This document shows positions 1 to 34,641 of a stretch of DNA of 34,641 bases, in pieces. Position 1 is the first letter of the stretch; the number at the start of each line of letters is the position of its first letter. Both the position numbers and the translations under genes were made by a program. The stretch is from an uncultured bacterium (GTDB taxonomy: Bacteria > Patescibacteriota > Saccharimonadia > Saccharimonadales > Saccharimonadaceae), in contig CACWJA010000005.1 in assembly GCA_902761145.1 (NCBI GenBank), positions 1 through 34,641 on the forward strand, read 5' to 3'. Below the pieces are notes generated by a model. It saw only the letters and a list, made by a program, of their open reading frames with translations. It was not told the origin of the DNA and did not search any database.

Positions 1-99
1 CTTATATAGTACTGTTACTATAGTAGCTATAATGGTGAGTAGTAATGCTATGGTAGATATAGTAATAATAGTGGCTTCTGTACCGCCTATACCATGAGT
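1..99. repeat. Left arm of 99-nt exact terminal inverted repeat
   Basis: Positions 1-99 are the exact reverse complement of 34543-34641. The first difference is at position 100 (g here, a in the other copy), after which the copies remain similar but acquire substitutions and indels. Exact identity stopping at 99 nt, with both window ends inside it, is what an assembly graph with a word size near 99 would give at a repeat shared by paralogous genes. I read it as a repeat family that broke the contig, not as the telomere of a linear replicon. Confidence 0.9.
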
Positions 100-263
100 G
101 AATAAGCCTGTATCTGGTACAGAGACGTCTGTGGAGGAGGTGTAGGTGGTGGTATTTGTTGTATTGGTAGTATCAGAGGGATCTACTGGATCTATAGGAG
201 TTGGGTCTACTGGAGTGGAGCTGCCTGGTTCTACTATATTGATTTAGTGTTTGCAGTAGCCAT
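1..263 (-). pseudogene. Truncated, frameshifted VPDTG-tail surface protein copy (left)
   Basis: On the minus strand an ATG (261-263) follows AGGAGGTG by 13 nt and begins M-A-T-A-N-T, but the frame hits TAG after nine codons. The other copy has 7 nt more here; restoring them joins the start to a frame running off the contig end. That frame encodes a Thr/Ser/Pro/Asp-rich stretch (repeated P-V-D-P-T-P-I-D-P type), then VPDTGLF, a Gly-rich turn, a hydrophobic helix of about 22 residues and a Tyr-Lys end. This resembles a C-terminal cell-wall sorting signal (LPXTG-like motif, helix, basic tail), though the tail is cut by the contig end. The lesion may be real decay, a silent cassette or an assembly error at a repeat. 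Confidence 0.6.
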
Positions 264-337
264 ATTGTATTACTCACCTCCTATTTATATATGGTTAGAT
301 TGATATTGTTGTATATAATGATATACAGACACCTTAC

Positions 338-368
338 AAACACTAATACTCACCTAGTATTAATGTTT
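338..368 (-). promoter_or_regulatory. 5'-leader hairpin of left VPDTG gene copy
   Basis: A 13-bp stem (338-350 with 356-368, one G-T wobble) has a 5-nt loop reading AGGTG on the minus strand. It lies about 75 nt upstream of the start and just after a TATAAA -10-like box (372-377, minus), so it would form at the very 5' end of the mRNA. A perfect 10-bp inverted repeat (369-378 with 397-406) lies beside it. The right-hand copy has a different stem with the same loop core. Confidence 0.5.
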
Positions 369-460
369 GTATTTATAGCCCATTAATATAAATGAACTAT
401 AAATACTTACTTATATGTGTATGGTCTATATACTTATGGTTTTATTGTAGCAATGTGGGA

Positions 461-490
461 GGAAAAGTCAAGGGGGGAAAAGTCAAGGGG
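461..490. repeat. Tandem 15-nt repeat, two copies
   Basis: The 15-mer GGAAAAGTCAAGGGG occurs at 461-475 and again at 476-490 with no gap. It lies downstream of the P-type ATPase gene and overlaps the 5' arm of the hairpin at 486-503. On the minus strand each copy supplies a CTTGACTTTTCC tract. Confidence 0.8.
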
Positions 491-503
491 CTGCTGTGCC
501 CCT
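486..503 (-). terminator. Possible terminator of P-type ATPase gene
   Basis: A 6-bp GC-rich stem (486-491 with 498-503, loop of 6) lies about 45 nt past the ATPase stop. On the minus strand it is followed by TTGACTTTTCC, a short interrupted T tract. The stem is short, so this is tentative. Confidence 0.4.
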
Positions 504-549
504 GGTGGACGGGGGTGAGAAATGTCGAAAAAATGCGAAAATTTTAGGC

Positions 550-2928
550 CTAAAGGGTGAGGCGGGGGTTATTGTCAAAAATGCGAGCGGTGAGCTTGCG
601 CATGAGGCGACGCATGAGTTCGAAAATAATTAGCCCTGCGCCGATGATGATGGCCATAACGATGAGATTGGCCGGAGTGAGAATGACGAATTCGAAAAAG
701 TCGCGAATAAGTGGAATGGCAAAGGCTGCCACCATAATACCGATGATAGTAATAAGGAGGCCGGCACGGAGCTTGTTAAGCGGACGGGAGATCCAGTAAA
801 TAAGGACTAGGTCAATAGTGAAGGTGACGAATACCGAGATAGTGGTGAGCTCCGGATGCGAGAAGCCTTGGATGTGAGAGACAATAGAGAGTGCCGCCAT
901 ACAAAACGATACCGTGAGGCCCACCGGAAAGGAATAGGTGAGAATGTTTTTAGTGAAATTGTTTTTGATGCGATTGGTATTGTGCTCGAGGGCAAGAATA
1001 AGACCTGGGAAGCCGATGCAGGCGAAATTAAGCAGCGACATTTCGATAGGAGTAAACGGATATTCCATAGGCAGAATCACGAATATCACCGCGAGGATAG
1101 ATGCATATACAGTCTTAGCTAAGAAGAGGGCGGTGGAGCGCTCTAGGTTGTTGATAGACTGACGGCCTTCGTCGATAATACTTGGCACAGCGGAGAAGTC
1201 TGAACCTAGGAGCACAAGCTTGGCGCTGCGGCGGGCAGCATCGGAGCCTTCACCGATAGCAATGGAACAGTCGGCCTCTTTCATAGCAAGAATATCGTTG
1301 ACTCCGTCACCGGTCATGGCTACGGTATTTCCCTGCTTCTTGAGGGCGAGGATGAGCTCTTTTTTCTGTGCTGGCTTGACACGGGTGAAAATATTGTAAT
1401 CTTTGACCAGCTTGGCGTAATTGATCCTGCCCTCGATGGTGGACAGATCTACGCCGCGGATATCCTTGATGCCTACTTGTGCAGCGATGGTTTCTACTGT
1501 AGTAAGGTTGTCACCTGAGATAACTTTGATAGCAATGTTATTCTTGTAAAAGTAGTTAATGATCTCGGAGGCGTCACGACGAAGCTCATCTTTAAGCAAA
1601 ACAAAACCGAGGACGATCTCTGACGCGGTATCATCGGCTAACTTTTTATTCGCTGTGGAAGGTTTGCCTGTCTTAGCTTTTGAGGGAGTACATTTTATTA
1701 CCGTGATGACGCGATATTCACCGGATAGTTCACTGGCCATAGCTATTGATTTTTTGTCATTGGTGACAAATTCGGCTGCGCCCATGAGGTACTTGGTGTC
1801 GCCGATACGGACGCCGGAATATTTGCGCTCGGACGAGAATGGGATTTCTTCGGCAGTACCCTTTATTTCGCGAATTTTGGTACCTAGAAGCAACTTTTCT
1901 TTCAAGGCGAGTGATGTGGCGGTATCGGAGCTAGAATGGCTTAGAATAGCCATAAGTGCTGTCTCAAGGGCATTTTGGGACTGCCCTTCGGCTGGGACCA
2001 TGTCTACCACTTGCATTTTGCCGGTAGTGAGCGTACCTGTCTTGTCTAAACAAATACAATCTACACGGGCGAGGGTCTCTATAGAATAAAGATCTTGTAC
2101 AAGGACTTTTTTACGGCTAAGACGAATGGTGGCGAGGGCTAGCACGCTAGAGGTAAGCAAGATGAGCCCCTCGGGGATCATATTGATGAGTGCGGCTACA
2201 GTGCTAGTGACCGCTACCTCTGTAGTGGTGCCTGGCACGCGAAATCTGGCCCAGAGTAAAAGAATGCCAATAGGAATAAGTGCATATGAAATATATTTAA
2301 CAATATTGTTCATTAATGTGAACAACTTGGAATTGGCTGTCTTGATAGTATGGGCGGAGGACTCTAGCTTGTTAATGTAGTTATCCGCGCCGACGGCGAT
2401 GGCAGTGGCCTTGCAGGTGCCAGAAACTACAAAACTACCAGATGTAAGTCTGTCGCCAGGATGCTTAGTGATATTATCTGATTCCCCTGTTATGAAGGAT
2501 TCGTTTACTTCTACTGTACCCTCGATGATTTGGCTGTCTACTATGATCTGGTCACCCAGAGAAAATACGAGTAAGTCGCCCTCTACAACATCTTCTGCGG
2601 GGATATGCCTGGCTTGGCCGTCTCTGATGACCGTGGGCTTTTGCTCGGCCAAGAGACGCATTTTGTCTATGGTGCGCTTGGCACGGACTTCGTTAACTAT
2701 GCTAATGAGAGTATTTGCTATGGCGATGAAGATAAAAAGCAGGTGTTTGTAGCTACCCACTACTATAACCATTACGGCTAGAATAATATTGACGATGTTG
2801 AATATGGTAAGAGTGTTGCGGAGGATGATCTTGCCTACGTTATTAGAAGTTTTTTGGGACGACTTATTGATGCGCCCCTGCGCGATTTTTTCTGCGACTT
2901 CTTTGTCTGTGAGGCCCGCTCGAGTCAT
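550..2928 (-). CDS. P-type cation-transporting ATPase, CtpE-like
   Basis: Membrane cation pump of the HAD-type P-type ATPase family, 792 residues. In order: N-terminal amphipathic part and two helices (about 36-75), actuator domain with TGES at 147-150, two helices with PEGL at 252-255 in the ion pathway, phosphorylation motif DKTGT at 295-299 (D295 is the phosphoacceptor), nucleotide-binding segment with FSSERKYS near 364-371, hinge TGDGVND at 539-545, then about six C-terminal helices. There is no N-terminal heavy-metal domain and no CPC motif, so it is not a Cu/Zn pump. The N-terminal pattern and PEGL resemble mycobacterial CtpE, reported as a Ca2+ transporter, but the ion is inferred. The ATG is 6 nt from a TATAAT box, so the mRNA is probably leaderless. 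Confidence 0.9.
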   Translation of the reverse strand: MTRAGLTDKEVAEKIAQGRINKSSQKTSNNVGKIILRNTLTIFNIVNIILAVMVIVVGSYKHLLFIFIAIANTLISIVNEVRAKRTIDKMRLLAEQKPTVIRDGQARHIPAEDVVEGDLLVFSLGDQIIVDSQIIEGTVEVNESFITGESDNITKHPGDRLTSGSFVVSGTCKATAIAVGADNYINKLESSAHTIKTANSKLFTLMNNIVKYISYALIPIGILLLWARFRVPGTTTEVAVTSTVAALINMIPEGLILLTSSVLALATIRLSRKKVLVQDLYSIETLARVDCICLDKTGTLTTGKMQVVDMVPAEGQSQNALETALMAILSHSSSDTATSLALKEKLLLGTKIREIKGTAEEIPFSSERKYSGVRIGDTKYLMGAAEFVTNDKKSIAMASELSGEYRVITVIKCTPSKAKTGKPSTANKKLADDTASEIVLGFVLLKDELRRDASEIINYFYKNNIAIKVISGDNLTTVETIAAQVGIKDIRGVDLSTIEGRINYAKLVKDYNIFTRVKPAQKKELILALKKQGNTVAMTGDGVNDILAMKEADCSIAIGEGSDAARRSAKLVLLGSDFSAVPSIIDEGRQSINNLERSTALFLAKTVYASILAVIFVILPMEYPFTPIEMSLLNFACIGFPGLILALEHNTNRIKNNFTKNILTYSFPVGLTVSFCMAALSIVSHIQGFSHPELTTISVFVTFTIDLVLIYWISRPLNKLRAGLLITIIGIMVAAFAIPLIRDFFEFVILTPANLIVMAIIIGAGLIIFELMRRLMRKLTARIFDNNPRLTL

Positions 2929-2934
2929 GTAGTG

Positions 2935-2943
2935 ATTATAACA
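2935..2943 (-). promoter_or_regulatory. Extended -10 promoter of ATPase gene, leaderless type
   Basis: Minus-strand TGT-TATAAT, -10 at 2935-2940, ends 6 nt before the ATG at 2928. The expected transcription start coincides with the start codon. No Shine-Dalgarno fits in the gap. Confidence 0.7.
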
Positions 2944-2984
2944 TGATAATAATGCATGAAGTACGCTCGATTTATATCATTGTT

Positions 2985-4447
2985 TCACCTTACAATACAG
3001 CGAACTGGCAGACCTTCCCTGCGACTACGCCCCATTGCTGTATAGATAAAGGAAGAAACCTGAAATGCTCTAGCGCTAGTATTATTATAACCACTTGACC
3101 CTGTAGAGGTGCTGGACCAATACATCATACCGCTCCCTCCCCACATAAACCTATCTGAAAATGCACCAGCGCGTGTGAAATTGGGTATAGTGCCCTGACC
3201 GATCTCGTTTTTGAAATTGGGTGCATATGCTTCTATGACGCCTTGATCCATTCCATAGGCAACTGCAAATTTATAGAAATCCGACTCTTCCGTAGCATAG
3301 GACCTGGTGTTCGGTAGTTTCCACCCTTTGGGACAAATGCTATATGGGGCATCTTTATTGTCTTTAGTGAACCAACTGCCAGAGCTAACAGTAGCGGCTA
3401 ACCATGAATAATAACTGTAGCATGGGTGGTCGGCGGCACATGTAGTACGATCCTCATCGGAATATGGGGTATTATATACGAATGGAGAAAAATCATAATT
3501 AAACCCAGATTCTGATGAATTTGGCAAAGTGTAGTATGGGTTGTTCTCTAATAAAGAATAGCCGCTAGGGACGTCAGACGTCTCACTATACAGTGATGTC
3601 CCGCCGGCAAGTTCTAGATTTTGAGTCATCCAGATCTTGCCATCCTTTAGCTTAGCTATAGTATAGCTCCGCTCATCACGTTCGTCTTTGATGGTATAGT
3701 TCACTTCTTCCGCCATAGATGTTTTGACGCTTTCTAGGTCTGATTCCGTTATGGCGCCAAATTCTTGCATATATTCTAAATCTTCTATTACTAGTGGCTT
3801 TGGTTTCCCCACCGCATAGAAGGTAATGACGTTGTTATAAGTACCACTGGCTTGGGTGGAGGCTGATCTTGCGGCTATCTTAAAGTCTATAGTACTAGGA
3901 GCAGCTGGATCTGATATGTCTAATAATGGCTTTGTTTCTGTGTGCGAAAGACCTGAATATGTGGACCAGCTAGCACCACCATCTGTAGAAGTACTATAAC
4001 CCCAGGTATTGTCTGTGTCTAGGGTTGGTAGGCTTGCTGATGTAGCTATACTGCTGAATTTGTTAGTTGTAGGTACTTGTGTAGTAGAGTTATCATGTAC
4101 TAAGTCTGATGTATTGTAATATGGATCCGTAGATACTGTACTGCCTACTCCAGCTGATAGTACATAGCCATATGGAGTATTGGATGATACTGTGACTGAT
4201 ACTTTATTACTATCACTTGTAGTACCTGGTACTAGATTGTCTATAGTGAGAGAATCTGTAGATGTAGCTATGGATAACTTAGGATCAAAGGTAAATGAGA
4301 TATTAGTACTACTACCATAGGTAAGAGCAGAAGACTCATCGTCTATAGCAGGAAATAGATAATTAGCAGTAGTATATATATACCTATTGCTAGTACAGTA
4401 ATAACAGACGTAGCTAATAATACATTACTATTATTATGAAACTTCAT
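2985..4447 (-). CDS. FISUMP-domain surface protein, out of frame at a (TA)5 tract
   Basis: The uninterrupted frame runs from 2985 to about 4420 but has no ATG or TTG upstream of an internal GTG at 3812. The natural start, ATG at 4447, opens a signal-peptide-like sequence (MKFHNNSNVLL, then a hydrophobic run) in another frame. Both frames meet at TATATATATA (4373-4382); with one TA fewer they join into one protein of 486 residues. It would have a signal peptide (1 to about 28), a Ser/Thr-rich exported module with NTPYGY near residue 110, and a C-terminal FISUMP domain (GKIWMTQNLEL, later ICPKGWKLP, ending GLPVRCIVR). FISUMP proteins are common large surface families of unknown function in this group. 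One-unit slippage, sequencing error or true inactivation all remain possible. A short-start product from GTG 3812 would lack a signal peptide. Confidence 0.75.
4373..4382. repeat. (TA)5 tract at frameshift site in FISUMP gene
   Basis: Five TA units lie exactly where the signal-peptide frame (start 4447) and the mature-protein frame must join. Losing one unit restores a single reading frame. Five units is short for hypermutable slippage in most bacteria. Confidence 0.6.
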
Positions 4448-4476
4448 ATATATGGATGGTCCTTGTTATAGTATAT

Positions 4477-4485
4477 ATTATAGCA
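4477..4485 (-). promoter_or_regulatory. Extended -10 promoter of FISUMP gene
   Basis: Minus-strand TGC-TATAAT (-10 at 4477-4482), giving a leader of about 23-29 nt containing AAGGA 13 nt before ATG 4447. Finding a promoter and ribosome site here supports 4447 as the true gene start despite the frameshift. Confidence 0.6.
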
Positions 4486-4518
4486 TAAGTGTGTTGAATT
4501 CTAGCAATTTGATGTGCT

Positions 4519-5478
4519 TTATCTGGACCTACGTATTTTTTGATTGATTTTGCGGACTAGCTGATAGAGATGGTATTTAAATGGATTAATAATGATATCG
4601 TAAGTGCCAGCATAGGCTACTGGGCGGCCACCGAAGGACTGCTTGAACTTAGTGAAGCCTTTCCAGGGGTGGTCGTCTGGAGCGTCTTCTGGTGCGATGC
4701 CCCAGAAATCAAAATACTTGATTCCCTGCTCTTTGGCGTCAAATATAGCTGTAGTAAGTAATGCTACAGTAGCGGGAAGTTTTTTATAATCTATATCAGC
4801 AGCTGATTGCATGTAATAGCGTGTGTCATTATAATCGAAAAATAGACTAGCAGCAAGCACCTGACCGTCGGCTGGCTCGTGCTCTTCCCTATCCTTTCCC
4901 TCTGGATGGTGGTACTTTACTAGGTAGAGCGTGGCGAAGGGCTGGTCCAACTCTGCTTTTAAATATTCAGGGCTGAATGTGTTGAGGTTTTTCTTTTTAA
5001 ACAGCTTATCCTGTAGGGCGATTAATTGCTTGATGGCGGACGAATCTTTAGTGGACTCCACCGAAAGGCCTTTTTTGGCAAAGGTGTTATAACGCGTGCG
5101 TGTACCTTGTGAAAAATTAGTTAGAAGAGTAGGCTTATCGGGGGTAATGTCCAGCACCCAGGTATCTTTGGGATTTAGATCTTTTGATTTGATTGTATTT
5201 TTAGGTAAATACTTTACTATATCTGGATTTAGTGGTTCTATCCTAATAAAGACTGCTTTCTGTTCCCTGGCGAGACTTTGTAGTGATGCTAGGGCTTTTT
5301 TGAAGCCAGCCTCTGTATCTGTGACGGGACCGTAAGGTAAATATAGGTAATTCCCTCCTGGGCGTTTGGTAAGTATAGCTAGATACTGATAGTCATTCTC
5401 TTTTTCGTAAAAGCATGTTTCACCAATGTCCTCTTGGAGCTTTTGCCATTCTTTTGACTGAGTGATGGGAATATTCAT
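4519..5478 (-). CDS. FemAB/FemX-type peptidoglycan bridge aminoacyltransferase
   Basis: Likely adds amino acids to a lipid II stem peptide from aminoacyl-tRNA (FemABX, double GNAT-like fold). The C-terminal third has the family pattern of an acyl-receiving strand (YYMQSAAD), FDFWGIAP, then KGFTKFKQSFGG, and a basic tail. I place the start at the second Met (MNIPITQ, 319 residues), not the ATG three codons upstream at 5487, because a TATAAT box at 5486-5491 overlaps that first ATG and ends 7 nt before 5478. It lacks the coiled-coil arm of staphylococcal FemA. Together with MurE it implies a cross-bridged peptidoglycan; the residue added cannot be read from sequence. Confidence 0.85.
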   Translation of the reverse strand: MNIPITQSKEWQKLQEDIGETCFYEKENDYQYLAILTKRPGGNYLYLPYGPVTDTEAGFKKALASLQSLAREQKAVFIRIEPLNPDIVKYLPKNTIKSKDLNPKDTWVLDITPDKPTLLTNFSQGTRTRYNTFAKKGLSVESTKDSSAIKQLIALQDKLFKKKNLNTFSPEYLKAELDQPFATLYLVKYHHPEGKDREEHEPADGQVLAASLFFDYNDTRYYMQSAADIDYKKLPATVALLTTAIFDAKEQGIKYFDFWGIAPEDAPDDHPWKGFTKFKQSFGGRPVAYAGTYDIIINPFKYHLYQLVRKINQKIRRSR

Positions 5479-5485
5479 AGAAAAC

Positions 5486-5494
5486 ATTATAGCA
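5486..5494 (-). promoter_or_regulatory. Extended -10 promoter of femAB-like gene, decides start
   Basis: Minus-strand TGC-TATAAT, -10 at 5486-5491, 7 nt before ATG 5478. It overlaps the alternative upstream ATG, which therefore cannot be in this transcript. Confidence 0.6.
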
Positions 5495-5530
5495 TAAACA
5501 AAAATTCTTCTCTGCCAATTGTGAAGTTTT

Positions 5531-5554
5531 TTGACATAACCATATTTTCATTAT
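5531..5554 (+). promoter_or_regulatory. Possible plus-strand sigma-70-type promoter
   Basis: TTGACA at 5531-5536 is followed after 15-17 nt by TATATG/TATGAC. Downstream at about 5569-5584 is CAGGTA-tctc-TACCTG, a perfect 6-bp hairpin. The next plus-strand gene begins at 5814 and has its own -10, so a short RNA could start here. Evidence is weak. Confidence 0.3.
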
Positions 5555-5614
5555 ATGACTAAATCCGCTCAGGTATCTCTACCTGTCGGTGTGAAATCTT
5601 TCTCCCAATAGCAT

Positions 5615-5680
5615 GTCGGGTTGCTAGTGGTTATTTCCATTGTACTGAAGCTGGGGATTTTTGTCAAGTCGGGTTGCTAG
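5615..5680 (-). promoter_or_regulatory. Sigma-70 consensus promoter flanked by 13-nt direct repeats
   Basis: On the minus strand TTGACA (5662-5667), a 17-nt spacer and TACAAT (5639-5644) form the closest match to consensus in the window. The 13-mer CTAGCAACCCGAC sits directly upstream of the -35 (5668-5680) and again just past the predicted start (5615-5627), 53 nt apart or about five helical turns. This looks like paired operator sites. The promoter would read toward the femAB-like gene with a leader of about 150 nt. Confidence 0.5.
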
Positions 5681-5797
5681 CCATGCGGTGTGCTAGGCAT
5701 AAGAGGAAAGCCGAATTTCTTGCTTATTCTTTTTGTGGAAAAAATAGTGTATTTTGGTGGAAATTTTTGTGATTCTACTTAACCTAATCGTCACTAT

Positions 5798-5805
5798 GGT
5801 AAAAT
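5798..5805 (+). promoter_or_regulatory. Extended -10 promoter for the gene at 5814
   Basis: TGG-TAAAAT with the -10 at 5800-5805 ends 8 nt before ATG 5814. There is no ribosome site, so the message would be leaderless or nearly so. Confidence 0.55.
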
Positions 5806-5813
5806 GAATCTAT

Positions 5814-6020
5814 ATGGCATATATTCGGAAATTCAAGACGACTTCTGGTGCTACTGGCGTGCAGGTGTGCTATAAAGAGCGGGGAAGAGTAGTTAAAACT
5901 GTGCATGTGGGATCGGCTTCTTCTTCAAAAGCTCTTGAAAAGTTAATACGTGAAGCGCAGGGAATTATAGATGGCGACAAAAAGCCACTTTTTGATTTGA
6001 ATAAATTTAACCTGGACTAA
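5814..6020 (+). CDS. Small protein resembling the N-terminus of IS1634-type transposases
   Basis: 68 residues, MAYIRKFKTTSGATGVQVCY, then RGRVV and HVGSASSSKALEKLIREAQ. This matches my knowledge of the first ~50 residues of IS1634-like transposases (R-K-x-x-T-x-S-G-A-x-x-V-Q, then HxGSAH). The catalytic DDE domain is absent; a TAA ends it at 6020 and an unrelated gene starts at 6064. It may be a relic left after IS decay or a domesticated DNA-binding module with its own leaderless promoter. No terminal inverted repeats are visible around it. Confidence 0.6.
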   Translation: MAYIRKFKTTSGATGVQVCYKERGRVVKTVHVGSASSSKALEKLIREAQGIIDGDKKPLFDLNKFNLD

Positions 6021-6047
6021 CATCTAGGTATTGTTTGGTTGCATGGG

Positions 6048-6056
6048 TGATATAAT
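6048..6056 (+). promoter_or_regulatory. Extended -10 promoter for the gene at 6064
   Basis: TGA-TATAAT with the -10 at 6051-6056 ends 7 nt before ATG 6064. No Shine-Dalgarno is present in the gap. Confidence 0.6.
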
Positions 6057-6063
6057 TTGATAA

Positions 6064-6822
6064 ATGACACATAATTTTTTTGACATAAAAAAGAGTAAGT
6101 TTTTAACTTTATTTAAAAAAATTAAATCCAATAGAGATTATCGTGATAAGGTAATACTTTGCATCAGTACTGTAGTAAATTATTTTTTTGCAGGGTTTCA
6201 GCTATACGGTGGCATAAGGTATAGGTCTGCCTGGTTTGCAGCATTGGGTGTGTATTATGCCGTACTGACATCTGTGAGGCTTTATCTTGGGCTCTCAAAA
6301 GCAAAGCGCGGTCGTAATGCGTGGAAAGTTTTCCATTTCTCTGGATTAGCTTTGATTATTGCAAATCTTGCACTAATCATAATGATTTCTATTATGATAG
6401 CAGAGCCGAGTATTACTACGTATGAGTACAGTACAGTAATAGCTGCTGGCGTGATTTTTTGGACATTTTATTTGTTGATTTCGGCCGTTGTTGTAATGGT
6501 AAGAAAAAGAGGGAAGCATGACGCAATAACCTTGGCAGGGAACATCGTACAATTTGTAGGTGCTACTGTATCTATACTGATGCTGCAGACAGCCATGATA
6601 GCGAGTTATGGCACGCAAGTCTTAGCAAATACGGAGGCGGCTTTGCAACAGGTAGAGGAGGTGGTAAATTTACCTACAGAGGTAAATCTTGTTACCAATG
6701 AGCTAATGGAGACATTTGTCGTTTCTAATAGAATTACTGGCATAGCTGTGGGGTTAATCGTTTTGGCAGCAACTACATATATGATAGTAAAGGGAAGGGG
6801 AGAATATCGCAGGTTTACTTAA
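6064..6822 (+). CDS. Unknown multi-pass membrane protein
   Basis: 252 residues, not recognised. A basic N-terminus (Lys-rich, 1-30) is followed by about six hydrophobic segments near residues 32-50, 55-75, 92-112, 122-145, 157-178 and 225-243. A soluble loop at about 185-215 is rich in Glu/Val/Asn. No catalytic motif is visible. It has its own leaderless-type promoter. The next gene starts 50 nt downstream with its own -10 box overlapping this gene's stop region, so the two are adjacent but separately initiated. Confidence 0.75.
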   Translation: MTHNFFDIKKSKFLTLFKKIKSNRDYRDKVILCISTVVNYFFAGFQLYGGIRYRSAWFAALGVYYAVLTSVRLYLGLSKAKRGRNAWKVFHFSGLALIIANLALIIMISIMIAEPSITTYEYSTVIAAGVIFWTFYLLISAVVVMVRKRGKHDAITLAGNIVQFVGATVSILMLQTAMIASYGTQVLANTEAALQQVEEVVNLPTEVNLVTNELMETFVVSNRITGIAVGLIVLAATTYMIVKGRGEYRRFT

Positions 6823-6826
6823 AATA

Positions 6827-6835
6827 TGGTAAAAT
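6827..6835 (+). promoter_or_regulatory. Extended -10 promoter for the gene at 6873
   Basis: TGG-TAAAAT with the -10 at 6830-6835, giving a leader of about 30 nt that contains AGAAAGGA 6 nt before ATG 6873. This is a leadered gene, unlike its two upstream neighbours. Confidence 0.6.
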
Positions 6836-6872
6836 ACAAAGCATAATCGTTATTTAAAAAAGAAAGGATGTA

Positions 6873-7412
6873 ATGAGTGATAATGAGTATCTAAACGAGG
6901 AGAGGTATCAAAAAAACAAGAGGGCGCTACTAGCGGCATCATTGTTTTTTGCTGTTGCTGGCCTATTAATTGGTGGTGGCTTAATAGTGGGTGGCATTCT
7001 TAAGCAAAACTCTGCTTCCCAGATTGATACTTCGATGTCCACATATTCTGCTAGCACAAATTATGACGATGTTTTGAGCCAATTTGAAGAGTCGGAAAAG
7101 CAGAGTAATGCTCGAATGGATAGGGTTGCAAAGAAAAATAATGAAGAGTTTGCCGCTTTTGGGATGATAGGTGGAGGTGCTTTTGCATTATTTACCTTTT
7201 TAGGTATTGCTGGAGTTCTCTTTGTCACAGCAAAGCGTAGAGAAATAATAGCTTTCCAAGCACAACAGGTGGCACCGCTAGCAAAAGAGGGTATAGAGAA
7301 AGCTACTCCGGTAATGGGTAAGGCCGCTGGAAGCATAGCTAAAGAGATTTCCAAAGGTATACACGAGGGGAAAGCTGAAGTGACAAAAGGGAAGAAAAAT
7401 TCAGAGGATTAG
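6873..7412 (+). CDS. Unknown two-helix membrane protein
   Basis: 179 residues with a ribosome site. Two hydrophobic helices (about 20-42, Gly-rich, and 97-118) flank a polar loop of about 50 residues predicted outside or in a coiled form. The C-terminal 55 residues are Lys/Glu/Ala-rich and probably cytoplasmic. No recognised domain. A strong terminator follows at 7437. Confidence 0.7.
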   Translation: MSDNEYLNEERYQKNKRALLAASLFFAVAGLLIGGGLIVGGILKQNSASQIDTSMSTYSASTNYDDVLSQFEESEKQSNARMDRVAKKNNEEFAAFGMIGGGAFALFTFLGIAGVLFVTAKRREIIAFQAQQVAPLAKEGIEKATPVMGKAAGSIAKEISKGIHEGKAEVTKGKKNSED

Positions 7413-7436
7413 CAGTGTTTTAATTGCTACCAAAAG

Positions 7437-7459
7437 GCCCTGAAAATGCAGGGCTTTTT
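7437..7459 (+). terminator. Rho-independent terminator after gene 6873-7412
   Basis: GCCCTG (7437-7442), loop AAAATG, CAGGGC (7449-7454), then TTTTT. The stem is GC-rich with a clean T tract. Confidence 0.85.
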
Positions 7460-7603
7460 GAGTATGGTAGGTAATTGGATGAGGTTGTAGCTCTATCTAC
7501 ATAAAGTATCTCTTTGCTGGGGAGTGTGCTTGTTGTTTTTATTTTGGTAGGTCCAAATTGTCTATTTTTTTGTTTTATTATTTTGATTATTTGCCATATA
7601 TAG

Positions 7604-7609
7604 TATAAT
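7604..7609 (+). promoter_or_regulatory. -10 box for the gene at 7645
   Basis: TATAAT at 7604-7609 with TTGATT-like -35 bases about 15 nt upstream. The transcript would have a leader of about 30 nt carrying GAAAGGA before ATG 7645. The rest of the 7460-7603 spacer shows nothing I can name. Confidence 0.5.
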
Positions 7610-7644
7610 AAAGATAATGTTTAAAATGAAGAAAGGAATAAAAA

Positions 7645-8487
7645 ATGAGTATGCACGAGAGTTTTGGAAATGACATTACAAATTCTCAATCTTATGACGA
7701 TGAACAAGTTCCTAGCGTAGACAGCGCTAGTCAACTGACGAATCGCCGAGAGTCAGAACATCAATACCCGAACCAAGCTGAAAATATGCAGGAGACTGGT
7801 GAAAACTATTTTTTTTCTCCAGGAGACGTACCTTTCGCTGAGAGCCCACAAGAAGGTCCCGCAAGGAGTAGTGCTCGTGAAGGATATCAAGAGCGTGCAA
7901 AGAAAATATTAACAGACACTACTAATAATGAAATTATAGGGTCTATGCCCGAGAAGCATGAGTCGGTCGAGGAGGATGGCGTACTCTTTGAAGGGTTTGA
8001 CGTATTTTTTTATGATGATCAATATAGCGATAAGGTACGGGTGCCTGTCTCGGAAGCCGGCGAGAAGAGAATCGCCCTGATAGATAGGTCACCAGATGAG
8101 AAGGAAGTAATAATAAGCGCTGCAAAAGAAGTAATGAATGGCATTAATCAGCAAAACCCTTCTCACAAAGAATACCTCGAAGCCAATGAAAAATTATATA
8201 TGCTAGAAAGGTTATTCAGTGGAGAAAGTCTGGAGACGCAAATGGATCACGCGATGAAGTATTTGGCTGAAAAGGGGAGACGTGCTTTTAATGAGGCTGA
8301 GGCTATGGCTGGCGCAAAAGGCGGGGTGGTTGACATAGATGGCCCAGTTATGAATATAACTTTTGGACAGGAACTTCTCTTTTTATTGAGAAGCGTACGT
8401 AGAAACAGGCGGGTGCTTGCCAGAAAGAAACTCAGCCAGGAACAGAATGAACCACCAGTGGTAAAGACGCAAGGGGAAGAAGAATAA
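7645..8487 (+). CDS. Unknown hydrophilic protein
   Basis: 280 residues with a ribosome site, not recognised. The first ~105 residues are low-complexity and polar (Ser/Glu/Gln/Asn), probably disordered. A more folded part follows (about 110-270) with FEGFDVFFYDD, a helical stretch around 150-215 and a basic run near 250-265 (RSVRRNRRVLARKK), ending in acidic EEE. No signal peptide or membrane helix. It converges on valS with a shared terminator at 8502. Confidence 0.7.
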   Translation: MSMHESFGNDITNSQSYDDEQVPSVDSASQLTNRRESEHQYPNQAENMQETGENYFFSPGDVPFAESPQEGPARSSAREGYQERAKKILTDTTNNEIIGSMPEKHESVEEDGVLFEGFDVFFYDDQYSDKVRVPVSEAGEKRIALIDRSPDEKEVIISAAKEVMNGINQQNPSHKEYLEANEKLYMLERLFSGESLETQMDHAMKYLAEKGRRAFNEAEAMAGAKGGVVDIDGPVMNITFGQELLFLLRSVRRNRRVLARKKLSQEQNEPPVVKTQGEEE

Positions 8488-8501
8488 GGTAGATTCACGC
8501 C

Positions 8502-8536
8502 GTAAAACAGTCCCGTTGGATACGGGGCTGTTTTAC
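8502..8536. terminator. Bidirectional terminator between gene 7645-8487 and valS
   Basis: A 13-bp stem (8502-8514 with 8524-8536, one G-T pair) with a 9-nt loop sits between two converging genes. GTAAAACAG/CTGTTTTAC arms give a T-rich side on both strands. Confidence 0.8.
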
Positions 8537-8552
8537 TGGAATTTTACTACCG

Positions 8553-11171
8553 CTAAATGAGGTGAAGCTGGTTTTTAAGGCGGGAGATGAGCTTCTCCTT
8601 TTCTTGAATCTGGTCTTTGGTTTCTTTAACGAGGTGCGCGGGGGCTCTATTTACGTAACTTGGGTTAAGCATGCGGGCATTGAGGCTGTCTAGCTCGCGA
8701 CCAACGGCGAGTATTTTTTCGGTGAGGGCATCGCGATATGCTTTTACTACATAGGCTGGTACATCTAGATATAGCTCGTGATTGGCCAGAGCCAGGCGAA
8801 GACCACGGGGGGCACCATCTAGATGATTGATAGAAGGGACCTTGGTGAGTGTGCGAACTAGAAGCTTGTTATCCTCTACGAGGCTATCTTTGTCGTATAA
8901 TAGCCCGTATTTTTTGGCGTTATTAGTGCCTGGAAGGGCTTGTAGGGTAGCCCTAGCTTCGGACACTACACCTATGAGGCTGTCAAACTCGCTAGCGCTT
9001 ATAGGGTCGTATTTGAGCCTGTGAGGCCATTCTGCGATTATAATGAAGCCTTCTGTCCATGATAAATTCTGCCAGATTGTTTCCGTGACAAACGGTGCAA
9101 AAGGATGAAGAGCGACGAGGATTACTTCGAGCGTCTTGCGTAGGAGGTCTGTATTTTTGAAGATTTTTTGGCTCTCGAGGAACCAGTCGGCGTATTTGTC
9201 CCAAATAGTCTGATATAATACTTCGACAGCCTCGGCAAACCTGTATTCCTGCATGCATTGCTCGACTTGATCGAGACAAGCATTGATCTCGCGACAGATC
9301 CAATCTTCGCCCATATTATCTGTGGTATAGGTGGAGCCGTCGTCTTCTGCTCCGCCCTCATCAACAATTGACTGTACTAGACGTGCAATATTCCAGAGTT
9401 TGTTACAAAGATTGCGACCCGCGATGACGGAATTTTCTGAGAAAGCTTGGTTCATACCGGCGGAGCGGCCACGGAGAATTCCAAGACGAAAAGCATCGGA
9501 GCCGTACTTAGTGACGAGATCCATAGGGTTGATAACGTTGCCTTTGCTTTTGCTCATTTTTTTGCCATGGGCATCAAGAACTAGGCCATGGAGATAGACT
9601 TCACGGAAGGGAACCTCGCCAGTAACATATAGGCCTATCATGATCATACGTGCCACCCATGCAAAGAGGATGTCGCCCGCGGTCTCCATGGCATTGAGTG
9701 GATAATATGGGTTGAAATTACCTTCGGTCCAGTCTGTACAGACGATGGGCCAGTGTGAGCTAGAGAACCAAGTATCAAATGTATCTTCGTCGCGGGTGTA
9801 TTTAACTCCGCCGACTTCGATTTCTTTGAGGTGGGTACGGCGATCAAAGATCCAATCTGGCTCGTCGGTAGCGGTAGTATCGGCTTTTCTAAACATAGGG
9901 ATGGCAATGCCCCATGGAATTTGGCGTGAAATATTCCAATCTTTGAGGTTTTTTAAATAATCTATGAGGATTTTCTGCTTACTATCTGGGTAAAACTTAA
10001 TCTCGTTGGCTTCTAGATGCTCTATGGCAATGGCAGCAAGCTTCTTAACGTCAACAAACCACTGCTCTTTAAGCATGGGTTCGATGACTGTGCCGCATTT
10101 ATAACAATGGGCCACCGAGTGGGTGATTTTTTTCTCACCACGGAGAAGACCTTGCTCTTTGAGATCTTTAAGGACTTGTTTGCGACATTCGGCAGTAGTG
10201 AGGCCTAAGTATTTTTCTGGGGTATTGATCATGGTGCCGTCTTCGGCGATAACTTTGATGCGCTCGAGATTATGGCGTTCACCCACCTCGAAGTCATCGA
10301 AATCGTGGGCGGGGGTGATCTTGACTGCGCCAGTGCCATATTCTGGGTCTGCATGCTCGTCGGTGATTACTGGGATTTCTCGGTCGGTGAGTGGCAAATG
10401 GACAGTCGTGCCGATGACATCTTTATAACGAGTATCCTCTGGATTGACGGCTACAGCAGTGTCCCCAAAGAGAGTTTCTGGACGCGTGGTGGAGACAACA
10501 ATCTCGCCGCCATCATAGGTATATGCGATGTCCCAGAGGGTACCTTTTTCGTCTTTATGTTCTACTTCTATGTCGGCAAAGGCTGTTTGGTGTTTGGTGC
10601 AGAAATTTACCAATTTTTCACCCCTATAGACCATGCCGTCGTTCCACATTTTTTCGAATGTAGTGTAGGCGCGATCGATGACGTTTTCATCCAACGCAAA
10701 GGTGAGATCGTTCCAAGAGCAAGAGGCGCCGAGAGCACGAAGCTGCAGCTCCATATTGCCGCGTTGTTCGGCCACAAAGTCCCATACCTTGGCATATAGC
10801 TCGTCGCGACTATATTCAAAACGCGTGTGGCCGTGTTTCTCAAGCTCACGCTCATATACAACCCAGGTCTCGAATCCTGCATGATCGGCGCCAGGGACAT
10901 ACCATGTAGATTTACCCCTAAGACGATAGTAGCGGATAAGGGAATCCTCTACTGCAATAGTAAGACCGTGGCCGATATGGAGATTGCCGTTAGCATTGGG
11001 GGGTGGCATAACGATACTGTAAGTATTGACCGCAGAGCGGTCGTCCACACCGTCACCATCGTCGTCTACTGGTACGGTAGGGGTGGAAGGGGCGAAAACA
11101 CCACTAGCTTCCCAAGCACCATAAATATCACTTTCATATTCTCCCGGTTCGTAACTACTTGCAAATTTCAT
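8553..11171 (-). CDS. valS: Valyl-tRNA synthetase
   Basis: Charges tRNA-Val with valine (class I, with editing). 872 residues. HIGH is at 65-68 within PPPNANGNLHIGHG, editing-domain motifs TTRPETLFGDTAVAVNP begin at 228 and GTGAVKITPAHDFDDF at 279, a HCYKCG pair is at 355-360, and KMSKS is at 538-542. A C-terminal helix (about 845-870) fits the ValS coiled coil. Oddity: between the conserved N-terminus and HIGH lies an acidic insert near residues 33-45 with DDDGDGVDD, resembling a calcium-loop motif. The ATG is 6 nt from a TACAAT box, so the mRNA is probably leaderless. Confidence 0.97.
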   Translation of the reverse strand: MKFASSYEPGEYESDIYGAWEASGVFAPSTPTVPVDDDGDGVDDRSAVNTYSIVMPPPNANGNLHIGHGLTIAVEDSLIRYYRLRGKSTWYVPGADHAGFETWVVYERELEKHGHTRFEYSRDELYAKVWDFVAEQRGNMELQLRALGASCSWNDLTFALDENVIDRAYTTFEKMWNDGMVYRGEKLVNFCTKHQTAFADIEVEHKDEKGTLWDIAYTYDGGEIVVSTTRPETLFGDTAVAVNPEDTRYKDVIGTTVHLPLTDREIPVITDEHADPEYGTGAVKITPAHDFDDFEVGERHNLERIKVIAEDGTMINTPEKYLGLTTAECRKQVLKDLKEQGLLRGEKKITHSVAHCYKCGTVIEPMLKEQWFVDVKKLAAIAIEHLEANEIKFYPDSKQKILIDYLKNLKDWNISRQIPWGIAIPMFRKADTTATDEPDWIFDRRTHLKEIEVGGVKYTRDEDTFDTWFSSSHWPIVCTDWTEGNFNPYYPLNAMETAGDILFAWVARMIMIGLYVTGEVPFREVYLHGLVLDAHGKKMSKSKGNVINPMDLVTKYGSDAFRLGILRGRSAGMNQAFSENSVIAGRNLCNKLWNIARLVQSIVDEGGAEDDGSTYTTDNMGEDWICREINACLDQVEQCMQEYRFAEAVEVLYQTIWDKYADWFLESQKIFKNTDLLRKTLEVILVALHPFAPFVTETIWQNLSWTEGFIIIAEWPHRLKYDPISASEFDSLIGVVSEARATLQALPGTNNAKKYGLLYDKDSLVEDNKLLVRTLTKVPSINHLDGAPRGLRLALANHELYLDVPAYVVKAYRDALTEKILAVGRELDSLNARMLNPSYVNRAPAHLVKETKDQIQEKEKLISRLKNQLHLI

Positions 11172-11177
11172 AGTGTT

Positions 11178-11186
11178 ATTGTAGCA
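11178..11186 (-). promoter_or_regulatory. Extended -10 promoter of valS, leaderless type
   Basis: Minus-strand TGC-TACAAT, -10 at 11178-11183, 6 nt before ATG 11171. It is back-to-back with the promoter of the gene at 11266. Confidence 0.65.
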
Positions 11187-11201
11187 TATCTTGTGAAAAT
11201 A

Positions 11202-11210
11202 TGGTAGAAT
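11202..11210 (+). promoter_or_regulatory. Extended -10 promoter for the gene at 11266
   Basis: TGG-TAGAAT, -10 at 11205-11210. The leader is about 48 nt and ends in AGGAGGTG before ATG 11266. Confidence 0.6.
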
Positions 11211-11265
11211 TATGGCGGAGGTTTGATTTTGATGCTCTAGTATTTTTTATAGGAGGTGCAATAGA

Positions 11266-11484
11266 ATGATAGAGTATTACTCCACGGTAAAGGAAAATGG
11301 TTTTGGTTACGCACAGCAAGTAGCTGACGAGCTGCGACAGAAAGGATACACAATACTGGACGGTCCGTTTGAAACTATGATTCCGCGCGGCGAAAGAAGC
11401 GACGGAAGCAAAATAATGGTGCCTGGGTACAGGATCAAAGTAGACGACGGCAGACCCGTATGTACTCCCATAATAACCGAGTAA
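11266..11484 (+). CDS. Small unknown protein, 72 residues
   Basis: Not recognised. Soluble, with a helical N-terminal half (residues 5-28, GYAQQVADELRQKGY) and a beta-prone C-terminal half (FETMIPRGERSDGSK, then PGYRIKV). It has one of the strongest ribosome sites in the window and a strong terminator, so it is very likely expressed. No Cys/His metal site or membrane segment. It is divergent from valS and convergent with the HIT gene. Confidence 0.7.
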   Translation: MIEYYSTVKENGFGYAQQVADELRQKGYTILDGPFETMIPRGERSDGSKIMVPGYRIKVDDGRPVCTPIITE

Positions 11485-11498
11485 CCATTTGCCAGATA

Positions 11499-11525
11499 CC
11501 CCGCTCTAATGAGCGGGGCTGTTTT
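11499..11525. terminator. Terminator shared by gene 11266-11484 and HIT gene
   Basis: CCCCGCTC (11499-11506), loop TAAT, GAGCGGGG (11511-11518), then CTGTTTTTG. The stem overlaps the last codon of the converging HIT gene. Confidence 0.85.
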
Positions 11526-11898
11526 TGTATTCTAGCCGAGTGCGCATGGCCTCGAATTCTTCTGGGGTGGTAACCACTTCACGACCGTGATACCATGTTT
11601 CGTCGTATGGCTCTAGGTGGACGTGAGCATGGGGAACATCAGTGCCTACTACTTTCCAGAGCGTCCGCTGCCCTAGTATTTCTTCCATATGCTGGCTGAG
11701 TTTTTTAACGGTAGTCATGAGCGCCTGGTAATCTTCGTCTGGAAGATCATAGATTTTGTCTACTTCTTTTTTGGGTATAACCAATGTATGGCCTGGGGTT
11801 TCTGGATGAATGTCTAAAAAAGCAAAGGTCTTGTCGTCTTCGTAAATTTTGTAGCAGGGAATTTCACCTTGAATAATTTTTGTAAAAATGCTGGGCAT
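11506..11898 (-). CDS. HIT family nucleotide hydrolase or transferase
   Basis: Histidine-triad protein of 130 residues, probably hydrolysing AMP-lysine-type phosphoramidates or dinucleoside polyphosphates. The triad HAHVHLEP lies near residues 90-97. The N-terminus (IFTKIIQGEIPCYKIYEDD) and PGHTLVIPKKE are standard HIT features, with a C-terminal extension of about 25 residues. AAGGAGG precedes the ATG. The start abuts the PAP2 stop codon, so the two form an operon read from the PAP2 promoter. Confidence 0.92.
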   Translation of the reverse strand: MPSIFTKIIQGEIPCYKIYEDDKTFAFLDIHPETPGHTLVIPKKEVDKIYDLPDEDYQALMTTVKKLSQHMEEILGQRTLWKVVGTDVPHAHVHLEPYDETWYHGREVVTTPEEFEAMRTRLEYKNSPAH

Positions 11899-12369
11899 CT
11901 AGCTCCTCCTTGTGGTTAAATAGTATATAGTGGAAAAAATTATTGCGAAAATGATACCGCCAATAACATCAGATATCCAGTGCATATTGGCAGCCACACG
12001 CCCTACACAGACGGAGACTAGAAGTAAGAGCATGAGGAGATCGATAACGATGCACATGGCTTTAGACCTAACATATCTTGGCAGAATAATAGCGACGCAG
12101 AAGAATATTGTAGCTACCACCATTACGTGGGTAGAAGGGAAGCTAGGCTCACCAGAACCATTCGGGCGTGTATTCCAAATAAGAAAACGGTCAAAAATAT
12201 AGTATGTGACAGCCATCAGCGCAAGTGGAAGGATCATCCAAATGAGCGGCTTGTCTACCTTGGCAAGGGATTTTCGCTTAATCCATTGATATAGGCCGAG
12301 AATAGCAAAAACCGCTAGTACCATGAGTGAGGATACAAGAATAATATCACTTATTTTATCCCATTGCAT
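11899..12369 (-). CDS. PAP2-family membrane phosphatase
   Basis: Likely an undecaprenyl-diphosphate phosphatase-type enzyme (BcrC/PgpB family) recycling the lipid carrier for peptidoglycan. 156 residues from the chosen start. Catalytic motifs in order: IWNTRP, PSFPSTH (PSGH-type box) and GRVAANMHWISD (His and Asp of the third motif). About five hydrophobic segments. I chose Met at 12369 (MQWDKIS), not the ATG six codons upstream, because TATAAT at 12376-12381 ends 6 nt before it. The lysine of the first PAP2 motif is not obvious. Confidence 0.85.
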   Translation of the reverse strand: MQWDKISDIILVSSLMVLAVFAILGLYQWIKRKSLAKVDKPLIWMILPLALMAVTYYIFDRFLIWNTRPNGSGEPSFPSTHVMVVATIFFCVAIILPRYVRSKAMCIVIDLLMLLLLVSVCVGRVAANMHWISDVIGGIIFAIIFSTIYYLTTRRS

Positions 12370-12375
12370 AAGTTT

Positions 12376-12381
12376 ATTATA
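12376..12381 (-). promoter_or_regulatory. -10 promoter of PAP2-HIT operon, leaderless type
   Basis: Minus-strand TATAAT at 12376-12381, 6 nt before ATG 12369. The longer ORF start at 12387 would lie upstream of this box. Confidence 0.55.
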
Positions 12382-12552
12382 CAACAAAATGCTTGCTGAG
12401 CAGAATAATTATAATACGTCGGTGTTGTTATGTATTTCATCATATTACAGATACCACGGATGAATACTCTGCCTGACAGGATAAATGATCCCGCATAAAG
12501 TGTGGGGTGCGAACCTTGGGCTCGAACCTGTCAGATATTTCAGGATCAAAAT

Positions 12553-12571
12553 AAGACTCCTCTGGAGTCTT
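12553..12571 (-). terminator. Terminator hairpin of array unit 2 (distal)
   Basis: AAGACTCC (12553-12560), loop of 3, GGAGTCTT (12564-12571), followed on the minus strand by ATTTTG. It follows the CCA of the 3'-end copy at 12582. Confidence 0.7.
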
Positions 12572-12665
12572 TTTCTGATTCTGGTATGCCCGACAGGATG
12601 GTTAACCTCGCTTCGCTCGGTGCGAACCCTGGGCTAAAATCCCGACAGATAGACCAAAACAAAAT

Positions 12666-12682
12666 AAGACCCTTTGGGTCTT
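12666..12682 (-). terminator. Terminator hairpin of array unit 1
   Basis: AAGACCC (12666-12672), loop TTT, GGGTCTT (12676-12682), then ATTTTGTTTT on the minus strand. Its stem differs from its neighbours at compensating positions, so pairing has been kept while sequence changed. Confidence 0.7.
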
Positions 12683-12775
12683 CTTCTGTTTTGGTATGCC
12701 CGACAGGATGGTTAACCTTGCTTCGCTCGGTGCGAACCTACGGCTCAAATCCTAGCGAATAGATCAAAACAAAAT

Positions 12776-12794
12776 AAGACTCCTCTGGAGTCTT
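12776..12794 (-). terminator. Terminator of tRNA-Arg
   Basis: AAGACTCC (12776-12783), loop of 3, GGAGTCTT (12787-12794), then ATTTTGTTTT on the minus strand, 9 nt past the encoded CCA. Confidence 0.8.
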
Positions 12795-12803
12795 CTTCTG
12801 ATT

Positions 12804-12880
12804 TGGTATGCCCGACAGGATTCGAACCTACGACCTTTTGCTCCGCAAGCAAACGCTCTATCCAGCTGAGCTACGGGCAC
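12804..12880 (-). tRNA. tRNA-Arg(GCG)
   Basis: 77 nt with encoded CCA. Acceptor GTGCCCG pairs with CGGGCAT (one G-T), anticodon stem TTTGC/GCAAA encloses loop TTGCGGA, giving anticodon GCG for CGC/CGU, and the T-arm carries GGTTCGAATCC. Most bacteria read these codons with ACG edited to inosine by TadA; a G34 tRNA does not need editing. It has a 60-nt structured leader and is followed by the array of its own 3' end. Confidence 0.95.
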
Positions 12881-12884
12881 ATAT

Positions 12885-12939
12885 GTGGATGCGTTGACGA
12901 CATCCACCAAGAAATTAATGGACATCACCATGTAGGTGA
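12885..12939 (-). promoter_or_regulatory. Structured leader of tRNA-Arg
   Basis: Two hairpins lie between the promoter and the mature 5' end: TCACC/GGTGA (12925-12929 with 12935-12939) at the predicted transcript start, and a 7-bp GTGGATG/CATCCAC stem (12885-12891 with 12901-12907) ending 4 nt from the tRNA. RNase P would have to remove this leader. Confidence 0.5.
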
Positions 12940-12946
12940 CTTTATT

Positions 12947-12955
12947 ATTATAACA
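12947..12955 (-). promoter_or_regulatory. Extended -10 promoter of tRNA-Arg
   Basis: Minus-strand TGT-TATAAT, -10 at 12947-12952, predicted start near 12940. It lies just downstream of the DUF6512-like gene, with no clear terminator between them. Confidence 0.6.
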
Positions 12956-12976
12956 TATTTTTGGGAATTATGTGAA

Positions 12977-13543
12977 TTATTTTTTACGACGCTTTTTGAG
13001 GCTCTTGAACAAGTTTTTATGAGCGCGAAAACCATATTTGCCCGTAATAGGGTCTTTGAATAAAAACGTTTTGAGTGGCTCTAATGTAAGAGTCATATAA
13101 CACCCAAAAAATACAAATAATCCAATACATGATAGATAGGTAAAGACGTGATACATAGGCGGCAGAGAAATGATACCGTAGAAAGTGAACTGGCCCAGAA
13201 TAATAGCGGCAAAAAATGTGGAGATATCTATAGGCAAAATGGGCTTTTTGGTGAATTTTTGATATGTATAGAAAATTGCGGGAATAAAGAATACTAAAAC
13301 CAATAGGCTAATAAGCTTAGCGCAAAAGTAGTTTGGATTCTCGCCATAATAGTAGCCGTCAAAAAGAGCCCAGAGAAGGGAAGGGGTAATGGCTATTTTG
13401 ACATGCTCCCAGGTGGATTCATTTACGGCAGCAAAAAGCCCGATGGGGCGCTGCTCGCCAGTAAGGTCGTACAGAAAATGGGCCAGTACACCAAGCGCTG
13501 ATATCACGATAATGCTGAGCCACATAATAAGCGTATTATCCAT
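12977..13543 (-). CDS. DUF6512-like membrane protein
   Basis: 188 residues, about five or six hydrophobic helices (near 5-25, 50-65, 78-95, 107-127, 131-153) and a very basic C-terminus (KSLKKRRKK). After the first helix it carries the motif NESTWEHVK (41-49), which I associate with DUF6512 proteins; their function is unknown. The ATG is 6 nt from a TATAAT box, with no ribosome site. Confidence 0.75.
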
Positions 13544-13549
13544 ATGGTT

Positions 13550-13558
13550 ATTATATCA
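13550..13558 (-). promoter_or_regulatory. Extended -10 promoter of DUF6512-like gene, leaderless type
   Basis: Minus-strand TGA-TATAAT, -10 at 13550-13555, 6 nt before ATG 13543. It is divergent from the tRNA-Ser promoter. Confidence 0.65.
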
Positions 13559-13570
13559 TGCGACAGCGTG

Positions 13571-13599
13571 TTGTACGGTGATATGATCTATGGTAGAAT
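13571..13599 (+). promoter_or_regulatory. Promoter of tRNA-Ser(CGA), start at mature 5' end
   Basis: TTGTAC (13571-13576), 17-nt spacer, extended TGG-TAGAAT (13594-13599). The mature tRNA begins 7 nt after the -10, where transcription is expected to start, so little or no 5' leader is made. Confidence 0.7.
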
Positions 13600-13606
13600 A
13601 ATAGAC

Positions 13607-13696
13607 GGAAGCGTGGCCGAGTGGTTGAAGGCGCACGACTCGAAATCGTGTAGGCCCTTACGGGTCTCGGAGGTTCGAATCCTCTCGCTTCCGCCA
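13607..13696 (+). tRNA. tRNA-Ser(CGA)
   Basis: 90 nt, class II with a long variable arm and encoded CCA. Acceptor GGAAGCG pairs with CGCTTCC; anticodon stem CACGA/TCGTG encloses CTCGAAA, giving anticodon CGA for UCG; T-arm GGTTCGAATCC. A terminator follows, then a second copy of the 3' end. Confidence 0.95.
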
Positions 13697-13700
13697 GGGA

Positions 13701-13730
13701 ACACATTTTGGAAAACGAATGTGTTTTTTA
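13701..13730 (+). terminator. Terminator of tRNA-Ser(CGA)
   Basis: ACACATT (13701-13707) pairs with AATGTGT (13718-13724), followed by TTTTTATT. Confidence 0.8.
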
Positions 13731-13774
13731 TTGTCTCGAAATAGTATTTAAGATACGGACTCGGACCTTCGGTG

Positions 13775-13802
13775 CGAATCCTCTCGCTTCCGCCAGGGAA
13801 CA
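13775..13802 (+). repeat. Duplicated 3' end of tRNA-Ser(CGA)
   Basis: 28 nt identical to 13676-13703: from the T-loop (CGAATCC) through the acceptor strand, CCA and the next seven bases. It lies 99 nt downstream. Upstream of the identity, TTCG is followed by GTGCG before AATCC, so an extra 5 nt splits the T-loop and no 5' tRNA half exists. Confidence 0.85.
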
Positions 13803-13843
13803 TCTAACAAAATCGCTTCAGCATGGGCTATTTTGTTAGATGT
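13800..13843. terminator. 14-bp hairpin after duplicated tRNA-Ser end
   Basis: A perfect 14-bp inverted repeat (13800-13813 with 13830-13843) with a 16-nt loop starts 3 nt after the duplicate CCA. There is no T tract immediately after it. It stands between the converging tRNA-Ser and VirB6-like transcripts, so it may stop both. The rest of the spacer to 13917 shows nothing. Confidence 0.5.
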
Positions 13844-13917
13844 ATCTGAGCTTGTTTTATGAAGTTGACATTTGCAAATTTACTGCTTTCTCCAGTACGG
13901 GAGGAAATAGAAATTAT

Positions 13918-16900
13918 TTAAATTTTTCGGTACCTGCCTATATCGATCTCTTGCCCACTATCAGCATTTATATATTTACCATCTCGTCGCATCTGAACGC
14001 GTATCTTTTGCGTTGGTTGCCCTGCCAACGCAATAGCAGATTCATATTGGCCCATATCCTGTGCGATTTCGGATTGACTTTGAGCGCGTATTTGTTGAAG
14101 TTGGTCATTGAGGTCATTCATCGATTGGTCTCTTTGTTGTTGAGCTGCTTGGGCTTGCGCCTCAGATTGTTGAGCGGCTGCTGCTTTGGCAGAATTGCTA
14201 GCCAATACCTCAAGTTCTCTTCTTGTTCCTTCTTTCATGTTATTTCTTACTGTCTCATTTTGTAAGGCATCATGAGCTAAGTTTTGTAGGTCAGCCAACT
14301 CGGCTCCACTGGCTCCATTGATGGTTCTTATTAGCTCAGCTTCATCCATAGAGGCAAGTGTAGATTGCTTCAAGCTTGAAACTTTAGTACCATTAGCGCC
14401 CAATGTCGCGGCAGCGCCATCTAGCACATTATTGGCATAATCAAATGTAGACCTATTATTATTTTTATAGTCAGCACCCCATTTGTTAATTAAGTTGGAG
14501 GCATAATCTCGTTTCGCAGTATCACTCACATCCCCGCTTCTCAAAGCATCTTCCATCGCTTCTCTTACATGCTCACGCCCTTTTTCGCCTTTGCGTGATA
14601 AAATATTCTGATAAGCTCTAATTTTATTTGAGTCTCTGTTTAAAATTGCCGTAGTCAAGCCATTTCTTAGGGCTACGTTATCATCTCTTAAGCTGCTATC
14701 GTTCATTATGATAGCTTCTTCGTTCTTTACAGCATCATCTTGAACTCTGGATTCAGCTCCGGCAAGCGCAGCCGTAAATCCATTGCCCATCATGCTATCT
14801 TCTCTGGAACGCGTCTCTTGATCTTTGACATACTGAGCGCGGCTTCTTGCGACACTTCGCCTGCCACCGCGTATAAATCTCTGGAAGCCGTTCAGGTTTC
14901 TTTCGTTTCCGTGCCTATCCACTCCAGCCCGGACTCTAGTTCGATGTTCTTGTCCGCGTTCTTGCAAACGTCTATTTATATCCGAGTTATTTAATCTGCG
15001 AGTGGCGCCGCCTCGCATGCGGCCACCGAATCCAGCAATAGTGCCACCGATAGAGCCCAGTGCAGCATAGGCGCTCTTAATAACAGTTGGGACGAAGAAT
15101 ATTGGAACAATACCGACAACCATAGCCGTAAATGCAGTGATAGCCTCAGAGTTGTTGCCTATAGTAAGCATTAACTTTGATGCAAAATTACCACCGCCTA
15201 TAAGTAAACCACATATAGGATACACCAGCAACATCGCTTTCCATAAGTTAAACCATTTATCATAGATTTTTTTGGTGTTTGGTAACATATATAGTATGAA
15301 CGCTATCGGGGAGACCACTGTTAGCAACACGATGGCGGCTTTGCGACCAGCTAATAGAATAAAAATGAACAATATCGCTATAAATACACCCAATACCGCA
15401 ATGAACAAAGTAAGCAGGAGAGCTGGATTGGAATATATAGCGCGGGCACCTATGGCTGCTGCAGTTACGCCTACTGCCACTATCCCAACATCTGCACCTA
15501 TATTAACGTCGGTGGCATCCATTACGGTCGTAGTAGCTGTCGTATTGATATTATTAAGAAGCTCCTGGACACCATTGCCAACAATATTAGATAAGTCGAC
15601 GCAGATAAGGCAGATAATATACGAGAGGTTAATAAGCACTGCTGCAATTACGAGCTTTGGAAGTATTTTTTTGATACCATAGTTATCTATACCTACTCCT
15701 GTAAGCTGAGAGAAGATAACAAATAGTGTAAGTATGACAAATATGATATTAGCGAAATCGCGGAAGATGCTCCAAGCTTTTTGTGCGCCGCTATCGGCTC
15801 CGCCTTCCGTAAAGAGCTCTGGCTGAACATTCAGGGACGGTTTAACTATCTCGTCATATAGTTTGACCGTAGCGCTTTTCATCCAGTCTAAAATAGAACA
15901 TACAATCCAGCCAAGGGAACCAGCTCCACCTTGGTTTTGACAGGTAGCCTCAACTTTGCTATCCGAATCGGTCGATGTGGGATCGGTTGGGTTATCAATG
16001 TCATCAATTTCGTCTATCATATTTTCCAAATCAAAATCGTTAATTTGATCTATAATGGCCTGCAACGACATATCTTCTCTAGTAAAGTTATACTCACCTG
16101 TTCCTGGAGCTGCCTTTGCCCCCGTGTATAAAACTTCGTGTTTTTCTCTAGCCCAACAATTCTTATCAACACTGTCTCCATGTTTGACTTGTACTTTCAT
16201 CCATTTGTAAACAGTGTCTCCTGCGTAGTCGTACTCGGAGCTACATTGAAGTTCTACATCGTCTGAATTCAAATATTTGTTGTATATATTGTAAACTTCT
16301 GCCTTGGAAATAGTCAGTGAATAAGGGTATCCCAGTACAGCTTCTACAATTAGTGCCGATGTGCCTTTGTTGTATGTGGTATCGTAGGTGATCGTACTAG
16401 GCCCGCTGGTGCCACCGGATTCACCCGAGCCTGGTTCTTTAATGGTGAATTTTGATCGTCCCGTGTAGCCATTAATGGCGTTTTGCCATTTACCAATAAA
16501 CTCAGACCATGTTATGTTTGGAATTCCATTATCATCCGTCTCAACCTCTATTTGATTAATAGTACTATCGCTGTTTCTCCTTAAACCAAACTTATATGTT
16601 GTTTTTGTTCCGAAAGCACCGCCACTAGTGTCCATATTGATCCAATATTCATTGTCAGAGCTGTTGCCATTAACATCCTTGAATGATGATGCTATCCGAC
16701 CACCACTGGCAGTGTTGACGTTTGCGCATATTTTATTGTAGGTATCGGTTTGGTGGGGGCCCCTATCCGAGTCGCTGCTATCAGCGTTCATGACATGTAT
16801 AGCCATACACTTTTCTGGCGATAGACTCTCATCATATCCGCTTTCATCAGTGGACGATCTACTGTAGCCATATTTAGTTAAATAATCAGCGGCGGCCTGC

Positions 16901-17274
16901 ACATCATTATTTTCGAGTTTGGGAGAAGGGGCACTCATGAGGCTATTCCATTCGCTACCTTTCCCCATGAAAAATTCATAGCACGTTATCTTAGGACTTG
17001 ATTCTTTAGTGCCCTTCATTATCGTATTGGGTATTGGCACTTTACAACTATCATCTTTCGAAATTGGCACTTGTGGATCGGCATCCATTAGGCCACGAAT
17101 AGAAATCGATTCCTTGAACGCTGCCGACGCCATATGGGCAAGTTCGGTTTTGATCTTATCAATAGTGGAACTGGGCGCTGTTGCAGCACTCGCGACAAGT
17201 ACGCCCAAAAGAGGAGGCGATATTATTCCAAGAATTAAGGATACTGTAATTTTTTTATTCTTTATTTTGATCAC
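13918..17274 (-). CDS. VirB6/TrbL-like polytopic membrane protein with long soluble tail
   Basis: 1118 residues. Signal peptide-like N-terminus (1-31, ending ASAATA), a large extracytoplasmic region (about 32-495) with several Cys, about seven membrane segments between 503 and 735 in the pattern of VirB6/TrbL inner-membrane channel components of type IV secretion systems, then a soluble Arg/Gln/Ala-rich tail (about 750-1118) likely to form coiled coils. The homology is inferred from topology and the segment around LLAGRKAAIVLLTVVSPIAF. Start is a GTG inside the end of the upstream gene (20-nt overlap) preceded by AAGGA, implying translational coupling. No ATPase or coupling protein of such a system is in the window. 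Confidence 0.65.
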   Translation of the reverse strand: MIKIKNKKITVSLILGIISPPLLGVLVASAATAPSSTIDKIKTELAHMASAAFKESISIRGLMDADPQVPISKDDSCKVPIPNTIMKGTKESSPKITCYEFFMGKGSEWNSLMSAPSPKLENNDVQAAADYLTKYGYSRSSTDESGYDESLSPEKCMAIHVMNADSSDSDRGPHQTDTYNKICANVNTASGGRIASSFKDVNGNSSDNEYWINMDTSGGAFGTKTTYKFGLRRNSDSTINQIEVETDDNGIPNITWSEFIGKWQNAINGYTGRSKFTIKEPGSGESGGTSGPSTITYDTTYNKGTSALIVEAVLGYPYSLTISKAEVYNIYNKYLNSDDVELQCSSEYDYAGDTVYKWMKVQVKHGDSVDKNCWAREKHEVLYTGAKAAPGTGEYNFTREDMSLQAIIDQINDFDLENMIDEIDDIDNPTDPTSTDSDSKVEATCQNQGGAGSLGWIVCSILDWMKSATVKLYDEIVKPSLNVQPELFTEGGADSGAQKAWSIFRDFANIIFVILTLFVIFSQLTGVGIDNYGIKKILPKLVIAAVLINLSYIICLICVDLSNIVGNGVQELLNNINTTATTTVMDATDVNIGADVGIVAVGVTAAAIGARAIYSNPALLLTLFIAVLGVFIAILFIFILLAGRKAAIVLLTVVSPIAFILYMLPNTKKIYDKWFNLWKAMLLVYPICGLLIGGGNFASKLMLTIGNNSEAITAFTAMVVGIVPIFFVPTVIKSAYAALGSIGGTIAGFGGRMRGGATRRLNNSDINRRLQERGQEHRTRVRAGVDRHGNERNLNGFQRFIRGGRRSVARSRAQYVKDQETRSREDSMMGNGFTAALAGAESRVQDDAVKNEEAIIMNDSSLRDDNVALRNGLTTAILNRDSNKIRAYQNILSRKGEKGREHVREAMEDALRSGDVSDTAKRDYASNLINKWGADYKNNNRSTFDYANNVLDGAAATLGANGTKVSSLKQSTLASMDEAELIRTINGASGAELADLQNLAHDALQNETVRNNMKEGTRRELEVLASNSAKAAAAQQSEAQAQAAQQQRDQSMNDLNDQLQQIRAQSQSEIAQDMGQYESAIALAGQPTQKIRVQMRRDGKYINADSGQEIDIGRYRKI

Positions 17275-18490
17275 TTTTATCCATCCTTACTTTAATTAGT
17301 TTTTCACATGCAATCTTTACTTGATTTTTAGAGTCTACAGCATAGTTACGTATAGCACTTACAGCCTGCATCATATACCGATAATCCTGACTATTATAAA
17401 GCCCCTTCATTTCAATACATCTCTCATCAATATTATTGCCTGTAATACAACCATTGTTTTGATAAATTTTTATCATTTTTATAACACTACTAAGATAATT
17501 GTCTTGGTACATAATATATTGTGTCTCTTTTTCTGATATTCTATTTTCAAGTGCGAAGTATTCCGAGAAGTAAGCGATTGCCCCATCTTCTCCGTCTTGC
17601 TGATAGCGCTTTAATACCTCTTCTGCTGGAATTATGTTTTTTTCTGTGTATAAATACACAACACCTAAATCGCCGTCAATTTCCGTAATTAAGTCTTTTT
17701 CGTCATCTTCATCACGGTTACTGTTGACATATTTTTCCCATTGTTGGTGGAGCTGATTAAAATAATTCTTACTTTCTTCTGTCCCTTGTTGATCAAAATA
17801 TTTGTCTATTGCGTAGTAATTGTCTTCAATAAAATTGGTCATCGCTTTATTTGCATCATCTTCGCCCGTTAAATATATTATGAATTCTTCAAAAGGGTTT
17901 TTTGCTGAATTGTTATCCATATTATTGATGACCATATATGCGATCAATAATCCGCCTACGACTACTAAGGTGAAGATCAAAATGAGAGTAACGATCAAGG
18001 GTTTTTTGGATTTTTTTCTCTGATGAGCCACTGCTGAAGCACTACTATTATCAGGTACGACAGCCTGGGCAAAAAACTGCGCTGTAGACTGTTGTGGTTG
18101 ATAGGGTGGAGCGACAGTACCCGGCTGGTTCGGTAAGCCACCTGAGGCGAAGGTTTGAGCTATCAGTTGATCGGCTGGCTGGGGCTGAGGATTAGCATTT
18201 ATCGCAGAATGAGGCACTACTGTCGACGAGGTTGTAGCGTCTGGAACTGGTGATGAAACTATAGGGTCTGTTACTGCTTCTGGGGTAACTGGAGCACCAA
18301 CCTGCACGCCTGGCTGGGAGATAGGCTGCTGATTAATGTCAGGGTTCAACTGATCATGAGAGATAGACAGTAACGAGGCGTCCCTCATACTGGAGTCAAC
18401 AGGCTCCATTGGCTGAGAGTCGGGATTGGATGGCGGAGTATTACTAGGATTTACCTGAGCCCCACCAGTATCGGTATCACCTCCATTCAT
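17255..18490 (-). CDS. Single-pass membrane protein, partner of VirB6-like protein
   Basis: 411 residues, not recognised. A cytoplasmic Pro/Gln/Ser-rich, probably disordered segment (1-156), a KKSKK stop, one membrane helix (about 164-187), then a helical extracytoplasmic domain with two Cys (CITGNNIDERC). I start it at MNGGDTD, not at the ATG 57 codons upstream, because the added region overlaps the divergent gene's promoter and a TGC-TAACAT box lies 7 nt before 18490. It overlaps the VirB6-like gene, so they are likely co-made. Its architecture resembles the 19418-20722 protein. Confidence 0.75.
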   Translation of the reverse strand: MNGGDTDTGGAQVNPSNTPPSNPDSQPMEPVDSSMRDASLLSISHDQLNPDINQQPISQPGVQVGAPVTPEAVTDPIVSSPVPDATTSSTVVPHSAINANPQPQPADQLIAQTFASGGLPNQPGTVAPPYQPQQSTAQFFAQAVVPDNSSASAVAHQRKKSKKPLIVTLILIFTLVVVGGLLIAYMVINNMDNNSAKNPFEEFIIYLTGEDDANKAMTNFIEDNYYAIDKYFDQQGTEESKNYFNQLHQQWEKYVNSNRDEDDEKDLITEIDGDLGVVYLYTEKNIIPAEEVLKRYQQDGEDGAIAYFSEYFALENRISEKETQYIMYQDNYLSSVIKMIKIYQNNGCITGNNIDERCIEMKGLYNSQDYRYMMQAVSAIRNYAVDSKNQVKIACEKLIKVRMDKSDQNKE

Positions 18491-18497
18491 ATATACT

Positions 18498-18506
18498 ATG
18501 TTAGCA
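18498..18506 (-). promoter_or_regulatory. Extended -10 promoter for gene 17255-18490
   Basis: Minus-strand TGC-TAACAT, -10 at 18498-18503, 7 nt before ATG 18490. It fits the leaderless pattern but the hexamer is weaker than others here. Confidence 0.45.
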
Positions 18507-18574
18507 CAAACATTTTCGTGTTGCAATACTGCATGCAGTAATATATACAATGCAAAAACACACAATAAGAGAAG

Positions 18575-18602
18575 TTGCGGTTTTTGTGAATAGTGGTAGA
18601 AT
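18575..18602 (+). promoter_or_regulatory. Promoter of Mur-ligase-like gene, leaderless type
   Basis: TTGCGG (18575-18580), 16-nt spacer, TGG-TAGAAT (18597-18602), 6 nt before ATG 18609. Confidence 0.6.
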
Positions 18603-18608
18603 AGGGAT

Positions 18609-19349
18609 ATGAAAGAGCGTGCAAAAGCCAATAAAAAAGGGAAGAGTAACATAAAGACCAATTCACAAAAGATAAAAGCTAAACTTTTGAAGTCGTATTA
18701 TGGTAACCCAGCTAAGGATATGAAGGTGATAGCTATTACCGGTACTACTGGAAAAGTTGTTGTAGCACATTATGTGCATGAAATATTGCGTGCAGCCGGG
18801 GAACAGGTAGCTGTACTGGCCAGCGATAGGCCTTTCAAAATGAGCGTATTGCATAAGTTTTTGAGTGATGCATGGAAGGCCGGGGCAAATTACGTAGTGG
18901 TAACTGTGCCAGCAGAAGGGTTGCGTGATAATATTTTCTACGGCTTGCCAGTAACAGTAGCTGCAATGACTAATTTTGTTACGGCTGGACTACACGATAT
19001 GGAACCAGAAGAATATTTGGAAAGCGAAAAGTCGCTTTTTGCACTGGATCCGGAGATAGTTGTGCTAAACAGTGATGATGTAAATTATGACACTTTTTCT
19101 GATTTTAAAGGCAAAAAAGAAACTATCAAATATGGCCAAAGCGGAGCGGATGTAAAAATACTTAACTCAAAATTGTATCCTAAGGGTACTGAGGCTACGC
19201 TTTCTATTAAATCCGACATCGTGACCGTGGCGAGTTTTGTAACAGGCGAAACAGCAGTATCATACATGGCATGTGCTACCGCTATAGCCAAAGGGTTAGG
19301 ACTAACGAATCACTACATAATTGACGGTATCGCTAACTACGAACCGTAA
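18609..19349 (+). CDS. Truncated Mur-ligase-like protein, probable pseudoenzyme
   Basis: 246 residues aligning by eye with the central ATPase domain of the MurE at 20765-22015. A basic N-terminus (1-35) is followed by ITGTTGKVVVAHY where MurE has GTNGKTTTAF: the P-loop lysine remains but the Mg/ATP-contacting Thr is Val. The MurE THDHLDYH segment is reduced to TAGLHDMEPEEY. It then follows MurE through VLNSDD and GLGLTNHYIIDGI and stops at ANYEP, just where the C-terminal ligase domain should begin. A terminator follows and the reading frame is intact, so it looks like a maintained gene, not decay. It may bind or regulate Mur substrates; that is inference. Confidence 0.65.
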   Translation: MKERAKANKKGKSNIKTNSQKIKAKLLKSYYGNPAKDMKVIAITGTTGKVVVAHYVHEILRAAGEQVAVLASDRPFKMSVLHKFLSDAWKAGANYVVVTVPAEGLRDNIFYGLPVTVAAMTNFVTAGLHDMEPEEYLESEKSLFALDPEIVVLNSDDVNYDTFSDFKGKKETIKYGQSGADVKILNSKLYPKGTEATLSIKSDIVTVASFVTGETAVSYMACATAIAKGLGLTNHYIIDGIANYEP

Positions 19350-19369
19350 TTAGTGAGAAGGTTTTAATA

Positions 19370-19399
19370 AAAAATAGCGCGATGAGTTGCGCTATTTTT
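19370..19399. terminator. Bidirectional terminator
   Basis: AAAAATAGCGC (19370-19380), 8-nt loop, GCGCTATTTTT (19389-19399), between converging genes. T tracts form on both strands. Confidence 0.85.
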
Positions 19400-19417
19400 G
19401 ACCAGCAAAAGCCTGGG

Positions 19418-20722
19418 TTAGTTTTCGCTTATATCGTAGATAAACTCGTCTATGTCGGTATCTTCTTCGTAATTATATTCTTCTACTCCCGTGGTGCAGT
19501 TTGTACCTGGGGAACAGTTGTCGTATATCATTGAGGGGGATGACATCATCATTATAGTCTGTATGATGTCTGCGGCAGAAGTAGCCTCTGTGGGGGCAGT
19601 GATAGTGGGATTAGTATTATAGGAGAATTTGAGATCTGTAGTGGTGTTAATAAAACTGCTGCCTTGTTTGTCTGAGACTTTTAGTTCGCTGAGATAATAA
19701 TCTAGGAATCCATCAAATTTGACAGAAACTGATGGGAATTGCTCTTCGAATGATTTCAGATCGTCAGATGAAACCTTAGAATAGGTATTAGAATTTACTT
19801 CTACGCCGCTACAGCCAGCTAGGTCCTTTATGAGCTGCGTGCTGGATAGGGAATTAGCAAAGTCTGCAAGCTCGGTGGTATTCAGAGAAAGATTGTAGAA
19901 GGAATCATTTTGTTGCTCCATTATTAAGAATGGAGAGTTGCTATAGATGCTGGTCATTTCACTCGAGTACTTCGATATGTCTCCTAGAATACCCCTTTCA
20001 CATTCTATTCGCTCCATTTGTTGACTGAGGCCGAATTGAGGGAACCGCTGTGCTAGTTCTTCTAATGAAACTTTTATCCATTTATCTTCAAGAATTGCAC
20101 TAACATTCTGAATGAAATTAATAGGAATACTGGTACTTGTAAACCCTAGGCCCATAGCCACAGCAGATATGTTTTCTTCGGTGAGAGTATCTTGGAGGCC
20201 TTTTACTTTAAAATACATCATGCCGTCACTTATCATTACGTCACTAAGCTCTAATGTGAGCGGTGAGGTAATACCGAGTATTGGCAAATTTGCCTGCATC
20301 GTGGCAGTGGTGGAATAATCTGAGTTTGACGAATTGGCATTAAAATTAATTACAATACTATTGTTACCGGGTAGTTGACTAGCAGATAGACTAACCTGTC
20401 CTTCTATGGTTACTTGCTTAGCGGTAAGTAAGTTACCAATAGCGCTAGCCATCATGCTGCTTGGCTGAATCTTGGTGACAATAATCGCGGCTGCAACACC
20501 GCCACCTATTAATACTAACGCAGCACATATCATGCCAATAATAAGACCTTTGCGAGACTTTTTCTTATTTGGTTGAGATACAGCACCGTCCATAGGATTT
20601 ATCGGCTGGCCAGACATAGGAGGTATAGATGAAGCAATTGGCGGCTGCAGTGGCGCAGCTGGGTCAGGTGCTGGTGACTGCGAAAGATTATTATTGGTGG
20701 GTGCTGGAGGTTGATTGTCCAT
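19418..20722 (-). CDS. Anchored extracytoplasmic protein of unknown function
   Basis: 434 residues. A Pro/Gln/Asn-rich N-terminus (1-50), KKKSRK, one membrane helix (about 59-83), then a beta-rich domain with alternating polar and apolar strands, two or three Cys and an acidic C-terminus. The repeated strands (VTIEGQVSLS, MMYFKVKG, KWIKVSLEEL) vaguely recall LolA/LppX-type lipid-binding folds, which I cannot confirm. AAAGGA precedes the ATG. It sits between the Mur-ligase-like gene and murE. Confidence 0.75.
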   Translation of the reverse strand: MDNQPPAPTNNNLSQSPAPDPAAPLQPPIASSIPPMSGQPINPMDGAVSQPNKKKSRKGLIIGMICAALVLIGGGVAAAIIVTKIQPSSMMASAIGNLLTAKQVTIEGQVSLSASQLPGNNSIVINFNANSSNSDYSTTATMQANLPILGITSPLTLELSDVMISDGMMYFKVKGLQDTLTEENISAVAMGLGFTSTSIPINFIQNVSAILEDKWIKVSLEELAQRFPQFGLSQQMERIECERGILGDISKYSSEMTSIYSNSPFLIMEQQNDSFYNLSLNTTELADFANSLSSTQLIKDLAGCSGVEVNSNTYSKVSSDDLKSFEEQFPSVSVKFDGFLDYYLSELKVSDKQGSSFINTTTDLKFSYNTNPTITAPTEATSAADIIQTIMMMSSPSMIYDNCSPGTNCTTGVEEYNYEEDTDIDEFIYDISEN

Positions 20723-20749
20723 AAAAAATATCCTTTTATATTAGATAAT

Positions 20750-20758
20750 ATTATAGCA
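20750..20758 (-). promoter_or_regulatory. Extended -10 promoter for gene 19418-20722
   Basis: Minus-strand TGC-TATAAT, -10 at 20750-20755, directly after the murE stop. The leader is about 20 nt with AAAGGA. Confidence 0.6.
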
Positions 20759-20764
20759 TAAGTA

Positions 20765-22015
20765 CTATTTACTGTGCAAATTTTTAAGTATCTGGCGGGC
20801 AACTTTGGTATCCTCAAATTCATGTGGACCATCAGCACGCAAAATAGATTTCTCATGGCCTTTACCTAAGATCAGAACTATATCATTACTTCGTGCTTGA
20901 TCGATAGCAAGCTTAATTGCCTTAGCACGATCTAGCTCCAGTAGCAAATCTTTACCTAGGACTTTACCGGCTTTGGTGGCTCCATTGATGAATCCTTGGG
21001 CGATTTTCTCAGGGTCCTCGTCACGGGAGTCATCTTCTGTAATAATAACTATATCTGAGTACTCCGCTAGAATCTTACCCCGAATGGGTCGCGTGGATGG
21101 GTCACGTCGCCCAGCACCTCCATGCACAGAGATAACTCGCCCTTGGTGGCCCTCTATAGAGTGAAAAACTTTTTCCAAAGCGTCTGGAGCATGGGCATAA
21201 TCAACTATTACTGTGAATGGTTGCCCTTCGTCCACAATATTCATGCGCCCTTCAACATTTTTGAGAGACTTAATGCCTTCTGATATCTGTTTGTCGGTAA
21301 GTCCAAGCTTGCGGCCAACCAGGGCAGCCGCCATGGAGTTATAGACATTAAATTCCCCAGGGATATTAGTTTCGATCGTAGTATCGCCAAACATGTATTT
21401 TACACCACTTACAGCTAGCTTAATATTAGTAGCTCGTGTCTCGCCGGATTTGATGCCGTATGTTGTGTAGCTGCGAGCAACAGATTTATAATATTTAGTG
21501 GCCGGGTCGTCTGCATTGAGGATGCTGTATTCTGCTTTTTTAAAAAGTTTTCCTTTGGCGGCACGGTATTTTGCTAAGGTCTTATGGTAGTCTAGATGGT
21601 CATGGGTGAGATTTGTAAAGACTGCTATTTCTATTGGTATGCCAAGTGTGCGAAACTGTGATAATGCATGAGAGGTAACTTCTAATACTAAAAATTCTAC
21701 ACCCTGCGAGCGGATATTAGAAATACGTCGATTAAGCGTAAAGGCATCTACAGTGGTCATATGACCAAGTTCTGGAGTAAGTGTATCCACGCCCCACGCT
21801 ACTGTAGTCATTAGTCCGGTTTTATGGCCAGCGTGGTTTAGCATCTGCCAGATCATAAAAGCCGTGGTTGTCTTACCATTAGTGCCGGTAATTCCAATTA
21901 CGCGGAGGTGTTTACCAGGGAAGCGATATTTACTACCAGCAATTAACGATTGTATAAAATGGTAGGGGAGCACTGCGGAATTATAGAATGGTATTTTTTC
22001 TAGTAGTTCTTTCAT
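20765..22015 (-). CDS. murE: UDP-MurNAc-tripeptide synthetase, MurE-like, short form
   Basis: ATP-dependent ligase adding the third stem-peptide residue in peptidoglycan synthesis. 416 residues, about 70-80 shorter than usual because the N-terminal UDP-binding domain is mostly missing: GTNGKT is already at 44-49. Central motifs THDHLDYH (137-144), GKLF and the NADDP loop are intact. The C-terminal domain has VEGRMN (254-259), VDYAHAPDAL (271-280), DDSRDEDP (328-335, at the MurE third-residue recognition site) and LGKGHE near the end. The retained Arg resembles DNPR-type meso-diaminopimelate enzymes, but lysine cannot be excluded. Leaderless-type promoter 6 nt upstream. Confidence 0.88.
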   Translation of the reverse strand: MKELLEKIPFYNSAVLPYHFIQSLIAGSKYRFPGKHLRVIGITGTNGKTTTAFMIWQMLNHAGHKTGLMTTVAWGVDTLTPELGHMTTVDAFTLNRRISNIRSQGVEFLVLEVTSHALSQFRTLGIPIEIAVFTNLTHDHLDYHKTLAKYRAAKGKLFKKAEYSILNADDPATKYYKSVARSYTTYGIKSGETRATNIKLAVSGVKYMFGDTTIETNIPGEFNVYNSMAAALVGRKLGLTDKQISEGIKSLKNVEGRMNIVDEGQPFTVIVDYAHAPDALEKVFHSIEGHQGRVISVHGGAGRRDPSTRPIRGKILAEYSDIVIITEDDSRDEDPEKIAQGFINGATKAGKVLGKDLLLELDRAKAIKLAIDQARSNDIVLILGKGHEKSILRADGPHEFEDTKVARQILKNLHSK

Positions 22016-22021
22016 AATTGT

Positions 22022-22030
22022 ATTATAACA
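22022..22030 (-). promoter_or_regulatory. Extended -10 promoter of murE, leaderless type
   Basis: Minus-strand TGT-TATAAT, -10 at 22022-22027, 6 nt before ATG 22015. Confidence 0.65.
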
Positions 22031-22066
22031 TGCAGGATATATATAGATTTGGTGCTTGTAGCTTAT

Positions 22067-23299
22067 TTATCTATAATGCTTTAGCGACTCTATAGGATTC
22101 TTGGAGGCAGCCTTGATAGCTGGATAAATACCAAATACGATGCCTACGGTTAGAGTAGTAAGGAAAGTAATAGCAATTATCTCCCAACTGATAAATGGCG
22201 CGAACGGGGTGATAATTGATAAAAGAAATGCCAATAAATAGCCTAGGAGTAAGCCAAAAATACCGCCAAGTACCGATAAGATGAGAGCCTCAAAAAGAAA
22301 TTGCATAAGAATATTGCGAGATGATGCGCCGACGGCTTTACGGATACCGATCTCATGTGTGCGTTCCGCTACGGATACTAACATAATATTCATTACACCA
22401 ATACCACCCACGACTAGAGAAATTGCTGCTACAAGCGCTAACATACCAGATACGATTACAAATAATGAGCTGGATGGGTGAGCTATACTGTCGCCATAGG
22501 CAACAGAAAAGTTTTCGTCGCCAGATTTACTATCTTTGAGTTTTGACTTAATATTGTCAGCTATCGTGGCGAGACTATCGGTGTTGGCAGCTTTGATATT
22601 GATTTGCTGAATTTGTGTTGACCCAAGAATATGATCTAGACTTTCTATGTCCATAATTAAGGCGTTGTCTAGATCGACATTATCAAAGTTAATGGATTTT
22701 TCCGTCTCATCTAATACTCCAACTACCATAAATTTTTCACCCATGATGGTAACTGTTTTGCCCACAGTACTATTAATAGTATTGAATAGTGCCAACGATA
22801 AGGTACGGCCAAGCACTACACTTCCAGATTTGTTCTGATCTGTAAAAAATGTACCATAGCGGAGAGCTAGAGGCTCTATTTTAATGTAATCTGCGGTGGT
22901 ACCCAGAATAGGTACTGATGGAAATGTGTTTTTTTCTGACTCTATTGTATTGGTAGAGGTAGCAATCGGAGCAACAGCGGCAGTGTCATCCATAGCTGCA
23001 ATAGCCGCAGAGTCGGAGAGGGAAAGACTAGACTGTTCAAATTTATTGGATAGAGTAAGTTCGTTGATAATATTTGTAATAGAACTCTTACTGGAGCTAG
23101 GACGCACTACAATGAGATCTGAGCCAATATCACTAACTTCCGTCTTGATAAGATTAGTAATGCTCCCCATTAAAGATAAGATCAGGATAATACTAGCTAC
23201 ACCGATAGCAATACCTAGACAGGTAAGAAAAGAGCGGGTGCGGTTTTCCTTTATGGATGTTTTAGCAAGCTTAAAATGCGTACGTAATAATACTGGCAT
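22067..23299 (-). CDS. MacB/FtsX-type ABC transporter permease
   Basis: 410 residues. One helix at about 22-45, a large extracytoplasmic MacB-PCD-like domain (about 50-265), then three helices (about 278-300, 325-352, 370-395) flanking AERTHEIGIRKAVGA, the FtsX-domain coupling motif near 310-325. It probably works by mechanotransmission on lipoproteins, peptides or antimicrobials. Its ATG overlaps the ATPase stop as TAATG and is preceded by GGAGGAG, so the two subunits are coupled. No membrane-fusion partner follows. Confidence 0.9.
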   Translation of the reverse strand: MPVLLRTHFKLAKTSIKENRTRSFLTCLGIAIGVASIILILSLMGSITNLIKTEVSDIGSDLIVVRPSSSKSSITNIINELTLSNKFEQSSLSLSDSAAIAAMDDTAAVAPIATSTNTIESEKNTFPSVPILGTTADYIKIEPLALRYGTFFTDQNKSGSVVLGRTLSLALFNTINSTVGKTVTIMGEKFMVVGVLDETEKSINFDNVDLDNALIMDIESLDHILGSTQIQQINIKAANTDSLATIADNIKSKLKDSKSGDENFSVAYGDSIAHPSSSLFVIVSGMLALVAAISLVVGGIGVMNIMLVSVAERTHEIGIRKAVGASSRNILMQFLFEALILSVLGGIFGLLLGYLLAFLLSIITPFAPFISWEIIAITFLTTLTVGIVFGIYPAIKAASKNPIESLKHYR

Positions 23300-24129
23300 T
23301 ATTTACTCCTCCGATGTTTTTTACGTTTATCTTTTTCTGTTGGCTCAATATCACCTAGAATCACTTCTGGTGCTGCTTTGCGTTTTTCTATTTTAACACT
23401 GATAGGTTGAGGTAGATTGTGATCGGCGACTGTCTTAACATCGGTATCAATCTGACCATCAAGCATATTAATAACCCTAGTGGCATAGGTGGTAAGGGAA
23501 GGGTTGTGGGTTACCATGATGATGGTATTACCTTCTTCGTGAATTGATTTTAGCTCTTCCATAACGATATGGGAGGATCTAGAATCTAGGTTACCAGTGG
23601 GCTCATCTGCTAAAATTATTTCTGGATTACCTACGATGGCACGGGCGATAGCTACACGCTGTTGCTGACCACCTGAAAGTTGATATGGAAAATAATATTC
23701 GCGTTCATCCAAGTGAAAACGTTTTAGAGTAGAGGAAGCGTTTTTCAAACGGGATGTCTTGGAGTATCCAGTATAAACTAGCGGCAGAGCAACATTCTCT
23801 ATAATTGGTAAATCTTCGATAAGATTAAAATCTTGGAAAATAAAACCGATTTTCTTAGCCCGAAGACGCGCTTGGCGCTGGGCGGAGATACTAGCAACAT
23901 CCTCCCCGTTAAGCATATATTCGCCATATGAAGCCCTATCTAGAAGGCCGATAATGTTTAGCAGTGTGGTTTTGCCACATCCGCTTGGCCCCATAATCAT
24001 AATAAATTCGCCACGTTTTATGGTTAGATCGAAATCTTTCAGAGCAAAAGATTCCGTATCGCCATATCCGTAGCGTTTAGTCAAACCTTTCAGTTCGATA
24101 AGTATATTTTCGCTCACCTCTTTCTCCAT
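23299..24129 (-). CDS. MacB/LolD-type ABC transporter ATPase
   Basis: 276 residues. Walker A GPSGCGKT at 47-54, [12 protein letters not shown]-loop, [14 protein letters not shown] signature, [11 protein letters not shown] Walker B and the H-loop in MVTHNP. The C-terminal ~45 residues are an extra Lys/Arg-rich tail (ending KRKKHRRSK) not needed for the fold. The start follows a degenerate copy of a tRNA-Ser 3' end by 20 nt; no convincing promoter box or ribosome site is visible, only a weak AT-rich stretch. Confidence 0.93.
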
Positions 24130-24148
24130 GTATTTTGTTTTAATTTTT

Positions 24149-24164
24149 TGGCGGAAGCGAGAGG
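24149..24164 (-). repeat. Duplicated 3' end of tRNA-Ser(GGA)
   Basis: 16 nt identical to the tRNA 3' end including CCA (minus strand CCTCTCGCTTCCGCCA), 191 nt downstream of it and 20 nt before the ABC ATPase start. Where the tRNA has TTCGAAT, this copy reads ATTATACA, so the T-loop is destroyed. Confidence 0.75.
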
Positions 24165-24194
24165 GTGTATAATCCTCAGTGCTTAGAGCCGCCT

Positions 24195-24339
24195 AGTTAC
24201 CTTTATTCTTATATAAAAGCAGAAAACTTCGTTTTCGTATATCTCGTCTAAAACATTAATTATAATAAATTATAATTAATGTTTTATTCTCGATTTATGT
24301 AAAAGCTATGCTTTTACTGCTTTTATTGATAAGGTAACT
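24195..24339. repeat. 145-nt nested inverted-repeat element after tRNA-Ser(GGA)
   Basis: The outer arms pair 9 bp (24195-24203 with 24331-24339) and, after an asymmetric internal loop, 10 bp more (24213-24222 with 24317-24326). Inside are three hairpins: GAAAAC/GTTTTC (24222-24236), a perfect 16-bp stem with a 4-nt loop (24250-24285) and GTAAAAGC/GCTTTTAC (24299-24317). One arm abuts the tRNA CCA. It could be a structured RNA or a small MITE-like element; no coding capacity. Confidence 0.75.
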
Positions 24340-24429
24340 TGGCGGAAGCGAGAGGATTCGAACCTCCGGTACGGTTGCCCGCACACACGCTTTCCAAGCG
24401 TGCTCCTTAAACCACTCGGACACACTTCC
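24340..24429 (-). tRNA. tRNA-Ser(GGA)
   Basis: 90 nt, class II with encoded CCA. Acceptor GGAAGTG pairs with CGCTTCC (one T-G), anticodon stem CACGC/GCGTG encloses TTGGAAA, giving anticodon GGA for UCC/UCU; long variable arm; T-arm GGTTCGAATCC. Its 3' half is identical to that of tRNA-Ser(CGA). Confidence 0.95.
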
Positions 24430-24440
24430 GTCTTAAAATT

Positions 24441-24449
24441 ATTTTAGCA
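24441..24449 (-). promoter_or_regulatory. Extended -10 promoter of tRNA-Ser(GGA)
   Basis: Minus-strand TGC-TAAAAT, -10 at 24441-24446, 11 nt before the mature 5' end, implying a leader of only about 4 nt. Confidence 0.55.
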
Positions 24450-24469
24450 TATTTTAAAATAAAAGAATG

Positions 24470-25624
24470 TTATTTTTTGCTTAAAATTACTAAATTTTCT
24501 ATATGCGGAGTGCGGGGGAAGAAATTAAATGGCTGTATTTCAACAATTTGATACTTATCAAGAAGTATAGAAATATCGCGAGCCTGGGTGGCCGGATTGC
24601 AGGATAGATAGACGATAGAAGGTGGGGTGACTTCTAGGAGCCTATTGATTAATTTGTTGTCGCAGCCTGCACGAGGCGGGTCTAATATTACTGTGGTATC
24701 TGGGGTGATATAATCTAAAGCGTCTTCGGATTTTATCAATATAGATTTGACATTTTGGAGGCCATGAATATTATTGAGGGATTCTTGATAGGCGGATTTA
24801 TTGGACTCCACTAAGATAAGATAACGATCGCGAGCTACAGAGAGACCAATAGTACCTACACCGGAATAGAGATCTAATACTTTGTCTGTAGTAATGTATT
24901 TTTTGATTTCTCTTAAGGCTAATTCATAAACTGGGAGGTTAATTTGGAAAAAGCCATTGGGTGAGTAAGAGTATGCATAGTCAAGAATAGTATCGGTAAG
25001 GGGAGGGAAGGACGGATGAGATTTGCCGTTTTCGTATAATCCGCCAGAAACTTCACCAGCCTGATTGCACCTAAGTAAGAGTGACTGATATTTGCGAGCT
25101 TCTTCATGACGAGAATTAAGCTCCGTTATGATTTCGGTGGCTTTTTGGAAAATCTCGGGACACTCGATGGAGGATTTACTAATTGGGACTTTACGATGGG
25201 AGCCGCGAGCGTGAAAAGCTAAGCTAATTTTATTAGTAGAATTATCCCAATACAAGGCATACTCCATTTTGTTACGATAGTGATATGGCTGATTATTGGT
25301 AACAATGGGGGGTACATCTATATTTATGTGGTGCTCGCGAAAGATTTCTGCCACTAGGGCGGATTTCTCAATACCTTCTTGATTCCAGTCTAGGATTTGC
25401 CAGGGGGAAGTCGACAAAAAGCAATCGTCATGCGGCTGAACTCTGTGTGGTGACGGGGAACCAATATTCGTGGCGATAGCTTCGTAATAGTGAGACTTTT
25501 TCTTGGCAATATCGTATTCCACAACATCTTCACCCGGGAGAGCATTCCAGAAAAATATCTTGCGGCCATCCGGCATGGTGCCGATGGCTTGCCCACCAGG
25601 GATGAATTTGTCTACATGAATCAT
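24470..25624 (-). CDS. TrmA/RlmD-family RNA (uracil-5-)-methyltransferase
   Basis: SAM-dependent methyltransferase making m5U in tRNA or 23S rRNA. 384 residues. N-terminal TRAM-like domain (about 1-55), FFQIN at 225-229, SAM motif DLYSGVGTIG at 251-260, LDPPRAGC at 314-321, catalytic Cys in SCNP (341-344), and the C-terminal FFPRTPHIE block. The four-Cys Fe-S cluster pattern of RlmD is not evident. The family does not distinguish tRNA U54 from rRNA targets by motif. Leaderless-type promoter 6 nt upstream. Confidence 0.9.
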   Translation of the reverse strand: MIHVDKFIPGGQAIGTMPDGRKIFFWNALPGEDVVEYDIAKKKSHYYEAIATNIGSPSPHRVQPHDDCFLSTSPWQILDWNQEGIEKSALVAEIFREHHINIDVPPIVTNNQPYHYRNKMEYALYWDNSTNKISLAFHARGSHRKVPISKSSIECPEIFQKATEIITELNSRHEEARKYQSLLLRCNQAGEVSGGLYENGKSHPSFPPLTDTILDYAYSYSPNGFFQINLPVYELALREIKKYITTDKVLDLYSGVGTIGLSVARDRYLILVESNKSAYQESLNNIHGLQNVKSILIKSEDALDYITPDTTVILDPPRAGCDNKLINRLLEVTPPSIVYLSCNPATQARDISILLDKYQIVEIQPFNFFPRTPHIENLVILSKK

Positions 25625-25630
25625 AGTGGC

Positions 25631-25639
25631 ATTATAGCA
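25631..25639 (-). promoter_or_regulatory. Extended -10 promoter of methyltransferase gene, leaderless type
   Basis: Minus-strand TGC-TATAAT, -10 at 25631-25636, 6 nt before ATG 25624. Confidence 0.65.
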
Positions 25640-25745
25640 AATTATTAATTAATAAGCTATGAGTTGATAGTGGCCTCGCTTCCCCTACTTATGACTGTCT
25701 CAGGTTTTGAGATAATACGCGTTGTTTTACAATTATGACAAAATA

Positions 25746-25754
25746 TGTTAAAAT
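25746..25754 (+). promoter_or_regulatory. Extended -10 promoter for gene 25765-28002
   Basis: TGT-TAAAAT, -10 at 25749-25754, 10 nt before ATG 25765. An alternative TACAAT lies at 25727-25732. The box overlaps the longer ORF start at 25735, which argues against that start. Confidence 0.45.
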
Positions 25755-25764
25755 AAGTTTAATT

Positions 25765-28002
25765 ATGTCGGCAGATGAATTGCTAAGGTCAAACGAAGAG
25801 ATAGCACTTACTAATACTCAATATGTTTCCAGTGTGAGCGGAAAAAGTGCAAAACTTAAATCTAGTAAAAAGAAGATTTCTTGGGGCGCTACGGGGTTGG
25901 TGATAGCCATGGTAGCTGTAGCTGCTGTGTTTTTTAGTTCGGGAAACTTGATTCCAGCTAAGATACAAGAGAGACTAATAGAAGAAACCGACGTGCAATA
26001 TGCAGATATGGTTGCCAGTAAAATGCTGGCTTTCCAGCAGGCGATGTATCAAGGTAATATACCAGACGATACTGCGGAAAATTTAAAGAGCGATGGTATA
26101 ACTGTAGGATATATAGAAAATGGTGAATTCGTAGAAGATAACAAGAGTGGAGTAAGCAGCGTATTAAAAACAAGCAAAGAAATAATTACCGCGGATGATT
26201 TTATTACTAAAGTATATGACGATATTACTATTTATAATGCTATAAATAATGCAACATATGGTAGGGCTGCAGGATATTACGATGAGGAGGCTTATGAAAT
26301 ATTCGATGAGATAGGTACTTCACGTAATAATTACTCCAGTGATGTGAGTATTAGTGAAGTGATGGATAAAATGATGGGGGAGGGAAGCAATGTAAGGGTT
26401 AATAGTGTATCCTTAGTGGAAGAAACCAGGGAAGATCCAGACACTGGCGAAACTGAAACCACTTATGAATATATAGAAAACGGCGCAGTTGCAAGATCTA
26501 GCAGTGAGGCGGGTGAATTCATTGAATCTGTGCGCACAAAGATTACAGCATCCGACGAAACAGAGTCTACACTAGAGTCTGCAGATAGTCTAAAGGTGGC
26601 AGATACTATATCTAAAGAACAGCGATCTAGCTTATTTTATTTATTGTTTATGGAAAATGTTAGTAAAATGAAGGCTGGGGATGGCAATGATTCCCAAATA
26701 CACGAAGCAATGAATTACCTATACACTTCTTCCGAGACGGAAGTAGTAGATGTAAAAACTGGCAAGGTAATAAAGATAAGTGGTACAGCACTAGATTCAC
26801 CAAGCTTATATTCGGTACTAGCAAATAGTGACAATCTAAATACGGAGATGGTGGGGAATTATTCTTCGGATAGAATTATAAAAACCGTAGAAAATCAGAT
26901 GAACAATAATAACGGCGCCTCCGATATAATAGTTGACACTGTGACGTCTACTGAAAACAACACGAAGGGTTCGGTGGGTAGACTTATCATTGATGATACC
27001 GCGGTTGGATCAGCCGAGATATTAAATAAAGTAGAGCCAACGGTAAATACCTCTCTTGTAGATAATTCTTATAGCAGTACTAGAGGTGTAAATGCTGGTG
27101 AATTCTTGGTAGAGGGAGCTATAAACGTAGGGAAGAGGCTAGCTAAGGCCAGTGGTGCAACGGCTGGGGACAAAGACGCCACGGTGGCATACCGAAGATT
27201 AAATTCTAAAATCCTCGCCCTAGAGGCTAAATCCGACAGAATGAAGCGGAGTCCATTTGATATAACATCTCGTAATACCTTTCTTGGATCTATAATATAT
27301 AATTTTGCTGTAGCGAGCAGCAATCTTAGCGGAATAATTAATAAAGTAAATACCCTACCAGCCGTTACTGGCCAATCTATACTGGCGCTAGTATCTAGCA
27401 CTTATGCAGATGGAGATGTTGGGTATTTGAGTAATTTGGGTGATTGCGAAACTTATAGTACTATCGGCGCTGTGGGGTCGGCACAATGTTCAGAGATTGC
27501 TACGTTTGACACATCCACGCTTAACGATCCATTTAATAATCAAGAGTTTATAGATTTTATAGAAGAGAACACTACTTTAGACAATAATGGTGTACGAAAA
27601 ATAAATGACGATTCTGTGTTGGCCGATTTTATTATATATAATAATGAACGAAAAACACCACTAGGAGTAACAGATGGAGGTATACTAGATTCATTATCTG
27701 GCGGTACTGGATCTATTCCTTTTATAGGTAGTATTTTGGAGCTTATAGAATTATTCCTAGGTGCAGATGAGAACGACACGAGAATAGCTACTGGTGAAGC
27801 ATTCGTGAACTCATCAGACAATGCTGACTGGCAGACATATAAATACGCACAACGATATGTATCGTTGGCACGTGCCACATCTATACTAAGGCAATACTCT
27901 ACTGACGAAACAGCATATACTGATATGAAGTTTTTCGAAGGAAACGAAAACCCCGTAGTAGCATACAAGAAGCATTATTACGAGAATATCGCCAAAAAGT
28001 AA
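25765..28002 (+). CDS. Large single-pass extracytoplasmic protein, unknown
   Basis: 745 residues from MSADELL; a start ten codons upstream (25735) is possible but overlaps the promoter. A polar N-terminus (1-38, ending KSSKKK), one membrane helix (about 40-58), then about 680 residues outside: acidic, Ser/Asn/Thr-rich and mostly helical, with a hydrophobic segment near 515-540 (NFAVASSNLSGIINKV and following) and another near 635-655 (GSIPFIGSILELIELFLG). Only two or three Cys. I cannot assign a family; the size and topology suggest a secretion or adhesion component. It converges on recF with no spacer: the stop codons abut. Confidence 0.75.
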   Translation: MSADELLRSNEEIALTNTQYVSSVSGKSAKLKSSKKKISWGATGLVIAMVAVAAVFFSSGNLIPAKIQERLIEETDVQYADMVASKMLAFQQAMYQGNIPDDTAENLKSDGITVGYIENGEFVEDNKSGVSSVLKTSKEIITADDFITKVYDDITIYNAINNATYGRAAGYYDEEAYEIFDEIGTSRNNYSSDVSISEVMDKMMGEGSNVRVNSVSLVEETREDPDTGETETTYEYIENGAVARSSSEAGEFIESVRTKITASDETESTLESADSLKVADTISKEQRSSLFYLLFMENVSKMKAGDGNDSQIHEAMNYLYTSSETEVVDVKTGKVIKISGTALDSPSLYSVLANSDNLNTEMVGNYSSDRIIKTVENQMNNNNGASDIIVDTVTSTENNTKGSVGRLIIDDTAVGSAEILNKVEPTVNTSLVDNSYSSTRGVNAGEFLVEGAINVGKRLAKASGATAGDKDATVAYRRLNSKILALEAKSDRMKRSPFDITSRNTFLGSIIYNFAVASSNLSGIINKVNTLPAVTGQSILALVSSTYADGDVGYLSNLGDCETYSTIGAVGSAQCSEIATFDTSTLNDPFNNQEFIDFIEENTTLDNNGVRKINDDSVLADFIIYNNERKTPLGVTDGGILDSLSGGTGSIPFIGSILELIELFLGADENDTRIATGEAFVNSSDNADWQTYKYAQRYVSLARATSILRQYSTDETAYTDMKFFEGNENPVVAYKKHYYENIAKK

Positions 28003-29019
28003 CTATTGGTCGTTTTGGATATTAGCTATATCTTCTACACTAGTGATAATTACTTGGTTATCTTGAAAATTCTTTACCAAACATTTGCGGCGTACAGGAT
28101 CCAATTCGGAGAAAACATCATCTAGTAAGATAATGGGGCGTTTACCTGATTTAATATAGATTAGATTCGCTTCAATAAATTTGAGTGCTAATATTAGAGA
28201 TCTAGATTCACCACGTGAGGCTGAACCATCCGCGTGCGCATTATTGAAATTGAATACATAATCATCATGATGCACACCAAAGCTAGTGTGGCCGAGATAG
28301 TGGTCTTTTTCAAAATTAGCTTCTAGGATATTTAGATACTTACTCTCGTCAGGTGAAGGTACGCTAGTTTGATAAAGGACTTTTACACTATCCTCATTAC
28401 TAGCAATAGAGCGGTAAGTGTCCGTAATATATGAATTAATTTCTTGGATAAATTGTTGGCGCATATTATACAAATCTGCACCATATTTGGATAACATGAT
28501 ATTCCACGAAAAAACAGAATCTGGGGATATAATATCGGATTTGAGTAGCTCATTGCGCTGACGGATCGCTTTGTCATATCTAGAGAGCGCTGATGCATAT
28601 GAACTGTCAAATTGACTAAAAATCCTATCAAAATAGGTACGCCGCCTGGATGGGGCGTGATCTATGAGGTTAAGATCGGATGGCTGAAATAATATTACTG
28701 GGTATTTATTTTTGGCTGGTAGTCGGCGCGTTTTCTTATTCATAACAATAAAAGTCTTTACGGAGCCATCATATGTCACCGTGCTAGATTCGCCATTATT
28801 ATAAGCTATCTCGGCTCTGTAAAAATCTGCACCACGCTTGATGATGTCATGATCTGTAGCACGAAAACTTTTACCCTGAGTAAGAATATAGATAGCCTCA
28901 AGAACAGAAGTTTTGCCGCTGCCATTTTTTCCTAAAATAAGTGATGTATTATCTGTACATTGTAAAAAATAGTTGGAATGATTACGAAAATTTGATAGTT
29001 TGACAGAGTTAATAATCAT
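28003..29019 (-). CDS. recF: DNA replication and repair protein RecF
   Basis: SMC-like ATPase loading RecA at gaps. 338 residues. Walker A GKNGSGKT at 30-37, the ABC-type signature in SASRGESRSLILALKF, Walker B PIILLDDVFSELD, and a D-loop following. The ATG overlaps the dnaN stop (ATGA), so it is translationally coupled in the dnaN-recF pair. Confidence 0.95.
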   Translation of the reverse strand: MIINSVKLSNFRNHSNYFLQCTDNTSLILGKNGSGKTSVLEAIYILTQGKSFRATDHDIIKRGADFYRAEIAYNNGESSTVTYDGSVKTFIVMNKKTRRLPAKNKYPVILFQPSDLNLIDHAPSRRRTYFDRIFSQFDSSYASALSRYDKAIRQRNELLKSDIISPDSVFSWNIMLSKYGADLYNMRQQFIQEINSYITDTYRSIASNEDSVKVLYQTSVPSPDESKYLNILEANFEKDHYLGHTSFGVHHDDYVFNFNNAHADGSASRGESRSLILALKFIEANLIYIKSGKRPIILLDDVFSELDPVRRKCLVKNFQDNQVIITSVEDIANIQNDQ

Positions 29020-30116
29020 GAGTTTAGTGGCATTACAATATGAGTATAATTATCGGATTTTTGATTGCGAATAACTATCGGTGCAATACGATCAGAAAAA
29101 TCAAAACGTAGGCTTTTTTCATCTAGTGCATTGATGGCATCTAGGAGAAATTTGGAATTGAGATTGATTTTGCCAGACTTATTGACTTCGGTATTAATAA
29201 TAGAATCGTTTTCTCCGAACTCATTAGTGATAGATTTGACGGAGAAGATATCTGGCTCCATAGCTTCGCAAACGATAGCTCCACCCACTGAGCGAGCAAA
29301 GAGGGCAGCAAGTTTAGTGACACGAGTTAGCTCTTCGCGACCCAAGACTATATGTATATTGCAATCTTTAGGAATAAGCTTTTGGTAATCAGGAAAGCTA
29401 GCGTCGATTAATTTTGAAATTATCTCTATTTCACCAAGACGAAAACGTACGAGGTCTTCATTGAAAGTAATTTCTACTTCTTCTGCGTCGTCATTAATAG
29501 ATCGTAATACTTCCTGGAGGGAACTAGATGGCACGATTGCTTTTACTTCGCTTTCTACATTGTTGATGATTTTTTTCTCAGCCAATCTGTAACCGTCGGT
29601 AGCGGCGATAGCTAGGGTGTGATCTACTGTATTAAAATACACTCCAGTAAGTGCTGGGCGAGTGAGGTCGTTGGAGCTAGCTACGGCTACCTGCCCAACG
29701 CTTATTTTAAAATCATCGGTATTGATCTTATAAACTACTGCTGAAGATTCGTCTATTTCTGGTAATTCTGGGAAGTCATCAGCGATCGTACCGTTGATAG
29801 TGGATGAATATTTACCTGCACTAATGGTGACTTTAGTATCTGTGGAAGAAATTTCAATAACTTCTCCTCTAGGGAGATTGGATACAAATTCGGCAAGTAA
29901 TTTGGCTGGTACGGTAACTACACCATCTTCAGAGTCTGATACTGGTAAGAAATCCACTATAGCCATGTCTAGATTGGTGGTGACTAATGAAACCTTCTTA
30001 TTATCTACCCTAATAAGGACGTTATTAAGTATAGGTAATGTGACTTTTCCTATAGCTATGCGGCTAACATTATTAAGAGCTTTGCTCAACTTGTCTTGTG
30101 TAACTTTTATTTTCAT
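29016..30116 (-). CDS. dnaN: DNA polymerase III beta sliding clamp
   Basis: Ring clamp tethering the replicative polymerase, 366 residues, usual length. Three repeated clamp domains, N-terminal MKIKVTQDKLSKALNNVSR, DDFPELPE loop, RPALTGVYF, and the C-terminal YTHIVMPLNS that contributes to the partner-binding pocket. GAAAGGA precedes the ATG. It sits between recF and the origin spacer. Confidence 0.97.
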   Translation of the reverse strand: MKIKVTQDKLSKALNNVSRIAIGKVTLPILNNVLIRVDNKKVSLVTTNLDMAIVDFLPVSDSEDGVVTVPAKLLAEFVSNLPRGEVIEISSTDTKVTISAGKYSSTINGTIADDFPELPEIDESSAVVYKINTDDFKISVGQVAVASSNDLTRPALTGVYFNTVDHTLAIAATDGYRLAEKKIINNVESEVKAIVPSSSLQEVLRSINDDAEEVEITFNEDLVRFRLGEIEIISKLIDASFPDYQKLIPKDCNIHIVLGREELTRVTKLAALFARSVGGAIVCEAMEPDIFSVKSITNEFGENDSIINTEVNKSGKINLNSKFLLDAINALDEKSLRFDFSDRIAPIVIRNQKSDNYTHIVMPLNS

Positions 30117-30383
30117 AAAAATCCTTTCTATAATTATATTAATAATAATTTATTTAATTTGTAGTAGTAATAATAGGGTGTGTGGAAAAGTGGAAAAGAT
30201 TCTTTATATACAGGGGTAAATAAGCTGTGAAAAACTTGGTGGGAAACGTAGGAAAACTTGGTGGGAAACGTGGATTTTGCACACAAGGAATGGCTGTGGT
30301 GTAAAAATGCACAAAGTTTTGCTAGTAAAATGAACAAAGTTTTACATATAGATATACACAAGATTTCCACATGAACAAATTTT
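30117..30383. other. Replication origin spacer (dnaA-dnaN), oriC part 1
   Basis: AT-rich spacer of 267 nt. From the dnaN side: an AT-rich stretch (30131-30160), trinucleotides TAG-TAG-TAA-TAA-TAG (30162-30176), a short GG-TG stretch, a DnaA box TGTGGAAAA (30181-30189) with a weaker second (30190-30198), two 19-nt direct repeats (30231-30249 and 30253-30271, period 22), two 17-nt repeats with one difference (30304-30320 and 30327-30343, period 23), ATTTCCACA (30363-30371) and TTATCCATA at the dnaA stop. This is the layout of a bacterial origin unwinding region. Confidence 0.8.
30162..30189 (-). other. DnaA-trio unwinding module
   Basis: Read on the minus strand: DnaA box TTTTCCACA, then CACC, then CTA-TTA-TTA-CTA-CTA. 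This is the order box, G/C stretch, trios described for the basal unwinding system of Bacillus subtilis, pointing toward the AT-rich stretch next to dnaN. Confidence 0.65.
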
Positions 30384-31745
30384 TTATCCATAAATACTCT
30401 CCTTTATTTCCTCGATTTGATCACGTAGGGCGTAATCTAGCTTAAGATCGGAGTCTATTTTGCGGAGACCATGCATGACGGTGGTGTGATTTTGTAAGCC
30501 TACTTCTGTGGCGATCTTGGTAGTGCTAAGATTTAGCTCTTTGGACAATAAAAACATAGCGACTTGTCTGGCGTTTTTGATATTAGAAACTCTAGAACGG
30601 CTACGAATATCTTTACTGCTGAGATTATAGTATTTGGCAACTTTATCTACGATTTGTTTGGCAGAAACAGGACGTAATTTTGAGGATTTATTGATACTAA
30701 CGGAACCGTTTTTAATAAGCTCTAGTGGGGTAATACCCCTCACCTCAGACATCAATAGGATAGTAGAGAATTCGCCTTCTAGATCACGAATATTGGTATT
30801 GACGTTTTCGGCGATATATTCGATTGCTTCTTGCTCTATATCTACGCCAGATAATTCAGCTTTGGCACGAAGGATGGCACATTTGTCTTCGAATTTTGGC
30901 AGTTGGAGGTCAAAGGCTCCGGCCCAAGTAAGACGTGAGGCTAGGCGTTCGTCTACTGTTTTGATTTGGCTGGGGAGGCGATCGGATGTAACAATAATTT
31001 GCTTATTGAGTTGGTATAGGTCGTTAAAAATATTAAAGAATTCTTCTTGGGATTTTTCCTTATTAACTATAAATTGAAAATCATCCACGATGAGACAGTC
31101 TAGTTTGCGGAACTTGAGGTTGAATTCTTTACCTTTGCCATTTTGGATAGCATCGATAAAGTCTGAATAAAAATGAGAAATGGGAGTATAAAATATTTTA
31201 AAATCTGGGTGAAGCCGAAGGATTTCGTTGCCGATGGCTTGAACTAAGTGAGTCTTACCGAGACCAGGTCCACCATAAAGAAAGAATGGATTGTAGCGAT
31301 CTCCTGGTGAGGCGATAATATTACGGGCGGCCGATACGGCTAGATCGTTATTGGAGCCGACGATAAAATTGTCTAGGGTGTATTTTTGATTGAGTCCAGT
31401 GGAACGGTAAGGGTCTAGATTGGATTTGGTTTTAGTGATATGAGACTTTATGGGTGATATATCTACGTGGCGGACTTCTCTTGGGTGGGAGGTAATCTTA
31501 GTGCTGGAAGATGATACTTCAAAAGTGATATTAGTAACCTGGACATTATTGTGTTCTAAGGCTGCTTTGATAATATCTGAATAGCGATTATTGAGCTGTT
31601 TGACAAAAAAAGAATTCTTAACACCTATGGAGATATTACCATTTTCTGCAGATAGGAGGGAAGTACCCTGAAACCAGGTGGAAAAATTAGCGGCTGATAT
31701 TTGTTGCTCTATTTCAGCTAATACGTTTTTCCAAACGTCGTACAT
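30384..31745 (-). CDS. dnaA: Chromosomal replication initiator DnaA
   Basis: Origin-binding AAA+ initiator, 453 residues. Domain I (1-75), a linker (76-115), AAA+ domain from KYTLDNFIVG (121) with Walker A GGPGLGKTH (158-166), Walker B IVDDFQF, sensor motifs, and a C-terminal helix-turn-helix. The DNA-binding signature reads GLQNHTTVMHG where most bacteria have G-G-R-D-HTTV-x-H; the Asp that contacts the DnaA box is Asn here. AAAGGAGG lies before the ATG. A DnaA box at 31788 overlaps the -35 region, suggesting autoregulation. Confidence 0.97.
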   Translation of the reverse strand: MYDVWKNVLAEIEQQISAANFSTWFQGTSLLSAENGNISIGVKNSFFVKQLNNRYSDIIKAALEHNNVQVTNITFEVSSSSTKITSHPREVRHVDISPIKSHITKTKSNLDPYRSTGLNQKYTLDNFIVGSNNDLAVSAARNIIASPGDRYNPFFLYGGPGLGKTHLVQAIGNEILRLHPDFKIFYTPISHFYSDFIDAIQNGKGKEFNLKFRKLDCLIVDDFQFIVNKEKSQEEFFNIFNDLYQLNKQIIVTSDRLPSQIKTVDERLASRLTWAGAFDLQLPKFEDKCAILRAKAELSGVDIEQEAIEYIAENVNTNIRDLEGEFSTILLMSEVRGITPLELIKNGSVSINKSSKLRPVSAKQIVDKVAKYYNLSSKDIRSRSRVSNIKNARQVAMFLLSKELNLSTTKIATEVGLQNHTTVMHGLRKIDSDLKLDYALRDQIEEIKESIYG

Positions 31746-31766
31746 TGATTGACCTCCTTTTGAACG

Positions 31767-31775
31767 ATTATATCA
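31767..31775 (-). promoter_or_regulatory. Extended -10 promoter of dnaA
   Basis: Minus-strand TGA-TATAAT, -10 at 31767-31772, leader about 15 nt with AAAGGAGG. DnaA box TTTTCCACA (31788-31796) covers the -35 area. Confidence 0.65.
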
Positions 31776-31787
31776 TAAGAAGTGGAG

Positions 31788-31919
31788 TTTTCCACAGGTT
31801 TTGTAGGGACGATGATATTGTGTTGTAATATAATAACATTCAAACAGTAGTGAAGTTATCAACAAGTAGGGTGATATCTCTGGAGTGGATGTGGAAAACT
31901 TTTTGATAATTGTGGAAAA
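31788..31919. other. DnaA-box cluster between dnaA and rpmH, oriC part 2
   Basis: Four boxes: TTTTCCACA 31788-31796, TTATCAACA 31856-31864, TGTGGAAAA 31890-31898 and 31911-31919. The last lies in the rpmH promoter spacer. The variant TTTTCCACA recurs in both origin spacers, so it may be the preferred box of this DnaA. Confidence 0.65.
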
Positions 31920-31931
31920 GTGTGGTATACT
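31903..31931 (+). promoter_or_regulatory. Promoter of rpmH with embedded DnaA box
   Basis: TTGATA (31903-31908), 17-nt spacer, extended TGG-TATACT (31926-31931). A DnaA box occupies 31911-31919 of the spacer. Confidence 0.7.
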
Positions 31932-31972
31932 ATATAAAGAATTTGGAAAAAATAAAAGTATAAGGAATTAAT

Positions 31973-32110
31973 ATGCCAAAGAGAACATATCAACCACATA
32001 AGAGGCAGCGCAAACAAGAGCATGGTTTTATGAAGCGAAATGCTAGTAAGACTGGGCGCAAGGTATTGGCTCGTCGTCGCTTGAAGGGGCGTGCTAGACT
32101 AGCTGCCTAG
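31973..32110 (+). CDS. rpmH: Ribosomal protein L34
   Basis: 45 residues, [20 protein letters not shown] through [16 protein letters not shown]; the full L34 signature (MKRTYQP, HGF, R-R-x-K-G-R) is present. It binds 23S rRNA in the large subunit. AAGGA precedes the ATG. It is first in the rpmH-rnpA-yidC-jag order, transcribed away from the origin. Confidence 0.97.
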
Positions 32111-32120
32111 GTAATAACAT

Positions 32121-32151
32121 AATACCCATCTCTGTATAAAGGATGGGTATT
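32121..32151 (+). terminator. Terminator or attenuator after rpmH
   Basis: AATACCCATC (32121-32130) pairs with GATGGGTATT (32142-32151), loop of 11, followed by ATTAAT with a poor T tract. It may partly separate rpmH from rnpA, which has its own promoter. Confidence 0.65.
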
Positions 32152-32171
32152 ATTAATGCTATAGTATATAG

Positions 32172-32180
32172 TGATATAAT
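32172..32180 (+). promoter_or_regulatory. Extended -10 promoter of rnpA
   Basis: TGA-TATAAT, -10 at 32175-32180, start near 32187, leader about 17 nt with TTGGAG before ATG 32204. Confidence 0.6.
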
Positions 32181-32203
32181 TGACTAAAATATATTGGAGC
32201 TAT

Positions 32204-32542
32204 ATGTTAGAAAAAAAATATAGGTTTCATTCACGTGGTGGTGTGAGATATGTGTACCAAAAAGGTAAGACTATTCGCAAGCCGAAAATGTCATTAGTGT
32301 TTACTGATAACACTCGCGGGTTTACACGTGTAGCGGTAGTAGTATCAAAAAAAGTAGATAAGAGTGCAGTGGGTAGAAATAAAATACGACGCAGGGTTTA
32401 TGAGGCGATTAGACTTAATTTTGATGATTTACCAAAGAAGAGGGATTATATATTTGTAATATATAACAAAAATATGGCTAAAATATCGTTTCAGGAATTA
32501 GAGAAGGAGCTAGGCGAGCTAGTTTCTGAGTCTATGGTGTGA
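32204..32542 (+). CDS. rnpA: Ribonuclease P protein component
   Basis: Protein subunit of the tRNA 5'-processing ribozyme, 112 residues. Starts MLEKKYRFHSRGGV; the longer ORF start at 32180 overlaps the -10 box and is rejected. The RNA-binding signature GRNKIRRRVYEAIR, preceded by VVVSKKVDKSAV, is intact. Its presence shows RNase P is expected, even though one tRNA here seems to need little 5' trimming. The yidC start lies 4 nt past its stop. Confidence 0.93.
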   Translation: MLEKKYRFHSRGGVRYVYQKGKTIRKPKMSLVFTDNTRGFTRVAVVVSKKVDKSAVGRNKIRRRVYEAIRLNFDDLPKKRDYIFVIYNKNMAKISFQELEKELGELVSESMV

Positions 32543-32546
32543 TATA

Positions 32547-33665
32547 ATGAATATGATGGACAAGAAGAGTGTGAAGAAATATATTTACTGGGGGATATTT
32601 ATTTTGTTTGTGATTGGGTCTATTGCGGCTGGAAGTCCACTAAACCTGATAGATATTATAGTGGTAAGACCGATAGTAAATATATTATTTGTGATATTTA
32701 ATTTGGTGCATGATTTTGGCCTAGCGATAATAATATTTACAGTATTAGTAAAATTTTGCATGTGGCCACTTACGAAGCGACAGTTAAATCAGACAAAATT
32801 GATTCGTAAAATACAGCCAGAGTTAACTCAGATAAAAAAGAACTGCAAAGGTAATAAGCAATTGGAGTCTTTGCAGACTATGGATCTGTATAAGCGCTAC
32901 AATGTGAAGCCTTTTGCCTCGATATTAACTTTGATAATACAATTACCGATATTTGTTGCGATTTTTTCGGCTATACGGGTAATAGCTACACCTTTGCCCC
33001 AGGATAATTTAAACAATCGTGCATACGACATAGTGGCATATGAGGGCTCTGAGATAAGACAGCTAGAAGAGAAGCAGAATGCATACCTAAGTGACTTACA
33101 GAACAAAGATATATCAGATGAAGAGAAAACACCATATGATTTTCACCCTCAATTATTTGGTGTGATTAATCTAGACGTGAAAGCTAGCGATGTGATGATG
33201 GGGAGGTTTAGCTGGAGTGCGTTGTTTATACTGATGTGTGCAATAATGGCGTCGGTGGTGCAATATTGGGCCACAAAGCAACAAATGCCGTCTGGTAAAA
33301 GTGAGAAAAAGAAGAAATTCCGTGATATCGTACGAGAGGCTAAAAATGGTAAAGAGATAGATGAAGCGGATATAAGTAGTATGACTACTGGGCAAATGTC
33401 TATGATGATGCCGATAATGATGTTTATCATTATGTTTAATTTAAACGGTGCTTTGGCATTTTACTATTTCTTGAGTAATGTATTTACGGTAGTGCAACAG
33501 CGCATAGTACTAAGGAGAGTAGACGAGGAAATAGATGCTGCTACGGATAAGGCAGTACTTAAGGAACTAAGAAATATAAAAGAAGCCCAAGTGGTAGAAA
33601 ATAAAAAAACAGGAACAAAAATAACAAGAATCTCCGCCAAGGATAATAAAAAGAAAAGGAGATAA
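32547..33665 (+). CDS. yidC: Membrane protein insertase YidC/Oxa1
   Basis: Inserts and folds inner-membrane proteins. 372 residues, Gram-positive-type length without the large periplasmic domain. Helices near 13-30, 42-68 (with TVLVKFCMWPLTKRQL), 118-138, 222-242 and 283-320; FNLNGALAFYYFLSN and QQRIV are family features; the tail is very basic (KKKRR). An insert of about 70 residues (145-215) between helices is acidic. Three in-frame ATGs cluster at the start (32547, 32553, 32556). A TGA-TATAAT box at 32540-32548 overlaps the first, and a leaderless message from it would start at 32556; coupling to rnpA would use 32547. Confidence 0.94.
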   Translation: MNMMDKKSVKKYIYWGIFILFVIGSIAAGSPLNLIDIIVVRPIVNILFVIFNLVHDFGLAIIIFTVLVKFCMWPLTKRQLNQTKLIRKIQPELTQIKKNCKGNKQLESLQTMDLYKRYNVKPFASILTLIIQLPIFVAIFSAIRVIATPLPQDNLNNRAYDIVAYEGSEIRQLEEKQNAYLSDLQNKDISDEEKTPYDFHPQLFGVINLDVKASDVMMGRFSWSALFILMCAIMASVVQYWATKQQMPSGKSEKKKKFRDIVREAKNGKEIDEADISSMTTGQMSMMMPIMMFIIMFNLNGALAFYYFLSNVFTVVQQRIVLRRVDEEIDAATDKAVLKELRNIKEAQVVENKKTGTKITRISAKDNKKKRR

Positions 33666-33668
33666 TAA

Positions 33669-34133
33669 ATGAATAAAGATGAATCAATAAGATTTGCTGC
33701 GAGATACCTAGAGGATCTGCTGAGTTTCTTTGGAATAAATGTAGCGGTAACATCAACAATAGATGATGAGGTGATACAGCTATCCGTACCATCTACATCG
33801 CTGAACTCTTTGTTGATAGGTAAAAATGCAGATAATTTGAGAGCGTTGCAACATGTGGTATCGATGGCATTAGTATCAAAAGATGCTGAAGTGACGCGGG
33901 TAAATGTGGATGTAGCTAGCTACAAGCAGCACCGGGCAGAGCGAATAGCTGAAAAAGCAGAAGGATGGATAACGAAAGTGCGACAGACGGGGCAGCCTAT
34001 GACGGTGAATCTGAATGCGGCAGATAGACGTGTGGTGCATAAATTGGCTGGGGATTATTCGGATATTACCACCCACTCTGAGGGGGAGGGGCGAGATAGA
34101 AAACTAATAATAGAAAAGAAAAGTGACGAATAG
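33669..34133 (+). CDS. jag: KhpB/Jag RNA-binding protein
   Basis: 154 residues. KH domain with LLIGKNADNLRALQHVVS (about 37-55) and R3H domain at the C-terminus (AADRRVVHKLAGDY, then THSEGEGRDRKLII). It lacks the N-terminal Jag domain of longer homologues. Such proteins act with KhpA on mRNAs for envelope and division functions. AAAGGAGA lies before the ATG, 3 nt after the yidC stop region, so it belongs to the yidC operon. Confidence 0.92.
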   Translation: MNKDESIRFAARYLEDLLSFFGINVAVTSTIDDEVIQLSVPSTSLNSLLIGKNADNLRALQHVVSMALVSKDAEVTRVNVDVASYKQHRAERIAEKAEGWITKVRQTGQPMTVNLNAADRRVVHKLAGDYSDITTHSEGEGRDRKLIIEKKSDE

Positions 34134-34149
34134 TAAAAATATTCGTAAT

Positions 34150-34183
34150 AAATATCCACTAGGCTAGCTGGTGGATATTTTGT
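34150..34183 (+). terminator. Terminator of rnpA-yidC-jag operon
   Basis: AAATATCCAC (34150-34159) pairs with GTGGATATTT (34171-34180), loop of 11, running into TTTTGTG. Confidence 0.75.
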
Positions 34184-34277
34184 GATAATAATACGGTAGA
34201 TAATATAATTTATGAATAACATAGTAGTGCTATTTTTTAAAAAACCATAACAAATTCATCACAAATTAATATAAGCA

Positions 34278-34286
34278 TGATACAAT
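34278..34286 (+). promoter_or_regulatory. Extended -10 promoter of right VPDTG gene copy
   Basis: TGA-TACAAT, -10 at 34281-34286, predicted start near 34293, four nt before the leader hairpin. The 34184-34277 stretch before it shows nothing else. Confidence 0.5.
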
Positions 34287-34296
34287 AATTAGTAAT

Positions 34297-34325
34297 ATAT
34301 AACTTCAATAGGTGTGTAGTTATAT
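34297..34325 (+). promoter_or_regulatory. 5'-leader hairpin of right VPDTG gene copy
   Basis: Perfect 8-bp stem ATATAACT/AGTTATAT (34297-34304 with 34318-34325), 13-nt loop containing AGGTG. The left copy has an unrelated stem with the same loop core TAGGTG-N-GTA. AAGGAGGTG follows at 34356. Confidence 0.5.
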
Positions 34326-34371
34326 GGGAGTTAATCTATATAGTTAAATAAATATAAGGAGGTGATAAGCT

Positions 34372-34641
34372 ATTATAGCTACTACAAACACTAATATTAA
34401 AATCAATATAGTAGAACCAAGTAGCTCCACTCCAGTAGACCCAACTCCTATAGATCCAGTACCAACAGATCCTTCTGATACCACTAACACTACCACCTAC
34501 ACCTCCTCCACAGACGTCTCAGTACCAGACACAGGCTTATTTACTCATGGTATAGGCGGTACAGAAGCCACTATTATTACTATATCTACCATAGCATTAC
34601 TACTCACCATTATAGCTACTATAGTAACAGTACTATATAAG
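34372..34641 (+). pseudogene. Truncated VPDTG-tail surface protein copy (right), start codon altered
   Basis: Runs off the contig end. AAGGAGGTG (34356-34364) is followed by TGA, TAA and then an open frame whose aligned start is ATA (34375-34377) where the left copy has ATG; ATT at 34372 is the only other candidate. The frame reads A-T-T-N-T-N-I-K-I-N-I-V-E-P, a Pro/Thr/Asp/Ser-rich stalk, VPDTGLF, Gly-rich turn, a hydrophobic helix and TVLYK at the cut. It is intact after the start. It could be translated from a rare codon, be silent, or be an assembly chimera. Confidence 0.6.
34543..34641. repeat. Right arm of 99-nt exact terminal inverted repeat
   Basis: Exact reverse complement of 1-99; encodes the LFTHGIGGTEATIITIST part and the membrane helix of the VPDTG tail. 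Divergence begins right before it. Confidence 0.9.

What the first reader, a model, noticed from the sequence alone, without database searches (positions are those of the whole stretch)
12470..12880. Tandem array of tRNA-Arg 3' ends, each with its own terminator
Behind tRNA-Arg(GCG) lie three ~111-nt direct repeats. The two intact units copy the tRNA from the T-stem to CCA plus the terminator, but with about 23 nt inserted where the T-loop should be (a TTCGC-ACCGA-GCGAA hairpin and GGTTAACC). Terminator stems differ between units with pairing kept, suggesting selection. Explanations: nested attachment sites left by repeated integration and collapse, a tRNA-derived repeat, or readthrough-driven CCA-ended small RNAs. 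Inserting in the T-loop matches where integrases often cross over in tRNA genes.
Basis: partly seen in the sequence, partly recalled or inferred. Interest (0 to 1): 0.75.

Follow-up and report, generated by a model that had tools for sequence, protein, structure and literature searches.

The report
tRNA-end hairpin repeats in Saccharibacteria
Behind many tRNA genes of these tiny parasitic bacteria lies a copy of the tRNA's own end wrapped around a conserved folded hairpin, a pattern repeated across dozens of related species that looks like an undescribed family of small elements that settle at tRNA ends without destroying the gene.

Summary
In detail: behind tRNA-Arg(GCG), on the minus strand, lie three ~111-nt units. 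Two intact ones each carry a hairpin, a T-arm copy whose T-loop is opened by a ~23-nt cap, and an exact tRNA 3' end to CCA.
It is one case of a genome-wide pattern. 18 of 44 tRNAs in this genome are followed by a copy of their own 3' end, usually 57-183 nt on; controls give 0-1. The exact cap occurs only in Saccharibacteria, behind many isoacceptors. At tRNA-Arg(GCG), 23 of 30 loci have no copy; the six other occupied loci examined match their own tRNA, in three versions.
Longer units elsewhere carry a strongly covarying ~95-nt element (E) absent from Rfam. It occurs in 141 of 393 genomes of the order, typically 53-67 nt behind tRNAs and co-oriented, sometimes behind 5S rRNA. The window's units share this architecture but are not matched by the E model.
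Collapsed prophages do not fit: spacing is tight, the genome has one Xer-like recombinase, and a real tRNA-integrated element nearby crosses over elsewhere. Best reading: small hairpin elements, without genes of their own, seated in regenerated tRNA/5S 3' ends. How they are copied, and whether they act as RNA, is open.

The parts
12804..12880 (-). tRNA-Arg(GCG), intact, parent of the array
   Evidence: ARAGORN, Rfam RF00005 66.2 bits
12763..12803 (-). First terminator-like hairpin (AATCAGAAGAAGACTCCAGAGGAGTCTTATTTTGTTTTGAT), starting directly after CCA
   Evidence: Sequence; repeat family D2
12733..12751 (-). Unit 1: inverted T-arm remnant (GATTTGAGCC) followed by T-stem 5' strand and TTCG (GTAGGTTCG)
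   Evidence: Sequence
12710..12732 (-). Unit 1: T-loop cap CACCGAGCGAAGCAAGGTTAACC
   Evidence: Sequence; cap search
12692..12709 (-). Unit 1: exact copy of tRNA-Arg 3' end, ATCCTGTCGGGCATACCA
   Evidence: 18/18 identical to the tRNA
12652..12691 (-). Second terminator-like hairpin, stem changed to GACCC/GGGTC
   Evidence: Repeat family D2
12600..12650 (-). Unit 2: inverted remnant, T-stem 5' strand and T-loop cap CACCGAGCGAAGCGAGGTTAACC
   Evidence: Sequence; core at 12605-12628
12582..12599 (-). Unit 2: exact copy of tRNA-Arg 3' end
   Evidence: 16/16
12541..12581 (-). Third terminator-like hairpin
   Evidence: Repeat family D2
12471..12540 (-). Unit 3, degraded: CTGACAGGTTCGAGCCCAAGGTTCGCACC, a different filler, then ATCCTGTCAGGC
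   Evidence: 12/16 match to the tRNA tail

Best explanation
The array is three head-to-tail copies of a small element without genes, of a kind spread through this order. Each unit is a terminator-like hairpin, an inverted stretch of T-arm, and a copy of the tRNA's T-arm and 3' end with a hairpin lodged in its T-loop after TTCG. Shown: units sit behind many different tRNAs in the same orientation, at short distances; they are patchily present at orthologous loci; the filler is shared between unrelated tRNAs, while the 3' end belongs to the local tRNA; a longer, structurally conserved version (E) sits the same way behind tRNAs and 5S rRNA. Inferred: the hairpin behaves as a non-autonomous palindromic element that lands at the T-loop, or the equivalent 5S site, in a way that leaves an intact gene upstream, so insertion is harmless and can repeat at the regenerated site, giving arrays. 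The copying agent is unknown: a trans-acting recombinase working on folded single strands, or replication template switching guided by T-arm homology.
For: The exact 24-nt cap has 14 hits in 257 Gb of genomes, all Saccharibacteria; where enough upstream sequence is held, each follows a tRNA (Val, Gln, Ser, Arg, Lys, Glu), usually with that tRNA's own 3' end after it. Own genome 18/44 tRNAs with copies, controls 0-1. Nearest copies at 57-183 nt in 22 of 24 cases, none beyond 381 of 1400 nt. tRNA-Arg(GCG): 23 of 30 loci without a copy or cap; nearest copies in the window and five congeners are 16/16 identical to the host tRNA in three versions. E: 93.6% of cells paired, 582 double changes against 152 shuffled; 34 of 39 top hits lie behind a co-oriented tRNA, 31 of them at 53-67 nt. 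5S: element followed by a 41-48-nt copy of the 5S 3' end. Also intergenic copies. In L337 an E unit and a further T-arm-derived hairpin unit stand in one array.
Against: No agent found: no Y1 transposase and no reverse transcriptase in this genome, only one Xer-like recombinase. No movement was observed. Strict orientation and spacing, and well-scoring E copies whose 3' tRNA copy has decayed, also fit a function in place. The E model does not match the window's units, so their kinship rests on architecture and position. Folding of the window unit is unremarkable against shuffles (z -0.8).
Confidence: 0.5

Rival explanations
1. Structured RNA gene: RNA polymerase reads through the first hairpin, and the unit is processed by tRNA enzymes into a CCA-ended hairpin RNA or acts as a processing or regulatory tail of the tRNA/5S transcript.
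For: Strong covariation with a conserved internal loop; co-orientation and 53-67 nt spacing; E also in tRNA-Ala-23S and 23S-5S spacers; several short units fold as minihelices ending in CCA; unit-bearing tRNAs less often have a T-run of 6 or more in the first 60 nt (8/32 versus 42/85, Fisher p 0.02).
Against: Patchy presence at orthologous tRNAs; E also in intergenic places, several antisense to neighbours; G-U pairs rare (2.5% versus 7.6% in tRNA stems), unusual for selected RNA; no transcript data.
Confidence: 0.25
2. No mobile agent: T-arm and hairpin palindromes provoke template switching in replication, which makes sense-antisense-sense copies; ectopic switching between tRNA genes spreads caps, and gene conversion keeps the 3' ends identical.
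For: Alternating sense/antisense T-arm segments; P1 arms that equal host flank plus its inverse (CCAAAC/GTTTGG beside tRNA-Ala in L353); very few G-U pairs; no transposase, RT or extra integrase.
Against: A ~95-nt element with a conserved internal loop in 141 of 393 genomes is more than local template switching would be expected to maintain.
Confidence: 0.18
3. Nested attachment sites left by prophages or integrative elements that used tRNA-Arg and later collapsed.
For: Direct repeats of a tRNA 3' end behind a tRNA are the classical footprint; the T-loop is a known crossover region (established knowledge).
Against: Tight spacing with no larger inserts; shared conserved fillers; single Xer-like recombinase; the real element in L240 uses the anticodon loop; cap absent from IMG/VR.
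Confidence: 0.07

Closest known systems
Escherichia coli tyrT repeats / rtT RNA (Rfam RF00391; from general knowledge, no paper found here)
   Same: Tandem repeats behind a tRNA gene, each containing the tRNA's 3' end including CCA.
   Different: One tRNA-Tyr locus, 178-bp units; here many tRNAs and 5S, a conserved hairpin in the T-loop, no Rfam match.
REP/REPIN palindromes and Rickettsia palindromic elements (general knowledge)
   Same: Short dispersed palindromes without genes, conserved foot motif and variable stems, intergenic copies in many species.
   Different: REPs depend on a Y1 transposase, absent here; these are concentrated behind tRNA/5S genes and accompanied by a regenerated gene 3' end.
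tRNA-targeting integrative elements (tyrosine integrase)
   Same: Gene stays intact while a copy of its 3' end lies downstream.
   Different: About 100-180 nt instead of kilobases, no integrase, many different tRNAs sharing one filler, T-loop rather than anticodon loop.

Membership tests
Integrative element attachment sites | Direct repeat of the tRNA 3' end downstream of an intact tRNA | tested here: met
Integrative element attachment sites | Integrase gene and cargo between the repeats, or a dedicated integrase in the genome | tested here: not met
   Units ~111 nt; one Xer-like recombinase on another contig; no copies beyond 381 nt in 103 tRNAs
rtT RNA / tyrT repeats | Match to RF00391 | tested here: not met
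   Not listed up to E=5 in the window or in 13 tRNA loci, several with units
rtT RNA / tyrT repeats | RNA released during tRNA processing | not testable with these tools
   No transcript data
REP/REPIN | Dispersed intergenic palindrome with conserved unpaired motif | tested here: met
   E; shown for the E class, not for the window's own cap
REP/REPIN | Associated Y1 transposase (RAYT) | tested here: not met
   PF01797 absent from this genome while 5 of 14 control genomes have it
   No match in 12470-12803 at E up to 5

The most novel reading that the evidence does not exclude
A CPR-wide family of gene-less hairpin elements is copied as folded single-stranded DNA (GCGNAGC loops, almost no G-U pairs) into the T-loop of tRNA genes and the matching site of 5S rRNA, regenerating the gene's 3' end each time, by a mechanism unlike any described transposon or integron.
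Probability: 0.25. Interest if true: 0.88.

Novelty: new variant of a known kind. Interest (0 to 1): 0.62.

Why it matters
It reveals an apparently undescribed, strongly covarying structured element attached to tRNA and 5S rRNA genes in a large, mostly uncultured branch of bacteria with tiny genomes. It bears on how selfish or regulatory DNA can live at tRNA ends without harm and on how reduced genomes keep repeats, and it supplies a covariance model that makes both the RNA and the mobile-DNA reading testable.

Tried and rejected
Prophage relic: rejected on spacing, lack of integrase and conserved fillers. Known RNA family: no Rfam hit other than tRNA and weak chance hits. Carriage by viruses: no exact cap hit in IMG/VR; the phage DNA matches listed lay in the tRNA region. 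Y1 transposase and reverse transcriptase in this genome: absent. Integrases in relatives searched for flanking units: one incidental unit within 10 loci, none shown to flank an integrase. Assembly artefact: rejected because the same architecture occurs in many independent assemblies. Hammerhead-like reading of GANGAG...CGAAAC considered and dropped: the essential CU and stem III are missing. Papers: nothing on tyrT/rtT or on such Saccharibacteria repeats was found; only open-licence papers are held.

Full report
Observation. The window belongs to a Saccharibacteria genome (G000, 872 kb, 11 contigs) of the same genus as Candidatus Nanosyncoccus alces (a congener's contig, G001:C4, has the same length and the same cap match as NZ_PRLM01000004.1). 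tRNA-Arg(GCG) lies at 12804-12880 on the minus strand. Behind it come three units of about 111 nt. Reading the minus strand, each intact unit is: terminator-like hairpin, inverted T-arm remnant (GATTTGAGCC in unit 1), T-stem 5' strand plus TTCG, the cap CACCGAGCGAAGCRAGGTTAACC, and the tRNA 3' end ATCC...CCA. The cap can pair as ACC-GA-GCGAAGC-GA-GGT, a stem with facing GA steps and a GAA loop. The third unit is degraded.

Genome-wide pattern. All 44 tRNA genes of this genome were located and examined. By a strict score, 18 of 44 have a copy of their own 3' end downstream; upstream control 0, wrong-tRNA control 1, shuffled control 0. The same test gave 4/31, 4/19, 7/23 and 1/25 in four congeners, and 2/23 and 7/20 in two genomes of other families. 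One G009 case, tRNA-Lys, is the true integrated element described below. With 1.4 kb of downstream sequence, 24 of 103 tRNAs had a copy: 22 at 57-183 nt, two at 354 and 381 nt, and none upstream. Fillers fall into classes: the window's cap; a short GGACTCG-GACCTTCGGTG-CGAATCC hairpin (Gln, Ser, Val); a GAACCGG...AAACGGTTC hairpin (Thr, Pro); minihelix-like hairpins (Ala, Gly, Glu); and a long structured class (Tyr, Ile, Arg).

Shared filler, local tRNA end. A scan of 84,980 species genomes for the exact 24-nt cap gave 14 hits, all Saccharibacteria, many from ruminant guts. They lie behind tRNA-Val, Gln, Ser, Arg, Lys and Glu genes, co-oriented, usually followed by that tRNA's own 3' end; two or three hits are cut by a contig end so that only part of the tRNA is seen. 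Cap variants keep pairing, e.g. ATC/GAT in tRNA-Lys and an extended GCGC stem in tRNA-Ser(TGA) of the same genome. At tRNA-Arg(GCG), 30 loci of the genus were compared: 23 have neither a matching copy nor a cap; the window and five congeners have copies whose nearest one matches the host tRNA 16/16 although host versions differ (GGGCAT, GGGCGT, GGGTGT); L269 is a diverged case. Filler identity across tRNAs plus local 3' ends means either that the element carries only the filler and the target supplies the ends, or that gene conversion homogenises the ends.

Element E. Five long-class sequences aligned cleanly. Twenty-two of 33 pairs change on both sides, none of 500 shuffles reach this, and slid controls collapse. 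The model R1 found 31 of 151 genomes of the family. On 61 sequences 93.6% of cells pair, with 582 double changes against 152 +/- 16 in shuffles. The caveat is that this alignment was fitted to the model; one search was not. Consensus: P1, (G/C)UAGGAG-NN-GAG, P2, CGAG-NCGACGCC, P1', P3. The second model R2 found 141 of 393 genomes of the order and weaker matches in other classes of the phylum. Of the 39 loci examined among the best hits, 34 lie behind a co-oriented tRNA, 31 of those at 53-67 nt, and 13 are followed by a perfect 16-nt copy of the tRNA end. Three of the other five are explained by a contig start, masked Ns, or a match that begins inside tRNA-Ala. Some E copies score well although the tRNA-end copy has decayed (L333, L342, L347).

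Beyond tRNA. In L294, L298 and L299 the element lies behind 5S rRNA and is followed by a 41-48-nt copy of the 5S 3' end; in L304 it lies in a 23S-5S spacer and in L296 in a tRNA-Ala-23S spacer. Others are intergenic. In L353 P1 is CCAAAC/GTTTGG, i.e. the tRNA's own CCA flank plus its inverse.

Mechanism. Against relic prophages: tight spacing, one Xer-like recombinase in the genome, and a true integrated element in L240, with an integrase gene, whose crossover lies in the anticodon loop of tRNA-Lys and leaves a 45-nt fragment. For a DNA-level element: patchy occupancy, arrays, shared fillers, intergenic copies, G-U pairs only 2.5% of pairs against 7.6% in the tRNA stems of this genome, and frequent GCGNAGC loops (29 of 89 P3 loops), a loop known to me as unusually stable in DNA. 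For an RNA-level role: orientation, spacing and covariation. No Y1 transposase or reverse transcriptase was found in this genome, so the copying agent is unknown. I favour a non-autonomous hairpin element seated in regenerated T-arms, at about even odds.

Relation of window to E. R2 does not match the window units. Kinship rests on the shared position (after GGTTCG in a T-arm copy), flanking hairpin, inverted T-arm and regenerated 3' end, on the shared C-GA-G steps, and on a mixed array in L337. The window array is therefore filed as the same kind of unit, not as a member of the E model.

Noticed in passing
L294, L298, L299: A structured element behind 5S rRNA followed by a copy of the 5S rRNA 3' end, the rRNA counterpart of the tRNA units.
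   Followed up: partly
L240:1665-1925 in minus-strand reading (G009 contig 19): A genuine tRNA-Lys integrated element with an integrase gene; crossover in the anticodon loop leaves a 45-nt displaced 3' fragment, and the complete tRNA has a variant T-stem.
   Followed up: partly
L363-L376 (G553, G513, G680): Other lineages of the phylum carry many intergenic E-like hairpins (GCGAAGTGAGTGAG...CGAGCGAACGAG), REP-like, away from tRNAs.
   Followed up: partly
L378, L379, L380: E-like matches overlap the 5' end of tRNA genes in antisense; P1 seems to use the tRNA acceptor sequence.
   Followed up: no
L318, L322: E copies lie just upstream of a TrpRS-like gene, on the opposite strand, in two species.
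   Followed up: no
L206, L216 (G040 and G058 tRNA loci): A different conserved filler, CCTTGCTTGGCCGAGCAAATGCTT, behind tRNA-Leu and tRNA-Arg in two families of the order.
   Followed up: no
L058 (own tRNA-Thr(TGT)): Two tandem units with compensatory hairpin change GTGGCTC/GAGCCAC to ATGGCTC/GAGCCAT, and the same filler behind tRNA-Pro(CGG).
   Followed up: no
L313:1205-1313 (own contig 3): An E copy between tRNA-3'-end-like CCA remnants with no tRNA gene left, possibly a lost tRNA locus.
   Followed up: no
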